The notes beneath the pieces are model-generated. The model ran no database searches. It was not told where the DNA came from and was given only the letters and a program-made list of their open reading frames with translations. Positions 1 through 64,000 of a stretch of DNA of 64,000 nt are shown here, piece after piece. The position numbers and the translations under genes are program-made. Position 1 is the stretch's first letter, and each line of letters opens with the position of its first letter. The DNA is from Marinicella litoralis (GTDB lineage Bacteria; Pseudomonadota; Gammaproteobacteria; Xanthomonadales; Marinicellaceae): NCBI RefSeq assembly GCF_002591915.1, contig NZ_NIHB01000001.1:287805-351804 (forward strand). The letters run 5' to 3'.

Positions 1-459
1 GAGAGCTAGAACCGAGGCAGAACAGCGATTCACGGGCTTCATGATTTAGCGCCGCTATTTCCAAACAAACCACCATCGGATTAAAATGGAATAAAAAACA
101 CAGGCTTTAAATTAATTTGCAGTGTTGCAATACTGAAGACCAAATCCATTTTCTCTTGATTTACGAATACAGAAAATGTCTTTTTATATGGTTCATTAAG
201 TACAAATGTTGGCAAGCCTATGGTTTTGGGCTTACAATTATCTAATACTTCATTCAACAATTGGGGCGTTGTCACCAAGACAGTATTTAGAGTACCTCCA
301 AAAAATTAGTGTGTTGAATTCATGATAAATGGAAGGATGACATTGATTTTGTTGGCGTTTGACAAGCTTATTGTTATTTCTAGGCAACGCAAAGAACTGA
401 TTTTAAGCTGAAGTTATGGTTATTAATAGTAGCTTGTTTGATATGACAATTCACCAAAA
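1..459. other. Spacer before the hybrid regulator; no gene supported
   Basis: No convincing gene is visible here. The minus strand holds a 65-codon frame at 81-278 that begins with TTG and has no ribosome binding site or recognisable domain. At the extreme left edge the minus strand opens an ATG at 42-40 running out of the window, giving only 14 residues, too few to judge. The last 150 bases before 460 are AT-rich and should hold the promoter of the regulator gene, but I cannot pick a clear -35/-10 pair. Confidence 0.5.
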
Positions 460-3400
460 ATGAAAAAGTTCAAGTCATTACATTCACTGTGTCTGGTTTT
501 GATATTGAGTGTTGCCGCATCATCGGACTTCGATGAAGTGGGATTACCGCTCATCACGCATTTCAATCAAGAAGACTATAAAGCACATCATGCCAATTGG
601 GACATCCACCAAGCAAACAATGGCTTGATCTATATTGCCAACGGCAATGGAATATTGGTGTTTGATGGAGAGGAGTTTACACACCACTACTCACCAAATA
701 AAACCGGAGTCCGTGACATCGACTTAGTGGGTGATAAGGTCTATCTGGGAACCTTAAACAACATCGGATTTTTCCAACCTGCTGCCAACGGAGTGTTGGT
801 TTACCAGTCATTAAACCCATACTTGGCCCCAGAAAATCTGCCATTTGGGGAAATCTATTCTGTGGTTGCCTTTGCCGACAAGGTGGTGTTCAAAGCCATG
901 GCTTATTATTTCATTTGGGATGGTGAGACCTTAACCACCGTACCAGATGACTCCAACAGTTATACCAAAACCATCCCTGTTAATGACCGCCTTTATACCA
1001 AACTGTTGAACGATGAACATGTGTATGAACTGGACTTTAATTCAGAGAAACTGTTAAAAGACACACCCTGGAGGTTACCTCTAAAGTCTCAAGTCAAAGG
1101 TATTGAGTTAAATGCTGAAAATGAACTTATATTTTTCACAGCACACCATGGTATTTATAAACAACATGGCGATGAATTGCTCAAGGTACAAGACCAGCTG
1201 AATGAGCCGGTTTTTATTTATGATGTCACCAAGTCAAAAAAAGGCCTGTTTTATGTTGCTACCATCAATGGTGGGTTGTTTATCTTATCCAATGACTTAG
1301 AAGTTTTAAAAAATTATAAAGACATCCATGGACTTAAAATCAGTCAAGTAAGCGGTGTCTTGCAGGATCAACAAAATAACATTTGGACCGTTGGTTACAA
1401 TGGACTAAACGTAATGCGCCCACCAGATGAAATCAGCACTTTTGCCAAGGCGAATAACATGTATGCATTCGGGTTTGCTGATATACAAGGTGAGCCAAGC
1501 TTCTTGGGTAAGAGGGTGTTGCAGTTACATGCAGATGAAGAAAACCCTTTATACCCACCCTCTTTTCAGCCCATTGGCGAGATTGAGGGGGTGCGTGACA
1601 GTTTGGACTTTCAAGACCGGACTTTTCTTTGCACCAACAATGGGCTGTACCTGATTAAAGTTGAAAACCACAGAATCACCGAAAAGCAGTTGGTTTTCGA
1701 TGAAAGTAAATATATTTTTGACATCGCTATATCGGATGACTCAAAGCATGTGTTTGTTTCTACCAATTTGGGGGTTTATCAAATTCAAGAAATAAGCAAT
1801 GAATGGCACAGTGAAGCGATTCAAGGATTGGCATTTGAATTGAATAACATTGAAGTTGAAAACAACAAGGCTTTGTGGGTAGGCAGTCGAACAGGAGAGC
1901 TATTCAGGCTGGCTTTAGATGGAATCAACACCCCCACCCAATCGCTGATGAAGTTTACAGAAAAAGACGGCTTAAGCACTGACCTGGTGATACCCTTTAA
2001 ATTATCCAGTGGTTTGGTTTTTGGTACCCGTGATGGCACCATGCGATACTTTGAAGAGGATAATAAACTGTTGCTTGATGAGCGATTGCCAGACATTTTA
2101 CGACGCCAAAACATGGCCGTGGAAATGTTGTACGAAGACCAAAACCAATACATTTGGTACACCACTGATGAACAGCAGGGGTACATCAATAAAACAGCAA
2201 ACAAGTGGCAGCATAACACGGTATTGTTTAATTATTTTCCTCCCCGGTTTAACAGAAATTACCTCAGTGTGAAGGACCATATACTTTGGTTCATGCAAAC
2301 GGGTGGTGACATTTTTCGCATGGACGTCAATGCCACGAAAAAACTGCCTGATGTGGCACCTTTGTATATCCGCGAGTTGATAAACAGCAATACCGGTAAT
2401 ACCATACAAGCAGGGGTTGTCACCGACATCAAAACGCCCATTGATTTTTCATCAAACTCGATTCGAATTAAATATGCATTGGCTGACTATGCCACGCCAC
2501 ATCGAGCCATGTATAGGACCAAACTCAACGGGACACAAAATTCACAGTGGAGTGCTTGGTCAAATGAAACTTATAAAGACTTCACCGAACTCAGGGGCAA
2601 GGATTACAGGTTGGAGGTACAAGCCAAGGATGTATTTGGTCGCATTACACCCAGCACAGATTTGGCTTTCACCGTCCTACCTCCTGTTTATTTAAGCAAG
2701 ACTGCATTGGTAGCCTATGTTGTATTGGGTCTGTTGTTTCTGTGGTTGGCGACCTGGGCAGTGATAAAAAGCAGGACCAAAAAACTCAAAATGGAAAACC
2801 AGCGGCTCGATGAGCTGGTGAAAAACAAAACCCAGTTTTTGCACAGTAAAGCCATGGACTTGGAATTGTTGCACAAAGCCAAAGATCGGTTCATGACCGA
2901 CTTTTCACATGAATTAAGAACCCCTTTGTCTTTGATCATGGCACCAATAGAACAAGTCAAATCCAAACAACCCCACCACATGCTCGATGTGGCCATGAAA
3001 AATGCAGAAAAGCTCAGGGGTCAAATCAATCGCATCTTTGACTTACAACACCTCAATGATCCTGTAATCAAACTAAAGCAAACACATCTTGACCTCGTTG
3101 TTATCACTGCTCAGGTGGTTGACGAGTTTCAAGCATGGGCCACAAAACACCAACAAACATTGACGTTCGAGTGCCCAACCCAGTCGCACATGACCTTGTT
3201 TGACAAAGAAAAAATACAGGCAGTGCTGAGCAACCTCATCAGCAATGCCATCAAGTACAGTGGTGTCGGTTCACACATCTGGGTTGACATAGAATCCAAG
3301 GGATCAACAATTCAAGTGAATGTGATTGATGATGGCCCGGGCATTTCGTTGGCAAAAAAAGACCAAGTGTTCGAACGTTTTGTCACAGATGATAGCCTCA

Positions 3401-4338
3401 ACACCTCCCAAATACCAGGGGTGGGAGTTGGGCTGGCTTATGCCAAAGAAATCATTGCCTCACATGACGGCCAGTTGTGTTTGGTTGAGTCGATTAAAGG
3501 TGCGCACTTTCAATTTGAAATTCCGCTGATCAGCCAGCCTGAAGAGATCACTTGGATCAACTCCAACGAACAAGTAGTCACCAAAGATTCTGATGACCAT
3601 CCTGTATTGATGGTGGTTGAAGACAACGAAGAACTTCGAGAGGTGTTGGTTAAAATCTTGTCTGAGGCATTTGTGGTTTATGAGTTTTCTTCGGCTGATG
3701 CAGCGCTTCAGCAAGTCGAAAATGTGTTACCGGATGCCATCATCAGTGATGTGATGATGCCAGGAACCGATGGCGTGGCATTTACCCGTATTCTCAGGAA
3801 AATAAAAACCCTGCAAACCACACCAGTGATTTTATTGACTGCAAAAGTCGCCCAAAAGGACATCCAACAGGGTCTTGAAGCAGGTGCCACAGACTATATG
3901 GTTAAACCCTTCAGCCCCAGAGAGTTGTTTTTAAGGGTCAGCAATCACATCCAAGCCGTGCACGCCATTCGTGAGCAGTTGCAACCAGCAAACAATCAAG
4001 TTGAAGCACGTTCTCCTTTTTTGGCCGAACTCAATAAAGTCATTTTAGCAACCATTCGGGAAGGTCGCCTTTCTACTGAACAACTTGCAATGAAGATGGC
4101 CATGGATCGAACCACCCTATTCCGAAAAATCAAAAAGGCGGCTGATTGTCCACCCTCACAGTACTTGATCCAGTTTCGCTTAAACATTGCCAAAAGCTTG
4201 TTAGAGCAACAACAAAACAGCATCAGTGAAGTGGCCTATGCTTGTGGTTTTGAGAGTTTGTCTTATTTTTCGACTTGTTTCAAAAAACACTTTCATGTGA
4301 CGCCTTCTCAATACATTGATGCGGCCGTAAGTAGTTAA
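460..4338 (+). CDS. Hybrid two-component sensor/regulator (one-protein HTCS with AraC-type output)
   Basis: A complete phosphorelay in one 1292-residue polypeptide. A signal-anchor-like N-terminus is followed by about 700 residues of beta-propeller repeats (periplasmic sensor, with 'NGLIYIANGNGILVF'-type blades), a Y_Y_Y domain near residues 670-745, and one membrane helix near 750-770. Next come HisKA with phospho-accepting His817 in 'FSHELRTPLSLI', an HATPase domain (N box 'NLISNAIKYS', then 'DDGPGI' and 'GVGVGLAYA'), and a receiver with acidic E1054/D1055, phospho-Asp1097 in 'ISDVMMPG' and K1149. A C-terminal AraC-type double helix-turn-helix (about 1190-1288) completes it. All catalytic residues are present. 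The architecture is known mainly from Bacteroidetes, where such proteins sense glycan pieces; the ligand here is unknown. No strong Shine-Dalgarno precedes the ATG. The adjacent secreted giant at 4547 is the obvious candidate target. Confidence 0.93.
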   Translation: MKKFKSLHSLCLVLILSVAASSDFDEVGLPLITHFNQEDYKAHHANWDIHQANNGLIYIANGNGILVFDGEEFTHHYSPNKTGVRDIDLVGDKVYLGTLNNIGFFQPAANGVLVYQSLNPYLAPENLPFGEIYSVVAFADKVVFKAMAYYFIWDGETLTTVPDDSNSYTKTIPVNDRLYTKLLNDEHVYELDFNSEKLLKDTPWRLPLKSQVKGIELNAENELIFFTAHHGIYKQHGDELLKVQDQLNEPVFIYDVTKSKKGLFYVATINGGLFILSNDLEVLKNYKDIHGLKISQVSGVLQDQQNNIWTVGYNGLNVMRPPDEISTFAKANNMYAFGFADIQGEPSFLGKRVLQLHADEENPLYPPSFQPIGEIEGVRDSLDFQDRTFLCTNNGLYLIKVENHRITEKQLVFDESKYIFDIAISDDSKHVFVSTNLGVYQIQEISNEWHSEAIQGLAFELNNIEVENNKALWVGSRTGELFRLALDGINTPTQSLMKFTEKDGLSTDLVIPFKLSSGLVFGTRDGTMRYFEEDNKLLLDERLPDILRRQNMAVEMLYEDQNQYIWYTTDEQQGYINKTANKWQHNTVLFNYFPPRFNRNYLSVKDHILWFMQTGGDIFRMDVNATKKLPDVAPLYIRELINSNTGNTIQAGVVTDIKTPIDFSSNSIRIKYALADYATPHRAMYRTKLNGTQNSQWSAWSNETYKDFTELRGKDYRLEVQAKDVFGRITPSTDLAFTVLPPVYLSKTALVAYVVLGLLFLWLATWAVIKSRTKKLKMENQRLDELVKNKTQFLHSKAMDLELLHKAKDRFMTDFSHELRTPLSLIMAPIEQVKSKQPHHMLDVAMKNAEKLRGQINRIFDLQHLNDPVIKLKQTHLDLVVITAQVVDEFQAWATKHQQTLTFECPTQSHMTLFDKEKIQAVLSNLISNAIKYSGVGSHIWVDIESKGSTIQVNVIDDGPGISLAKKDQVFERFVTDDSLNTSQIPGVGVGLAYAKEIIASHDGQLCLVESIKGAHFQFEIPLISQPEEITWINSNEQVVTKDSDDHPVLMVVEDNEELREVLVKILSEAFVVYEFSSADAALQQVENVLPDAIISDVMMPGTDGVAFTRILRKIKTLQTTPVILLTAKVAQKDIQQGLEAGATDYMVKPFSPRELFLRVSNHIQAVHAIREQLQPANNQVEARSPFLAELNKVILATIREGRLSTEQLAMKMAMDRTTLFRKIKKAADCPPSQYLIQFRLNIAKSLLEQQQNSISEVAYACGFESLSYFSTCFKKHFHVTPSQYIDAAVSS

Positions 4339-4380
4339 ATACCAATAGTAAGCAGAGTCACTTTATTGCTGTGACGTCCT

Positions 4381-4396
4381 CAGGTGTCAACACCTG
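4381..4396 (+). terminator. Small hairpin after the hybrid regulator, possible weak terminator
   Basis: CAGGTG and CACCTG form a perfect 6-bp stem with a TCAA loop, 43 bases after the stop codon. It is followed by a pyrimidine-rich but interrupted stretch (CTTGTGTTTTATT), so termination would be weak. It could equally be a dyad binding site in the promoter region of the next gene. Confidence 0.35.
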
Positions 4397-4452
4397 CTTG
4401 TGTTTTATTATTCTGACCTTAACCACACATTTACTTGCTGCTAAACCATGGG

Positions 4453-4480
4453 TTGCAACAAAATTTAAAGCATTTGCAAC
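4453..4480 (+). promoter_or_regulatory. Direct repeat TTGCAAC x2 upstream of the giant secreted protein
   Basis: TTGCAAC occurs at 4453-4459 and again at 4474-4480, a 21-bp period equal to two helical turns. AraC-family regulators typically bind direct repeats with this spacing just upstream of or overlapping -35. The site sits 67-94 bases before the start codon of the 1698-residue protein and directly downstream of a gene whose product ends in an AraC-type domain. Function is inferred. Confidence 0.35.
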
Positions 4481-4546
4481 ACCAACAAAAACAAATTAAG
4501 CAAAATCTTTTTAACATGGAAGCTCTGAAAACAAACGGGGTAAGTC

Positions 4547-7500
4547 ATGAAAAGATTTTTATTGATAACAGCTTTAGTCAGCTATTCATTGGGTTGGGCA
4601 TCAGAGCCCAAATCTGCTGAGAACAACCAATTAATTTTGGGTAGTGGGTTGGTTAACATCAGCTTTCCCAATCATGCTCAAATAGAAAATAACATCCGCA
4701 GTAGTTGTGCACTGGGTACGCCGGCCATATCAGTTCCAGTGGTCTGCCAACAGTTTGGTTCGTTCACCTTCAATTTTGGTAAAGACAAAATCACCAAACT
4801 CGGATTGAAAGATATTTTGATGTCTGGGATCGACCCTTTTGGTTTGTTCAATAACCGAGAAAGTTTAAAAAAACGCATTCTGGTAGGCACTGGTCTGATG
4901 ATTGCAGGGGCATCCATTGTGGCGACATGTCCGCCCATCCCTGTTGAGGAAGGCTGGTCAGAATTGAGTTATTTTGAACGGATTGATCGGGCCCAGGCTT
5001 TTGGTTATGTGCCACCTGACATTCATTTGCTCGCTCATGATGTTGATGTCCCAACCGATCCCAATTCTTGTACCAAAACGTTGGACTTGGCCATTGATAA
5101 TAACACCCATACGGTCAATAATTTTGGTGATTTTGATGCCAGGGAATTTGCATATACCACACCGTTTGGGTCTTATCCATCAGCGACGACGAAGCTGGCG
5201 GTTGCCAGTCCTGCATTGGTGAACTGCTTGTCTTCATTGACCGACTTGATTGATATTTCAACCAACGTTTCTTTCAATGTTCAACAAGTGGATTTAGATT
5301 TCGTACCGAACATCACATTAGATGATATTCTCGATGGATTGGACGATAAAATCATTGCTGCAGTAGGTTTTTCAGATTTTGAACTTGTGGCATTACAACA
5401 ATTCAATGGCTGGAAAAACAACTACAGAAGCAATTACCCAGGCTACTGTAACAATGACACATGCCAGTTTGAGCATGGCGTCAATCGAGTGGTTTTTGAT
5501 GCCGACATCAACCCTGCCAGTTGGGGAAATTTGTTGTCAAATGTCACGTATTTTCAAGAAGTTGAGGTGCATGAATATTTTGATCCGGTGATCACAGCTT
5601 TTCCCTTAACGGTGACCTTAGAAGCCCTAGAAATTGGTGGCACCCGGGTCAGTAAATACCCGCCCAGAAGTTTTGTTGGTAACCCACCGGAAGACAGGAA
5701 CTACACTTTTAACAAAAGTTGGCTGGGGGTTGTGGATAATTGTGACCAAAATCCAGTGATTGAAATGGAAGTGCCTGACTTTCTCCCTTTGGGGATTCAC
5801 GATTTTCCAGTAACTGTGACCGACCGTGTCGGGAATCAAGTCAATGATTTCGTTCAGATCATCGTAGATGACACCATTCCACCTGATCTTGAACCCAAGA
5901 AACCGTTGGGAATTTTGGTTCCGGATGGAACCACTGCCATTGGTTTTAATGACCCGGGAATCGGTTGTGATGCGTTTTTGTGTGAGGGCAGCCCACCGAC
6001 AGTGGAAATATACCCACCGACGTATTTTGATTTTGGAAGTTTGACCCCTGATGTAGACTGTGAAATGGATAATGTGCTGAACTTAATTGGCTGTGATGGC
6101 AGTTTGCTACCGGTCAATGACATGAGTTTGGTTAATTGGCAAATCACCGATCCCTCAGGCAACGTATCGGCGTTGACTCAGCAGGTCTATGTCCGAGAAG
6201 AAAGCATAAATCAGGCACCAACCACACCCAACCAAAGTTATGTTATTGGTCAGGACCAAGCGATACAAATTCCTTTGAACGCTGAGGATGGTGACTTTGA
6301 TCCTTTGATGTTCAGTGTCTTGGGTCAACCCACTCATGGCAACGTGGATGGTGACCCCGAAGCTGTTTTTCAGACTCGATTCAACACCACTGGTTTGTTG
6401 GCCAGCAGTAATGGCATGGCCTCTGTGGATAACTTCAATGTAGGCCAAAGTGGATTGTTGGTCAGTTCTGCAGCAGAGCAACGGGTGTATTTGTTTTTAA
6501 GAGGATCGGTGGGCGAGTTGATTAATCGATATGATCTGGGCCAAGTGATTGCAGGGGGCATAACTCCAAATGCGATAACCTTTGGTGAAGGCAAACAAGC
6601 CGAAGACAGTTCGGGTAATCTGTCACAAGTTTTGAGAAATAAATCGCTTTGGATAGGCGATTGGCAAAATCGAAAAGTATATTTGTATAACTACAATGAC
6701 CTTTCAAACCAAGCAACAGTGGTGGAGTTGTTGACTTTGCCAGCAGGCTTACAGACACCTGTTGGTATCACCGCTGATCGTTCTGGTTCAACGGTAAAAC
6801 TGGTGATAGCCGACAGCAGTGACCAGCAATTATGGCGATTCGATGTCAATGCCAACACCCAAACATTACTCTCCACCAGCAGCTATGAAGGCGTTGGCAT
6901 TATCCCAGACCATGTGGACTTTTCCGGCAACAGCTCTGAAGTCTTTGTGTCATCAAAAGTCGACAAAGCAGTCGTTAAATACAACTTCAGCCTTGGTGTT
7001 CTTGGCTCGTGGCCAATTGATAATTTACTGGATGACCCTGATGGTGAAGATCCCGCCTTGCCAGTTTTGCAAGATGCCGTGGATTTTGTGGTTCAAAGTG
7101 ATGGTTTTTCCTTCCAGCTCAATTGGTTTGATGCCACAGAATTTAAGTTGGTTGAAACCGTTTTTCAAACCAATGCACCAAACACTGAACCGACTATTCA
7201 GTCTACTTTCAGAATGCCCTACTTTGTAGAAATTCTGGCTCTGGAAGAAACCACACAAAATGGGATCACGCAGTTTGTGATGTTGGCTGAAGGAGACCTT
7301 GGGCAACAATACCTGATTCGGTATGACTTACAAGGGCGAATCGATGCCATTACCAGCTTATACAGTGGCCAATCTTTGAATCCGATACCGCCGACTTCTA
7401 ACACAAGCTATGTTGACATTGCACTGAAAGACAACGGTGATGTGTTGTTACTGGATCAAGGCAATAACAACAACTTCCCGAGTATAGTTGCCATCCAATT

Positions 7501-9643
7501 GAACACAGGTGTTGACGCCTATCAATATGTGACGGGTAATATGGTCGTTGATTTCTTGGGCAATGACGCCCTACCGAGTAAAGCCATAGACATCAGCGGC
7601 AACCAAGTGGTGGTTATGGGTACCAAAAGTATTGGCACCTATCAACTGGGGCAAGGGGCTGGCCAAGGTCAGGTGTTGGTCGATTTTTCTGCAGCCATCA
7701 ATCAGTATGCCGACTTGGCCATTTCAGATGGTGGTGTCGTCTATGCATCAGACACGGGAAACAATCAGGTAGACAGTTTCGATTCCAGCACCGGCGCTTT
7801 TTTGCAAAGCATCGGTGCAGGCGATTTGGATTTCAATGCTGAACCTCAGTATGGCCGACTTTTCTATGACAATGTGTTGAATAAATTATGGGTATCTGAC
7901 TTTGCTGAAATTTTTTACCCAGATTTAGGCACCAATGGTGAAACCCATCGCATGCCACGATTACTGGGTTTTGGCCCAACTGGAAATTTATTGGATGTAT
8001 TAAAACCAGAAGGCACTCCCGGAGAGTTCTTTTCATTTTTGGAACCAGGTGATTTTGGCACCATCACAGCCATTGCGGCCGGAGATGAAGATCGATTTTA
8101 TGTGGCCGAGGCCCAGCCCTTGAATCGCTTACATGTGTTTGACAGCCAAATATTTGTCGAAGTCAGCTGTGAAGGCGGCCCTGATAATCTGGTTTGCAAT
8201 TTATTGGGTTACACGCCGAACCTTGGTTACGTCGGCTCAGAATCCATGACCGTCATTGCATCAGACCCCTTTGGTGCGGCTAGCAACGAAGCGGTTGTCG
8301 ATTTAACCATCATCAATGATACTGAAGCACCTGTTGTGAGTTGCCCTGCTGCCATTGAAGTTCAGGCCAACAGCACTTTAGGTTATATGGCCAATCTGGC
8401 AGAGCCAGATAAAGAAGTTGATGCTGCCATGCGATCATTTTTATTGGGTGCCAGTCACACAGAAAATACCGACCTTCCTCCTGTGATAATCAGTAACGAC
8501 ATCCCCCAGGAGCTTTTATTGGGAGAAAACACCATCACTTTCATTGGAATCGATGGCTCGAATAACCAAGGGCAATGCCAATCCAGCATCACCGTAGTTG
8601 ATACATTGGCGCCTGTGTTTTCGGATATACCGGTACTGACATTCGAGGCCATTGGACCTTTGAGCGATTTGAGTGCATTGGGGGTAGATGCTCCTGAAGT
8701 CAACGACAACAGCAGCATTAACAACCTCGTCGTGATCGGCGAAACCCTGTTACCAGTAGGTACCAACAGAGTCACTTGGCAAGCCACTGACATTGCAGGC
8801 AACTTAAGTCAAACCATCCAAATCATAGAGGTTGTGGACAGCACACCGCCAGTCATCAGTGGCGTCGTGGATGCCACCCAACACTCAAATGATACCTTGA
8901 CGGCCATCAGTTATGTCATGCCCGAAGCGACTGATCTGGTCAGTTCAGAGATGAATTTCAACTGCTTGCCCGCCACAGGAACAATGGTTTCTCAAGGAGA
9001 ACAAGCTGTCAGTTGTCATGCCACGGACGAAGCCAATAATCAGAGCAACCGGACATTTCTAGTGAGCGTATTTGGTGATGCAGATTTTTTTGAGGTTTCT
9101 GCCAATCAATATAGCGATACAATTAATGGTGGTAACACCGACATATCCATCACGCAAGCCTCAGGCTTGTTGTATTTGGTTTATGATGCACCAACACCAG
9201 AACAAGGGTTAACGCTTGGATTAATGTCTGAGAACCCCAACAGAGGGCCGATGAACCAACTTTCGCTGTCCGCATGTCAGGGTCAATACAACATCCCAAG
9301 TTTGAACTTTGAAGATTTGCTCTTTGATGACATAACAGAGCGTTTTGGTGATCGAGTGACGGTGTCTTGTAACGCACAAGGGCAGGCCAGCAAGATCAGT
9401 TCACTGGTAGGTAATTTCACCGTTGAACTGTTGGTTGTTGAGCCGCCTGTAGACACCACAGTAGAACTTGATTTGTCGGCAGGTAACGAAATCAGCCTTG
9501 CGGGTCTGACACTGACGGCAAACAGTGACAATGCATCTGATTCTGAAATTAGGGTTTATGGTAAAACCTTCATCTTAGCGCCAGGATCCAGTATGAACTT
9601 GTATGGAGCAGATGATTTGATTTATCGGCATGGATTTGAATAA
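4547..9643 (+). CDS. Giant secreted multidomain protein (HYR/Ig-like domains, inserted propeller, C-terminal HGFE tail)
   Basis: 1698 residues. A signal peptide ('MKRFLLITALVSYSLGWAS') follows a GGGGTAAG ribosome site. The N-terminal 350 residues are Cys-containing and unrecognised. Repeated HYR/Ig-like modules follow, marked by 'DDTIPPDLEP', 'TEAPVVSCPA', 'DTLAPVFSDI' and 'DSTPPVISGV'. A cadherin-like module starts at about 555 ('NQAPTTPNQSY...QPTHGNV') but breaks off near 600 and resumes at about 1215 ('LGYTPNLGYVGSESM'). The roughly 610 residues in between look like an NHL/YVTN-type beta-propeller ('ASDTGNNQVDSFDSSTG', 'AAGDEDRFYVAEAQPL'). The protein ends 'GADDLIYRHGFE', shared with the protein ending at 33541. 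A surface adhesin or matrix-binding role is plausible but unproven; no catalytic motif was seen. The gene stands alone after the hybrid regulator, a likely controller. Confidence 0.9.
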   Translation: MKRFLLITALVSYSLGWASEPKSAENNQLILGSGLVNISFPNHAQIENNIRSSCALGTPAISVPVVCQQFGSFTFNFGKDKITKLGLKDILMSGIDPFGLFNNRESLKKRILVGTGLMIAGASIVATCPPIPVEEGWSELSYFERIDRAQAFGYVPPDIHLLAHDVDVPTDPNSCTKTLDLAIDNNTHTVNNFGDFDAREFAYTTPFGSYPSATTKLAVASPALVNCLSSLTDLIDISTNVSFNVQQVDLDFVPNITLDDILDGLDDKIIAAVGFSDFELVALQQFNGWKNNYRSNYPGYCNNDTCQFEHGVNRVVFDADINPASWGNLLSNVTYFQEVEVHEYFDPVITAFPLTVTLEALEIGGTRVSKYPPRSFVGNPPEDRNYTFNKSWLGVVDNCDQNPVIEMEVPDFLPLGIHDFPVTVTDRVGNQVNDFVQIIVDDTIPPDLEPKKPLGILVPDGTTAIGFNDPGIGCDAFLCEGSPPTVEIYPPTYFDFGSLTPDVDCEMDNVLNLIGCDGSLLPVNDMSLVNWQITDPSGNVSALTQQVYVREESINQAPTTPNQSYVIGQDQAIQIPLNAEDGDFDPLMFSVLGQPTHGNVDGDPEAVFQTRFNTTGLLASSNGMASVDNFNVGQSGLLVSSAAEQRVYLFLRGSVGELINRYDLGQVIAGGITPNAITFGEGKQAEDSSGNLSQVLRNKSLWIGDWQNRKVYLYNYNDLSNQATVVELLTLPAGLQTPVGITADRSGSTVKLVIADSSDQQLWRFDVNANTQTLLSTSSYEGVGIIPDHVDFSGNSSEVFVSSKVDKAVVKYNFSLGVLGSWPIDNLLDDPDGEDPALPVLQDAVDFVVQSDGFSFQLNWFDATEFKLVETVFQTNAPNTEPTIQSTFRMPYFVEILALEETTQNGITQFVMLAEGDLGQQYLIRYDLQGRIDAITSLYSGQSLNPIPPTSNTSYVDIALKDNGDVLLLDQGNNNNFPSIVAIQLNTGVDAYQYVTGNMVVDFLGNDALPSKAIDISGNQVVVMGTKSIGTYQLGQGAGQGQVLVDFSAAINQYADLAISDGGVVYASDTGNNQVDSFDSSTGAFLQSIGAGDLDFNAEPQYGRLFYDNVLNKLWVSDFAEIFYPDLGTNGETHRMPRLLGFGPTGNLLDVLKPEGTPGEFFSFLEPGDFGTITAIAAGDEDRFYVAEAQPLNRLHVFDSQIFVEVSCEGGPDNLVCNLLGYTPNLGYVGSESMTVIASDPFGAASNEAVVDLTIINDTEAPVVSCPAAIEVQANSTLGYMANLAEPDKEVDAAMRSFLLGASHTENTDLPPVIISNDIPQELLLGENTITFIGIDGSNNQGQCQSSITVVDTLAPVFSDIPVLTFEAIGPLSDLSALGVDAPEVNDNSSINNLVVIGETLLPVGTNRVTWQATDIAGNLSQTIQIIEVVDSTPPVISGVVDATQHSNDTLTAISYVMPEATDLVSSEMNFNCLPATGTMVSQGEQAVSCHATDEANNQSNRTFLVSVFGDADFFEVSANQYSDTINGGNTDISITQASGLLYLVYDAPTPEQGLTLGLMSENPNRGPMNQLSLSACQGQYNIPSLNFEDLLFDDITERFGDRVTVSCNAQGQASKISSLVGNFTVELLVVEPPVDTTVELDLSAGNEISLAGLTLTANSDNASDSEIRVYGKTFILAPGSSMNLYGADDLIYRHGFE

Positions 9644-10006
9644 CCCTTTGGTTTAAATTGAAGTTGACACGGAAGTCAACTCAAATAATATGAGCCCTTA
9701 AGTGCTGATGCCACCGGGTGATCACGGTTAAAGAAAAACCGTCGGACTAAACCGAACATTGGTTTCATGCTTACCATTTGTATCTGAAACAGCAAGTCTA
9801 GTTGGTATTAATCAGAGTACGCCAAGGGATAGAACCGGCCCTCTTTTCCAATCATTAGGTTGATAGAAGTCAACCACCCAGTGGTTCACTTTCCAGTACT
9901 TTGAATTTGGGTTGTCGGCTTCAGCCGACCCTGTGAAATCTTTCATTTTTAACATTAATTTGACCCCATCCGTGTTAATTTGGTGTTTTGATAAAAGGTA
10001 AACACC
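9644..10006. other. Hairpin-rich spacer between the giant protein and the MBL enzyme
   Basis: 363 bases without a plausible gene but with five inverted repeats in series. AGTTGAC/GTCAACT lies at 9662-9681, ACGGTT/AACCGT at 9724-9742, AAACC/GGTTT at 9749-9765, GGTTGA/TCAACC at 9858-9875 and GTCGGC/GCCGAC at 9914-9929. None is followed by a clean T-run. The first may end the preceding transcript; the rest is unexplained and may be remnant repeat sequence. Confidence 0.5.
9914..9929. repeat. REP-like palindrome
   Basis: GTCGGC-TTCA-GCCGAC is a GC-rich perfect hairpin in an AT-rich spacer, and it can be lengthened by flanking GG/CC pairs around a TT bulge. The shape resembles REP elements of gammaproteobacteria, which carry a GGCTTCAGCC core. 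Only one copy is visible in this window, so repeat status is inferred. Confidence 0.35.
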
Positions 10007-10915
10007 ATGCAAAGATTCTTGATTGTCACCTGCTTACTTTGGCCTGTCTTGAGTTGGTCACAGTCTTGTGAAGAACAAAACATCAAGCTACAGGTGTTGG
10101 GGTCTGGTGGTCCTGAATTGACCGATGGTCGGGTTTCATCCTCCCACCTGATTTGGCTGGATGACAAGGCCAGCATACTGATCGATGCCGGCAGCGGTAG
10201 TGCCCATCAATTTGAAGTGGCCAACGGTCATTCAGAAGATTTAAAAGCCATTTTGTTGACTCATTTACATGTGGATCACAGTGTGGATGTGCCGGCTTTT
10301 ATCAAAGACTCCTACTTCACCGGTCGCCAAACCGATCTGTGGGTGATGGGTCCTCAAGGCAACGATTTGATGCCCGATACCCGTGTTTACTTAGATCAGC
10401 TGTTTGGCCAAGACGGCGCTTATGCTTATTTGAAGAGTTACTGGCTGCCAGAGGTCCGGGGCCAATTTAAAATTAAAGCCAAGGATGCATCGTTGGCGCA
10501 CCACAGTATTCAACAACATGTGATGCTCGATGGCATCAAGCTCAGCAGCATTGGGGTGCATCATGGCCCCATCAGTGCCGTGGCCTGGCGAGTAGATGTG
10601 GGTGATTGTGCCATCACATTTTCTGGCGACATGACCAACAAATATGACTCTTTGGCTCGACTGGCGCAAGGCAGTGACGTCTTGGTGGCCAACAACACCA
10701 TTGAAGAAGCATCCACAGCAGCGGCCAAAAACATGCACATGGTGCCTTCAGAGATTGGCAAAATAGCCACCAAAGCAGGCGTCAAAAAACTGTTGCTGGC
10801 ACACTTCATGTTACGCAGCCTGCCACACCAACAAGCCAGCATTGATTTGATTAAAGAAGTGTATCAAGGTCCCGTATTATTGGCTGAGGACTTGATGTGG
10901 GTCGAATTAAAATAA
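10007..10915 (+). CDS. Secreted metallo-beta-lactamase-fold hydrolase
   Basis: 302 residues with a signal peptide ('MQRFLIVTCLLWPVLSWS'), so probably periplasmic. The zinc signature THLHVDH is at residues 85-91 (H86, H88, D90, H91), with further ligand candidates His185/His186 in 'GVHHGP', the Asp in 'FSGDMT' and the His of 'LLAHFML'. The layout matches the RNase Z/arylsulfatase-like branch of the superfamily rather than class B beta-lactamases. Substrate cannot be read from the sequence. The gene follows the hairpin-rich spacer and is 42 bases ahead of a small unknown gene, perhaps cotranscribed. Confidence 0.88.
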   Translation: MQRFLIVTCLLWPVLSWSQSCEEQNIKLQVLGSGGPELTDGRVSSSHLIWLDDKASILIDAGSGSAHQFEVANGHSEDLKAILLTHLHVDHSVDVPAFIKDSYFTGRQTDLWVMGPQGNDLMPDTRVYLDQLFGQDGAYAYLKSYWLPEVRGQFKIKAKDASLAHHSIQQHVMLDGIKLSSIGVHHGPISAVAWRVDVGDCAITFSGDMTNKYDSLARLAQGSDVLVANNTIEEASTAAAKNMHMVPSEIGKIATKAGVKKLLLAHFMLRSLPHQQASIDLIKEVYQGPVLLAEDLMWVELK

Positions 10916-10957
10916 GTCACTGAATAGAATTGAAAATTTCCAGCGAGCGGAGGCAAT

Positions 10958-11164
10958 ATGCAACATCACAGCAACCCAGTCCACCCACAAAGCATTGGCG
11001 GCATTCACAAAAAAGGCATTGGTCTTGGTGAAGAAGCCCTGATACGTATCACAGCAGGGCTTTGTGCCAATCCTGAGGTTTGGCAAAAATCAGCAGCAGA
11101 AATCGTTGCCATGGCACAAAATATTCATGATGAACTGTTCAGGTTTAAAGGTCCGGTGGAATAG
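10958..11164 (+). CDS. Small conserved-looking hypothetical protein (68 aa)
   Basis: The ATG lies seven bases after a strong GCGGAGG ribosome site, the best evidence that this short frame is translated. The product is soluble, with a His-rich N-terminus ('MQHHSNPVHPQ') then Gly-rich 'GGIHKKGIGLGEEAL' and a helical C-terminal half. No signal peptide or membrane segment is present. I do not recognise the family. It lies between the MBL-fold enzyme and a small membrane protein, all on the plus strand with short gaps. Confidence 0.65.
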   Translation: MQHHSNPVHPQSIGGIHKKGIGLGEEALIRITAGLCANPEVWQKSAAEIVAMAQNIHDELFRFKGPVE

Positions 11165-11202
11165 TTTTATAATGAGTGTTCGCTAACAGGGGGTAACGGC
11201 TT

Positions 11203-11775
11203 ATGTTTGAACACATCGCTGTCTTTTTTTCGATCATTCTCAGCTTAGGTTTGGTTCACTTGTTGGGTGGCTGGTCGTTGATGTTGGACGCCAAAGTTAA
11301 AGTCAAAATGTATTGGGTACATTTGTTGTGGTCGGTGAATATGATGCTGTTGATAGCGTTGGTTTGGTTTGCCAATTTCGCTTTGTCTGCGGCTGCTGAC
11401 ATTGGTTTGGCTCACTACTTTGTTTTATTGGGCTATTCAATTTCAATCTACTTGATGTGTGCTTTGATGTTTCCGGTCAGAGGCGACGAAGTAAGGGACT
11501 TCAAAGTGCATTACTACAACAACCGAGTGCGATTTTGTGCTGTGGGTTTGGTGTTTGTGATAACCGATGCCTTGGATGGTTGGATTGAGTCGGCTGTTTT
11601 AAACACACCTTTGAATTTAGGCCAATTTGGTACTTTAACTGTTTATGCGTTGTTGTTTGTGGTTGGGATGTTGACCTCATCTCATCGTTTTCATGCCAGC
11701 GCAGCCGGTTTGTTTTTTTTGGGCTTGGTTGGCTTTTTAATGAGTTTGACGGGTGCCACCATTCCAATGCATTGA
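11203..11775 (+). CDS. Integral membrane protein of unknown function (190 aa)
   Basis: About six hydrophobic helices cover nearly the whole chain, with a charged loop near the middle ('VRGDEVRDFKVHYYNNRVR'). An AGGGGGTAA ribosome site precedes the ATG. I do not recognise the family. The 3' end overlaps the convergent mupP-like gene by 39 bp, so the two stop codons lie inside each other's coding sequence. With only 38 bases between it and the 68-residue gene upstream, the two may be cotranscribed. Confidence 0.75.
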   Translation: MFEHIAVFFSIILSLGLVHLLGGWSLMLDAKVKVKMYWVHLLWSVNMMLLIALVWFANFALSAAADIGLAHYFVLLGYSISIYLMCALMFPVRGDEVRDFKVHYYNNRVRFCAVGLVFVITDALDGWIESAVLNTPLNLGQFGTLTVYALLFVVGMLTSSHRFHASAAGLFFLGLVGFLMSLTGATIPMH

Positions 11776-12435
11776 CTTAATCATTAGCTCCGGATGGCTA
11801 AACCGGTGGTGTGCCAACCATTCTTCAGGCTTGTCTTCAGGAGCCAAATAACCCCACATTGCGATGGCCGATAGCATGCCCGCAGCATGGGCGGCATCGA
11901 TGTCAGACTGGGCATCACCTAGATATAAAGTCGTCGCAACTTGGATGTTCATGGCTTGGGCGGCATGAATCAAAGGTTTGGGGTCGGGTTTTGCAACACC
12001 CACTTCATCCGCACAGACCAGTATTTTGGCGTTGATTAATTCAGGGGTGTTGGCCACGATGGGCTGGGCCAGCCAAGAGGGTTTGTTGGTGACGATGCCC
12101 CATGGGGTTTCATGCTCATCCAGGTGGTTGATTAAGGCCGCAACCCCTTCAAACAGCTGGCTGTGGGTGTTTAACTGTCGTTGGTAGATTTCCAGGTATT
12201 CTGACCGCAAAAGTTTTAATTCCTTGGGTGGCGGGTTGTTGAACACTGATTGAACCAGGGCCACAGCGCCTTGAGAAATATACTGGCGGTACTCGGCGAC
12301 ATTGAGGCTGTGTTTGATGCTGTGATTATCTGCCAAGGTGGCCAAGGCATAAATCATGTCAACCGCAGTGTCTATCAAAGTGCCGTCTAAATCGAACAAC
12401 ACTGCATGGTATTTGTTTTCAATGTTTTCAGCCAT
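11737..12435 (-). CDS. mupP: HAD-family phosphatase, MupP/Gph type
   Basis: 232 residues. HAD motif I is 'FDLDGTLIDT', motif II lies around 'GIVTNKP', motif III is the Lys of 'VAKPDPKPL', and motif IV is 'YLGDAQSDID'. Older annotation would call this phosphoglycolate phosphatase. I favour N-acetylmuramate 6-phosphate phosphatase because the gene starts inside the 3' end of ubiG (8-bp overlap), the position mupP has in Pseudomonas, and because 'WGIVTNKP' and the 'GYLAPEDKPEEW' tail resemble MupP as I remember it. MupP dephosphorylates MurNAc-6P in peptidoglycan recycling. No other recycling gene (amgK, murU) is in the window, so assignment to MupP rather than Gph is moderate. Confidence 0.8.
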   Translation of the reverse strand: MAENIENKYHAVLFDLDGTLIDTAVDMIYALATLADNHSIKHSLNVAEYRQYISQGAVALVQSVFNNPPPKELKLLRSEYLEIYQRQLNTHSQLFEGVAALINHLDEHETPWGIVTNKPSWLAQPIVANTPELINAKILVCADEVGVAKPDPKPLIHAAQAMNIQVATTLYLGDAQSDIDAAHAAGMLSAIAMWGYLAPEDKPEEWLAHHRFSHPELMIKSMHWNGGTRQTH

Positions 12436-13132
12436 GCTTTTGCAAGGCCATGAAGTAGTTGATGTCTAAATCTTGATCATCCAAAGTCGCCGATTGGGTG
12501 ATGGGGTTGTAACGCATGCCGGTGAGGCTTTTGATTTCTACCGGCTGGTCTTTTAGCATCGCCACCAATTCAGAGGGCTTGATAAATTGTTCAAAATGAT
12601 GGGTTCCCTTGGGGACGATTTTCAAAACATGTTCTGCAGCAAATATACCCAACATCATGGCCTTGGGTGTGCGATTCAGGGTGGATAAAAACAACCACCC
12701 ACCGGGTTTCAATGCGGCCAAACAGGCATCGATGATGCCCTCTGGGCTGGGAACATGTTCCAACATCTCAAGACAACTCACCACATCTTGTGACTCAGGG
12801 TTGGCAGCCGCAAAGTCTTCAATGCTTTGCAGTTGGTAATCGACCGTTAGCGCCGACTCAAATAGATGCATTTTGGCCGTTTGTAAGGAAGCTTTGGAGA
12901 GGTCCAAGCCAGTCACTGTGGCGCCTTTTGCTGCCAAGGCCTCAGACAAAATCCCACCACCACAACCGACATCCAACAATTTTTGCTTGTCGATGTTGAC
13001 ATGATCGGTGATGTATTTCACTCTGACGGGGTTGATTTGGTGTAGGGTTTTGAAGGGCCCATCGGGATCCCACCAAAAAGCAGCTTGACCATCAAATTGT
13101 TCGATTTCTTGTGGATAATGATTGGCGCTCAT
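12428..13132 (-). CDS. ubiG: Ubiquinone biosynthesis O-methyltransferase UbiG
   Basis: 234 residues, the usual UbiG length. It performs the two SAM-dependent O-methylations of ubiquinone synthesis. The SAM-binding motif LDVGCGGG is at residues 53-60, and 'EMLEHVPSP' and 'FLSTLNRTPKA' are family hallmarks. The family also has a membrane-associating segment after 'FLSTLNRTPKA', matched here by 'MMLGIFAAEHVLKIVPKGTH'. It is the first gene of a two-gene minus-strand operon with mupP. A 161-bp divergent spacer separates it from the MerC-like gene. Confidence 0.96.
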   Translation of the reverse strand: MSANHYPQEIEQFDGQAAFWWDPDGPFKTLHQINPVRVKYITDHVNIDKQKLLDVGCGGGILSEALAAKGATVTGLDLSKASLQTAKMHLFESALTVDYQLQSIEDFAAANPESQDVVSCLEMLEHVPSPEGIIDACLAALKPGGWLFLSTLNRTPKAMMLGIFAAEHVLKIVPKGTHHFEQFIKPSELVAMLKDQPVEIKSLTGMRYNPITQSATLDDQDLDINYFMALQKHG

Positions 13133-13293
13133 GATTTCTTGACTGCAAAAAATGTATTGTACACATTCGATGTTCAGTTTGCTTTAGCACCGCAAACAAA
13201 TTAAAGAATTTAGTCGCCAAACACTTGTTACTGCCCAGAAAAAGCCCATATCTGGTATCATCACGAATTTGAGTACCTAAGAAGAGTCCCATC

Positions 13294-13665
13294 ATGAAAT
13301 CTGTAGCTGATAAATTAGGCATGTTTTTGTCTGGCTTGTGTGCCATACAATGCGCCATGCTGCCTATCTTGCTCAGTGTTTCTGCTGTGGTTCCTAGCTG
13401 GGCACATTTGGGTCATGGTTGGATTTGGATGAGCTTGATTGGTGCCATTGCATTGTGGTCTTTTGGGCGCGGCTGGAAAAGGCACCATGATAAAAAAGTA
13501 CTGTTGTTTTTTATCTTGGGCTACAGCAGTTTGGTGACGGCCACTTTGTTAGAAGACAAAGTAGATATCATCATTGAATCCGCCTTGTTTGTGTTGGGCG
13601 GTACTCTGATGGTGGTGGCACATTGGCGCAATTACCGCAGGATGCAGTGTTTGACAACAAACTGA
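13294..13665 (+). CDS. MerC-domain membrane protein
   Basis: 123 residues with four hydrophobic segments. The N-terminal 'LSGLCAIQCAMLPIL' gives the paired cysteines in the first helix typical of MerC, a mercury or small-molecule uptake protein; 'AHLGHGW' supplies histidines in the next loop. No mercury resistance genes (merA, merR, merT) are nearby, and chromosomal MerC-domain proteins of this kind usually have no proven substrate. The gene is monocistronic, since the next gene is convergent. Confidence 0.8.
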   Translation: MKSVADKLGMFLSGLCAIQCAMLPILLSVSAVVPSWAHLGHGWIWMSLIGAIALWSFGRGWKRHHDKKVLLFFILGYSSLVTATLLEDKVDIIIESALFVLGGTLMVVAHWRNYRRMQCLTTN

Positions 13666-13682
13666 AAGAATTGTTTTAAGGT

Positions 13683-13853
13683 TTACAGCTCTTCAAAGTC
13701 ATCTTTGGTGACGCCACAATCGGGACACATCCAGGTTTCTGGAACGTCATCCCAGCGGGTTCCTGGCTCGATGCCGTCGTCAGGCCAACCATCGGCTTCG
13801 TCATAGATGAGGCCACAAACAACACATATATATTTTTTAAACTCAGTATCCAT
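13683..13853 (-). CDS. Rubredoxin
   Basis: A 56-residue one-iron electron carrier. Iron ligands are the two pairs in '[13 protein letters not shown]' and '[14 protein letters not shown]'; '[18 protein letters not shown]' is typical of rubredoxin. I start at the ATG at 13853 ('[10 protein letters not shown]'), which gives the normal family length. A TTG ten codons upstream (13883) would add a hydrophobic stretch not seen in rubredoxins. Neither start has a good ribosome site. No rubredoxin reductase or alkane hydroxylase is nearby. The gene is divergent from yadG with an 86-bp gap. Confidence 0.94.
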
Positions 13854-13939
13854 TGGGGATGATGTTATTAAGAACTGTGCCAATATACGGTCAGATTCAA
13901 AAAAATCAACACCAGTGAGTGAATAATAAAGAGTGAATT

Positions 13940-14863
13940 ATGGAATATGCAATAAAAATTAAAGATTTGGTCAAAACCTATGGTGATGGCACCCAAGCCC
14001 TCAAAGGGGTCGACTTGAATGTGGAAAGCGGTGAAATATTTGCATTATTGGGCCCCAATGGTGCTGGTAAATCCACTTTAATAGGGATATTGTCCTCATT
14101 GGTTAACAGCACATCAGGTGATGTTAAGGTGTTTGGCAAGGACTTGATCAAGGACCGCAAAGCCGTTAAATCGATGATTGGCTTGGTACCACAAGAATTT
14201 AATTTCAATATGTTTGAAAAGCCGATTGATATTGTGGCCAATCAAGCCGGGTATTATGGCGTACCGAGAAAAGATGCTTTGGCCCGGGCTGAAAAATACC
14301 TGAAACAATTGCAGTTGTGGGAAAAGAAGGACAGTATTTCAAGGGGACTTTCCGGTGGAATGAAGCGCCGTTTGATGATTGCACGTGCGATGGTGAATGA
14401 ACCTCGTATATTGATTTTGGATGAGCCCACTGCTGGTGTTGATATTGAAATCAGGCGATCAATGTGGTCATTTGTGCAGCAAATTGCTGAACTGGGCACC
14501 ACCATCATTTTGACCACGCATTACCTCGAGGAAGCCGAACAATTGTGTAAAAACATTGCGATCATTGATCGGGGTGAGATTGTCAGGAACACCACCATCA
14601 AAGATTTGTTGAAGACTTTAGACATTGAAACTTTTATTTTTGATTTGGATCGGCACCCTGATGAGGCTTTGCTCAAGACCTTGGGAGCCACCCACAAAGA
14701 CGATTGTTCCATTGAGCTTGATGTGCCCAAGTCCAAAGACCTCAACAGTGTTTTTAAACAATTGGATCAAGCTGGTTACCAGGTCAGTTCGATGCGCAAC
14801 AAAGCCAATCGACTGGAAGAATTGTTTGTGAAAATGATCGAGAACAAAGGAGCAAAAGCATGA
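13940..14863 (+). CDS. yadG: ABC transporter ATP-binding protein YadG
   Basis: 307 residues, one shorter than E. coli YadG and similar along the whole length. Walker A 'GPNGAGKS' is at 38-45, the signature LSGG at 137-140, and Walker B 'LILDEP' at 158-163. The C-terminal extension ends 'SMRNKANRLEELFV', a stretch also seen in E. coli YadG. It powers an ABC-2 exporter with the permease whose ATG overlaps this stop by 4 bp. The exported substrate of YadGH is not established. Confidence 0.95.
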   Translation: MEYAIKIKDLVKTYGDGTQALKGVDLNVESGEIFALLGPNGAGKSTLIGILSSLVNSTSGDVKVFGKDLIKDRKAVKSMIGLVPQEFNFNMFEKPIDIVANQAGYYGVPRKDALARAEKYLKQLQLWEKKDSISRGLSGGMKRRLMIARAMVNEPRILILDEPTAGVDIEIRRSMWSFVQQIAELGTTIILTTHYLEEAEQLCKNIAIIDRGEIVRNTTIKDLLKTLDIETFIFDLDRHPDEALLKTLGATHKDDCSIELDVPKSKDLNSVFKQLDQAGYQVSSMRNKANRLEELFVKMIENKGAKA

Positions 14864-15627
14864 GCACAACTCGCATAGGCATACAAACCTTGTTGCGCAA
14901 AGAAATCACGCGCATCATTCGAATATGGTCACAAACCATTCTGCCTCCAGCCATCACCATGACCTTGTATTTTGTGATATTTGGTAATTTGATTGGCGCC
15001 AGGATTGGTGAAATGGGCGGTTTTGATTACATGTCATTCATTGTGCCTGGTTTGGTCATGATGTCAGTGATAACCAGCTCATATGGCAACATGGTGTCCT
15101 CATTCTTTGGTGCCAAGTTTGCCAAGCATGTCGAGGAGCTGTTGATTTCACCGATGCCCAACTGGGCCATTTTGGTCGGATATGTCAGTGGATCGCTGTT
15201 TCGTGGCTTGATAGTTGGCTTGGTGGTTACCTTGGTTTCTTTGTTTTTCACCGAGATCAAAATTCACAATGTTTGGATCGTCTTGTCTACCGTTGTGTTG
15301 ACCTCTGTGGTGTTCTCATTGGGCGGGTTCATCAATGCGGCCTTTGCCAAAAAATTCGATGACATTGCCATCATTCCAACTTTTGTGTTAACCCCATTGA
15401 CCTATTTAGGCGGGGTGTTTTACTCGATTTCATTGTTGCCAGAATTCTGGCAAAACGTGTCTAAAATCAACCCTGTTTTGTATATGGTGAACACCTTCAG
15501 GTACGGCTTTTTGGGCGTTTCTGACATCAATGTGGGTGTGGCTTATGGCATCATCATTGCTTTTGTTTTGATCTTGGGTTTTATCTCTTGGTACATCTTA
15601 CACAAAGGAATTGGCCTAAGATCCTAA
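14860..15627 (+). CDS. yadH: ABC-2 type transporter permease YadH
   Basis: 255 residues with about six membrane helices and the ABC-2 membrane fold. 'TPLTYLGGVFYS' and 'INPVLYMVNTFRYGFLG' are family signatures. It starts at the ATGA overlap with yadG, so the two are translationally coupled and form one exporter. A T-tailed hairpin follows 72 bases after the stop. Confidence 0.95.
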   Translation: MSTTRIGIQTLLRKEITRIIRIWSQTILPPAITMTLYFVIFGNLIGARIGEMGGFDYMSFIVPGLVMMSVITSSYGNMVSSFFGAKFAKHVEELLISPMPNWAILVGYVSGSLFRGLIVGLVVTLVSLFFTEIKIHNVWIVLSTVVLTSVVFSLGGFINAAFAKKFDDIAIIPTFVLTPLTYLGGVFYSISLLPEFWQNVSKINPVLYMVNTFRYGFLGVSDINVGVAYGIIIAFVLILGFISWYILHKGIGLRS

Positions 15628-15654
15628 AAATCATCAGAAAATCTTGTTGATTCT

Positions 15655-15682
15655 CTTGAATTAACAAGCAACAGCCCAATAT
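15655..15682 (+). promoter_or_regulatory. Sigma-32-like heat-shock promoter of groESL
   Basis: CTTGAA at 15655-15660, a 14-bp spacer, then CCCAATAT at 15675-15682. This is close to the sigma-32 consensus (CTTGAAA, 11-16 bp, CCCATnT). It lies 91 bases before groES, a known sigma-32 target, and the window encodes RpoH. A transcript from here would begin just before the hairpin at 15700-15726. Confidence 0.65.
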
Positions 15683-15699
15683 GAAGCATCAACAGAAAG

Positions 15700-15726
15700 A
15701 CCATCGTCATCAGTCGGTGGTTTTTT
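15700..15726 (+). terminator. Hairpin with T6 tail between yadH and groES
   Basis: ACCATCG (15700-15706) pairs with CGGTGGT (15715-15721), with one G-U pair and an 8-base loop, followed by T6 at 15721-15726. It looks like a rho-independent terminator for yadGH. It also lies downstream of the presumed heat-shock promoter, so it could act as an attenuator in the groES leader. Confidence 0.6.
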
Positions 15727-15772
15727 GCATACAACTGAGTTTATATTTTAATAATTTTAAGGAGTTCGATAG

Positions 15773-17711
<1,939 letters not shown>

Positions 17712-17738
17712 ATCAGCGTCAACACCTTACCGAGCGAT

Positions 17739-17769
17739 AAAAGGCCTTGAATTATTTCAAGGCCTTTTT
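17739..17769 (+). terminator. Rho-independent terminator of groESL
   Basis: A 13-bp perfect stem, AAAAGGCCTTGAA (17739-17751) with TTCAAGGCCTTTT (17756-17768), TTAT loop, and a T5 tail within the right arm (17765-17769). Confidence 0.93.
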
Positions 17770-17827
17770 GTTTTTGTGAACGTCATCACAATAAAATTTG
17801 TTGTGAGCCTTAAAATTAATCACAAGT

Positions 17828-17909
17828 TAGAGATCAAGCTCACACACACCCTTTTCCCCCTTTCTTGATCTCTAGGCCCCAAAAGACCGTCTTCATGACG
17901 GTCTTTTTT
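17828..17909 (+). ncRNA. Candidate small RNA with C-rich loop and its own terminator
   Basis: TAGAGATCAAG (17828-17838) and CTTGATCTCTA (17864-17874) form an 11-bp perfect stem around a 25-base C/T-rich loop holding CCCTTTTCCCCC. Seven bases later a strong terminator follows: AAAAGACCGTC (17881-17891), TTCAT loop, GACGGTCTTTT (17897-17907), then T to 17909. The groESL transcript already ends at 17769, so this second terminator needs its own RNA. C-rich loops are typical of trans-acting sRNAs that pair with Shine-Dalgarno regions. The start site is unknown; no clear -35/-10 was found. It could instead be a leader of the TusA-like gene. Confidence 0.45.
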
Positions 17910-17969
17910 CATTTGGGGGTTTTAAATCGACTATTCTCACTTGTAAGCCACCGCGCTGCCCATACAATA

Positions 17970-18218
17970 ATGGCCATGAATAAACAGACCACCCATCACA
18001 TTGATGCCACTGATTTACTGTGTCCGGTTCCATTGATGATGCTTAAACAAGCCATGCAAGCGCTGTCACCTGCAGAACAGTTGACCATCCTTGTGACGGA
18101 TGTCCACGCTGAGTTGGATTTTGAAATTTGGTGTGAACGGTTTGGCCATGGCCTTGAGTTAACCAGGGTAAACGATCATTCTTGGTTGTTTACCGTCACC
18201 AAAGGCAAAGCCCAGTAA
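17970..18218 (+). CDS. TusA/SirA-family sulfur-carrier-like protein
   Basis: 82 residues with the defining CPxP motif in 'DLLCPVPLMMLKQAM', whose Cys carries persulfide sulfur in TusA. The fold continues through 'LTILVTDVHAELDFEIWCERFGH' to the C-terminus. I start at ATG 17970 ('MAMNKQTTHH'), matching family length; a longer frame from 17865 would run through the terminator of the preceding RNA and is rejected. No ribosome site is obvious. Whether it serves tRNA thiolation or another sulfur-relay step cannot be told, as no tus or dsr genes are nearby. Confidence 0.88.
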   Translation: MAMNKQTTHHIDATDLLCPVPLMMLKQAMQALSPAEQLTILVTDVHAELDFEIWCERFGHGLELTRVNDHSWLFTVTKGKAQ

Positions 18219-18322
18219 TCATTCAGGCTTGTCTTTGATGACGGTGGTCTGTGTGCAGGAGGGTGCTTCCAGTATGAAAGGACCTGTCTGGGTTCAGTCA
18301 GGCAGCAGTTTCGTGAAGCGCC

Positions 18323-18886
18323 TTAAAACCTCAGTACAGCCTGGATGCGGTGTTGTACATCTTCGATGCTGCCTTTACCAAGAATTTCAGTCACAATGCC
18401 CTGTTCTTTATAGAAATCACCGACAGGGGCGGTTTGTTCTTTGTATACATTCAAGCGGTTTCTGACCACGGCTTCGGTGTCATCGGTGCGGCCTTCAATT
18501 TCGGCTCGCTTGGCTATTCTGGCAACCACTTCGTCAGGATCCACTTCAATCAACAAAGCATGATCCAACGACATTTCTAATTCAGACAGTAAGGTTTCCA
18601 ACATCTCAGCTTGGGTCACATTGCGGGGAAACCCGTCAAGGATAAATCCATTGGTGGCATCAGCTTGGGTGATTCGGTCCTTCAACATACCCAAAACGAT
18701 TTCATCGGAGACTAAGTTGCCTTTGTCCATCACTTCCTTGGCCGCTAAGCCCAAAGCTGTTTTGGCTGCAATGGCGCCACGCAGCAGATCACCGGTAGAA
18801 ATGTGAGGGATGTTTAATTCTTTTACGATGAGTTTGGCTTGTGTGCCTTTGCCACTTCCTGGCGCGCCTAGTAATACAATTCTCAT
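18323..18886 (-). CDS. adk: Adenylate kinase, short form
   Basis: 187 residues from the ATG at 18886 ('MRIVLLGAPGSGKGTQ'), with P-loop GAPGSGKGT at residues 7-15. AMP-binding 'HISTGDLLRGAI' and 'DGFPRNVTQAEML' are present. The LID region is abbreviated: after 'RIAKRAEIEGRTDD' the chain passes directly to 'VVRNRLNVY', as in the short adenylate kinases of Xanthomonadales (E. coli Adk is 214 residues). An in-frame ATG 26 codons upstream exists but would add a tail with no counterpart in the family. It is divergent from pfp across a spacer with a strong palindrome. Confidence 0.95.
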   Translation of the reverse strand: MRIVLLGAPGSGKGTQAKLIVKELNIPHISTGDLLRGAIAAKTALGLAAKEVMDKGNLVSDEIVLGMLKDRITQADATNGFILDGFPRNVTQAEMLETLLSELEMSLDHALLIEVDPDEVVARIAKRAEIEGRTDDTEAVVRNRLNVYKEQTAPVGDFYKEQGIVTEILGKGSIEDVQHRIQAVLRF

Positions 18887-19037
18887 ATTATGCTCGTTGA
18901 TGTTTTCGTTTCTGTTGTTGTTTAGCTTAAGCAGTTGTTTCAAAAACCTAAAAAATGATTTCATGACGGTTCATCCATTATGCTATCAGACGTCATGCAA
19001 TGGCGGTCATTTTCAGTTAAAATTCATCACCATGATT

Positions 19038-19054
19038 GCGTGACAGTGTCACGC
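19038..19054. promoter_or_regulatory. 17-bp palindrome in the adk-pfp divergent spacer
   Basis: GCGTGACA-G-TGTCACGC is a perfect 8-bp dyad with a one-base centre, of operator size. It lies 106 bp before pfp and 152 bp before adk. No T-run follows on either strand, so it is not a terminator. The binding protein is unknown. Confidence 0.45.
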
Positions 19055-19159
19055 CAGGTCTTTGAGCTAAAAAAACGTGCTACAGTACACTTACAAAGCG
19101 TTTTAGTCAATACGTAGCCCAAAATATGTACTTTGTAATAACCAGTCAGGATAGAATTT

Positions 19160-20419
19160 ATGTCAAAAAAAAATGCCCTTTACTGCCAGTCAGGCGGTGT
19201 AACCGCAGTCATTAATGCAACCGCATGTGGGGTGATACAAACAGCCAGGAACAACCCGAATGTGGGCACTGTTTTTGGAGCCAAAAACGGCATCATTGGG
19301 GTGTTAAGAGAAGAGTTGGTTGATACGGCGCAGCACAGTGATGAAGACATCGCAGCCTTGAAACATACACCAGGTGGCGCCTTCGGTTCATGCCGCTATA
19401 AATTGAAAGACATGGAGGCCCAAAGGGCTGAATATGAGCGTTTGATTGATGTGTTCAAAGCCCACAACATTGGTTATTTTTTATACAACGGTGGCGGTGA
19501 TTCGTCAGACACGGCATTCAAAGTGTCACAGATGGCCAAAGCAAGGGGTTTGGATGTGACCTGTATTGGTGTACCCAAAACCATTGACAATGATTTACCA
19601 GTGACCGATACCTGCCCTGGTTTTGGTACCACAGCCAAATACATAGCCACATCGATCATGGAGGCCAGTTTAGATGTTGAGTCGATGGCCGAGAGTTCGA
19701 CCAAAGTATTTATCATGGAAGTGATGGGCCGTCATGCCGGGTGGATTGCGGCTGCTGGTGGTTTGGCTGGAAAAAGCCACAATGAACCACCTCAAATTAT
19801 TTTGTTTCCAGAAATTCCTTTTGACCAAGCGGCCTTTTTGGCCCGGGTGAAATGGTCTGTTGATAACCATGGTTATTGTTCGATCGTGGTTTCAGAGGGC
19901 GTTCGCGATCAAGCCGGTCAGTTTTTGGCTGATGCGGGAACGGTTGATGCCTTTGGTCATTCACAACTGGGTGGTGTGGCTGTTGTATTGGCACAGTTGG
20001 TTAAAGAACAGTTGGGTTATAAATACCACTATGCCATCAGTGATTATTTACAACGATCTGCCAGACATTTGGCTTCCAAAACTGACCTCGAACAAGCCTA
20101 TGCTGTGGGTGTCAAAGCAATTGAGTTGGCGGTCGCTGGTCGCAATTCTGTGATGCCAGTGATAAAGCGCTTACAGGATGATCCATACCAATGGGAAATC
20201 GCTACGGCGGAGTTGAAAGATTTGGCCAATGTAGAAAAAATGTTGCCACGCGAGTACATCACAGAGGATGGTTTTGGTATCACTGATGCTTGTCGAAAAT
20301 ACATGCAACCATTGATTGTCGGCGAAGCTTATCCACCCTACAATAAAAATGGGTTACCGCATTATGTGCGCATTTCGCAGCATTTGACGGATAAAAAACT
20401 ACCTGTTTTTGATATTTGA
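19160..20419 (+). CDS. pfp: Pyrophosphate-dependent phosphofructokinase
   Basis: 419 residues. It phosphorylates fructose 6-phosphate with PPi and is reversible, so it can serve glycolysis and gluconeogenesis. Active-site motifs are 'NGGGDSSDT' (Asp at the position that excludes ATP), 'PKTIDNDLPVTD' (Lys typical of PPi enzymes) and 'MGRHAGW'. ATP-type enzymes have GGDGS and a Gly in place of that Lys. Length and N-terminal 'QSGGVTAVINATA' match the Xanthomonas-type PPi-PFK as I remember it. It lies divergent from adk and 7 bp ahead of the nucleotide-sugar dehydrogenase. Confidence 0.92.
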   Translation: MSKKNALYCQSGGVTAVINATACGVIQTARNNPNVGTVFGAKNGIIGVLREELVDTAQHSDEDIAALKHTPGGAFGSCRYKLKDMEAQRAEYERLIDVFKAHNIGYFLYNGGGDSSDTAFKVSQMAKARGLDVTCIGVPKTIDNDLPVTDTCPGFGTTAKYIATSIMEASLDVESMAESSTKVFIMEVMGRHAGWIAAAGGLAGKSHNEPPQIILFPEIPFDQAAFLARVKWSVDNHGYCSIVVSEGVRDQAGQFLADAGTVDAFGHSQLGGVAVVLAQLVKEQLGYKYHYAISDYLQRSARHLASKTDLEQAYAVGVKAIELAVAGRNSVMPVIKRLQDDPYQWEIATAELKDLANVEKMLPREYITEDGFGITDACRKYMQPLIVGEAYPPYNKNGLPHYVRISQHLTDKKLPVFDI

Positions 20420-20426
20420 GTCGTGA

Positions 20427-21689
20427 ATGATTGAACAAGAAATAAAGATCGCGGTGATTGGTTTAGGCTATGTGGGCTTACCGCTGGCAGTGGCCTTTGC
20501 TGAACATTTTACGGTGGTTGGTTTTGACATCAACAAGCATCGCATTGAGCAACTTACGGCGCATGAGGACATCACCCAAGAGGTCAGTTCAGCACAGTTA
20601 CAACAAACCGATCAACTGACATTTACCGCCAAAGCAGCAGACATTGAGTCGGCCAATCACTATATCATCACAGTGCCAACACCCGTCGATGCAAACAACA
20701 CGCCCGATTTATCACCATTGATTAATGCGTCTGAGTTGGTGGGATCCCTGTTGAAGCCGGGAGATACAGTTATCTATGAATCCACCGTTTATCCTGGTGC
20801 CACTGAAGGGGTTTGTGCCAAAATATTGTCGTCACAAAGCGACTTGCGACTGAACCATGATTTTTTCTTGGGTTATTCACCTGAAAGGATTAACCCAGGC
20901 GATAAGACCAATACCTTGTCTTCCATCGTTAAAGTGGTGTCAGGCTCAAACCCAGCAACGGCAGTGAAGGTCGATGATTTGTATAAAAAAATCATCAAAG
21001 CAGGCACCCATGTAGCTCCGACCATCAAAGTGGCTGAGGCAGCCAAAGCCATTGAAAACACCCAAAGGGACATCAACATTGCTTTTATGAACGAGCTGTC
21101 GATGATGTTTCATGAGTTGGGAATTGATGTGTTGGATGTGATTGACGCGGCTGCCACCAAATGGAATTTTTTGAAGTTCACACCGGGTTTGGTTGGGGGC
21201 CATTGCATTGGGGTTGATCCTTATTATTTGATTCATAAATCTCAAGAAAAAGGTTATTTTCCACAACTGATCACTACGGCCAGGCGCATCAATGAAAACA
21301 TGAGCACTTACGTGTGCGAACGCATCCTTAAATTGATGGCTTTAAAACAAAAGCACATCGTTTCAGCCAAGGTGTTGATCATGGGGATGACGTTCAAAGA
21401 GAACTGTCCTGATTTAAGAAACACTCGCGTGGTAGAAATTGTGGAACAACTACAAAACTACCATGCAAAAATTGAAGTTTATGATCCATGGGTGGATCCT
21501 GAAGCAGCAAAACAACTGGAACAACCGATGACACAAAACCCCCAAACAGACCATTATGACTTGGTGGTGTTGGCGGTGGCTCATGACCAGTTTTTAAATT
21601 CCGATCCAAGAAAATACCTCAACAAAGGGGGTGTTTTGTTTGACCTGAAAGGCCTGTTACCTGAAAAGTGGGTTGATGAACGTTTATGA
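20427..21689 (+). CDS. tviB: Nucleotide-sugar dehydrogenase, TviB/WbpA type
   Basis: 420 residues of the UDP-glucose/GDP-mannose dehydrogenase superfamily. The NAD-binding motif is 'VIGLGYVGLPLA' near residue 10; the catalytic Cys is in 'GGHCIGVDPYYL'; the C-terminal domain has 'LIMGMTFKENCPDLRN'. Sequence style matches Vi-antigen TviB (UDP-GlcNAc 6-dehydrogenase), which makes uronic acid precursors for surface polysaccharide. The usual partner, the TviC/WbpP C4-epimerase, should follow; here its start codon overlaps this stop by 4 bp but only a fragment remains. No glycosyltransferase is nearby, so the gene may be on its way to losing function. Confidence 0.92.
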   Translation: MIEQEIKIAVIGLGYVGLPLAVAFAEHFTVVGFDINKHRIEQLTAHEDITQEVSSAQLQQTDQLTFTAKAADIESANHYIITVPTPVDANNTPDLSPLINASELVGSLLKPGDTVIYESTVYPGATEGVCAKILSSQSDLRLNHDFFLGYSPERINPGDKTNTLSSIVKVVSGSNPATAVKVDDLYKKIIKAGTHVAPTIKVAEAAKAIENTQRDINIAFMNELSMMFHELGIDVLDVIDAAATKWNFLKFTPGLVGGHCIGVDPYYLIHKSQEKGYFPQLITTARRINENMSTYVCERILKLMALKQKHIVSAKVLIMGMTFKENCPDLRNTRVVEIVEQLQNYHAKIEVYDPWVDPEAAKQLEQPMTQNPQTDHYDLVVLAVAHDQFLNSDPRKYLNKGGVLFDLKGLLPEKWVDERL

Positions 21690-21829
21690 AGGTGCTGGTT
21701 ACTGGAGCCGCCGGATTCATCGGTAGCCATGTCAGTAAGCGATTGATTGACGTTGGACCAATGAAAATATTTTCTGACGGACCGGCACAGTTTATCCACG
21801 GGTATCGAAGGTATCATCAACTCGCATGA
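21686..21829 (+). pseudogene. Internally deleted NAD-dependent epimerase (TviC/WbpP-like remnant)
   Basis: A 47-codon frame whose first 24 residues ('MKVLVTGAAGFIGSHVSKRL') are a perfect epimerase N-terminus with the Rossmann GxxGxxG motif. Its last residues ('FIHGYRRYHQLA') resemble the C-terminal 'F-x-x-W-Y-R-x-Y-Y' ending of the same enzymes. The roughly 300 residues between are missing, and the join is in frame. The start overlaps tviB (ATGA) and the stop overlaps the dinB start (ATGA), so coupling from tviB to dinB is preserved. The N-terminal match is seen directly; the C-terminal match is my reading. Confidence 0.75.
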
Positions 21830-22893
21830 ATGAAGCGCCGCGTAAAATCATTCATGTCGACATGGATTGTTTTTATGCGGCGATTGAAGCCAGAGATTTT
21901 CCACACCTTAAAGGCAAACCGATTGCGGTTGGTGGACAGCCTGACAAACGTGGTGTGGTGGCCACATGCTCATACGAGGCGCGAGCCTTCGGGATTCATT
22001 CGGCCATGCCCATGGGTCAAGCGATCAAAAAATGCCCTCAATTGATTATCCAGCCCGTGCGCATGTCAGTTTACCAACAAGAATCGAAAGGGATTCAGGC
22101 CATTTTTAAATCATTCACTGAACTGATTCAACCATTGTCTTTAGATGAAGCTTTTCTTGATGTAACGGGTTCACCGTTGTGTCATGGCAGCGCCACCTTG
22201 ATTGCTCAACAAATCCGACAACAAATATTTGAAAAGCACCAATTAACGGCGTCTGCAGGCATTGCGCCGAATAAGTTTTTGGCGAAAATTGCCAGTGACT
22301 GGAACAAGCCCAATGGTCAATTTGTGGTGACGCCCGATGAAATTGATGACTTTGTGCGAGATTTGTCCGTTAAAAAAATTTATGGTGTGGGTAAGGTGAC
22401 TGCAAATAAAATGCATCAAATGGGGCTACACACTTGTGCTGATCTCCAAACCTTGGATCAAAAACAGCTACAACAAAGGTTTGGTACCTTTGGCCAGACT
22501 TTGTATGCTTTGTGTCGCGGGATTGACCATCGGCCTGTCAGAACCTTCAGTGAACGAAAATCTGTCAGTGTAGAGGATACTTTTTTAATCGACCTACCCG
22601 ATTTGGATGCCTGCCAAGCTGAACTGAAACGCTTGTACGGTTCATTGCAAAAGCGCCACGAGAAGGCACAGTTGAAGCAAAAAATTGTGATTAAATCGCT
22701 GTATGTAAAAATTCGCTTTCATGACTTTCAAACCACCACGGCACAAAAATCCAGTCAGGATTTAGACCTTGGGGTGTATAAACAATTGATCGAAACGGCC
22801 TGGCATCGTCAGAAAAAACCAGTCAGGCTGCTGGGTTTGGGTATTCAGTATCGACAAAAAAACCAACACGAACAAATTGATTTGGGCTTTTAG
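21826..22893 (+). CDS. dinB: DNA polymerase IV
   Basis: 355 residues, a Y-family translesion polymerase. Catalytic acidic residues are D12 in 'HVDMDCFYAAIE' and D107-E108 in 'SLDEAFLDVTG'. The thumb (helix-hairpin-helix 'KKIYGVGKVTANKM') and little finger ('RKSVSVEDTF') are complete. Its ATG overlaps the stop of the epimerase remnant, so it would be translated by coupling from the tviB mRNA unless an unseen promoter lies inside. I saw no LexA-type site just upstream. A bidirectional terminator follows. Confidence 0.97.
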   Translation: MNEAPRKIIHVDMDCFYAAIEARDFPHLKGKPIAVGGQPDKRGVVATCSYEARAFGIHSAMPMGQAIKKCPQLIIQPVRMSVYQQESKGIQAIFKSFTELIQPLSLDEAFLDVTGSPLCHGSATLIAQQIRQQIFEKHQLTASAGIAPNKFLAKIASDWNKPNGQFVVTPDEIDDFVRDLSVKKIYGVGKVTANKMHQMGLHTCADLQTLDQKQLQQRFGTFGQTLYALCRGIDHRPVRTFSERKSVSVEDTFLIDLPDLDACQAELKRLYGSLQKRHEKAQLKQKIVIKSLYVKIRFHDFQTTTAQKSSQDLDLGVYKQLIETAWHRQKKPVRLLGLGIQYRQKNQHEQIDLGF

Positions 22894-22897
22894 TCAT

Positions 22898-22923
22898 AAA
22901 AAAGGCCGCTGATGCGGCCTTTT
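22898..22923. terminator. Bidirectional terminator between dinB and rpoH
   Basis: AAAAAAGGCCGC (22898-22909), TGAT loop, GCGGCCTTTT (22914-22923). The A-run on the left and T-run on the right serve both convergent genes. Confidence 0.9.
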
Positions 22924-22953
22924 GGTTTGTGACAATGGTTTTACAACAGGCCT

Positions 22954-23808
22954 TTAGGCAACCATTTGAGTTTTTAGTTTTTTCAAAGCAACCGCCTCTA
23001 ACTGTCTGATGCGTTCAGCAGACACTTCGTATTTGGCAGCCAATTCTTGCAAAGTGGCTTTTTTATCAACCAACCAACGGCTTTGAATGATGTCCAAGGA
23101 GCGCTCATCCAGCTTATCTAATCCTTTGAACAAAGCATTGTGGTGTTTGTCCGCTTCTGTTTCTTTGATTAAGGTGGCTTCAGGTGTTGGGTTGGCATTA
23201 GTCAACCAAGCTTGTGGTGAATAACTGCTGTCCTCATCATCATCTGAAGGCAAGTCAAAAGAAACGTCCTGGCCATGTAATCGAGATTCCATTTCTACCA
23301 CCACTTCTGGGCTGACATCCAAGTCCTTGGCAACACGATTAACTTCTTCTTGAGTAAACCATCCCAAGCGTTTTTTGTTTTTTCTTAAGTTGAAAAACAG
23401 TTTGCGGTGGGCTTTGGTGGTCGCCACTTTTAAAATCCGCCAGTTTTTCAAAATATATTCATGAATTTCTGCGCGAATCCAATGCACAGCAAATGAGACC
23501 AGGCGGACTTTGTGGACTGAATCAAAGCGCTTGATGGCTTTCATTAAACCAATGTTGCCTTCCTGGATCAAATCTCCAACAGGCAAGCCATAGCCGGAAT
23601 AGCCTTTGGCCACATACACCACGAATCGCAGGTGAGACATCACCAAGGCGTGGGCGGCGTCCAAGTCATTGTGGTCACGCACACGGTCAGCCAAAGAACG
23701 TTCTTCTTCAACAGAAAGCACGGGGATTTGATTGACGGAGCTGATGTAAGACTCTAACGAGCCTGCCACAGAGGGAACTGGTAATTTTTTAATTGTATTT
23801 ACGGTCAT
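22954..23808 (-). CDS. rpoH: RNA polymerase heat-shock sigma factor RpoH (sigma-32)
   Basis: 284 residues, the usual length. Region 2 contains 'DLIQEGNIGLMKAIKRFD' and 'VRLVSFAVHWIRAEIHEY'. The RpoH-specific box HRKLFFNLRK is at residues 134-143 (E. coli QRKLFFNLRK), which separates it from RpoD and RpoS. Region 4 helix-turn-helix is 'LAAKYEVSAERIRQLEAVALKKL'. The ATG follows a TTGGAG ribosome site. A sigma-70 promoter and a structured leader of about 110 nt lie upstream. It should drive groESL at 15.7 kb. Confidence 0.98.
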   Translation of the reverse strand: MTVNTIKKLPVPSVAGSLESYISSVNQIPVLSVEEERSLADRVRDHNDLDAAHALVMSHLRFVVYVAKGYSGYGLPVGDLIQEGNIGLMKAIKRFDSVHKVRLVSFAVHWIRAEIHEYILKNWRILKVATTKAHRKLFFNLRKNKKRLGWFTQEEVNRVAKDLDVSPEVVVEMESRLHGQDVSFDLPSDDDEDSSYSPQAWLTNANPTPEATLIKETEADKHHNALFKGLDKLDERSLDIIQSRWLVDKKATLQELAAKYEVSAERIRQLEAVALKKLKTQMVA

Positions 23809-23825
23809 TTTTTTTCTCCAATCTT

Positions 23826-23917
23826 ACATGGCTCAATAGCCCATGTGATAAGAAAGTTAAGATGCTGTGTTTGACAGTACAGTCATCCGGTTAGTTCCGT
23901 CCTCTATTGAGCAACGG
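23826..23917 (-). promoter_or_regulatory. Structured rpoH leader RNA with complementary hairpin loops
   Basis: In mRNA sense the leader starts with a hairpin closed by CCGT/ACGG (plus 23917-23914 and 23900-23897) whose loop carries GCTCAATAG (23912-23904). A second hairpin closed by ACATGG/CCATGT (23846-23841 and 23831-23826) carries CTATTGAG in its loop. The nine bases GCTCAATAG and CTATTGAGC (23839-23831) are perfectly complementary, so the loops can kiss or the second hairpin can be replaced by long-range pairing. The second hairpin ends about 10 bases before the GGAG ribosome site. Translational control by temperature or another signal is inferred. Confidence 0.5.
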
Positions 23918-23924
23918 GAGGAGG

Positions 23925-23952
23925 ATTATAACATTTCAAATAATGAAGTCAA
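23925..23952 (-). promoter_or_regulatory. Sigma-70 promoter of rpoH
   Basis: On the minus strand TTGACT (23952-23947), a 16-bp spacer, then TATAAT (23930-23925). Both boxes are near consensus. The predicted start is about 23918, giving a leader of about 110 nt. Confidence 0.7.
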
Positions 23953-24109
23953 ATAGGCCAAAGTATATAGATGAACCACTGTTGGGTAAAAAATCAGCCA
24001 TCATATGCCACTCATTTGTTTCAATTAAATCATGTTGTATGTCATACAAATAAGGTACATTAAAGGCCGTCATTTTTTTGTGAAAACCATTCTATTTAGG
24101 AACAAAGCC

Positions 24110-24709
24110 ATGAAGTTATACGGAGACCACCGTTCGGGGAACTGTTACAAAGTATTGTTGACGGCAGCTTTATTGGGTATCGAGTTAACATGGGTCGACA
24201 TTGATATCATGTCAGGAGGTACCCAGACGGCAGCCTTTTTGCGGTTGAACCCATTGGGTAAAATTCCTTTGTTGCAAGTGGATAATCAAACCCGTTTATC
24301 AGAATCCAATGCCATCGTTAATTACTTGGCTTACCAGAGCGCATTAATCCCGCAGAGTCGATTGCATTGGGCGCAGGTTCAACAATGGCAGTTTTTCGAG
24401 CAATACAGTCATGAGCCGTATATCGCAGTTGCTCGGTTCATTCAATTGTATTTAGGGCTGCCTGTATCCAGAATGCAGGAATACAAGGAAAAACAAGCCG
24501 GTGGACACAAAGCTTTGGCGGTTATGGAACAACATTTGCAACAAAATGAGTTTTTGGTTAATCAACAATTATCAGTGGCTGATGTTTCCTTGTTTGCTTA
24601 CACCCATGTGGCGGATGAAGGTGGTTTTGACTTGTCGCCCTATCCAGCCATATTGGCATGGCTGGACAGGATTCGGGCTTTGCCGCAGTTTGTGGCCATG
24701 ACCAAATGA
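24110..24709 (+). CDS. Glutathione S-transferase family protein
   Basis: 199 residues from ATG 24110 ('MKLYGDHRSGNCYK'), preceded by TTTAGGA. The frame extends 26 codons further upstream, but that part is unlike any GST. The thioredoxin-like N-domain includes 'NPLGKIPLLQVDNQTRLSES' (the cis-Pro and glutathione-contacting E-S), and the helical C-domain has 'LSVADVSLFAYTHVADEGG', the N-capping/hydrophobic staple motif. Serine in 'RSGNCYK' is the likely catalytic residue. Substrate unknown. It is convergent with sppA, with only 2 bp between stops. Confidence 0.92.
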   Translation: MKLYGDHRSGNCYKVLLTAALLGIELTWVDIDIMSGGTQTAAFLRLNPLGKIPLLQVDNQTRLSESNAIVNYLAYQSALIPQSRLHWAQVQQWQFFEQYSHEPYIAVARFIQLYLGLPVSRMQEYKEKQAGGHKALAVMEQHLQQNEFLVNQQLSVADVSLFAYTHVADEGGFDLSPYPAILAWLDRIRALPQFVAMTK

Positions 24710-24711
24710 CG

Positions 24712-26547
24712 TTAAGGCAAGCGGCTGAAATCACAGAAACAATGAGCCATTTCAAGCACTTGACCGGGCTGTTGGCTCAATAATAAAGTCAGTTCAGCTT
24801 GGTAGGGCTGGAGCAATTTTTGTAATTTAACGGCATTTGATGGGTTGTTAAAATTCAGCTGGGAGGCTGCTTTGGCCATAAAGTCCACCAACAATTGGTC
24901 GGTCAAAGACAAGGTTTGTTCAACCCAGACCAGTTCATATTCCTCGTCCACGTTGGCTTTGTTTGCAGCATCTTTGATGGCATCTTCCAAGCCGCCTAAT
25001 TGATCTATGAGGCCCAAGTCATGGGCTTGTTTTGCAGTCCAGACTCGTCCCCTGGCAATGCGATCTACCATGTCGACACTTAATCCTCTGGCCGTAGCAA
25101 CTGATGTAATGAACTGTTCATAACCGTATTCAATGTTACTTTGAATTAAATCAGCAAATTCAGGATCAAGGTCTTTGTCTGGGCTGAATGCGCCCACCCA
25201 TTTGGTGGTGCCAACACCGTCGGTGTGAATACCTAGCTTATTGAACAGTTCAGGGTAAGTCATCAACAAACCATAGATACCAATGGAGCCGGTGATGGTG
25301 GCTTCATCAGCCCAAATGGTGTCGGCTGTCATTGAAACCCAATAACCGCCTGAAGCCGCCACATTACCCATCGATACCACCACAGGTTTGCCAGCGATCT
25401 TGAGTGCGTCGACTTCACGCCGGATTTGTTCAGACGGGTAAACCCCGCCACCTGGGCTGTTTACTCTGAGCACCACGGCTTTAACCGTGCGGTCTAATCT
25501 GGCTTGTTGTAACAACGCACTGGTAGAGGCTCCACCGATGGTGCCAGGTGGTTGTTCCCCACCCACAATAGTGCCTTCGGCGACCACCACCGCAATGCGG
25601 TTTTGAGACAGTGTTTTGTTGTTGCCTTTGAGCGAGAGGTAGTCTTCAAAGTCTATGCTTCTGAAATGGTTGTTGTCATCATCAAAAGAACTGTATTCAG
25701 CAATGTGTTTATGCATAAAGGGTTTTTTCATGATGCGATCAACCAAGCCATTGTCCAGTGCCATGTCAGCAACTGAGCCATTTTTCTCAATTAATTTTTG
25801 GGCCTGGAGCTCGACAATTTCCTTGATGACTTCGGTACTTAACCCCCTTCGTTTGGCAATGCCAGTTAAATAAGTTTCCCACAGGTCGTTCATGAAATGT
25901 AAGCCGGCTTCTTTGGCTTCTTGTGACATGTCGTTTCTGACGTAAGGTTCGGCCGCTGACTTGTATTCCCCTACTTTAAATAGATGCACATCCACGCCAA
26001 GTTTATCTAAGCCATCTTTGAAATAGTTGCGGTAGGAACCAAAACCTTGGAGAAACAAGAAACCTTGTGGGTCCATTAAAATCTCATCGGCTAAATTGGC
26101 AAAATAGTACTGACCTTGAGACAGGTTGGTGGCCATTGCAATCACCGGTTTTCCGCTGTTGGTTCTGAAACGATCAACCGCGCGTTCGATTTCTCGTAAA
26201 TTGGCCAGTCCGGCGCCCCACATATAGTCTGGGTTGAGAACCAAGGCGGATATTTTGTCATCTTCTGTGGCCAGATCGATGGCTTTGAGGATATCACGCA
26301 TGCGGGTTTCTGGAATGTCGCTGCCTTGTATGTTTTGCAGTGCTTGGGATTTAGGATCACCGCTGTATTGATCGACAACAAATCCTTTGGGAGCAATCAC
26401 CAAGGCGGTTTTGTCTGTTAAGTTGATTCTTTCTCCGCCAAATATCAGCCAAAGAACCAACAGAAACACCAACAACAAGAGTACATGTCGGGTGAAGTTG
26501 GCTACCCAAATAAAGGGCTTGGTAAAAAAGTCGAAAAAAGTTTTCAT
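24712..26547 (-). CDS. sppA: Signal peptide peptidase SppA (67K type)
   Basis: About 611 residues (E. coli SppA is 618), an inner-membrane protease that clears cleaved signal peptides and probably other membrane fragments. One N-terminal membrane helix ('HVLLLLVFLLVLWLIF') is followed by tandem ClpP-like S49 domains. The dyad is the Lys of 'VGEYKSAAEPYVR' in the first domain and the Ser of 'NVAASGGYWVS' in the second. I start at ATG 26547 ('MKTFFDFFTKPF'), which aligns with the E. coli start; ATGs at 26565, 26595 and 26604 are also open and none has a strong ribosome site. A 156-bp spacer separates it from the divergent propeller gene. Confidence 0.95.
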   Translation of the reverse strand: MKTFFDFFTKPFIWVANFTRHVLLLLVFLLVLWLIFGGERINLTDKTALVIAPKGFVVDQYSGDPKSQALQNIQGSDIPETRMRDILKAIDLATEDDKISALVLNPDYMWGAGLANLREIERAVDRFRTNSGKPVIAMATNLSQGQYYFANLADEILMDPQGFLFLQGFGSYRNYFKDGLDKLGVDVHLFKVGEYKSAAEPYVRNDMSQEAKEAGLHFMNDLWETYLTGIAKRRGLSTEVIKEIVELQAQKLIEKNGSVADMALDNGLVDRIMKKPFMHKHIAEYSSFDDDNNHFRSIDFEDYLSLKGNNKTLSQNRIAVVVAEGTIVGGEQPPGTIGGASTSALLQQARLDRTVKAVVLRVNSPGGGVYPSEQIRREVDALKIAGKPVVVSMGNVAASGGYWVSMTADTIWADEATITGSIGIYGLLMTYPELFNKLGIHTDGVGTTKWVGAFSPDKDLDPEFADLIQSNIEYGYEQFITSVATARGLSVDMVDRIARGRVWTAKQAHDLGLIDQLGGLEDAIKDAANKANVDEEYELVWVEQTLSLTDQLLVDFMAKAASQLNFNNPSNAVKLQKLLQPYQAELTLLLSQQPGQVLEMAHCFCDFSRLP

Positions 26548-26703
26548 GGTGGATTGATTAGTCATAGTTTCATCAGTGTAGTGCTTATGGTTCATTCGGA
26601 ACATGGTGCAAAAGTCATGTTTTACCGGGTCCTTTGTGGTTGTGCTTGCGCGTTGAAATCCAAAGGCTCATAATTATAGGCCGATTGAACAGGAATACAA
26701 ACC

Positions 26704-29634
26704 ATGACACAACACAAAACAGCCATTGTAGTCACTTTATTGTTGATCACAACATGGGGACTGGCAGCAGTGCCTTCAAGCTATGACAATCAAAAGCAAG
26801 CGTGGGACGAACACCAAAAGCTGAGAACCACCTCTCCTTTCAAAGGCATATCTTGGCGCAGCGTGGGGCCAGTGTTTCAAGGAGGAAGAGCGGTTGACGT
26901 CATCAGACCTGCCGATCAACCCCATGTCATTTATGTTGCTTACGCTTCTGGTGGCGTGTGGAAAAGCGAGAACAATGGCGTTACGTTCCGACCCATGACT
27001 GATCACCTACCCAGTCAAATTGTGGGTTCTTTAGAAATTGACCCCAACGACTCAAACGTGCTGTGGTTAGGCACCGGTGAAAATAATTCATCACGGTCTT
27101 CCTATGGTGGTATGGGTGTTTTCAAGTCGATCGATGCAGGTGAAACATGGCAACATGTTGGATTGGGCGATACCGACCGAATAGGCAGAATATTGGTTAA
27201 CCCAGAAAATTCGGACCAGGTGTATGTGGCAGCCTTGGGTAAACTTTACTCCAAAGGTGGAGACCGTGGACTGTATCGAACCTTGGATGGTGGAACAAGC
27301 TGGGAAACCTTGATTGAAGGAAAAGATTGGACAGGCTTCATTGATGTGGCCCGCTCTTCGAACGGCGTGATTTATGCAGCAGCATGGGATCGATCCAGAT
27401 CATCGTGGAATTTTGTTGAAGGTGGTCAAGGCAGTGCGGTGTACAGAAGCACAGACAATGGTGACACTTGGCAAAGGCTGAACAATGGCTTGCCACAAGG
27501 ACAATACACTGGGCGCATGGGCTTGAGTGTATCGGTCAGCCACCCGGATACTTTGTATGTTTCGGTAGACAACCAAACGCCTTTGCCGGAAGCGCAATGG
27601 GATATGGGTGATGCAGCGGTGAATGTCAAAAGATTGAAAAACATGGACAAAGCTACATTCTTGTTACAAGACCCCAAAGCCATCGAAGCTTTTTTAAGGA
27701 GCAACAACTTCCCGCCGAAAATGACAGCAGAAGGTGTCATTGAGCAAGTTGAAAAGGGTGAGTTGGATCCACAGTCATTGGTTGCTGAGTTGGCCGATGA
27801 CAATGAGAATCTGTTCAATGTAGACATCAAATCCTTAGAAGTCTATCGGACTGATGATGCGGGTGACAGCTTTTACCGAACCCATCAAGAAGACATTCAA
27901 CAAGTGGTGTTTTCCTACGGGTATTATTTTGGACAGATCAAAGTCGACCCACAAAATGTTGATACGGTTTACGCCACTGGCGTGCCTTTTATCAAATCAA
28001 CAGATGGTGGTAAAACCTGGGCAGCCGCTTGGGATTCAGGTGTACATGGTGACATCCAGGCGATTTGGGTCAACCCGAATCACAGCAACCACATCATGAT
28101 CGGCAATGACGGCGGCGTGGATGAAAGCTTTGATGGTGGCCAAACATGGAAAAAAGTGGACCAACAACCCGTTGGACAGTTCTATACCATTGCTGTTGAT
28201 ATGGAAAAACCATACAACATATATGGTGGGCTCCAAGACAATGGGACACTCAAAGGATCCAGCCAGAACACGTTCACCAACAATCGCTATATGGGCAATG
28301 ATTGGGAACAAATATTTGGTGGTGATGGCATGCATGTCAGTGTTGATGACGATGACAAGCTGACCTATGTCGGGTTTCAATTTGGTAATTCCTTCCGTTT
28401 GAGTTCAGCCGCACCGAAAAAAATCACCCCACCAACTTATGTGGGTGAAGAGTCGCTGCGTAAAAATTGGAACACACCCGTGATGATTTCAACCCACAAC
28501 AAAGACATCTTGTATTTTGCCGGTCACAAAGTGTATCGAAGCATGAACAAAGGTGATGATTGGACGGAAATCAGTGGAGATTTAACCGAATCTGAAAACA
28601 AAGGTGATGTGCCTTTTGCCACGGCCACCAGTGTTGCAGAATCGCCATTGAAATTTGGTTTGCTTTGGGTCGGTACCGATGATGGTTTGGTTTGGGTCAC
28701 TGATGATGGGGGCAACCAATGGAAAAAAGTCAGCAAACAACTGCCCAAAGGCAAGTGGGTGAGTCGGGTGTTGGCATCGCCGCACAAAGAGCAAAGGGCT
28801 TGGTTGGCATTGAATAATTACCGCAATGATGACATTCAACCCTATTTGTATAAAACAGAAAACTTAGGTAAACATTGGAAAAACATGAGCCAAGGTTTGC
28901 CGAATGAAACCATCAATGTGGTTAAAGAGGATCCAAGCAATGAAAACATCGTTTATGTAGGCACCGACAAAGGCATCTATGTCTCAACCAACCAAGGTGA
29001 AGATTGGCACATGTTAGGCAATCAACTGCCAACGGTTCCGGTACATGATTTGATTGTTCATCCCAGAGAAAATGAGTTGGTTTTGGGCACCCATGGCCGC
29101 AGTGTTTTTGTGGCGGACATCAAGCCGATTCAAAACCTCACAGATGAAGTCAAAGCGGCCGATATACATGTTTACCCCATGGCAGAGATCAGTGAGAAAC
29201 GCCGCTGGGACAGCAAGGGTTTTCCTTGGGGTTATACTGACAGCTTAGAGGACAAAGAAGTGGTCTATGTGTGGTCTAAAAGCGCGGGTGATGCACAGCT
29301 GCAAATTAAAAACACAGCGGGTTCGGTGTATTTTTCAGATGAAATTACTTTGTCTCAGGGTTTAAACCAGTGGCATTGGGATTATAAAGTGGATGAAGCT
29401 TTGGCCATCGAGGCAGAAGCGGCAATGAACGCACAATCACAACAGCAAGAGCCAGCCGATGAGGCCAATGGTGATGAAACTCCGGCAGCTGAAGACCAGC
29501 CTTTGAACAAATCAAAAATGCCGTATGCTGAATCAAAGCGACTGGGTCATGACAGTTATATTGAACCCGGCAAATACATTTTGCAGATTACCCAAGGTGA
29601 CCACACCCACGAAACTGAGTTCAGTGTTAAATAA
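26704..29634 (+). CDS. Secreted Asp-box (BNR/VPS10-like) beta-propeller protein
   Basis: 976 residues with an N-terminal signal peptide ('TAIVVTLLLITTWGLAAVP'). At least eight Asp-box motifs (S-x-D-x-G-x-T-W) are present: 'SIDAGETW', 'TLDGGTSW', 'STDNGDTW', 'STDGGKTW', 'SFDGGQTW', 'SMNKGDDW', 'STNQGEDW', 'VTDDGGNQW'. These indicate one or two sortilin-like propellers. A helical insertion occupies about residues 311-375 between blades. The C-terminal 120 residues form a separate beta domain with a Gln/Glu/Ala-rich linker ('QSQQQEPADEANGDETPAA'). Such proteins are often labelled glycosyl hydrolases, but I see no catalytic set. The stop codon abuts the next ATG directly. Confidence 0.88.
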   Translation: MTQHKTAIVVTLLLITTWGLAAVPSSYDNQKQAWDEHQKLRTTSPFKGISWRSVGPVFQGGRAVDVIRPADQPHVIYVAYASGGVWKSENNGVTFRPMTDHLPSQIVGSLEIDPNDSNVLWLGTGENNSSRSSYGGMGVFKSIDAGETWQHVGLGDTDRIGRILVNPENSDQVYVAALGKLYSKGGDRGLYRTLDGGTSWETLIEGKDWTGFIDVARSSNGVIYAAAWDRSRSSWNFVEGGQGSAVYRSTDNGDTWQRLNNGLPQGQYTGRMGLSVSVSHPDTLYVSVDNQTPLPEAQWDMGDAAVNVKRLKNMDKATFLLQDPKAIEAFLRSNNFPPKMTAEGVIEQVEKGELDPQSLVAELADDNENLFNVDIKSLEVYRTDDAGDSFYRTHQEDIQQVVFSYGYYFGQIKVDPQNVDTVYATGVPFIKSTDGGKTWAAAWDSGVHGDIQAIWVNPNHSNHIMIGNDGGVDESFDGGQTWKKVDQQPVGQFYTIAVDMEKPYNIYGGLQDNGTLKGSSQNTFTNNRYMGNDWEQIFGGDGMHVSVDDDDKLTYVGFQFGNSFRLSSAAPKKITPPTYVGEESLRKNWNTPVMISTHNKDILYFAGHKVYRSMNKGDDWTEISGDLTESENKGDVPFATATSVAESPLKFGLLWVGTDDGLVWVTDDGGNQWKKVSKQLPKGKWVSRVLASPHKEQRAWLALNNYRNDDIQPYLYKTENLGKHWKNMSQGLPNETINVVKEDPSNENIVYVGTDKGIYVSTNQGEDWHMLGNQLPTVPVHDLIVHPRENELVLGTHGRSVFVADIKPIQNLTDEVKAADIHVYPMAEISEKRRWDSKGFPWGYTDSLEDKEVVYVWSKSAGDAQLQIKNTAGSVYFSDEITLSQGLNQWHWDYKVDEALAIEAEAAMNAQSQQQEPADEANGDETPAAEDQPLNKSKMPYAESKRLGHDSYIEPGKYILQITQGDHTHETEFSVK

Positions 29635-30546
29635 ATGAAGCCAAGCGATCAATCCAAACCAGCGATTGGCTCAAACTTACTTGCTTGGATTGTTTTTGCT
29701 TTGTTGTGGTTGTTGGCTCATTTGCCTTTTCGATTGTTGTTGTTGATTGGGCGAGGCTTGGGTTGGTTGTTCAGGGTGGGGTTAAAATCCAGGCGTCAGG
29801 TGGTCAGAAAAAATTTGACCGCCTGCTTTCCTGATTTGGATCACGCTGCCACAGAAAAACTATTGAAACAAAATTACCGTGAAACGGGCATGATGGTAAG
29901 CCAAACTTTGCGCACTTTTCTGAACCGATCACCGCGTTATTTCAAAGATTTAAAAATTGAGGGTAAACAACACCTGCAAAACTGTTTAGATCAAGGGCAA
30001 GGGGTGTTGTTGGTTTCGGGACATTTCACTGCCTTAGATGTTGGTGGTCGTGCCATTTGCGAACAATTTCCAGTGGCGGGTGTCTATCGACCTCATAAGA
30101 ATGCAGTTCAAGAATATGTGGTTAAACGCTCACGATTAAGCTATGCCAAAAAAATGTTTTCACGGGATGAGCTCAAAGGCATTGTTAAACACCTGAAAAC
30201 CGGTGGTATTGTATGGTACGCGCCAGATCAGGATTACCGCAGGGGACAATCCATATTTTCTGACTTTTTTGGTATCCCAGCTTCCACCATAACAGCGACC
30301 CATCAATTGGCCAAAATCAGTCAGTGCAAAGTCATCTTTTATGCAGTGAAGCGAATGGACGAAAAACCCTATTATGAGTTGAGCCTTTCAAAGCCATTGG
30401 AAAACTTTCCAACGCAAGATGTTCAAACGGATATCGACCGAGTGAATCAAGGGATTGAACAAATGGTTAAACAAGCCCCATCACAGTACCTGTGGTTACA
30501 CAAAAGGTTCAAAACCCGCCCACCTGGCATGGATAAATTCTATTAA
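29635..30546 (+). CDS. LpxL/HtrB-family lipid A acyltransferase
   Basis: 303 residues. An N-terminal membrane helix ('LLAWIVFALLWLLAHLPF') anchors it to the inner membrane. The catalytic HX4D motif is 'GHFTALD', and 'YAPDQDYRRGQSIFSDFFG' matches the conserved P-D-Q block of LpxL/LpxM/LpxP. It adds a secondary acyl chain to Kdo2-lipid IVA; which position cannot be told. The gene begins immediately after the TAA of the propeller gene, so translation is coupled to a protein of unrelated function. Confidence 0.92.
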   Translation: MKPSDQSKPAIGSNLLAWIVFALLWLLAHLPFRLLLLIGRGLGWLFRVGLKSRRQVVRKNLTACFPDLDHAATEKLLKQNYRETGMMVSQTLRTFLNRSPRYFKDLKIEGKQHLQNCLDQGQGVLLVSGHFTALDVGGRAICEQFPVAGVYRPHKNAVQEYVVKRSRLSYAKKMFSRDELKGIVKHLKTGGIVWYAPDQDYRRGQSIFSDFFGIPASTITATHQLAKISQCKVIFYAVKRMDEKPYYELSLSKPLENFPTQDVQTDIDRVNQGIEQMVKQAPSQYLWLHKRFKTRPPGMDKFY

Positions 30547-30645
30547 AGTATTTTATCGTTTCAATCCACCTTTCCCCCAATAAATACATTCACCGAAAGC
30601 GGTCTGGTTTTTCTTTTATTTTTGGGTAGGTATTTCAAAGTAAAG

Positions 30646-30674
30646 TTGACATGACATGGTTATTATTCTAACGT
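30646..30674 (+). promoter_or_regulatory. Candidate promoter of the HGFE-tailed propeller gene
   Basis: TTGACA (30646-30651), a 17-bp spacer, then TAACGT (30669-30674). The -35 is perfect and the -10 matches at three positions. It ends 32 bases before the ATG at 30707, which has GGGAG 10 bases upstream. Confidence 0.45.
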
Positions 30675-30706
30675 TATGAGCACAAAATGATTGGGAGTTT
30701 TAAAGA

Positions 30707-33541
30707 ATGAAAAAAATAATAATTATAACCACAATGCTTTTGGTGTTTTTCACCGCAGAAGCAGAAATAAGACAGGCGCTGGGCGTGGATCAGCGGGTCG
30801 ATTATCCTGGTTTGGTCAAGTTTGGCCCATGGGACGACAGGAACTATGCCATCACCAAAAGTGATTTTGATCTTATCCCTAATAAAGACCAATATTTAGC
30901 CAATGTCCCGGCTTTCTTTAAAATCACCATGCGCAAAGAAATGCCTCATCTGGGTGAGTTTTACCCAAGATCTACCTATCAGTTATTCCAAATCAGGCAT
31001 GGCGGCTTGTTACAAGATGGGAAATGGATGAAATCTGCACGTGGCGCCGCTTGGCACAAAGGCGATGATCCCAATGGCAAAGGCGTGCCTCCGGTGGTGA
31101 AATTAGGCGGACCTGATTTAATTCCAGATGTTGAGTTTACTTTGGATTCAGCTTTGAGTGGCAATGAAGTGTCGGTTGAGTTTAATCCAACCAATCCTTT
31201 GATTGGTGTGGCCGGTTCGAATCGATCGGGTGGACAGACCATGTATTATACCCAAGATGGGGGTTTAACTTGGACTCGTTCACAAGTCAACCCATCAAGT
31301 TGTTGTGACCCCACGATTGATTGGTCTTCTGATGGAAGCAAGGTTTATCAAGCTGATTTAAGCAGTGCAATTGGTGTGCGTTGGGCCGTTTCTAATGACC
31401 AGGGCCAAACCTGGGGGCCGATGCAAGTTTTAACCCCCAACGGCAGTGACAAAGAATTTATTCATGTAGACAGGTCACTCACCTCGCCTTATACCGACAA
31501 TGTCTATTTAACCTACCACAATGGCAATGTCATGCAATTTGCCCGTTCTATTGATATGGGCGTTTCTTTTGAAACTCCGATGGCATTCAGTGGCGAGCCC
31601 ACAGGCATTGGCAGTGACATCACCACAGATGCCGCTGGAATCATCTATTATGTTTACCCATCATTGGCTAGTGCCACAGGCATCAGACTACTCAAATCAA
31701 CGGATGGTGGTGTGACTTTTGCTACTGGCACCATGATTGCAGCTTTAAATGGTCGTTTTGATTTTCCAATCCCAGCGATGGAAGACCGAGAAGTCTTTAT
31801 TTATGTGTCGGCTGATGTGGACATGAGTGGCGGGCCCAATGATGGACGCATCTATGTGTCCTGGACCGACGAAACCGATGACAGTGCAGGTGGTGGCAAC
31901 GGCAGTGCTGCTAACAATCATGGCTGGATCGAAGTTTATTACTCTGATGATCAGGGATCAAACTGGACTCGGATGCCTCATCCACACGAAACCAGTGATG
32001 GGCTGACCGTAGATCGCTTTCACCCATGGTTAAAAGTGGCAGAGAATGGTGTGGTACATATTGGCTATTATGACACCCGTCATTCAACCAACCGCACAGG
32101 CGTTGATTTTTATTACAACTCATCGGTGGATGGTGAAACTTGGCTTGGAGAACAACGTTTTAGCACGGTAACCTCTACCAATTTACCTGATGGACAAGAA
32201 TGGGGTGATTACAATGGGCTTTCCGTTGTTTTGGATCGTTTGGCCATGACTTGGACCGACAACCGCCCTGGAAATGGAAAGGCAGCCATTGCTGGTTCGG
32301 TAACCAACCCAACGGGCGCACCCAGTTACGGATTATCGCTTGAAAATCCAGACATACTATTGTGTGATGGCATGACTGATGTGACGGCCAATTTGAACAT
32401 CAGCTCACTGCTGGGGTTTAATAACAATGTCACGCTCAGTGTATCCAGCTCACCTTCAATCAGTTCAAATGAGTCGTTTTCGGTGAACCCAGTGACACCT
32501 CCTGGCACTTCTGTGTTTGAATTTGATGTTTCTGGCGGATCATCTGGTGACTATATTCTGGCCATACAAGGTACGGCTTCTGATGGTAATGGTGGAAACA
32601 TTGTCAGATCTGTGGACTTGAACATTGGCTACAACACCACAGCCCCTGCCATGCCGACGCAAATATCGCCAGCCAATGGCGCCACATTGGTAGCCTCTGA
32701 CTCGGTGACCTTTGATTGGTCTGCCTTGCCTGAGGCCCGTGAGTATGTGATTGAAATAGCCACTGATGTTGCGTTTAATAATATTGTTTATTCTGAGACA
32801 GTAGACAGCAACACCACAACTGTTTTAGCCACTTTGAATTCAAGCACCGAATACTTTTGGAGTGTGAGGGGACAAAACGCTTGTGCGGGTGGACCTAATT
32901 CGGTTATCTTCAACTTCACTACAGCACCACTTCCAGGTGATTGTCCTGCTAATCTGGTGACAAAATCAGTGGTATCCTTTGATTTTGAGAACGGAGCAGA
33001 AGGCTGGACCAGCGGTGTAAATTCTGGTGCGGATACTTGGACCTTATCCAACGCAAACCCTGCGCCTGGTGGGTCAGTTCAACATTGGCATGTTGATGAT
33101 CAGGGTTCAGTTTCAGACACCTATTTGACATCTCCGGTGATTTCTTTGCCAGCAGGTCAGTCTCCCTTGTCCTTCCATTTTATGAATTACCAAGAAATGG
33201 AAGATGATGGCAACTCGCAATGTTGGGACGGTGGTATTTTAGAGGTTTCAGAAAATGCGGGCCCCTTCGTGCAAGTAGACAACAGTTTACTGGGCACAGA
33301 CCCTTACGATGGCCCATTCAGAACGGGCACACTGCAAGGCAGTCTGGCATGGTGTGGTGATCCACAATCTTATTTAAATTCTATTGTTGACATCGATTCT
33401 TTTGCCGGCAACGATGTTCAGTTCAGGTTTAGGGTATTGACCGATACTTCAGTCAGCCACCCAGGCTGGGACATTGATAACATTAAAATCAATGGATGTT
33501 ATACAGATTTGATTTTTGAACATGGTTTTGAACAACCATAA
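30707..33541 (+). CDS. Secreted sialidase-like propeller protein with FN3-like and jelly-roll domains and HGFE tail
   Basis: 944 residues; signal peptide 'MKKIIIITTMLLVFFTAEA'. Residues about 150-535 form a BNR/sialidase-type propeller with 'YTQDGGLTWT', 'VSNDQGQTWG', 'STDGGVTF', 'YSDDQGSNWT' and 'SSVDGETW' boxes. Next come a beta domain (about 540-640), an FN3-like domain (about 645-745, 'YVIEIATDVAFNN'), and a jelly-roll domain like those at the C-terminus of M6-type secreted proteins (about 755-930, 'FDFENGAEGWT', 'PGWDIDNIKI'). It ends 'DLIFEHGFEQP', matching the tail of the 1698-residue protein. Sialidase catalytic residues were not identified, so enzyme activity is not claimed. It is monocistronic, between its own promoter and a strong terminator. 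Confidence 0.88.
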   Translation: MKKIIIITTMLLVFFTAEAEIRQALGVDQRVDYPGLVKFGPWDDRNYAITKSDFDLIPNKDQYLANVPAFFKITMRKEMPHLGEFYPRSTYQLFQIRHGGLLQDGKWMKSARGAAWHKGDDPNGKGVPPVVKLGGPDLIPDVEFTLDSALSGNEVSVEFNPTNPLIGVAGSNRSGGQTMYYTQDGGLTWTRSQVNPSSCCDPTIDWSSDGSKVYQADLSSAIGVRWAVSNDQGQTWGPMQVLTPNGSDKEFIHVDRSLTSPYTDNVYLTYHNGNVMQFARSIDMGVSFETPMAFSGEPTGIGSDITTDAAGIIYYVYPSLASATGIRLLKSTDGGVTFATGTMIAALNGRFDFPIPAMEDREVFIYVSADVDMSGGPNDGRIYVSWTDETDDSAGGGNGSAANNHGWIEVYYSDDQGSNWTRMPHPHETSDGLTVDRFHPWLKVAENGVVHIGYYDTRHSTNRTGVDFYYNSSVDGETWLGEQRFSTVTSTNLPDGQEWGDYNGLSVVLDRLAMTWTDNRPGNGKAAIAGSVTNPTGAPSYGLSLENPDILLCDGMTDVTANLNISSLLGFNNNVTLSVSSSPSISSNESFSVNPVTPPGTSVFEFDVSGGSSGDYILAIQGTASDGNGGNIVRSVDLNIGYNTTAPAMPTQISPANGATLVASDSVTFDWSALPEAREYVIEIATDVAFNNIVYSETVDSNTTTVLATLNSSTEYFWSVRGQNACAGGPNSVIFNFTTAPLPGDCPANLVTKSVVSFDFENGAEGWTSGVNSGADTWTLSNANPAPGGSVQHWHVDDQGSVSDTYLTSPVISLPAGQSPLSFHFMNYQEMEDDGNSQCWDGGILEVSENAGPFVQVDNSLLGTDPYDGPFRTGTLQGSLAWCGDPQSYLNSIVDIDSFAGNDVQFRFRVLTDTSVSHPGWDIDNIKINGCYTDLIFEHGFEQP

Positions 33542-33561
33542 TCATTGATTTAATTAAGCTT

Positions 33562-33592
33562 AAAGGCAAGCCACAGGCTTGCCTTTTTTTTT
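33562..33592 (+). terminator. Rho-independent terminator
   Basis: AAAGGCAAGCC (33562-33572), ACA loop, GGCTTGCCTTT (33576-33586), continuing as an uninterrupted T9 tail to 33592. It closes the HGFE-tailed propeller gene. Confidence 0.93.
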
Positions 33593-33741
33593 GCCTGAGG
33601 CTTGACGACTTAAAAAAATTGATCGATTTATTAAGCTGAAGTTTGGTGGTTAAGGGTTTAGCCACTTTAATTAATTATGGATAAGTGTTTAAATTGTAGA
33701 AACAAGCCCCATTCTTGTTCTTTAAATACCAATAAGATCAC

Positions 33742-34377
33742 ATGAAAATCCCACATTTAGATCCAGACTACGCCAAGGCCAGGAGACAACAATGGCCGAA
33801 AGCTTTTAAAACAGGTTTGGTTTTTTTATTGATATTGTGGGCCTGTTTTTTATTGGCACAAATTCTACCGATCACTCAGTTTGGCACCAAACCACGCACC
33901 TTTGAAGGATTATTGGGCCTGATTACCATGCCCTTTATTCACAGCGGATGGCCGCATTTAATCGACAACAGTTTGCCCATGTTTTTAGCCACCGTTGCTT
34001 TGTTTGGCAATTATCCCAAGATTGCACCAAAGGTCATGATTTGGGGTACCCTACTGACAGGCTTGTTGGTGTGGGTCTTTGGTCGTCAAGTGAACCACAT
34101 AGGTTCCAGTGGATTGTTTTATGCGGTGTTGAGTTATTTGTTCGTCAGTGGCTTTTTAAAAAAGGACATTCAATCCATAGGCATTTCAATCGCCATTGCG
34201 TTTATGTATGGTTATATGATTTGGGGTATTTTTCCCGGCAAATCTGGCATTTCATGGGAGTCCCATATGTTTGGTTTTTTAACGGGGGTGTTTTTGGCTT
34301 ACAACACCAAAGACATCGATCGACCGGTGTTGAAAAACTGGCGTTTGGATGAAGGCATAGAAGACCTGGAAGAATAA
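33742..34377 (+). CDS. Rhomboid-family intramembrane serine protease
   Basis: 211 residues with about six membrane helices. The catalytic dyad is Ser123 in GSSG (residues 121-124) and His175 in 'SWESHMFGFLTG'; the oxyanion-side H72/N76 pair is in 'WPHLIDNS'. All key residues are present. It cuts membrane helices of client proteins; the clients are unknown. Distinct from GlpG, as no cytoplasmic N-domain is present. The next gene is convergent, so this is probably a single-gene unit. Confidence 0.93.
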   Translation: MKIPHLDPDYAKARRQQWPKAFKTGLVFLLILWACFLLAQILPITQFGTKPRTFEGLLGLITMPFIHSGWPHLIDNSLPMFLATVALFGNYPKIAPKVMIWGTLLTGLLVWVFGRQVNHIGSSGLFYAVLSYLFVSGFLKKDIQSIGISIAIAFMYGYMIWGIFPGKSGISWESHMFGFLTGVFLAYNTKDIDRPVLKNWRLDEGIEDLEE

Positions 34378-34389
34378 ATTTTCAGCGAC

Positions 34390-34737
34390 TTATTTTTCGC
34401 TGGCACAATCAATACAAAAAGGGGTATGTGGTAATGCATGCAGTCGTTTTGTTTTGATTTTTTGACCGCAGACCACACAATCACCGTAGCCGCCTTGTTT
34501 GATTCTGAGCAAGGCTTTGTTGACTTGTGACAGTTCAATTTGTGCTTCCTGATCCAGAAAATCAACCACTTGATCATTCTCTGTTTCAGTCGCTTGTTCT
34601 GCAAAGTCTGCACTGATCGGTTCGCTGCGATGCAAATGAATTCGGGTTTTAGACAACAAGGCTGTCAATCGCTGGTGTTCGAAAAGGAGTTTTGACTTTA
34701 AGAGTTCTAGCTCATCGTTTTTGAATAATGCGTTCAT
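34390..34737 (-). CDS. TraR/DksA-family zinc-finger protein
   Basis: 115 residues from ATG 34737 ('MNALFKNDELELLK'). The longer frame begins with TTG and is not preferred. A coiled-coil N-terminal half is followed by a C4 zinc finger 'CVVCGQ...FCIDC' and the family motif 'GGYGDCVVCG'. Proteins of this type bind the RNA polymerase secondary channel like DksA. It is shorter than DksA (151 in E. coli), and the acidic tip of the coiled coil is not obviously present, so it is better called DksA-like. It is convergent with the rhomboid gene (12 bp between stops). Confidence 0.9.
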   Translation of the reverse strand: MNALFKNDELELLKSKLLFEHQRLTALLSKTRIHLHRSEPISADFAEQATETENDQVVDFLDQEAQIELSQVNKALLRIKQGGYGDCVVCGQKIKTKRLHALPHTPFCIDCASEK

Positions 34738-34944
34738 TGGTATGTGGCCTATAATGATTGGACCCAATCAGTGACGGAAAACAAGCCAACAGTGCCAGTC
34801 ATCACTGGTCTTTGTTTATGCTGGATTCAGCGGTTTACACTGCGTGTCTCAATATGATGTTTTTGAGTTTAGCACTGCATGGTCGGCATTCACGTTGACC
34901 AAAGTCAATTTGTGTGTGGATAGTTTGGCCTAAAACGAAGGGGG

Positions 34945-34974
34945 TGAGACTGATGTGGTTAATCACCAGTCTCA
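34945..34974. terminator. Strong hairpin downstream of the secreted unknown
   Basis: TGAGACTG (34945-34952) and CAGTCTCA (34967-34974) pair, and an inner GTG/CAC adds three pairs around GTTAAT after an AT bulge. It is 10 bases past the stop of the minus-strand gene at 34984. There is no T-run on that strand, so it may be a processing or 3'-end stabilising hairpin rather than a classical terminator. The remaining spacer from 34738 to 34944 holds no gene that I can support. Confidence 0.5.
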
Positions 34975-34983
34975 GGGTTTGGT

Positions 34984-35961
34984 TTATTGAAGTTGTTTTT
35001 CAAGTCTGGCAATCGTTGCCAGCACTCGATCTTGGGTGGCCTGAGTCAGTTGAGCCATTGGGGCATTGGTGATTTTTTGTTGGTCTAACATTTGGTTCAA
35101 ACCCAAGGTGGCAGTTTTCTCAATACCGTCTGATGCTTTTGAAGGTCCTGAGCCAGTATCGACAAAGTGCTTGCTTGCTGATCGAAAACCCCTGACTGGA
35201 AAACCGGCCTGATTTAAATTGGGACTGTTCCCTACATCATAGGAAAAAGCTTCTCCGTCAAACTGGTTGGTGCCTGTTTTTAAGTAATAAGCCAAATAAT
35301 GGTTATTGTCGTCACGAACCACAGCAATTAATTCATCATTGACCGTGTCATAAGCCGCAGCCAAATCATGGTTATTCAATGCATAGTTGGTACATCGGTT
35401 GTATGCCGTGCTTTCAGATCGACAACCGGTTGCCAAGTAATCTCCATTGAATGTTTCAGTTTGTTCAAAGATCAAAACATCTGCATAAAAAGGATAGTTG
35501 TTACTGTATTGTGAGACGTCATAAACCACTTGCCATTCGCCCCTCATTTTTTGTAGTTCATCACCCAGAAAGAAGTTAAATCGTTCGATCGGGATGTTTT
35601 GCCCTAGGATGCGCATGGTGGCTGTGGTTTCGGTTAAAAAATCGATTCGAACTTTACCCAAGCCACTGTCAAAAGTGCTGTTTTGTTGCCAACCGCAGGC
35701 CAGACAAGGCCCGTCTTCACTGATGTATAAATCGCCTTCAAAATAAGAGTTGCCATCCAGAAAACCAGAGGCGGTATACCAATAAGGGTAGCCAAGGTCA
35801 TCATAGACATAAAAAACGCCAAAGAAGAAATTGTCTTGGATTTCGAAATTATAACCAGATCCAGGTTCGCTGCTGTTCCAATACAGGCCAGATTCAGGCG
35901 TGAATGACCAAGCGTTTAAACTGCTTAGCATCAAGGTGAGTAAAGTGATTATTTTTTTCAT
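34984..35961 (-). CDS. Secreted protein of unknown function (GxYWNxxEPGxGxxxE domain)
   Basis: 325 residues from ATG 35961, which has a GCGGAG ribosome site; the frame extends 14 codons further without one. Signal peptide 'MKKIITLLTLMLSSLNAWS'. The mature N-terminus is 'ESGLYWNSSEPGSGYNFEIQ', followed by 'FFGVFYVYDDLGYPYWYTASG', a compact Trp/Tyr-rich beta domain that I recall in many secreted proteins of Lysobacter-like bacteria. Two paired cysteines follow ('CLACG'), then a second beta domain and a helical tail. Function unknown. It is divergent from tatD with 87 bp between start codons. Confidence 0.8.
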   Translation of the reverse strand: MKKIITLLTLMLSSLNAWSFTPESGLYWNSSEPGSGYNFEIQDNFFFGVFYVYDDLGYPYWYTASGFLDGNSYFEGDLYISEDGPCLACGWQQNSTFDSGLGKVRIDFLTETTATMRILGQNIPIERFNFFLGDELQKMRGEWQVVYDVSQYSNNYPFYADVLIFEQTETFNGDYLATGCRSESTAYNRCTNYALNNHDLAAAYDTVNDELIAVVRDDNNHYLAYYLKTGTNQFDGEAFSYDVGNSPNLNQAGFPVRGFRSASKHFVDTGSGPSKASDGIEKTATLGLNQMLDQQKITNAPMAQLTQATQDRVLATIARLEKQLQ

Positions 35962-36048
35962 AAAAATCTCCGCAGAGTGAGTAATGATTGTTATATTACT
36001 CATCCCAAATGAATTTCAAATGAATGCTTTTTGAACGGAAAATGAACG

Positions 36049-36828
36049 ATGATTGATATTGGCGCCAATTTAACCCACGACAGCTTTGATAAAGACCGAG
36101 CTGATGTGATTCACAATGCAAGAGCGCTTGGGGTTGATGCTTTTGTGATCACAGGCTCAGATGTGACTTGCTCACAAAAAGCCAAAGCCTTGGCCCATGA
36201 ATACACGGATTGTTGTTATGCCACTGCCGGAATACACCCACACCATGCCAGTGAGTTCAATGGCGAGACCCAGGAACAGTTACAAGAATTATTGAATGAT
36301 GACAAAGTGGTGGCTGTGGGGGAAACGGGCTTGGATTATTTCAGGGATTTTTCACCCCGTGCTGCACAAATATTTTCATTCGAACAACACATTCAACTGG
36401 CGATTGAAAATGAGATGCCTTTGTTTTTACACCAAAGAGAGGCGCATGTGGACTTTGGCCCGATTCTGCAGGCCCATCGAGACGCCTTATCAAATGTGGT
36501 GGTTCATTGTTTTACCGACAATGAAAAAGCCTTGTTTGATTACTTGGATTTGGACTGTTATATCGGAATCACCGGTTGGATCTGTGATGAAAGGCGAGGC
36601 AAACATTTGATTGATTTGGTTAAAAACATTCCGAATGATCGACTGTTGATTGAAACCGATGCGCCCTATTTGATTCCGAGGAATTTAAGCCCAAAACCCA
36701 AGTCCAGGAGAAATGAGCCAAAGTATTTACCACACATTGCCGAATTTATCGCGGCACATCATCCAATGGGTTTTGCTGAACTGAAAGCGGCTACAGTAGC
36801 AAACAGCAAAAAATTCTTTCAGATCTGA
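36049..36828 (+). CDS. tatD: TatD-family metal-dependent DNase
   Basis: 259 residues (E. coli TatD 260). A TIM-barrel hydrolase with 3'-5' exonuclease activity on single-stranded DNA and RNA in the family. Metal ligands appear in 'MIDIGANLTHD' (the first His is replaced by Asn, as in E. coli TatD), 'GIHPHHA', 'VAVGETGLDYFRD', 'HQREAH', 'VHCFTD' and 'IETDAPYL'. It lies 66 bp upstream of pepQ on the same strand. Confidence 0.95.
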   Translation: MIDIGANLTHDSFDKDRADVIHNARALGVDAFVITGSDVTCSQKAKALAHEYTDCCYATAGIHPHHASEFNGETQEQLQELLNDDKVVAVGETGLDYFRDFSPRAAQIFSFEQHIQLAIENEMPLFLHQREAHVDFGPILQAHRDALSNVVVHCFTDNEKALFDYLDLDCYIGITGWICDERRGKHLIDLVKNIPNDRLLIETDAPYLIPRNLSPKPKSRRNEPKYLPHIAEFIAAHHPMGFAELKAATVANSKKFFQI

Positions 36829-36894
36829 AGTCATTTACATACAATGAGGCCAGCACATAAGCCTGAAACCATCAACACAGTAACAGAGAAATTC

Positions 36895-38172
36895 ATGGGA
36901 TTATTCCAACAACACATTGATCATCTGGTCCAAGTAACCACAGCGGCATTGGCCGATACCCATTACGATGGTTTGTGGATATATTCTGGACACCCTGAAA
37001 ATAATTTTTTGGATGACATGGCGCCGCCACACAGCATCAATCCACATTTTAAATGGTGGGTACCGGTACCCAATGTGACCAGCAGTGTGATTCATTTTGT
37101 GCCAGGGCATAAACCGAAAGTGTATTTACATCAGCCTGCTGACTTTTGGCACAAAGTGGTTGATAACAGCCAAGACAAATGGACCCAATATTTTGATGTT
37201 GAGGTGATCGGACATTACAATCAATTACCGGATTTTGCGGCCTATAAAAACCATGCATGGATTGGTTCTAAAGAACTGCAGCCGTTAAGTGCTCAAGACA
37301 CCAACCCTGACGCCATAATCAACCACCTCCATTTCAGCAGGATTCAAAAAACTGAATATGAGGTGCATTGTATAGCTGAGGCGAATCAATCAGCCCTGAA
37401 GGGACACCATGCCGCTCAGGAAGCATTTTATGCCGGTGCCTCTGAGTATGAAATTCACATGGCCTATTTGCAGGCATGTCAACACAATGAATACCAAATG
37501 CCCTACGGCAACATCGTTGCTTTGAATGAAAACCCTGCGGTACTGCATTACCAATACCAAAGCCGGGAACGGGTGGCCACTGATCAACTCAAATCATTTT
37601 TAATTGATGCAGGAGCCAGCTACAAAGGCTATGCAGCTGACATCACCAGAACCTATGCCTATCAGCCAGGTCGGTTTGCGGAGATGATCAAAATGATGGA
37701 TGAAAAACAACAAATGCTGTGTCAAAAAGCGGTGACCGGACAAGATTATGTGGCCTTACATGAATTGGCCCATTTATCGATCAGTGAGTTGTTGTGCGAG
37801 TTTGAAGTGATTAATTGTTCTGCCCAAACAGCGGTTGAATCCGGATTGAGCCAAACCTTCTTTCCGCACGGCTTGGGTCATTATTTGGGTCTTCAGGTAC
37901 ATGATGTTTCCGGTCACGTGATTGATCGCCAAGGAACCGTTAAATCACCCCCCAAGGCCTATCCCTTTTTAAGACTGACCGATCACTTGCGCGAAAATGC
38001 CGTCATTACCATCGAGCCAGGGGTGTATTTCATCCCGATGTTGTTGGCTGAAATTGCCAAACACAAAGACGTGAACTGGCAAAAAGTAACCGAACTGCTG
38101 CCTTTTGGTGGCATTCGCATAGAAGACAATGTGGTGGTGAAATCAACGGTCCCTTTGAATTTAAGTCGTTAA
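36895..38172 (+). CDS. pepQ: Xaa-Pro dipeptidase PepQ
   Basis: 425 residues from ATG 36895 ('MGLFQQHIDHL'), aligning with E. coli PepQ, and preceded by AGAGAAA; the frame is open 17 codons further back. A pita-bread metallopeptidase that cleaves dipeptides ending in proline. Dinuclear metal ligands lie in 'DAGASYKGYAADITRTY' (two Asp), 'HGLGHYLGLQVHD' (His), 'TIEPGVYF' (Glu) and 'GGIRIEDNVVV' (Glu). All are present. It ends in a terminator shared with the convergent prc gene. Confidence 0.95.
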   Translation: MGLFQQHIDHLVQVTTAALADTHYDGLWIYSGHPENNFLDDMAPPHSINPHFKWWVPVPNVTSSVIHFVPGHKPKVYLHQPADFWHKVVDNSQDKWTQYFDVEVIGHYNQLPDFAAYKNHAWIGSKELQPLSAQDTNPDAIINHLHFSRIQKTEYEVHCIAEANQSALKGHHAAQEAFYAGASEYEIHMAYLQACQHNEYQMPYGNIVALNENPAVLHYQYQSRERVATDQLKSFLIDAGASYKGYAADITRTYAYQPGRFAEMIKMMDEKQQMLCQKAVTGQDYVALHELAHLSISELLCEFEVINCSAQTAVESGLSQTFFPHGLGHYLGLQVHDVSGHVIDRQGTVKSPPKAYPFLRLTDHLRENAVITIEPGVYFIPMLLAEIAKHKDVNWQKVTELLPFGGIRIEDNVVVKSTVPLNLSR

Positions 38173-38193
38173 CTTTACCGTTGGGTTGAAAAT

Positions 38194-38224
38194 AAAAAAA
38201 GCCTGAAGTGATTCAGGCTTTTTT
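38194..38224. terminator. Bidirectional terminator between pepQ and prc
   Basis: A7 then GCCTGAA (38201-38207), GTGA loop, TTCAGGC (38212-38218), then T6 (38219-38224). The symmetrical A and T tails serve both genes. Confidence 0.92.
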
Positions 38225-38248
38225 ATGCAGTTTACAATGCTGTAGTGG

Positions 38249-40402
38249 TTACTTCTTTTCTGACTTCGCAATTAAGTTTTCAAGTTTTAAAGTGATGAAA
38301 TCTGACAGAATCCGCGCCGTTTCATGTAACCTGAAATCGACAAAATCTTCAACTTCTTCGTCTTCAGCATCCACTTCGGTTTGTTGTTCAGCCATTTTGG
38401 TGTCTTCAGATTTCAGTGCTTCTTTTGAGTCAAAAACCAAATTCACTTTGCCCAACAATGGGTTGGCTTGTGCTTGTGCAATGATGGCTGCACGCTTTTC
38501 TTTGCGTTGCTTTTTACGTTGTTTCCGTTCTTTGACTTTTTGTTCTCTGGTGGCCGCGGACAATGAAACCATGACATCATCTTTTTCTTGGTTATACAGC
38601 TCAATTTCATTTTTCAGAAAATCAAACTCAAAATTAACATCGGAGCGTTCAGAGAATCTTTTTCTTAGGTAAGAAATCTCGTCAGAAAGGTCGTCGAATA
38701 AAATATAGTCACTGCTGGCAATGCTGTTCCAGGGCAAAGCATTTTCATAAGAGGATTCGCCATAATTTTCAAAACCAGGAGAAGCCGGGAAAGTGATGTC
38801 TGGAATCACACCGCGGTTTTGCGTGCTGCCGCCATTGATGCGGAAAAACTGCCCGCGGGTCATTTTTAATTGTCCCAGTTTGGTTTCTTTGTCATTGGTC
38901 CACTCATTCAATGGCATGATGTTCTGTACAGTGCCTTTGCCGTAAGTTTGTCCACCCACAATGATGGCTCTGCCATAATCTTGCATGGCTGCGGCAAATA
39001 TTTCAGAAGCCGAAGCCGATAATTTATTGACCATAACCACCATGGGTCGATCCCATGCAATGGCTGGGTTGAGGTCCCGTTTGACTTCAACCTTGCCATA
39101 GGACACTTTGGTTTGTACCACTGGCCCTTTGTCGATAAACAAGCCTGAAAGTTGGATGGCTTCATACAGTGAACCACCGCCATTGTTTCTTAAGTCAACA
39201 ATCACACCCTGAACACCTTCTTCAGTGAATTTATTTAAGATTTTTTTAACGTCTTTGGTGGTGCTTCGAAAGTCTTTGTCATTGGCCTGGTATGCAGCAA
39301 AATCAAGATAGAAGGTCGGAATGTCGATGACTCCGATTTTTCTGCTGTGTTTACCATCTTGTACTTCATAGATTTGGTATTGGGCTGCTTGTTGTTCTAA
39401 TTTGACTTTGTCTCTGACGATACTGACTGTTTTAGGCAAGGTATCCGGAGAATCATCTTCACCAATCACTCGCAAGCGAACGGTTGAACCTTTTTCTCCT
39501 CGAATCAATTGCACCACGTCTTCAATGCCCCAACCAACAACGTCTTCGAAGCTGCCTTCGGCATCTTGGCCAACGGCCATCACTTTATCGCCGCTTTTTA
39601 AAGAACCTTCTAAATCTGCTGGGCCACCTTTAACGATGGTTTGGATTGATGTGTATTCACCGTCATTGCCCAAGACGGCACCAATCCCTTCCAATGAAAG
39701 CTTCATGTTAATTTCAAAATTTTCAGAAGTGATGGGCTCCATATAACCAGTATGGGGTTCAATCAGGGTTAAATAAGAGTTGATGAAGTATTGGAACACA
39801 TCGTCACTTTTCATGTCTTCAATGCGTTTGGAAATCAAGTTGTATCGTTTGTTGAGCGTTTCTTTGATTTTTTCCGGTTCTTTTTTCAATAACAACAAGC
39901 TCAGGTAGTCGTTTTTGACTTTTTTGGTCCAAATTTCATTCAGTTCTTTTTGGTCTATGGCCCAAGGTGCTTTTTCGCGGTCCCACTGGTATTCGTCATC
40001 TGTTTCAAAGTTCATCTCAGAATCAAGCACTTTAGAAGCGAACTCTTTTTGTACAGCCACCCTTTTTTTGAACAGGTTAAAAATTTCATAAGCTGGACTC
40101 AGGTCGCCTTTTTTCAGGTCATCATCAAGCTCATTTCTCCAACGATCAAATGAAACTATGTCTTCACCTAGGAAGTACATTTTGTTGGGGTCTAAAGTGG
40201 CTATGAACTTGTCTAAAATCTTTTGCGAAAATCCGTCATCAAGTTCAGAAGGTTTGTAATGTAATTCTTCAATCAACTTAACCACCAGCTGACTTTCTTT
40301 GGTGTGTTTAGGGCTTGGCTTGATCGGTTCAAAATCTGCTTTGGCAAAAGCGACGTTGATAGATGCCACCCAAAATACCATTATGTAATTAATCGATTTC
40401 AT
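38249..40402 (-). CDS. prc: Carboxy-terminal processing protease Prc (Tsp)
   Basis: 717 residues with signal peptide 'MKSINYIMVFWVASINVAFA' and an AGGAACTG ribosome site. A periplasmic protease that trims C-termini and, in E. coli, degrades the hydrolase MepS. The PDZ domain is near residues 240-330 ('SLEGIGAVLGNDGEYTSI', 'LKSGDKVMAVGQ'). The S41 catalytic Ser is in 'NKLSASASEIFAAAM' and Lys in 'GGQTYGKGTVQNI'. The C-terminal region is long, helical and basic ('EQKVKERKQRKKQRKEKR'), as in Tsp. It is divergent from the FKBP isomerase across a 249-bp spacer. Confidence 0.96.
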   Translation of the reverse strand: MKSINYIMVFWVASINVAFAKADFEPIKPSPKHTKESQLVVKLIEELHYKPSELDDGFSQKILDKFIATLDPNKMYFLGEDIVSFDRWRNELDDDLKKGDLSPAYEIFNLFKKRVAVQKEFASKVLDSEMNFETDDEYQWDREKAPWAIDQKELNEIWTKKVKNDYLSLLLLKKEPEKIKETLNKRYNLISKRIEDMKSDDVFQYFINSYLTLIEPHTGYMEPITSENFEINMKLSLEGIGAVLGNDGEYTSIQTIVKGGPADLEGSLKSGDKVMAVGQDAEGSFEDVVGWGIEDVVQLIRGEKGSTVRLRVIGEDDSPDTLPKTVSIVRDKVKLEQQAAQYQIYEVQDGKHSRKIGVIDIPTFYLDFAAYQANDKDFRSTTKDVKKILNKFTEEGVQGVIVDLRNNGGGSLYEAIQLSGLFIDKGPVVQTKVSYGKVEVKRDLNPAIAWDRPMVVMVNKLSASASEIFAAAMQDYGRAIIVGGQTYGKGTVQNIMPLNEWTNDKETKLGQLKMTRGQFFRINGGSTQNRGVIPDITFPASPGFENYGESSYENALPWNSIASSDYILFDDLSDEISYLRKRFSERSDVNFEFDFLKNEIELYNQEKDDVMVSLSAATREQKVKERKQRKKQRKEKRAAIIAQAQANPLLGKVNLVFDSKEALKSEDTKMAEQQTEVDAEDEEVEDFVDFRLHETARILSDFITLKLENLIAKSEKK

Positions 40403-40576
40403 GTTTTATCAGTTCCTAATTGTTCTTTGTGTTGTGGATCTTGTTTTTTTTCTATTGAACTTTCTTTATCTAATATTGCCTTAAGGCTAAATTTAATGAT
40501 ATAGGTCAATCGTCATCAATACAAGTCTCTGGATTCTATTCTGAGACCCAGTTAATGAATATTGGTTTCATATTTT

Positions 40577-40585
40577 TGTTATAAT
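40577..40585 (+). promoter_or_regulatory. Extended -10 promoter of the FKBP isomerase gene
   Basis: TG-T-TATAAT at 40577-40585 is a perfect extended -10. No good -35 sits at the right distance, as is usual for this promoter class. It lies 66 bases before the ATG at 40652, which has TTTTGGAG upstream. Confidence 0.6.
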
Positions 40586-40651
40586 GTCGTGCTTTGATTG
40601 GCCAGCGGGGTCAATCGTTGATACGACTAGCTAATATTTTGGAGAAAATGA

Positions 40652-41359
40652 ATGAGTAAATTAGCCATAGCTATTGGTGTAGCTGGAACATTGTTGAGTT
40701 CTGTAACTTGGGCGGAAATGGATTCAGAAAACGGACAAATCAATTACAAGATTGGTACGGACGTGGGTAAATATTTGAAAGATTCAGAACTGAGTTTTGA
40801 TAAAGAATCATTCATCACAGGTTTGGAAGATGGATTGGCAGGACGTGATTTGCGTTTGAGTGCTGAAGACTTGGTTAAAATTCGTGGCATCATTCAACAA
40901 AAACAACAAGAAGTTCAAAAAGCCAAAAAAGAGCAATTAATGGCTGAGCTTGAAGTTCAAAAAGTTGAAAATGCCGAAAAAGGGGCGGCTTTCTTGAAAG
41001 AAAAAGCGGCAGAAAAAGGTGTGGTAACGACTGAATCAGGTTTGATGTATGAAGTTTTGACACAAGGTGAAGGCGAGAGACCAGCAACACCTACCACAAC
41101 AGTTGTGGTTCATTACACCGGTACATTAATCGATGGCACCAAATTCGACAGTTCGGTAGATCGTGGCCAACCAGCTACATTCGCCTTGAATCAAGTGATT
41201 AAAGGTTGGACTGAAGGACTGCAGTTGATGAACGCAGGTTCAAAATACAGATTTTACATCCCACCTGAGTTGGCTTATGGGTCAGATGCCAGACCAGGTA
41301 GCCCGATTGGTCCTAACAGTACTTTGATTTTTGATGTTGAGTTGATTGAAATTAAATAA
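40652..41359 (+). CDS. FKBP-type peptidyl-prolyl isomerase (FkpA/Mip type)
   Basis: 235 residues with a signal peptide ('LAIAIGVAGTLLSSVTWA'), so periplasmic. An N-terminal dimerisation domain and long helix (about 25-125, 'IIQQKQQEVQKAKKEQLMAELEVQK') precede the FKBP domain, which carries 'VVVHYTGTLIDGTKFDSS', 'VIKGWTEGLQLMNAGSKYRFYIP' and 'LIFDVELIEI'. It catalyses prolyl isomerisation and chaperones outer-membrane and secreted proteins. Monocistronic, with its own promoter and terminator. Confidence 0.95.
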   Translation: MSKLAIAIGVAGTLLSSVTWAEMDSENGQINYKIGTDVGKYLKDSELSFDKESFITGLEDGLAGRDLRLSAEDLVKIRGIIQQKQQEVQKAKKEQLMAELEVQKVENAEKGAAFLKEKAAEKGVVTTESGLMYEVLTQGEGERPATPTTTVVVHYTGTLIDGTKFDSSVDRGQPATFALNQVIKGWTEGLQLMNAGSKYRFYIPPELAYGSDARPGSPIGPNSTLIFDVELIEIK

Positions 41360-41384
41360 TCATCACAGCAAGCAATAACTAAAA

Positions 41385-41413
41385 AAGCCCCTGATTTCAA
41401 GGGGCTTATTTTT
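41385..41413 (+). terminator. Terminator of the FKBP isomerase gene
   Basis: AAGCCCCT (41385-41392), 7-base loop, AGGGGCTT (41400-41407), then ATTTTTT. The A-run before the stem may also serve the convergent priA. Confidence 0.9.
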
Positions 41414-41437
41414 TGCCTGTTTTTTGGTGTTGATGAA

Positions 41438-43618
41438 TCAGTCAAAACTGACAGGGTCAATATCAACAAACCATTGAATGGACTTGTCATTGAATTGTTT
41501 TTTCAGTTGGTAAATCAACAGGTGTAAGGCTTTTCTTTGATTGGCATTGAGGATTAATTGCATTCGATGTAATTTTTGCTTTTTAGCCACCAGGGCAGGC
41601 AATGGCCCCAGTACACTGACCTGTTCGTTGTTTTCGCAAAACACCACCATGTCATTGAGAAAATGATCAAGTAAAGAGGCGTCCCTGTGCTGTGCCCTGA
41701 TGATGGCTAAATAGGTATACGGCGGGAATTGCATTTCTTGGCGTTCAGTGAGCTGGCTTTTGGCAAATGATTCATAACCTTGGTCAAACAAAGCGTGGAA
41801 AAAGGCATGATCGGGAAATTGTGTTTGGATGATCACCTCCCCTTTGGTGTCGGCTCGCCCGGCCCTTCCTGAGACTTGAGTTAACAATTGTGCCAGGTAT
41901 TCTGTGGCTCTGAAATCAGACGAAAAAAAGCTGTTGTCCACATTGACCACTACCACCAAGGACAGCAAGGGAAAATCATGGCCTTTTGAAAGCATTTGGG
42001 TGCCAACAATGACACAAGGGTTTCCTGAACGCACCGCTTCCAGGTTGTTTTGCCAGTGTTTGGGGGTTTTAACGGCATCGCGATCAAACCTGATGATGGG
42101 TGTATCGGAAAAATGCTGGCTCAAGCCATCGGCTATTTTTTCTGTTCCAACGCCCAATGTTTCAACGTGTTGAGAGCCGCAGCCAGGACAAAATTCAGGC
42201 AAGGTGTAACGCCGGTCACAATGGTGACATTTCAGTAAGTTCAGGTGTTTGTGGTAAGTTAAATAAGCATCACAGTCATCACAGGTGCCAATCCAGCTAC
42301 ATTCATTACAAATCAGTTTGGGAGACCAGCCACGCCGATTGAGAAACACCAACACTTGATTGCCATTTGCTAAATGACTTTCAATTTTGTGTAAGGTCTT
42401 AAGTGACAGGCCTTTGGATGGTTTGTTGTTCAAAGCATTTTGTAGCGTGATGCTTGGCATCGGATTGTTGTTGGTTCGACTGCGCAGTTTCAGCCATTTG
42501 TATTTACCTCCGATGGCATGGTTTAAAGATTCAAAACTGGGCGTGGCTGAACCCAAAATCACAGGAAAGTCATTTATTTTCCCCCTCAATACAGCCAAAT
42601 CTCTGGCGGAGTACCGAGTCCCATCTTGTTGTTTGTAACTTAAATCATGTTCTTCATCGATCAATATTGCGCCTAAGTTTTTAAAGGGTGTAAAGATTCC
42701 TGAACGGGTGGCAACCACCACATCGATTAGGCCTGTTTTGGCGTGGTGCCAGACCCGCGCCCTGGCGCCATCAGATAATCCAGAGTGCAAGACAGCCATT
42801 TGACCTTTGATTCGCTGACTTATTTCTTGAAATAATTGCGGTGTGAGGCCTATTTCTGGAACCAGCACCAACACCTGTTTGTTTTCAAGCATTAAGTTTT
42901 GGATGAATTGAATATAAACTTCTGTTTTACCTGAGCCAGTTATGCCATCTAACAACATCACATTGAATTTATCATGTGCTTGTTTTAGTTGTTTTAAGGC
43001 GGCATCTTGATCAGCGGTCAGTTGAAATCCTGGGTCATAAGGTGCTTCATTGGCTAACAAACACAGTTCTTCTGCTTGAGCCAAATTTTTCTCAGCCAGT
43101 TGTTTACAAATTTGTGAGGCTGAAGATGAAATGTGAGACAAAGATTGACTGGTCAGCGGTCCATGTAACAACAGGTATTGATATATTTCTAGTTGTTTCG
43201 GTGCAGCTTGCAACCGTTCGGTCGCTTGCTCCAAAGTGCTTTTTGTGCGCCACCACTTTTGCAGAGGGATGGGCTTATTGGCGGTCTTTTTTAACCAAGC
43301 TGGTAAGGCAGTAAAGATCATCTCGCCTAAGGTGACTTGATAATATTTAGACGCTTGCTTGAACAAGGTTAAATCAGCTTCGTTGAGAATGGCTTGTTCG
43401 TCTAAAATGGCTTGAATGGGTTTAAGTTTTGAGAAGCTGCTGTGGTCAGAGAATGAAAGTACGATGCCAACCACTGTTTTGTTTTTACCCAAGTTGACCA
43501 ACACCCGGCCACCCACTGGCGGGGTAGATAAGTGTTCAGGTAATTGGTAATCCAAGTGTTGTGCAAACGGTATTTTCAGTGCCACTTGAACCACATCTGG
43601 GCGGTTGGGTTTTTGCAT
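41438..43618 (-). CDS. priA: Primosomal protein N' (replication restart helicase PriA)
   Basis: 726 residues from ATG 43618 ('MQKPNRPDVVQVAL'); the frame has a TTG two codons earlier. PriA recognises stalled forks and reloads DnaB. It has the 3'-DNA-binding N-domain, helicase motifs with Walker A 'DGITGSGKTEVY', the 'DEEHD' motif and 'LGSATPS', and a zinc-binding region with paired cysteines ('CNECSWIGTCDDCD', 'CHHCDRRYTLPEFCPGCG'). 'QVSGRAGR' is helicase motif VI. It lies next to a spacer full of DnaA boxes. Confidence 0.97.
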   Translation of the reverse strand: MQKPNRPDVVQVALKIPFAQHLDYQLPEHLSTPPVGGRVLVNLGKNKTVVGIVLSFSDHSSFSKLKPIQAILDEQAILNEADLTLFKQASKYYQVTLGEMIFTALPAWLKKTANKPIPLQKWWRTKSTLEQATERLQAAPKQLEIYQYLLLHGPLTSQSLSHISSSASQICKQLAEKNLAQAEELCLLANEAPYDPGFQLTADQDAALKQLKQAHDKFNVMLLDGITGSGKTEVYIQFIQNLMLENKQVLVLVPEIGLTPQLFQEISQRIKGQMAVLHSGLSDGARARVWHHAKTGLIDVVVATRSGIFTPFKNLGAILIDEEHDLSYKQQDGTRYSARDLAVLRGKINDFPVILGSATPSFESLNHAIGGKYKWLKLRSRTNNNPMPSITLQNALNNKPSKGLSLKTLHKIESHLANGNQVLVFLNRRGWSPKLICNECSWIGTCDDCDAYLTYHKHLNLLKCHHCDRRYTLPEFCPGCGSQHVETLGVGTEKIADGLSQHFSDTPIIRFDRDAVKTPKHWQNNLEAVRSGNPCVIVGTQMLSKGHDFPLLSLVVVVNVDNSFFSSDFRATEYLAQLLTQVSGRAGRADTKGEVIIQTQFPDHAFFHALFDQGYESFAKSQLTERQEMQFPPYTYLAIIRAQHRDASLLDHFLNDMVVFCENNEQVSVLGPLPALVAKKQKLHRMQLILNANQRKALHLLIYQLKKQFNDKSIQWFVDIDPVSFD

Positions 43619-43779
43619 CAGCAAATCATACCATTATGAGAAAATATTATTCATCAAGTTTCTTGAAGAATGACCTGGATTGATGCCTTGAACAAACACA
43701 ACTCAATTCCAATGCACTGGATGAATGAATTACCGCTGTGGTGATTTTATTTAAGCCTATAAATACAGAGCGCGGCAGA

Positions 43780-44021
43780 TTATCCCACGACAGATTGACT
43801 GATAAAGTTATCCACAAAAACTGTGGATAACTTTGTGAATAAGTTGCAAAACCGATGCCATTAAACCAAATCAGCTGTAATCATAGACACATTGGTTAAT
43901 TGTTAACCAAATACAATATGTTGTTTTATATCAATAACTTACAAGTGTTTTGAGATGTTGGTGGTTAATAAAAACAAGTAAATTCATGTTTTAAGCGTTT
44001 TTGCCGCCAAGTTGTGCATAA
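43780..44021. other. DnaA-box cluster in a 466-bp spacer (origin candidate or DnaA-binding regulatory region)
   Basis: Four 9-mers fit TTATNCACA on one strand or the other: TTATCCACA at 43808-43816, TGTGGATAA at 43822-43830, TGTGAATAA at 43834-43842 and TGTGCATAA at 44013-44021. TTATCCCAC at 43780-43788 is a near match. The second and third face each other within a larger dyad (GTTATCCACA/TGTGGATAAC). Between them and the last box lie the perfect dyad TTGGTTAA-TTG-TTAACCAA (43892-43910) and a long AT-rich stretch (43911-44050) suited to unwinding. The spacer runs from 43619 to 44084 and holds no gene. dnaA, mnmG and rpmH are not in the window, so chromosomal oriC is not proven. Confidence 0.5.
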
Positions 44022-44084
44022 TTTTTACAATATATTATGAACTGACTGACTTTCAGCGCTTGCTTGTGTGGAACCCAGTACCCC

Positions 44085-45032
44085 TTATTCGCTGTAAGCC
44101 TCGGCAGTGGCATCATGTGGGTGTAGCGATTCGTGGTGGGTGACCCTTAGGTGAAACTGTTTAACCAAGGCGCTTTTGCTTAACACCTGTTTGATGCGTC
44201 TGGCGGCATCTTCACAAAACATCAAATTCTGTCCATTGCGCAATGCAAATGCTTGTTCATCTGCCCTTTTCACCGCAGCTTGAACTGCAGTTTGTAAAGA
44301 GTTTTCAACCAAGTTAATCAGTGTTTCAAGGGGAATTTCCTGTTGTTCATTTTGCAACTTCACTTTGATCACAGCAGAACTTCTTTGGCTGTGTGGTGTG
44401 GCATTGATGCCTTGTTCAGAACCCAACCAATCAATCACGTCTTGTTTACTGATGTTGTTTTGATCAAATTGCTGTTTGAAATTTTCTTGGATTAATTGGC
44501 GTGCCAAAGCAGCAGAACAAGGACATGTGCTGGAATATGTGACTTGAAAGCTTAAATATTTGCTCAGGCCAGACTTTTTACATTGCACCACTGAAAGCTT
44601 GATGGGGTATGAACGCCAACCAGAATGATCGCTGACCAGCGCTTTTCTTCGCAACAAAGCCTCACCTTCAACTTCGATCAAAGCATTTTGGCTGAGTTTT
44701 TTGTGAGTCTGTAAAAAGTTCTGGGTTAATTGGTGCAACACAAGGTAGTCAATGGTTTCATGACTGAATGCTTGATCACAAGCCAAATATAAACGAGACA
44801 TGTGGATGCCTTTGCTGGCTTCATCATCCAATGACACCTCGGCTCGCACGCGTGCCACACTGGCTGGAACGGACACATCTGCTGACATCAGCAAGGGCAT
44901 CTCTATGTCACTCATGCCAACCCACTGAAGCTGTCCACCTATTTTGGCTTTTTCTTCTGATGCGATGTCAGGCAAGGTACAGGATTGGTTTGTAGAATCT
45001 AACACTGGGTTGAGTTTGAAATAATTACACAA
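44085..45032 (-). CDS. folE2: GTP cyclohydrolase I type 2 (FolE2)
   Basis: Up to 315 residues. It makes dihydroneopterin triphosphate for folate or queuosine, without needing zinc, unlike FolE. Family motifs are 'QWVGMSDIEMPLLM', 'STCPCSAALA' (metal-binding Cys) and 'PHSQRSS'. No ATG exists before the conserved 'WVGMSDIEMP'; the start must be TTG 45032 or GTG 45005, neither with a good ribosome site. folE2 is often repressed by Zur; the sequence just upstream has only a poor dyad, so I do not claim a Zur box. Confidence 0.92.
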   Translation of the reverse strand: MCNYFKLNPVLDSTNQSCTLPDIASEEKAKIGGQLQWVGMSDIEMPLLMSADVSVPASVARVRAEVSLDDEASKGIHMSRLYLACDQAFSHETIDYLVLHQLTQNFLQTHKKLSQNALIEVEGEALLRRKALVSDHSGWRSYPIKLSVVQCKKSGLSKYLSFQVTYSSTCPCSAALARQLIQENFKQQFDQNNISKQDVIDWLGSEQGINATPHSQRSSAVIKVKLQNEQQEIPLETLINLVENSLQTAVQAAVKRADEQAFALRNGQNLMFCEDAARRIKQVLSKSALVKQFHLRVTHHESLHPHDATAEAYSE

Positions 45033-45117
45033 TAATGTGGTGTATCATATCAAATTACAAGATAAAGCTGGGTAATTTCAAGCCATTTAAAACGGCACAC
45101 ATTAAATATCTTTTGGG

Positions 45118-46248
45118 TTAAAGTTCATTCCAGCGATTGTGGGCAAAGCCTTTGATGGGTGAATCCAAGTTTTTGACCGCTGCCAAGGTCTTGAATTTCT
45201 CCCCCATTTCTTCTGCCAACACCAGTTGTTTCATTTCACTGATGAGTCGGTAGTACTGCTTATATTCAATTTCAGGGTCTATCCATTGATTGATGCCTGC
45301 ATCCAATAAAAAATCACCCTGGGTGGTATACCCCGCCACTTCAAAGCCTGCCGTATCAAAGGCTTCAGCCACAGCAGTAAAATCGACGAATGAGGTGATG
45401 TCTTGCAATCCAACATTTTGGTAGGGGTTGAAATTGGCTTGGTGTCTGCGCTGACAGACCAAGGTGCCGGTGTGTCTTTGCGGGTGGTAGTAGGTGCTGC
45501 GACCATAACCGTAATCGACAAACAAGGCCAAGCCTTTGCTTAAGTTTTGGGTCACGGCATTGATCCAAGCTGGTAGCTGCGGTAAAAATTCAGATCGATA
45601 ACCTTCGCTTAAATCCAGCTCCATTTGTTCTAATATTTGATTCATTCTCGGTGAAAATGCATGCCATTGTTCAGCATAATTCAATCCATCATACTTAAGC
45701 TTTAGTTGGAGGTATTTGCCTTGTTCGAATTTAAATACTTCTACCGGCAGGGCATCTAAAACCTCATTGGCAAATATGATTCCTTGGTATGGACTTTCAG
45801 GCGCATGATCAGACCATTGGACTCGATTTTTGATGTGCTGGGGCAAAGCATTGACTTTTTGTTGTTGTACTTGTCGGAAATCGGCGCTGACCTCCACGAT
45901 GATGTATTGATCTGGCAAACAATTCAAGTCTTCCAAAGCCAGCAGGGTATCGATACAAAATTGACCCGTTCCAGCGCCAAGTTCGATGATTTTAGGCGCT
46001 TCCAATTGTTGTAGCACATCAGCAAACACCACTGCATGGCATTTGGCAAACAATGCTCCCAATTCAGATGCAGTGATAAAATCACCGTCAGTACCAATTT
46101 TATTGAGACCCGCACTGTAATAGCCAAGTCCAGGCTCGTAAAGTGCCATTTTCATGAATTTGGCGAAGCTAATCACACCATTTCGTTTGATTTCTGAGGT
46201 GATTTTATGTTGCAATGCTTGATTGATTTGTAACAGCGTTTCAGACAT
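45118..46248 (-). CDS. SAM-dependent methyltransferase, MidA/NDUFAF7 family
   Basis: 376 residues from ATG 46248 ('MSETLLQINQALQ'); a TTG two codons upstream is not preferred. The family signature 'FMKMALYEPGLGYYSAG' is followed by the SAM-binding 'IIELGAGTGQFCIDTL' and 'IIFANEVLDALPVEVF'. The eukaryotic relative NDUFAF7 methylates an arginine of complex I; the bacterial substrate is not established. The start codon is only 5 bp from that of the divergent phosphopantetheinyl transferase. folE2 lies downstream on the same strand after an 85-bp gap. Confidence 0.92.
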   Translation of the reverse strand: MSETLLQINQALQHKITSEIKRNGVISFAKFMKMALYEPGLGYYSAGLNKIGTDGDFITASELGALFAKCHAVVFADVLQQLEAPKIIELGAGTGQFCIDTLLALEDLNCLPDQYIIVEVSADFRQVQQQKVNALPQHIKNRVQWSDHAPESPYQGIIFANEVLDALPVEVFKFEQGKYLQLKLKYDGLNYAEQWHAFSPRMNQILEQMELDLSEGYRSEFLPQLPAWINAVTQNLSKGLALFVDYGYGRSTYYHPQRHTGTLVCQRRHQANFNPYQNVGLQDITSFVDFTAVAEAFDTAGFEVAGYTTQGDFLLDAGINQWIDPEIEYKQYYRLISEMKQLVLAEEMGEKFKTLAAVKNLDSPIKGFAHNRWNEL

Positions 46249-46253
46249 ATTCA

Positions 46254-46808
46254 ATGCAAAAAGAAATTAATATTTGGTTGAACAACAACCCCCACAAAAA
46301 TAAACGGCTGGCTAAACCTTACTCTGACGCCATTTTACAACAGTTATTACAAAACACACTGAATACTTCGGCGCGCATAACAATCAAAAAAAGTAAAAAT
46401 GGTAAACCTTATGTTGATGAGCCCATTTTCTTCTCTCACAGCAACTGTCGGCAACTTCATGCATATGTCATAACGACGGCCCATGATATCGGCATTGATG
46501 TTGAGTACATCAATAAAAAACGAGCTGTAATGAAACTGGCATCACGTTACTTTCACCCCAAAGAATCAAAAATAATTTCTGATTTACCAACCACAGAAAA
46601 ATCATCGATGTTTTTTAAGCAGTGGACTCATAAAGAGGCATGGTGTAAATTAGACGGTGGAAATTTATGGTCATACTTGAACAAATTACCTGGCGATGAA
46701 AAAGGCTTATTTTTGTATGAGTCTGATCGGATCGATGGTTATGCTTTGGCAATTGCCAGCCCTCAAAAAATTGATAAAATCAGAATAAATTCAATCGGGA
46801 ACCCATGA
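46254..46808 (+). CDS. 4'-phosphopantetheinyl transferase (Sfp/AcpT-like)
   Basis: 184 residues. It transfers the 4'-phosphopantetheine arm from CoA to carrier proteins. Mg-binding 'IGIDVEYI' has D82 and E84, and 'WTHKEAWCK' (residues 124-132) gives the second conserved block with E128 and K132. No ribosome site precedes the ATG and the next Met is inside the enzyme core, so the mRNA may be leaderless or start inside the divergent gene. No polyketide or peptide synthase is in the window to need it. It overlaps the next gene by 4 bp. Confidence 0.88.
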   Translation: MQKEINIWLNNNPHKNKRLAKPYSDAILQQLLQNTLNTSARITIKKSKNGKPYVDEPIFFSHSNCRQLHAYVITTAHDIGIDVEYINKKRAVMKLASRYFHPKESKIISDLPTTEKSSMFFKQWTHKEAWCKLDGGNLWSYLNKLPGDEKGLFLYESDRIDGYALAIASPQKIDKIRINSIGNP

Positions 46809-48541
46809 AATTAATGAACCCTGTTTTTTGTTTCTTGGCACTGCTGCTCGGTGGCTGTGGCATCAACCAAGAAACCATAAGACAAGTTGAACATGCTGTT
46901 GAGTTGAAAAAAGACAACAGCAGGACTTGTGGTGCTGAGGTAAAAAATCGCTGTGCCATCTCCACACCTTTTGCCAGTTATTACGATGCTGCCATTGAGT
47001 TACAAAAAAATCACATGTTGTTATTGGATCATGGTGAAAATTCATTGATGGCCCGTTTGAATTTAATCAAAGCAGCTCAAAGCACCATTGAGATTCAAAC
47101 CTTCATTTGGGTGAATGATGAAGCCGGTCATTTGATGTTAAAGGAATTGTTGGCAGCTGCCAAAAGAGGCGTGAAAGTAAAAGTCATTATTGATCAATTG
47201 TTTTCAATGGGCAATTCATGGCTGGTTTCTGATTTGGCCACTTTGCATCAAAACCTTGAGTTCAAATTATACAATCCTGTTTTTCAAGAAGCACACACAT
47301 CGGCTTTTGAATTCTTCAGTGCCTTGGCCTGTTGTATGGCCAGGCTCAATAAGCGGATGCACAACAAGACATTTATCGTTGACAATAAATACGGCATAGT
47401 GGGTGGGCGCAATTATCAGGACAGGTATTACGATTGGGATGAGTCATTCAATTATAAAGATCGAGACGTGCTTGCAATTGGACCTGTTGTTGATCAAATG
47501 ACTGAATCATTTGCCAGTTTCTGGCAAAGCCCACATGTGGTTCCGGTAGAACATTTGCGAGATGTCAGTGATCGCATTCTGAATGGCGAACAGTCAAAAA
47601 TAAACTGGAATGAACCACCACCATTGAAAGCAGAACATCTTTTGAGTCAAGCCAAAGACCCACAGGTGGTCATGGATACTTTCTCGAAAGACATTATTTT
47701 AGTTGACCAAGTTGAATACTTCAGTGACACCCATGATAAACCATTTAATCGAGATGCCAGGAAGGCCAACAAACAACTGACGCAAAAAATCCATCAGTAT
47801 TTTGCCGACGCAAAGTTTGATATTTTGATCCAAACGCCCTATTTGATATTCAGTCGACAGGCTCGAAAGACATTCAAGAAATTGCGGCGGAAAAACCCCA
47901 ACCTTTGGTTCCGAGTTTCAACCAATTCATTGGCATCAACCGACGCCTATTATGTCTATGCCATTTCATATAAATACAAACGGTTCTATTTAAAAAAATT
48001 AGACATGCACATCTACGAGTTTAAAGACCGTCCAGAAATGGCTACCGAGCTGTTTTCGCAAAAGCATGTCAATCAAAGAACCCGTTATGGTATGCATGGT
48101 AAATCATTTGTGATTGATGGCAAAATATCCATGATTGGTTCGCATAATTTTGACCCAAGATCTGATGTATTGAACACCGAGTCTGGGTTCGTGATTGAAA
48201 GTGAAGCCTTTGCAAAAAAATTGACACAAAACATTGAAACCGATATGAAAGATGAAAACAGTTGGGTGGTGGCAGCCAAAGAACAAATACCCTTTTTCAG
48301 TCGAATCAGTGGGGTGATTGCAACCATTTCGAGAAAGTTGCCGATTTTTGACATATGGCCATTTCGTTATTCAACCAGTTATCGATTGAAGCCTGGACAC
48401 CAAGAAGTTCCGGCCAACCACCCTGATTTTTACCAAAACTATGAAGTAATTGGCAGTTTCCCCAATGTGGATTTGTCTTCTAAGCAAATACAAACGATAA
48501 TAATATCAGCTTTTGCCGGTTTTGCTGAACCTGTGATGTAA
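46805..48541 (+). CDS. Phospholipase D-family lipoprotein (cardiolipin synthase C-like)
   Basis: 578 residues. The N-terminus 'VFCFLALLLGGCGIN' carries a lipobox, so it is likely membrane-anchored through Cys19. Two HKD motifs are intact: H186-x-K188-x4-D193 in 'HNKTFIVDNKYGIVGG' and H431-x-K433-x4-D438 in 'HGKSFVIDGKISMIGS'. Arrangement and length resemble ClsC (YmdC), which makes cardiolipin from phosphatidylglycerol and phosphatidylethanolamine with YmdB; no YmdB is seen here. It is translationally coupled to the upstream PPTase and 12 bp ahead of the next gene. Confidence 0.88.
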   Translation: MKLMNPVFCFLALLLGGCGINQETIRQVEHAVELKKDNSRTCGAEVKNRCAISTPFASYYDAAIELQKNHMLLLDHGENSLMARLNLIKAAQSTIEIQTFIWVNDEAGHLMLKELLAAAKRGVKVKVIIDQLFSMGNSWLVSDLATLHQNLEFKLYNPVFQEAHTSAFEFFSALACCMARLNKRMHNKTFIVDNKYGIVGGRNYQDRYYDWDESFNYKDRDVLAIGPVVDQMTESFASFWQSPHVVPVEHLRDVSDRILNGEQSKINWNEPPPLKAEHLLSQAKDPQVVMDTFSKDIILVDQVEYFSDTHDKPFNRDARKANKQLTQKIHQYFADAKFDILIQTPYLIFSRQARKTFKKLRRKNPNLWFRVSTNSLASTDAYYVYAISYKYKRFYLKKLDMHIYEFKDRPEMATELFSQKHVNQRTRYGMHGKSFVIDGKISMIGSHNFDPRSDVLNTESGFVIESEAFAKKLTQNIETDMKDENSWVVAAKEQIPFFSRISGVIATISRKLPIFDIWPFRYSTSYRLKPGHQEVPANHPDFYQNYEVIGSFPNVDLSSKQIQTIIISAFAGFAEPVM

Positions 48542-48553
48542 TTGAGAAAATAA

Positions 48554-49879
48554 ATGAATAACAAAAATAAATTAATTGTTTTAGCCATCTTTGTTGCTCT
48601 GGTTGCGATTCCATATTGGCGCATCAAAAGCAACAGCACGTTTTTCGTTGAAGGTCTGATGTTGCATTTGAGCCATTTGGGTACCTGGACTCATTCCAGT
48701 ATTGATACATCTCTCAATGGAAAAGTAACGGTAAATGATGTCAGGTTTACCCCCAAAGGGTATCGACAAACTGCCAGCATAAAGTCGATTGATATCAACA
48801 CCGACATGAGGAAATTGATGTTATCCAGTGCACAAAACCTGAGGACGCATGTGCCTGCAAACATGACATTATCATTCAACAATGTGCAGTTACAAAACAA
48901 TGCAAAAGATTTTATTACAACCGTAGAAAAGAATAGCTATTGGCCCATGGCTGCTGGGTATTTAGGTGCTTACGGCTGTGGTACTGATCCAGGCCCTGGC
49001 TTTTCACCGGAACAGTGGGATCAAATTTTACCCACCTCACCACAATTCAATATGGAATTGAGCTATTCAATGGTTGATTCATATCACATGGATTTTAATT
49101 TAAACATCGACAACGTGGACAATTGGTTCATCGCTTGGTCAGGCACTTTGACCCGTCCCAGTGATGTACCCAGGATAACCTTCAACGACACCATTGTTGA
49201 TAAATTATATTATTACCACGTGGATCAAGGGTTTAATAAAAAACGCAATGATTACTGCGCAACTCAGCACAACAACTCATTTTCAGCCTATCGTTTGAAA
49301 GGGGCTGAAGAAATTCAAGCTTACCTCAGGGTTTATGCTGGCAAGGAAATGACACAATTTTTCAGTAACCAGTACCAACGGTCTTTGGCAGAAAACATTG
49401 AGGTAAATACCATCTTCAAACTGAAAGAGCCTAAATACCTGTATGAATTTTTTTCACTGCCACAAAAAGAAGCATGGGCCACCATGGATATAGAAGCCGC
49501 CATTGGTGAAAATGAGTACCAAGCTGTTGAGTTGGCAGAAATAGACTTTTTGGAACTTGATATGGAAACCCTCAGGGCAGAAATGGAAGCCAAAGAGCAA
49601 GAAGCCATACGAGTTGAGAAAGCATCCAATCAGCCCAAAGAATTATTAAAAACCATCACCCACAACATAGGTGGTACCAAAAGTGAATATTTAATTGAAA
49701 ACTGGACCCATGCAGTGGGACAAAATATAAAAGTAAGAACCAAACGTGGCCGGCCTATTTTTGGTAAATTACTTTCGGCCAATGGCACGCAATTAACCAT
49801 ATCCACCCGGTATATGCGTGGCAATGCCACCATCACAGTGGCAAAGAAAGACGTTGTTTCTATGACCGCCAACCGATAA
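48554..49879 (+). CDS. Membrane-anchored protein of unknown function with LSm-like C-terminal domain
   Basis: 441 residues. One N-terminal helix ('LIVLAIFVALVAIPYW') anchors a large extracytoplasmic beta-rich region (about 30-330), which I do not recognise. A Glu-rich helical linker follows ('DFLELDMETLRAEMEAKEQ'). The last 55 residues (from about 389, 'GQNIKVRTKRGRPIFGKLL') have the Gly and charged spacing of a small SH3/LSm-like barrel; this is my inference from pattern alone. It sits between the PLD lipoprotein and a transporter pair with 12-bp gaps on both sides, so it belongs to the operon. Confidence 0.75.
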   Translation: MNNKNKLIVLAIFVALVAIPYWRIKSNSTFFVEGLMLHLSHLGTWTHSSIDTSLNGKVTVNDVRFTPKGYRQTASIKSIDINTDMRKLMLSSAQNLRTHVPANMTLSFNNVQLQNNAKDFITTVEKNSYWPMAAGYLGAYGCGTDPGPGFSPEQWDQILPTSPQFNMELSYSMVDSYHMDFNLNIDNVDNWFIAWSGTLTRPSDVPRITFNDTIVDKLYYYHVDQGFNKKRNDYCATQHNNSFSAYRLKGAEEIQAYLRVYAGKEMTQFFSNQYQRSLAENIEVNTIFKLKEPKYLYEFFSLPQKEAWATMDIEAAIGENEYQAVELAEIDFLELDMETLRAEMEAKEQEAIRVEKASNQPKELLKTITHNIGGTKSEYLIENWTHAVGQNIKVRTKRGRPIFGKLLSANGTQLTISTRYMRGNATITVAKKDVVSMTANR

Positions 49880-49891
49880 GGGTTTCGGGAC

Positions 49892-50854
49892 ATGGGCGTT
49901 TTTCATAACGCAAGTAAGTTATGGCTGGTTTCAGTTTTGTTGATGCTGGGCTTGATTATTACTGCCCTGTTGGTGGGTTCGGTGACTACGCCCATCAATG
50001 CATTGTGGGATGCCAATTCACCTTATTATGAAGTCATTTGGCAGTTGCGGTTTCCTCGCATCATCAATGCTTTGATGGTGGGTGCCTGTTTGTCATTGGC
50101 TGGTTTGTTGATTCAAAATTTAGTAAAAAATCCATTGGCAGACCCTTACTTATTGGGTGTTTCAGGTGGTGCTGCAGCGGTTCAGTTGTTGGTGATAGTG
50201 ACGGGTTTAAGTTTGGCCCCGTTGATGCTTTTCCTGTTTGGTTTTGTGGGCAGTTTGTTGGCTGCTTTGTTGTTATTAAAGCTCAGTTACCATGGCGAAC
50301 TGAGGCCGAATAAAATCACATTGAATGGTGTTGTATTGGCTTTTGGGTTTGCTGCTTTCATCAGTTTTGTGTTGGCCACTGCCAGTGGACAACAGGTTAA
50401 ATCGATGATGTTCTGGTTAATGGGTGACCTGTCTTTTGCACAATTTAATTGGTTGATGCCCATATTGTTGTTGATAATGATGTTGCTTTTAATGAAAAAA
50501 GCAAGGGCTTTGGATTTGTTGGCCAGGGGTGATTTGTTTGCCCAAAAATCAGGGGTGAACACCAAACAGTTGAACTTACAAAGTTTTGTGATGACAGCCT
50601 TGTTAACATCTATGGCAGTGGCTCAAGCCGGAACCATTGGATTTGTAGGCTTGATCATTCCGCACATGGTTCGCCTATTGGTTGGCTATCAACACAAACA
50701 CTTGATTCCCATGAGCATGGTCGTTGGTGCTGGGTTTTTGTTGCTGGCTGACACTTTGGCCAGGACGGTGATGAACCCGATACAATTACCAGTGGGAATA
50801 TTCACCGCAATGATTGGGGTGCCTGTTTTTCTTTGGTTGAACAGGAAGTTGTGA
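49892..50854 (+). CDS. BtuC/FecD-type ABC transporter permease
   Basis: 320 residues with about ten membrane helices, full length for the FecCD family. Signatures: 'LRFPRIINALMVGACLSLAG', 'NPLADPYLLGVSGGAA', 'GTIGFVGLIIPHMVRL'. It imports vitamin B12, iron-siderophore or haem in relatives. No periplasmic binding protein or TonB receptor is nearby, so the substrate is open. Its stop overlaps the ATPase start (TGATG). Confidence 0.94.
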   Translation: MGVFHNASKLWLVSVLLMLGLIITALLVGSVTTPINALWDANSPYYEVIWQLRFPRIINALMVGACLSLAGLLIQNLVKNPLADPYLLGVSGGAAAVQLLVIVTGLSLAPLMLFLFGFVGSLLAALLLLKLSYHGELRPNKITLNGVVLAFGFAAFISFVLATASGQQVKSMMFWLMGDLSFAQFNWLMPILLLIMMLLLMKKARALDLLARGDLFAQKSGVNTKQLNLQSFVMTALLTSMAVAQAGTIGFVGLIIPHMVRLLVGYQHKHLIPMSMVVGAGFLLLADTLARTVMNPIQLPVGIFTAMIGVPVFLWLNRKL

Positions 50855-51564
50855 TGATAAGTTTGAAAAAAGCATCCATATTTCAAGAAAGTGCTGTTTT
50901 AATTCGTAATCTTGACGTCGAATTTAACCCAGGTGAATTTTGGGGCATCATAGGTAAAAATGGGGTTGGTAAATCGACCTTGTTGAATGTGTTGGCTGGT
51001 ATGTCGAATCATTATGAAGGTGAAATTCAGATAGATGGTCAACCCTTAAATCAAATCAACCACCGTGTCAGGGCGCAGAAAATAAGTTATTTGTTGCAAG
51101 AGCAAGAACCCTGCTTGGCGTTCTTGGTGGAAGAGGCCATCGGCATGGGAAGGTTTCCCTGGTTGACGACTAAGTCGGAAGACATTGACATCACTGGCGA
51201 AGTAATGAATCAATGTCAAATCAATCATTTGCAAGGACGTTCCATTTTAAAACTGTCAGGCGGTGAGCGAAGAAAGGTTGAGATTGGCACTTGTTTGGCG
51301 CAACAATCTGGTCACTTGCTACTGGATGAACCTTTGAATCACTTGGATGTGGTGTATCAAAAACACATCATGCAAGTTTTTAAACAATACAGCCAAAGAA
51401 ATGCAGTGATTATGGTTTGTCATGACATCGAAGCCGTGAAAAAGTACTGCAGCCATGTTTTGATGCTGTTGGGTAATGATTGTTATCTCAGCGGTACATC
51501 AGCTACAATATTAACAGAGACCAACCTGAATAAACTATTTGATGACAGCAGCCAACTTAATTAA
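50854..51564 (+). CDS. BtuD/FecE-type ABC transporter ATPase
   Basis: 236 residues from ATG 50854, coupled to the permease by TGATG; the frame opens earlier at a TTG inside the permease gene, which I reject. Walker A is 'GKNGVGKST', the signature 'LSGGERRKVEIG', and Walker B 'LLLDEPLNHLD'. It energises the permease at 49892. The pair forms the core of a class II importer lacking a recognisable binding protein in the window. Confidence 0.94.
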   Translation: MISLKKASIFQESAVLIRNLDVEFNPGEFWGIIGKNGVGKSTLLNVLAGMSNHYEGEIQIDGQPLNQINHRVRAQKISYLLQEQEPCLAFLVEEAIGMGRFPWLTTKSEDIDITGEVMNQCQINHLQGRSILKLSGGERRKVEIGTCLAQQSGHLLLDEPLNHLDVVYQKHIMQVFKQYSQRNAVIMVCHDIEAVKKYCSHVLMLLGNDCYLSGTSATILTETNLNKLFDDSSQLN

Positions 51565-51574
51565 AAATAACTTC

Positions 51575-53311
51575 ATGGCCACCATCGCCAAGCAATGGCT
51601 GGCGGCGAAACTCATCACCCAAAAAGATTTTGCCACCCTGTTGGAAAAATCCACCGTCATGTCGGCATCAGTACATCCCTATATTGCCATTGTGGATAAC
51701 AAGTTAGCCAACATCAAAACAGGCAAACCCATCACCTTGGAATTTTTAACCCAGTGGGTGGCCAAAGCTCACAAAATTGATTATTTGAAAATTGACCCGA
51801 CCAAAATTGATGTCAATCAAGTCACTCAAGTCATTTCTCAGGCCTATGCCCGACAGCATCAAATTCTACCTGTACATGTCGATGCCAATGAAATAGTGAT
51901 TGCGGTGGCTGACCCCAAAAACACATCTTGGATCAATGACATCCAAAAAATTCACCGCCAAGCGATCAAAAGAGTCCATGCCAACCCCATAGATATTCAA
52001 CGTTTGTTGTTTGAATTTTATGGCGTCAATCGACAGGTACAAAGTGCCAAAAAGATGCACAAAGGTGTTGCTCATGATCCGATTCTGAACTTAGAGCAAT
52101 TGGTTAAACTTGGCAGTAATAAAGACATCAATGCCGATGACCAACATGTGATTGGCTTGGTTGATTGGTTATTACAATACGCCTTTGACCAAAGAGCCAG
52201 TGATATACACTTGGAGCCTAAAAGAGATAACGGCTTAGTCAGGTTTCGGATTGATGGTAAATTACTTAAAGTTTACGATTTACCACCGACTGTTATGGCA
52301 GCGGTAACCAGTCGGATCAAAATCCTTTCAAGAATAGATGTGGCTGAAAAACGCAGACCCCAAGATGGTCGGATCAAAACCTTATCACAGGGCAATCGAG
52401 AAATTGAATTAAGGGTTTCTACCATGCCCACCACCTTTGGTGAAAAATGTGTAATGCGGATATTTGATCCCGATGCGGTTACCGTGGATTATCGTGACTT
52501 GGGCTTCAATGAACGAGAAGCCGACATATGGCAACAACTAATTGACCGACCCAATGGCATTATTTTGGTGACTGGTCCAACCGGCTCAGGTAAGACCACC
52601 ACTTTGTATTCAACCTTAAAAAAATTGGCCACACCTGAGGTCAATGTTTCAACGGTGGAAGATCCGATTGAAATGGTGGACCCTATTTTGAATCAAATGC
52701 AGGTTAACCCAAAAATCAATTTACATTTTGCTGATGGCGTCAGAACCTTGATGCGTCAAGATCCAGACATCATCATGATTGGTGAGATTCGCGATTTAGA
52801 AACGGCCCAAATGGCTGTACAGGCCTCATTGACCGGACATTTGGTGTTGTCCACCTTACACACCAATGATGCGCCATCAAGCATCAATCGACTGCTGGAT
52901 TTGGGGGTACCTGATTATCTGTTGCGCAGTACTTTGGCTGGTGTTTTGGCACAAAGGTTGATTCGTTTGTTGTGCCAGCACTGTAAAACCGCAGAAAAAG
53001 TTGATGCGGAAAAATGGGTTTCAATGGTCCATCCCTTCGACATACAGCCACCGAAAGAGTTGTTCAAAGCGACCGGTTGTGATGAATGTAGAAACACCGG
53101 TTACCATGGACGTTCTGGGGTGTTTGAAATGATGCCAATTGATCAAGGCATCAGAAAATTAATTAAAAACAATGTGCCGTCTGAAAAAGTCAGCGCCGCT
53201 GCATATCAACAAGGAATGCTGCCTTTAAGGATCGCGATTGCACAGTTACTCAAGGACGGAAAAACGTCATTAGAAGAAGCCATCAGATTGGCGCCACCTG
53301 ATTTACACTGA
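51575..53311 (+). CDS. GspE/PilB-family secretion or pilus assembly ATPase
   Basis: 578 residues from ATG 51575 ('MATIAKQWLAAKLI'), 10 bp after the ABC gene; an ATG at 51542 would overlap that gene. The N-terminal T2SE-type domain is followed by the ATPase core: Walker A GPTGSGKT at 334-341, 'EDPIEMVDP' Asp box, Walker B-like 'IIMIGEIRD', and His box 'LTGHLVLSTLHTN'. The C-terminal domain has the 4-Cys zinc site ('CQHC...CDEC'). No gsp, pil or msh partner gene is in the window, and it sits in an operon with a BtuCD-like pair and an amidotransferase. Confidence 0.92.
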   Translation: MATIAKQWLAAKLITQKDFATLLEKSTVMSASVHPYIAIVDNKLANIKTGKPITLEFLTQWVAKAHKIDYLKIDPTKIDVNQVTQVISQAYARQHQILPVHVDANEIVIAVADPKNTSWINDIQKIHRQAIKRVHANPIDIQRLLFEFYGVNRQVQSAKKMHKGVAHDPILNLEQLVKLGSNKDINADDQHVIGLVDWLLQYAFDQRASDIHLEPKRDNGLVRFRIDGKLLKVYDLPPTVMAAVTSRIKILSRIDVAEKRRPQDGRIKTLSQGNREIELRVSTMPTTFGEKCVMRIFDPDAVTVDYRDLGFNEREADIWQQLIDRPNGIILVTGPTGSGKTTTLYSTLKKLATPEVNVSTVEDPIEMVDPILNQMQVNPKINLHFADGVRTLMRQDPDIIMIGEIRDLETAQMAVQASLTGHLVLSTLHTNDAPSSINRLLDLGVPDYLLRSTLAGVLAQRLIRLLCQHCKTAEKVDAEKWVSMVHPFDIQPPKELFKATGCDECRNTGYHGRSGVFEMMPIDQGIRKLIKNNVPSEKVSAAAYQQGMLPLRIAIAQLLKDGKTSLEEAIRLAPPDLH

Positions 53312-54043
53312 ATGCTGTTTTTGATTATACAAACAGGAGACCCTGTCCCCAAGGCGAAAGCGGTTGGCAGTTTTGCTGATTGGTTCATGGCTGGGATGGG
53401 CTTGGCAACCAATCAAGTTCAAGTCGTCGATGTGCATAAAGGCGAGGAACTGCCGGCATTTGACAGCGAGGATTGGACTGCTGTGTTGGTGACAGGGTCG
53501 GCATCCATGGTCACCGAACAACTGGATTGGATGAAACAAACACAGCGTTGGTTGACTGAAGCTTTTGCAGCTGAGCTACCTACATTAGGGGTTTGTTTTG
53601 GGCATCAATTGATCGCGGATTTATTAGGCGGGCAAGTGGATTACAACCCACTTGGTCGGCACATGGGTTTAAGTGCGCTGACCTTGAATGATGCAGGGCG
53701 TCAGGATAAATTGTTAGGCAAATTGTCACCCAACAATGTTTTCAATACCTTTGTCTCTCACCAACAAAACGTGTTGCAATTACCTCAATGTGTCACCTTA
53801 TTGGGCTCATGTGAGAACGACAGTAATCATGTTTTCAGGTACAAAGACCATGTTTGGGGTGTGCAGTTTCACCCTGAATGGGATCAAAGCATTATGAGGA
53901 CCTACATTGAAGCCCGTGAAAAAGCGTTGCTTGAAGAAGGTTTCGATCCGGCTTCGATGGCCGCACAACTGACAGATTGTGACGAAGCCGAATCTTTGCT
54001 AAAACATTTCGCTGCATTTTCTCAGCAAAGAAAAAGCGCTTAA
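53312..54043 (+). CDS. Class I glutamine amidotransferase-like protein
   Basis: 243 residues, a stand-alone GATase1 domain. The nucleophile Cys is in 'LGVCFGHQLIADLLGG' and the His/Glu partners in 'GVQFHPEWD'. Resembles GuaA-type glutaminase domains and the E. coli YfeJ group, whose substrate is not settled. The ATG directly follows the TGA of the GspE-like gene (no gap), and there is no separate ribosome site, so translation is coupled. It ends 4 bp from the convergent YebC-type gene. Confidence 0.9.
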   Translation: MLFLIIQTGDPVPKAKAVGSFADWFMAGMGLATNQVQVVDVHKGEELPAFDSEDWTAVLVTGSASMVTEQLDWMKQTQRWLTEAFAAELPTLGVCFGHQLIADLLGGQVDYNPLGRHMGLSALTLNDAGRQDKLLGKLSPNNVFNTFVSHQQNVLQLPQCVTLLGSCENDSNHVFRYKDHVWGVQFHPEWDQSIMRTYIEAREKALLEEGFDPASMAAQLTDCDEAESLLKHFAAFSQQRKSA

Positions 54044-54047
54044 AAAA

Positions 54048-54764
54048 TCACAGTTCTGCGTTGTGATATACGTTCTGAACGTCATCTAATTCATCCAACA
54101 TATCAATAAATTTATTGAAGTTGGGTATGTCTTCTTCAGCAATAGGTGCTGTTGATTGCGGGATAAATTGAATTTCATCAACATCAAAATCTATATCAGG
54201 AAAGGCATCTTGCAGTGCTTGTTTGGCTTTGAAATATTCTATTTGTGGTGCAAACACAGTTAATTTACCGTCCTCAGATTCAATGTCTGTCACATCCACA
54301 TCGGCGTCCATCAAAACTTCTAAGGCCGCATCTTCATCATCTCCTGCGAACACCAAAATAGCGGCATGGTCAAACATGTGTAATACCGTTCCTTGGGTGC
54401 CAATTTTGCAGTCGGTCTTGGTAAAACACAAACGCACATCACCAAATGTTCGGTTGGGGTTGTCAGTTAAGCAGTCAACAATAACCATACAGCCACCGGG
54501 TCCATAGCCTTCATACCTTGCGACGGCAAAATCTTCACCACCAGCGCCTTGCGATTTATCTAACGCATTTTTAATCACATGTGCTGGGACCTGTGATTTT
54601 TTGGCACGATCAAGCAAACTCCGCAAAGCCAAATTGGCATCCGGATCAGCGCCACCTGATTTGGCACAAACGTAAATTTCTCGACTGAATTTACTGTAAA
54701 CACGTGCATTGGCATCCGAAGTTTTGGCCATCGACTCTTTGCGGTTTTGGTAGGCTCTTCCCAT
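54048..54764 (-). CDS. YebC/PmpR-family protein, YeeN subtype
   Basis: 238 residues. The family was annotated as transcriptional regulators; recent work ties YebC-type proteins to ribosome function at proline-rich stretches. The divergent N-terminus '[17 protein letters not shown]' and acidic '[13 protein letters not shown]' match the YeeN branch rather than YebC. '[20 protein letters not shown]' is the family core. An AGAGAATC ribosome site precedes it. Single-gene unit. Confidence 0.92.
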
Positions 54765-54909
54765 GATGATTCTCTGTTGATATGTAAAGTCGGCTATTTT
54801 ACCGCGAACGGCGGTGATTGCAAAATCGATGGAGAAACTATTCCAAATCAGTTTAAAATAAGTTGAATGAGAAACTGTATATTAAATCCAATGGTTGTTA
54901 TGTTGTGCT

Positions 54910-55431
54910 GTGAAAACAACTGAATTAAAAAACTTGATGATGGTGTGTTTTTTGTTGTGCTTGGCAGATGCGATGGCAACCGTATATAAATGTGTTGATG
55001 AAAATCAAACCATTCATTATCAAAACACCCAGTGCGATGCGCACCTAGATGCTACGGTGATGAACGTGACTGATGTGCCAGAAATTGTAGATTACAGTGC
55101 TCGGCAGAACAATCAATCCAATCAGCACGCTTCTTCATATAAGCATCGAGTCAACCAATCATCAGAGCAAAATGATCCAATGGTATGGCGTAAACAACTG
55201 TGTAACCGCCTGTGGTCACAATATAAAAAGGCACAAAAAGAAGTGGTTAGAAAGTGTAAAAAAGCCAGGGATATCTATTGTGATCAGGATGCCGATCAGA
55301 TTGAACAGACCAATCTAAACCGAGACATCAGAAAGACGGCCCGCAGTTATCCCAGTCGAGGCAACCCACAACTTTATTTGCCTCAATTATTTCAGCTCAA
55401 AAATGAACTAAAAAACAACGGCTGTTGGTAA
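54910..55431 (+). CDS. Exported DUF4124-domain protein
   Basis: 173 residues if started at GTG 54910, which gives a plausible signal peptide ('KTTELKNLMMVCFLLCLADAMA'). ATG 54937 is possible but would leave no positive n-region. The mature start 'TVYKCVDENQTIHYQNTQCD' is the DUF4124 signature (Y-K-C-x-D-x-x-G/Q...), a small Cys-bridged exported domain. The remainder is polar with many lysines and paired cysteines. Function unknown. Confidence 0.78.
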   Translation: MKTTELKNLMMVCFLLCLADAMATVYKCVDENQTIHYQNTQCDAHLDATVMNVTDVPEIVDYSARQNNQSNQHASSYKHRVNQSSEQNDPMVWRKQLCNRLWSQYKKAQKEVVRKCKKARDIYCDQDADQIEQTNLNRDIRKTARSYPSRGNPQLYLPQLFQLKNELKNNGCW

Positions 55432-55455
55432 CATCCGTATAGAGCAGATAACCGG

Positions 55456-57117
55456 TCAACCATATAACTCAGGCAATCCAGTGGCAACACCTATGGGTTG
55501 TTGTGCTGGTTTGAACTGATTTTTTTTGATTAATTGGACCCAGTCTATCTTGGTTACTTGGTTGCTACCGGCGTAAAGTTGTTTTTGTAAGTCGGTGATG
55601 GCTTGTTTCATGTCGCCATCGGCCAGTTGTTGTCTGATCTGGCCTAAGTTGGTGGTTTTTTGTTGGTACTGTTGGTTCCACCAAGCAATCAATTGAGCTT
55701 GAATATCGGCAGCGCTGGCTTGGTTTAAATGTTTTATAGAGAGGGTGTTTGTTGGTTTTTTGGCCTCGATAGTTTGCTGGGGTTTGTGCCTTAATTTAGA
55801 CCAGAAAAAAACACTTGTGAGTAACCACAAGAAAGCGAATGTCAGGGTTAATATTTTCCATAAGCTTTGGTCAGCATTGCTGTTAATGTGATTAATGGCA
55901 GGAATTGCTTGGGTATCAGGAATATCAATCGGATTGAAGTTGATGGCTTTAGGTGCTTGGGTGGTGCTGGCATCAGCGGCTTCAATCGGTAATGTGGTGG
56001 CCGGTATTCTGGCTGTTTTGGCTGTTTGGCTGTTGGTATCAAACCACTCTAAAGTAAACTCAGGGATTTCCAATGAGCCTTGTTCGGTTGGAATGACCGC
56101 ATATTTGATGACTTTTGAAGCAATCAATTGTTGTCCATCGGTGCGAGTTAAAGTGTCGGTTTTGTCCTGATAAATCTTGGCGCCTTTGATGTCATCGATA
56201 AGCAAATCGGGTAACTGGGTTTCTGACAAGCCTGTCACTGTTAAGTTGATGGTGCGGGTGATGGGTTCACCCACTTGATATGGTTTGTCCTGTGACCAGC
56301 TTTGTTGTAGTGCCACTTGTTTGGCCGGTATCCAGGGTTTTGCTACAAACTCTTGTGGAATTTGTTTGATTTCGAGTTCCAACATCTCTGACACTTGGCG
56401 GACCGGTCGCCCACGTTGAAACAGACCAAATGACTGGCGGCTGTTGTCAGTCACTTCACCATCAAATACCAAAGGATTCAAGGTGATAGTGCCACTGTTT
56501 TCGACAAATATGGCGTATTTTCTCTCTAAAACTTGATAGGTTTTGTTGTTTCTTTGGGTGGTGTAATTAGCGCCTTTGTTGATTTGTTGCACAATGACCC
56601 CATCGGCACTGGGTTCCGAAAGTGAACCTGTTTTGAGGCTAATGGCGTACAACAGTCGCACGGTGAGCAGAATTTCTTCTTGCACATAAGCACTGGTTTT
56701 GTCGGCTTCAATTTCGATAAATATATCGCCTTTGGCTTGGGCATTGGGGTCAGGTTTTTTGACCTCAATTTTAATGGTGTTGGTTCGTTCTCCATCGATT
56801 TCAAGTGGTGGTATAAGGTGTGAGCCCAGGCTTTTAGGCACCAACAAAACTTGCCAAGTCGTTTGTGTTGAAACACTGCCATTGATGATTTGAGTTGAAG
56901 AAGATTTGCCAGTTTGGCCCACATGAAACACCGCATCCAATAATGTGAAATCAGGCTGGCTGTTGGTGTTTTGATCAGAAGTGATGGTCAGGGTCAAAGA
57001 CTCTCCAAAAAGCACGAGTTGACGATCGACAGTGGCTTTGAGTTCAGCATGTGCGACAGACATGCCAATCACCATAAGTAGTATGGCTATACAAGGTTTG
57101 CGCAGGGAATTTAACAT
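55456..57117 (-). CDS. BatD family protein
   Basis: 553 residues from ATG 57117 (GGAGG 12 bases upstream; it follows the previous stop by 4 bp). Signal peptide 'CIAILLMVIGMSVAHA', a large periplasmic beta region with tandem Ig-like domains ('ELKATVDRQLVLFGESLTLT', 'SYVVQ'-like repeats), one membrane helix near the C-terminal third ('LWKILTLTFAFLWLLTSVFFW') and a cytoplasmic tail. This is the BatD/oxygen-tolerance family. Last gene of the MoxR-Bat operon. The role is thought to be envelope stress tolerance; the mechanism is unsettled. Confidence 0.9.
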   Translation of the reverse strand: MLNSLRKPCIAILLMVIGMSVAHAELKATVDRQLVLFGESLTLTITSDQNTNSQPDFTLLDAVFHVGQTGKSSSTQIINGSVSTQTTWQVLLVPKSLGSHLIPPLEIDGERTNTIKIEVKKPDPNAQAKGDIFIEIEADKTSAYVQEEILLTVRLLYAISLKTGSLSEPSADGVIVQQINKGANYTTQRNNKTYQVLERKYAIFVENSGTITLNPLVFDGEVTDNSRQSFGLFQRGRPVRQVSEMLELEIKQIPQEFVAKPWIPAKQVALQQSWSQDKPYQVGEPITRTINLTVTGLSETQLPDLLIDDIKGAKIYQDKTDTLTRTDGQQLIASKVIKYAVIPTEQGSLEIPEFTLEWFDTNSQTAKTARIPATTLPIEAADASTTQAPKAINFNPIDIPDTQAIPAINHINSNADQSLWKILTLTFAFLWLLTSVFFWSKLRHKPQQTIEAKKPTNTLSIKHLNQASAADIQAQLIAWWNQQYQQKTTNLGQIRQQLADGDMKQAITDLQKQLYAGSNQVTKIDWVQLIKKNQFKPAQQPIGVATGLPELYG

Positions 57118-57121
57118 GGTA

Positions 57122-58915
57122 TTACCAATCCTCCGTGGTTTGTTGGTCATAACTTTCACCGTCTTGGTTGCGTTTGTGGTATTGATACAGAAACTTTCTG
57201 CGCATCAATCCGCCTGGGTCGTCCTTGATTCTTCTCAGCCATTGTTCCATGGCTTGTTTTTCTTCGGCGTCCAACGCTTTTTCCTCGGGCGTCAGTTCAA
57301 TTTCTTCTTGGTCTTGTGGGTTTTCTTGCTGTTCAGCTTGTTGTTGCTCTTCACTTTGTTGTTCTTCATTTTCTTGTTGATCCGCCGCTTGAGCTTGTTG
57401 GTCTTTTTGTGCTTGTTGTTCTTGTTCTTGCTTTTCTTGCTCTGAGCTTTCCTGATTTTCTTGGCTTTGCTGCTCTTGTTGGTCTTGCTCGTTTTGTTCT
57501 GAGTCCTGGTTTTCTTGGTTTTCTTGGTTTTCTTGGTCTTGTTGTTGCTGCTGTTGATTCATGGCTTCTTCAACAATTTTTTTATTGTACAAGGTGTCCT
57601 CGTCATCAGGGTCATAGGTCAGGGCTTGCTCATAACTTTTGATGGCTGCTTCAAATTGACCAGATTGAGCCAAGGCATTGCCACGATTGTAGTAGTCAGC
57701 CAAGCTTTGACCTGATTCTGGATAAAGCTGGGTTGCGGTTTTGTAGTCCTCTTTTTTATAAGCTGCAGCGGCTTTGATTTGCTGATTTTTTGCTTGATTA
57801 AAGGCCTCAGATGGAGCTGATTCGAGTTGTTTAAAGGCTTGTTGATCCTGGTTTAACCACAAATCATTCCATGACAGGGCGTGGCTGGGTTGGGTATTGA
57901 GCATAAAACCCAAACACAACACCATTAAAATACCACGTCGATACAGCAAGGCCAGCATGGGTATGAGCAATATGGCCAACAAAGGGCCGTCATCAATAAA
58001 ACTTTCGCCACCCAATTCATCTTTCATGTCATCGTCGTTGTTGTTTGGATTGGCTTCATACAATTGATCTTTTTCTGGGCTGTTGGACAATACACTGAAA
58101 CGACCGTTACCTATCTTTGCGGCCTGTTGTAAGCTGGCAAAATCAACTTGCGGAATCACAATTTGGCCGCGCAAGTCTTTTAAGAAGCCTTGGCTGGTGG
58201 GTATGGGAGCGCCTTCAGCGGTGCCAACAGCTAAAACATGGATGGCAATGCCTTGGCTACTGACTCCTTCTAAACGGTCTTGTGTTTTGTACATATCAAT
58301 GCTGTCGGTAACCATCAGAATTTGTCCCCTGTTGATGCCGGCTTGGCTCAGTAACTCAGTGGCTTTGTCCAATGCGGCCACTGTATTGGTGCCGCTCACA
58401 GGCATGATGCTTGGATCCAAAACATCCAGTAAGGACACGATGGTTTCGGTGTCATCGGTGAGGGGTGTAACCACAAAAGCATCGCCAGAATAGACCACCA
58501 AGGCCGTCTGTCCATCTTTTCTTGCCGCCAATAAATCTTGTATTTTAAATTTGGCCCTTTGTAACCGAGTGGGTTTCAAATCGTCAGACAACATGCTTTT
58601 TGAAACGTCCAGCGCTATGACCAATGCCGATTGATTTTTCACCATTGGGACTGGCAATTGTCTGACAGCGGGCCCAGCCAGGGCCAAAACAGTGATGAAA
58701 GTAATGGGCCAATACAACCAAGTCCATTGGGTTGATTTGCCTGCGGATTTGATTTGCATGGCTTGTAAAAGTTCAGGGTCACAACTTTGTTGCCAGCCAT
58801 CTTGTCTGCTGGTGTTGTTTAACCATTTATACAACAACCAAGCGGCCGGAATCATTAGCCACAGCATGTGAGGTCTGAGAAAATGAAAAGCATTCCAAGT
58901 GATTTCAGACATCAT
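57122..58915 (-). CDS. BatB-BatC fusion: VWA domain plus TPR with Gln/Glu-rich tail
   Basis: 597 residues from ATG 58915, overlapping the BatA stop (ATGATG). Two N-terminal helices flank a VWA domain with MIDAS 'ALDVSKSM' and 'VTDSID'; a third helix pair follows ('LLAILLIPMLALLYRRGILMV'). Then a TPR unit ('ADYYNRGNALAQSGQFEAAI') and an 85-residue low-complexity Gln/Glu/Asn stretch, ending in a basic amphipathic tail. In many bacteria these are separate BatB and BatC proteins; here they are fused. Confidence 0.92.
   Translation of the reverse strand: MMSEITWNAFHFLRPHMLWLMIPAAWLLYKWLNNTSRQDGWQQSCDPELLQAMQIKSAGKSTQWTWLYWPITFITVLALAGPAVRQLPVPMVKNQSALVIALDVSKSMLSDDLKPTRLQRAKFKIQDLLAARKDGQTALVVYSGDAFVVTPLTDDTETIVSLLDVLDPSIMPVSGTNTVAALDKATELLSQAGINRGQILMVTDSIDMYKTQDRLEGVSSQGIAIHVLAVGTAEGAPIPTSQGFLKDLRGQIVIPQVDFASLQQAAKIGNGRFSVLSNSPEKDQLYEANPNNNDDDMKDELGGESFIDDGPLLAILLIPMLALLYRRGILMVLCLGFMLNTQPSHALSWNDLWLNQDQQAFKQLESAPSEAFNQAKNQQIKAAAAYKKEDYKTATQLYPESGQSLADYYNRGNALAQSGQFEAAIKSYEQALTYDPDDEDTLYNKKIVEEAMNQQQQQQDQENQENQENQDSEQNEQDQQEQQSQENQESSEQEKQEQEQQAQKDQQAQAADQQENEEQQSEEQQQAEQQENPQDQEEIELTPEEKALDAEEKQAMEQWLRRIKDDPGGLMRRKFLYQYHKRNQDGESYDQQTTEDW
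57297..57560 (-). repeat. Low-complexity Gln/Glu/Asn-coding tract
   Basis: The BatB-BatC gene here encodes runs such as 'NQQQQQQDQENQENQENQD' and 'EQQSEEQQQAEQQE'. In DNA the plus strand shows repeated TTCTTGGTT-like 9-base units. Such tracts vary in length between strains; the frame is intact. Confidence 0.8.
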
Positions 58916-59880
58916 TGCAAGCGCCTCAACCAAAGGGTTAAAAACAAGGCGATCAATGCTGCCAACAAAGGCCAAAAATACAATTCATCGGTGGGGCGGT
59001 AGAACTGTTCTTCGGCTGCCAACGGTTCCAATTCATCCAGAATGGCATAAATTTGTTCCAATTCACGCGTGTCTCGAGCCCGAAAATATTTACCTTCGGT
59101 GATTGCTGCAATGCGCCGCAATGAGGCTTCATCTAGGTCAGAGGATGGATTGATGCGTCGTTGTCCGCCAAAAAAACTATTAACCACCAATTCATCGGCG
59201 CCGACCCCAATGGTATAAATTTTTAATTTTTCAGCCCGAGCCAATTCTGCGGCCTTAAGTGGTTCAATGGCCCCTGCGGTGTTTTGTCCATCAGTCAAGA
59301 CAATCAAAACACGATTGCCATCTTCTGTTTCGCGGGCTTTTTTAACAGCCAATCCGATGGAGTCACCGATGGCAGTTGATTTACCCGCCAAACCAATAGC
59401 TGCTTCAAACAACAAAGTGTTGACAGTTTTACGATCAAAAGTCAAAGGGGCTTGTAAATAGGCGTTTTCACCAAATAAAATCAGCCCAATGCGATCACCC
59501 ACTCGACGATCAATAAACTCGCCTGCGACCTTTTTGACTGCAGTTAATCGGTCAACAGCTTGGCCATTTATTTGCATGTCCTTTTGTTCCATACTGCCCG
59601 AAATGTCTATGGCCAGCATCAAGTCGCGCCCTTCAATGGGCAAAGCCACTGGGTCGCCGATCCATTGTGGTCGACTCACTGCCAGCAGCAATAACAGCCA
59701 AGGCAACCAGTTTAACCAAGATGCCCGTTGCTGGTGTTCGCCCTTCTTTTGCCCAAACAAATCGTTCAAGAAAGGGGCTTCAATGGTGGTGATGCTGGCT
59801 TGTTTGACCCGGGGCAGTCGTTTGATTAACCATGGCAAAGGCAACAACACAAAAACCCACGGCCAGTAAAGGCTATACAT
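58912..59880 (-). CDS. BatA-like VWA domain membrane protein
   Basis: 322 residues. N-terminal helices at about 5-20 and 57-70, a VWA domain with intact MIDAS ('AIDISGSMEQ', 'STAIGDSIG', 'LTDGQNT'), and a C-terminal helix ('YFWPLLAALIALFLTLWL'), the BatA topology. VWA domains bind partners through a metal ion; the partner here is probably BatB or a substrate presented by the MoxR ATPase. Overlaps the upstream DUF4381 gene by 8 bp and the downstream BatB-C gene by 4 bp. Confidence 0.92.
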   Translation of the reverse strand: MYSLYWPWVFVLLPLPWLIKRLPRVKQASITTIEAPFLNDLFGQKKGEHQQRASWLNWLPWLLLLLAVSRPQWIGDPVALPIEGRDLMLAIDISGSMEQKDMQINGQAVDRLTAVKKVAGEFIDRRVGDRIGLILFGENAYLQAPLTFDRKTVNTLLFEAAIGLAGKSTAIGDSIGLAVKKARETEDGNRVLIVLTDGQNTAGAIEPLKAAELARAEKLKIYTIGVGADELVVNSFFGGQRRINPSSDLDEASLRRIAAITEGKYFRARDTRELEQIYAILDELEPLAAEEQFYRPTDELYFWPLLAALIALFLTLWLRRLQ

Positions 59881-60388
59881 TGGCCACCTCTTGGGTTTGC
59901 GGTTTAGCCGGTTTCATTACATGTTGTTTGATGAATTGGCGGGTGGTTTTCAATAATTCGGTGGCATCATAATCAAAGTTGTGCTGATAAACCCCGGTAG
60001 TTAATGCTTGTTCAAAGGGCAGAAAAGGCTGTTCTTGTTGTAATTGGTTGAGGTGATCAGTCCATTGTTGCCCTGCCAGGGTGGTGGCTTTTTTTTGTTG
60101 CAATTGGAATTTAACAAAACGTCTGAGAAAGACAGAAATCTCAGCCAATAAGTTTTGCTTGTTATTGCTTTGTTTGAATTGGAGTTCTATTTCAGCCAGT
60201 TGGTGCTCAATCTGTTGCCAACGACGTTTCTTTTGGACGTACCGATACCATTTGACGGCTAACCATGTCAGCAACAACAGTGACAACACCAACAGCAACC
60301 ACCAACCAGGCGCCAACGGCCAAAACCCTGGTTCAGCTGGTAATTTAATATCGCGCAATGGCAATGCTGGTATTTCGTTCGCTTGCAT
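59873..60388 (-). CDS. DUF4381 family membrane protein of the MoxR-Bat operon
   Basis: 171 residues from ATG 60388, coupled to the DUF58 stop by TGATG; the longer frame starts at TTG and is not used. One membrane helix ('GWWLLLVLSLLLLTWLAV') is followed by a helical cytoplasmic domain ('LLAEISVFLRRFVKFQL'). The N-terminal 'LPLRDIKLPAEPGFWPLAPGWW' is typical of DUF4381. Function unknown apart from its constant place between DUF58 and BatA. Confidence 0.88.
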   Translation of the reverse strand: MQANEIPALPLRDIKLPAEPGFWPLAPGWWLLLVLSLLLLTWLAVKWYRYVQKKRRWQQIEHQLAEIELQFKQSNNKQNLLAEISVFLRRFVKFQLQQKKATTLAGQQWTDHLNQLQQEQPFLPFEQALTTGVYQHNFDYDATELLKTTRQFIKQHVMKPAKPQTQEVANV

Positions 60389-61344
60389 CAACTGACTGCT
60401 CCCAACCAATGGTTGAATGCCAGGTTTGGGTTACCTAAGCCATTTTTCAAAACATTGACCCAAGCATCATTGGTTTGTATCGGAATCAGTGGAACCCCTG
60501 CTTTGATGACATTGTCTTTTAATGATTGGATGTGGCTTTGTTGCTTGGCCAGTAACCTTTGTTGGGTCTTGTTTTGTTTGGTGTCTAGCACCCTGGAACG
60601 TTGGCTGGTTTGTACCCCATACAGTGCCGGCATGGGCAGTTGGTTTTCAAAAGGGTCACTGATTTTTATGCCCAGTACGTCATTGTGCTTTCGCAGTTGG
60701 AGTAAGTGACGTTTGGCCTCGTCACCCAAGGTGTAAAAGTCACTGATTAAAACAACCATACTGCCAGGCCTGATGATGGTCCTGAGTTGTTTTAATGCCT
60801 GGTCTAAAGGATGGCTTTCAGTTTCACTTGGGTGACGTTCAAAGGCCTTGATGAGGTGTGAAATCATGCCCATCATCCCGCGTTTACCGGCGGTGGCTTT
60901 GACAATGTGGACGCCATTGACGCCGTAAGTCAGTACACCGATGCGATCACCATTTTGTACTGCAGACCAACCCAGTAGGGCGGCCACTTTACTGGCCAAT
61001 ACTGATTTAAACTGAGTTCGGGTGCCAAAATGTAAGCTGCTGTTGGTATCAACAATCAAATAAATGGGTCGCTCACGTTCTTCTTGAAATAATTTGGTGT
61101 GGGCGTCTCCAGTTCTGGCGGTCACACGCCAGTCCATGTTTCGGATGTCATCACCTGCTTGATAAATTCTGGATTCTTGGTAATCCATACCCCGGCCACG
61201 AAAGCGTGAATCATGGAGGCCAGATATCGCAGAAGAGGCTTTTTTGATGCTGGTCAGGTTCAACTGACGGGCATGATGACGGGTTTCTACCATGGTTTTG
61301 GCAGAAACTTGGGTGTTTGGGTTTGGCGCGTCTTGGCTTACCAT
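60388..61344 (-). CDS. DUF58 domain-containing protein (VWA-like)
   Basis: 318 residues from ATG 61344 (a TTG one codon earlier is ignored). Family motif 'GRGMDYQESRIYQAGDDIRN-MDWRVTART' includes the conserved R-x-Y-x-x-G-D-x-x-R-x-x-D-W-x-x-x-A-R core. A degenerate VWA fold follows ('IYLIVDTNSSLHFG', 'MVVLISDFYTLGD'). Always paired with a MoxR ATPase and thought to be its adaptor. It begins 7 bp after the moxR stop. Confidence 0.93.
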   Translation of the reverse strand: MVSQDAPNPNTQVSAKTMVETRHHARQLNLTSIKKASSAISGLHDSRFRGRGMDYQESRIYQAGDDIRNMDWRVTARTGDAHTKLFQEERERPIYLIVDTNSSLHFGTRTQFKSVLASKVAALLGWSAVQNGDRIGVLTYGVNGVHIVKATAGKRGMMGMISHLIKAFERHPSETESHPLDQALKQLRTIIRPGSMVVLISDFYTLGDEAKRHLLQLRKHNDVLGIKISDPFENQLPMPALYGVQTSQRSRVLDTKQNKTQQRLLAKQQSHIQSLKDNVIKAGVPLIPIQTNDAWVNVLKNGLGNPNLAFNHWLGAVS

Positions 61345-61350
61345 CAATCG

Positions 61351-62334
61351 TTATGGCAAAGGGACCGTGCTCAATAACTGGTCAATCACTTGATCCACCG
61401 TTAAGCCTTCCGCCTCCGCTTCAAAGGACAAAATGATGCGGTGTCGCAAAACATCATGAATCACTTCATGGATGTCTTCAGGCAGCAAATGATCCCTGCC
61501 TGACAAAAAAGCATGGGCTCTGGCACAACGATCCAATGCAATGGTGGCTCGAGGTGAACCACCGAATTCAATTTGACTGGATAAAGTGGGGTCGTATTTG
61601 GCAGGGTCACGTGTCGCCAATATCAATTCGACCATGTATTTCTCAAGATTTTCAGCCACGAATAAATTAAGTATGTGTTTTTGTGCGGCGAAAATTTGTT
61701 GCTGAGTTAACAGCACTTTTTGGGTGGTTTTATGATTGAAATCAGCCAGGTCTCTTTTTTGAGCCAGTTTCAAAATATCCAGTTCGGTGTCAGCTTCTGG
61801 ATAGCCAATGGTGACATGCATTAAAAATCGATCTAATTGAGCTTCAGGTAAAGGGTATGTACCCTCTTGTTCAATCGGATTTTGGGTCGCCATCACCAAA
61901 AACAACTGAGGCAGGTCATAGGTGGTTTTACCCACGGTAATTTGTTGTTCGCCCATGGCTTCAAGCAAGGCAGATTGTACTTTGGCTGGAGCCCTGTTGA
62001 CTTCGTCGGCTAACACCAAATTATGAAACAACGGTCCTTTTTGAAATTCAAAGGTGGCCGATTGTGCATGATAAACATCGGTTCCGGTTAAGTCGGCTGG
62101 CAATAAATCAGGGGTGAATTGAATCCGATGAAAATCACCTTCAATACATTCAGACAGCACTTTAATGGCTGTGGTTTTGGCCAAACCAGGCGCACCTTCT
62201 ACCAACAAATGACCGTGAGATAGTAAGGACATCAATAAGCGGTCAACCAATTTTTGTTGACCTAAAATTTGAGTTCCAATGGCTTCTCGTATGTTTTGAA
62301 AAGCTTGTGTTAATTCAATTGTGTTTTGTTCCAT
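61351..62334 (-). CDS. MoxR-family AAA+ ATPase
   Basis: 327 residues from ATG 62334 ('MEQNTIELTQAF'), with AGG upstream. Walker A GAPGLAKT is at residues 47-54; Walker B 'LVLADEVNRAPAKVQSALLEAM', sensor 'FLVMATQNPIEQEGTYPLPEAQLDRF' and sensor 2 'GGSPRATIAL' are all family signatures. MoxR proteins act as chaperones that mature complexes with VWA partners. First gene of a six-gene operon: MoxR, DUF58, DUF4381, BatA, BatB-C, BatD. Confidence 0.95.
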   Translation of the reverse strand: MEQNTIELTQAFQNIREAIGTQILGQQKLVDRLLMSLLSHGHLLVEGAPGLAKTTAIKVLSECIEGDFHRIQFTPDLLPADLTGTDVYHAQSATFEFQKGPLFHNLVLADEVNRAPAKVQSALLEAMGEQQITVGKTTYDLPQLFLVMATQNPIEQEGTYPLPEAQLDRFLMHVTIGYPEADTELDILKLAQKRDLADFNHKTTQKVLLTQQQIFAAQKHILNLFVAENLEKYMVELILATRDPAKYDPTLSSQIEFGGSPRATIALDRCARAHAFLSGRDHLLPEDIHEVIHDVLRHRIILSFEAEAEGLTVDQVIDQLLSTVPLP

Positions 62335-62726
62335 AAATAACCTGTCTCGTTTACACATCTACCGTTCTGGCGACATATTTAATTCCAAACTTGAAAAAAT
62401 CAAGGTTTGACCCGTGAATGGATATCAGCAAGAGAGTGATTATACAAGATACCCAAGGCTTTGAATGTGTCAAAAGTAAGCATCGCTTAAAAGAGTTCAA
62501 CGACACAGACTCTGGTCTTTGAATAAACAGGAGATTAAATGTTGAGTCATAAATTCATGTCAGGGAATCTCAAGCACAGTTAAACCGGCCCAGTACAGTT
62601 GAAATCACTCAGTTGCACGCAGTTTTCTGTGCTGTAGAAAGAAGCACCCAATTACTGGTTCATCATGTTAAAATCTGCTGCTCTTATTATATAGACAGCT
62701 TAGCGCATAAAAAGGTCGCATAACCC
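62335..62726. other. 392-bp divergent spacer between moxR and sufT
   Basis: It should contain two divergent promoters. Plus-strand TATTATATAG near 62685-62694 is a plausible -10 for sufT, but no convincing -35 pairs with it. A 14-codon frame with a strong ribosome site lies at 62539-62583. No other gene, terminator or repeat was seen. Confidence 0.4.
62539..62583 (+). CDS. Possible 14-residue peptide with strong ribosome site
   Basis: ACAGGAG lies seven bases before the ATG, a better Shine-Dalgarno than those of most genes in this window. The peptide reads 'MLSHKFMSGNLKHS' and ends in TAA, 143 bp before sufT. It could be a leader peptide or a chance frame. There is no codon run suggesting attenuation. 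Confidence 0.25.
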   Translation: MLSHKFMSGNLKHS

Positions 62727-63275
62727 ATGTACAGTTTAACCAGTGAACCATTCAAATTAGATCGAGATGTTGAGGCCATAGCCGTACCCACCGGCGAAAC
62801 CATCGAATTGCCAGCGGGTGTTGTTGGTTATATCACCCAAGCTTTGGGTGGAAGTTTCACCATTTTTGTGGATGGCAGCATGTTCATGATTCTGGGTCAC
62901 AACGCCGATGCACTGGGAAAAGAACCATTGCCCGCCCCCACCTTACCTGAAAACGCCACGCAACAAGATGTCGAAGAAGCCGTATGGGCTCAGTTAAAAA
63001 CGGTCTATGATCCAGAAATTCCTGTGAGTATTGTGGAGCTGGGCTTGGTGTATGAATGTGTGGTTAAGTCGGGTGATAAGGGTTATGAAGTGGCCATAGA
63101 CATGACCTTAACCGCGCCGGGTTGTGGCATGGGCGATGTGTTGGTGTCTGATGCTGCGGCCAAAATCAAGTTGATTCCAGAAATCCAATCAGTTCATTGT
63201 CAAATTGTATTTGACCCCCCATGGGATCAATCCATGATGTCAGAGGAAGCCAAATTAGAAACGGGCATGTTATAA
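62727..63275 (+). CDS. sufT: Fe-S cluster assembly protein SufT
   Basis: 182 residues. N-terminal SufT-specific domain ('GETIELPAGVVGYITQALGGS') and C-terminal MIP18/DUF59 domain ('VYDPEIPVSIVELGLVYE', 'MTLTAPGCGMGDVL' with the conserved Cys). SufT helps mature iron-sulfur proteins under high demand. In relatives it ends a suf operon; here it stands apart from sufBCDS, followed 12 bp later by a deacetylase-like gene. Confidence 0.94.
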   Translation: MYSLTSEPFKLDRDVEAIAVPTGETIELPAGVVGYITQALGGSFTIFVDGSMFMILGHNADALGKEPLPAPTLPENATQQDVEEAVWAQLKTVYDPEIPVSIVELGLVYECVVKSGDKGYEVAIDMTLTAPGCGMGDVLVSDAAAKIKLIPEIQSVHCQIVFDPPWDQSMMSEEAKLETGML

Positions 63276-63287
63276 CCAGCGGTGGCC

Positions 63288-64000
63288 ATGACTCAAGTCC
63301 CGATCCTCACATACCATGCAAATAACATCAATGGAATGGCCTACCAAAACAATGACCACGTGGCTTTGCAGGAAGATTTGCAGCTTATACATGACTTAGG
63401 GTTTCGCATCATTTCTTTGGATGAGTTGATGCAATGGAAGGCCGGGAATATGTCAGACAGTGAGTTTGAAAAAACCGTGGTTTTAACTTGTGATGACGGC
63501 ACATGGTTTGATTATCACGATGTTGACCACCCCACTTATGGGAAACAAATCAGTTTTTTTAACATTTTGAAAAACCATCAACAGCAAACCCACACACCAG
63601 TTCATATGTCCAATTTTGTGATTGTGTCGCCGGCTGCAAGGGTAATCCTCGATGAAAAATGCTTGGTTGGTCGTGGCTGGTGGACTGATGATTGGTGGCT
63701 TGCGGCACAAAAATCTGGCCTGATGGCCATCGAAAATCACAGTTGGGATCACAACCACGGGGTGCTAGACAATAAAAACGCCGATGATGATTCATTCAAA
63801 GCCATAGACAACCAGGCCGATTGTGATCGTCAGCTCAAACAATCTCAAGAATTTTTAAGTCGTTTCTTTGCCGGTCAACACCCAGTAAAATATTTTGCCT
63901 ATCCCTATGGCAACTTCAGTGATTTTTTACGGTATGAATATTTGCCTACTCAGGGTACTCAATTGGGCTTGGTGGCGGCTTTCACCACAGAACCGAAACA
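63288..64000 (+). CDS. Polysaccharide deacetylase-like protein (3' truncated by window edge)
   Basis: Starts at ATG 63288 ('MTQVPILTYHANN') and stays open to the window end (237 codons seen). NodB-type features: 'PILTYHANN' strand, metal Asp in 'LTCDDGTWFDY', the His pair in 'ENHSWDHNHG', and 'YFAYPYGNFSDF'. Family enzymes remove acetyl groups from surface or wall polysaccharides. There is no signal peptide, so it may act in the cytoplasm. Start lies 12 bp after sufT without an obvious ribosome site. Confidence 0.85.
   Translation, partial: MTQVPILTYHANNINGMAYQNNDHVALQEDLQLIHDLGFRIISLDELMQWKAGNMSDSEFEKTVVLTCDDGTWFDYHDVDHPTYGKQISFFNILKNHQQQTHTPVHMSNFVIVSPAARVILDEKCLVGRGWWTDDWWLAAQKSGLMAIENHSWDHNHGVLDNKNADDDSFKAIDNQADCDRQLKQSQEFLSRFFAGQHPVKYFAYPYGNFSDFLRYEYLPTQGTQLGLVAAFTTEPK

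Follow-up and report, generated by a model that had tools for sequence, protein, structure and literature searches.

The rpoH locus and its leader

The window (the whole 64,000-nucleotide stretch of Marinicella litoralis DNA that was analysed) carries rpoH, the gene for sigma32 (284 aa), on the minus strand at 22954-23808. It is preceded on the same strand by a sigma70-type promoter (23925-23952), TTGACT-16-TATAAT with a TG ahead of the -10 box, which matches the consensus at 11 of 12 positions; the first-pass annotation of this DNA had called it near-consensus. Transcription is predicted to start at about 23918, which is the 5' end of the first hairpin of the leader in all three genera, and a -10-like hexamer is found at about the same spacing from that hairpin in congeners and in two other genera. 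In genus g3 (loci L017-L026), about 100-150 nt upstream of rpoH, we also observed a conserved TTTTGAACTATTG ... TGTC[T/C]TA block overlapping TATATAAT; the TTTTGAACTATTG block looks like a second promoter, of the sigmaE type, beside that of the sigma70 type. In E. coli, too, rpoH has a sigmaE promoter.

The rpoH 5' UTR in the M. litoralis window is about 110 nt long and lies on the minus strand, as do all its features given below. The leader of this length with two hairpins that had been described earlier is recovered, both hairpins being present in the predicted fold. Hairpin 1 (23918-23896), CCGUU-G-CUC-AAUA-GAG-GACGG, consists of a stem with a U.G wobble, a bulged G at 23912, three base pairs and a tetraloop. 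Its UUGCU/AGGA core, with the AGGA arm at 23903-23900, is the same as in ROSE elements. Hairpin 2 (23847-23825), ACAUG-G-GCU-AUUG-AGC-CAUGU, is built of a stem, a bulged G at 23841, three base pairs and a tetraloop, and it adjoins the ribosome site. The Shine-Dalgarno sequence is GGAG at 23816-23819, a position kept in relatives, and the gap between it and hairpin 2 is about 6 nt rather than the 10 nt or so of the earlier description. An outer extension of hairpin 2 (23815-23855) is predicted to pair with this GGAG in the folds of most congeners, its covariation being weakly tested.

Between the two lies a third hairpin (23887-23861) that the earlier description lacked. This middle hairpin is confined to the genus of the window and has compensatory changes in its stem. 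Its loop contains a conserved GUC[A/U]AA (23870-23875) that is kept in nearly all congeners, and genus g3, where the stem of the middle hairpin is missing, often keeps a similar single-stranded UC[A/U]AACACA or UUAACACA. An upstream reading frame beyond hairpin 1, with GGAGGA followed by an NTG within the middle hairpin, was considered by eye and rejected; frames and stops vary among congeners, and there is no start codon at that place in g3 and g4. In the energy model the full leader is more stable than its shuffles (z = -2.0), and in one fold of the leader together with about 215 nt of the coding region hairpins 1 and 2 stay local structures.

Conservation of the leader and complementarity of its loops

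Orthologous rpoH loci were gathered from the same genus and family and their leaders were compared. Hairpin 1 is invariant over CCGTTGCTCA....GAGGACGGAACT among the 16 congeners, 26 bases at the predicted transcription start are nearly invariant in the genus, and the hairpin 1 core, GTTGCTCNNNNGAGGAC, has its sole mismatch-free site of the genome in the rpoH leader. Such a block of invariant bases at a predicted start would also be expected if hairpin 1 were a DNA operator overlapping the transcription start, but the bulged G puts the half-sites out of register, hairpin 2 has the same shape near the ribosome site, wobble pairs are kept, and there is only one such site in the genome. We consider a DNA operator highly improbable.

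The middle hairpin and hairpin 2 differ in sequence among congeners, with compensatory changes. In the genus alignment 95.2% of their cells are paired and nine pairs have changed on both sides, a result that 0 of 500 shuffles reach, and the covariation score is 0.213 compared to 0.03-0.082 for slid partners. For hairpin 2 with its outer extension, compensatory changes are seen in the genus at six of ten pairs; the bulge of hairpin 2 is a G throughout the genus while the adjacent pair switches from G-C to A-U. Between genera, compensatory changes occur at six of the eight pairs of hairpin 1 and at seven of eight in hairpin 2, counts that come from structure-guided alignments biased toward structure, with much lower values for the slid controls even so. 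A covariance model built on the entire leader gave a single match in each of 17 genomes out of the 18 of the genus (one of these matches, in G014, is partial and lies at a contig end) and none among the sampled genomes from elsewhere in the order. The leader of rpoH is a real, conserved, structured RNA.

No published description of such an rpoH leader was found in the literature search, and the structured leader is apparently previously undescribed. Rfam models at the gathering threshold gave no match to it; a freshwater-2 match in the leader was at chance level only and was discarded. Some of the gathered loci deserve separate mention. In G018 (L179, L180, L215), a genome assigned to the same family, there are two distant rpoH genes (36-39% identity) and the ibpA is rather different; this genome may be misplaced or chimeric. 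At L181 (G028, contig C17) rpoH is in two separate fragments in the draft genome, with the leader intact and of the g3 type.

The first-pass annotation had proposed a kissing complex between the two hairpin loops, or a switch in which hairpin 2 is dissolved by hairpin 1, on the basis of a perfect match of nine bases. The match itself is exact in the window genome, where GCUCAAUAG (23912-23904) is complementary to CUAUUGAGC (23839-23831) over all 9 nt. Its placement in the loops holds for the unpaired tetraloops, AAUA and AUUG, but most of the complementary letters lie in the upper stems. Among the 16 congeners, a Watson-Crick run of nine between the two apical regions occurs in the window genome only; the run is seven in one congener and three to five in the remaining ones, and the loops of both hairpins differ freely between species. 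Own pairs have a mean duplex energy of -5.89 kcal/mol and cross-species pairs one of -6.03 kcal/mol; out of 10000 permutations, 6487 were at least as strong as the own hairpin 1 and 2 pairs. With the 9-nt match lost in 15 congeners and own pairs no stronger than others, the loop complementarity is not conserved among the 16 congeners, an outcome which the annotation had itself named in advance as speaking against its proposal. As far as these sequence comparisons go, kissing loops are refuted as a conserved mechanism and the loop-to-loop pairing appears to be an accident of the window's genome; the chance that it acts as proposed is close to negligible. The suggestion of an undescribed rpoH switch survives in that a conserved structured leader, apparently undescribed, does exist, and fails in its kissing or switching mechanism.

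The bulged-G hairpin in rpoH and ibpA leaders

Both outer hairpins of the rpoH leader are versions of one module. In each, a lower stem of about 5-6 bp, often ending in a U.G wobble, is followed by a bulged G; above the bulge come 3-4 bp and then a loop, in most cases of 4-6 nt. Because the two hairpins are versions of one module and have similar upper stems, their loops are partially complementary. Two bulged-G hairpins are present in all 29 rpoH leaders of the family compared to 3 of 105 rpoH upstream regions elsewhere, and in 1% of dinucleotide shuffles; the family leaders rarely have hairpins in which the bulged base is A, C or U. When only stable hairpins were counted (at or below -4 kcal/mol, near the minimum), at least one was found in 29/29 family rpoH leaders and two in 24/29. 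The corresponding values are 5/78 and none for other gamma- and beta-proteobacterial rpoH genes, and 1/46 and none for other open reading frames of the window. The ROSE-like core U[U/C](G)C[C/U] is seen in 25/29 rpoH leaders and 13/25 ibpA leaders of the family, and in none of the other window open reading frames or the other gamma- and beta-proteobacterial rpoH genes. The scan did not find a pair of bulged-G hairpins in the E. coli rpoH upstream region.

The leader of ibpA, which is the sole Hsp20 gene of the window's genome, holds three bulged-G hairpins. The third is a canonical ROSE hairpin, with UUGCU against AGGAG and including the start codon; hairpins I and II, upstream of it, are the same module as in rpoH. 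This three-hairpin layout is repeated in the ibpA leaders of the family, where at least one stable bulged-G hairpin is present in 23/25 and two in 15/25. At the ibpA locus L186 (Hsp20 ORF 1435-1908, minus strand) the canonical ROSE hairpin is undetected by Rfam models, and the leader is preceded by a CTTGAAA box resembling the -35 of sigma32 promoters.

As an independent test of the likeness, we used a covariance model, R3, that was trained on ibpA hairpins only. With filters off, hairpins 1 and 2 of rpoH rank first and second on both strands of the 64-kb window, with scores of 16.6 and 15.3 bits compared to 14.6 for the next match and with marginal E-values of 0.03 and 0.09; with default filters the rpoH hairpins of the window are not reported. 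The same model finds hairpin 2 in 8 of 10 g3 rpoH loci (E 0.0008-0.006), and its best E-value over 28 rpoH loci of other lineages is 0.25. A second model, R2, was built from both sets. In the window's whole genome its matches at E of at most 5 are the two hairpins of rpoH and hairpin I of ibpA and no others, but R2 is partly trained on rpoH hairpins, and the first step of the whole-genome scan was loose and missed at least one 20-bit coding match that was later seen in the window, so that the result "only rpoH and ibpA" is not exhaustive. The R2 matches outside rpoH and ibpA that were inspected as possible leaders were rejected; each lies within a reading frame or antisense to one, or lacks an evident gene start just downstream. 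In E. coli ibpA one bulged-G hairpin was found in the scan, but R3 gives it no score above chance, and we therefore make no claim of the module for E. coli ibpA.

Judged by these sequence comparisons, our main finding is that the rpoH and ibpA leaders of the family share one hairpin module, and this suggests that one sensor controls both genes.

Possible roles of heat and IbpA in the control of sigma32 synthesis

The leader could be an intrinsic RNA thermometer which, in the manner of ROSE elements, would itself melt as the temperature rises and free the ribosome site. The UUGCU/AGGA core of ROSE is present in hairpin 1, together with a bulged G and a U.G wobble, the latter two features being present in hairpin 1 of nearly all family members and in hairpin 2 of many; folds predicted for the genus have the Shine-Dalgarno sequence paired with the outer part of hairpin 2; and the ibpA leader of the same genome ends in a canonical ROSE hairpin. 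However, ROSE elements are defined by U(U/C)GCU paired against the gene's own Shine-Dalgarno sequence (PMC3669281, PMC12857270), and the UUGCU of rpoH hairpin 1 is about 100 nt away from the rpoH Shine-Dalgarno sequence (23819-23816) and pairs with another AGGA (23903-23900). In the energy model the ribosome site of rpoH opens with heat no more than in shuffled leaders. The computed exposure of the Shine-Dalgarno sequence in this genus rises from 0.26 at 20 C to 0.40 at 55 C compared to 0.32 to 0.40 for the shuffles; the g3 value is 0.52 even at 20 C. For some g3 species the predicted folds pair the UUGCU arm with the Shine-Dalgarno sequence of rpoH; by eye this pairing is inconsistent across species and it was set aside. 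There was also no Rfam ROSE match in the rpoH leader, a weak test since the ROSE-type ibpA leader of the same genome is equally undetected. Since the pairing that defines ROSE is not found and exposure is no greater than in shuffles, we describe the leader as having ROSE-like parts and do not class it as ROSE, and an intrinsic thermometer seems unlikely.

The likeness to ROSE-like thermometers of ibpA and hspA leaders thus lies in two to four hairpins before a heat-shock gene and in a UUGCU/AGGA core with bulged G and U.G wobble, as in rpoH hairpin 1. The differences are that the gene here is rpoH, that the AGGA partner of UUGCU is far from the ribosome site, and that this ribosome site has no computed heat response. 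The E. coli rpoH thermosensor, which takes in up to 229 nt of the coding region (PMC4166951), is likewise a structured RNA at rpoH that may control sigma32 translation, but the present leader lies wholly in the 5' UTR and is shaped differently, a difference that the first-pass annotation had pointed out correctly.

An arrangement with no regulated switch, in which hairpin 1 shields the 5' end from decay and hairpin 2 keeps the ribosome site open, would fit the start of hairpin 1 at the predicted transcription start in all three genera and the g3 ribosome site that is predicted to be about half open. Protection alone leaves unexplained why hairpin 1 is invariant, why both hairpins keep a bulged G and why ibpA leaders carry the module, and we regard this arrangement as quite improbable.

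The module that rpoH shares with ibpA may point to a regulatory protein. IbpA binds its own 5' UTR through R93, across gamma-proteobacteria, and the RNA feature that it recognises is described no further than as structured RNA, with thermometers as an example (PMC10474464). E. coli IbpA represses the translation of ibpA and sigma32, according to the same source (PMC10474464). Equivalents of R93, R97, R/K98 and Y34 are present in all 25 IbpA proteins of the family, while E. coli IbpB does not have the R93 cluster. The two genes that carry the module are the pair that IbpA controls in E. coli, and from this we infer that the bulged-G hairpin is an operator, a protein-binding site whose occupation would block translation, and that IbpA is its likely reader. 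The E. coli case thus has the same genes, and the RNA-binding arginine and tyrosine are conserved in the family IbpA; what differs here is a defined bulged-G hairpin common to both leaders, to which IbpA would bind. E. coli rpoH, a reported IbpA target, is without the hairpin pair, and therefore IbpA cannot need the module in every species.

The shared module could equally serve another RNA-binding protein. A site for some other protein, or for a small RNA, controlling ibpA and rpoH would draw on the same evidence of sharing between the two genes; the strict invariance of hairpin 1 in the genus suggests sequence-specific recognition, and the conserved GUC[A/U]AA loop of the middle hairpin has no known partner. 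No candidate for such a regulator came to light, though, and the 16S and 23S rRNA of the genome contain no mimic of the same core (rRNA mimicry was rejected accordingly, one unrelated bulged-G hairpin being seen in 16S). Another regulator of this kind appears rather unlikely.

The reading that we favour, at slightly under even confidence, is that the leaders of rpoH and ibpA share a translational operator whose most likely binding protein is IbpA. The rpoH leader would then be a translational-control RNA made from two copies of the bulged-G hairpin, one at the mRNA 5' end and one beside or over the ribosome site. IbpA, or hetero-oligomers containing IbpA, would bind both hairpins when not engaged with aggregated protein; with both occupied, the ribosome site would be held closed and little sigma32 would be made. 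Unfolded protein would titrate IbpA away, and the rpoH and ibpA mRNAs would be translated together. Phage coat-protein operators are hairpins with a bulged base beside a ribosome site. The candidate operator resembles them in its shortness, its single bulged purine and its place near a ribosome site, but it is unrelated to them by sequence or gene and the analogy is mechanistic only.

More tentatively still, the bulged-G hairpin may be a two-gene code by which one chaperone-type RNA-binding protein reads the ibpA and rpoH mRNAs. Sigma32 would then be controlled by aggregate sensing at a defined operator in the 5' UTR, in place of the E. coli coding-region thermosensor; we hold this to be possible, with doubt outweighing confidence. 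The rpoH/ibpA hairpin, which covaries in about 30 species of one bacterial family, gives a concrete candidate recognition element for the choice of mRNAs by IbpA. If the proposal is true, the family would have a second, UTR-only route to control sigma32 synthesis.
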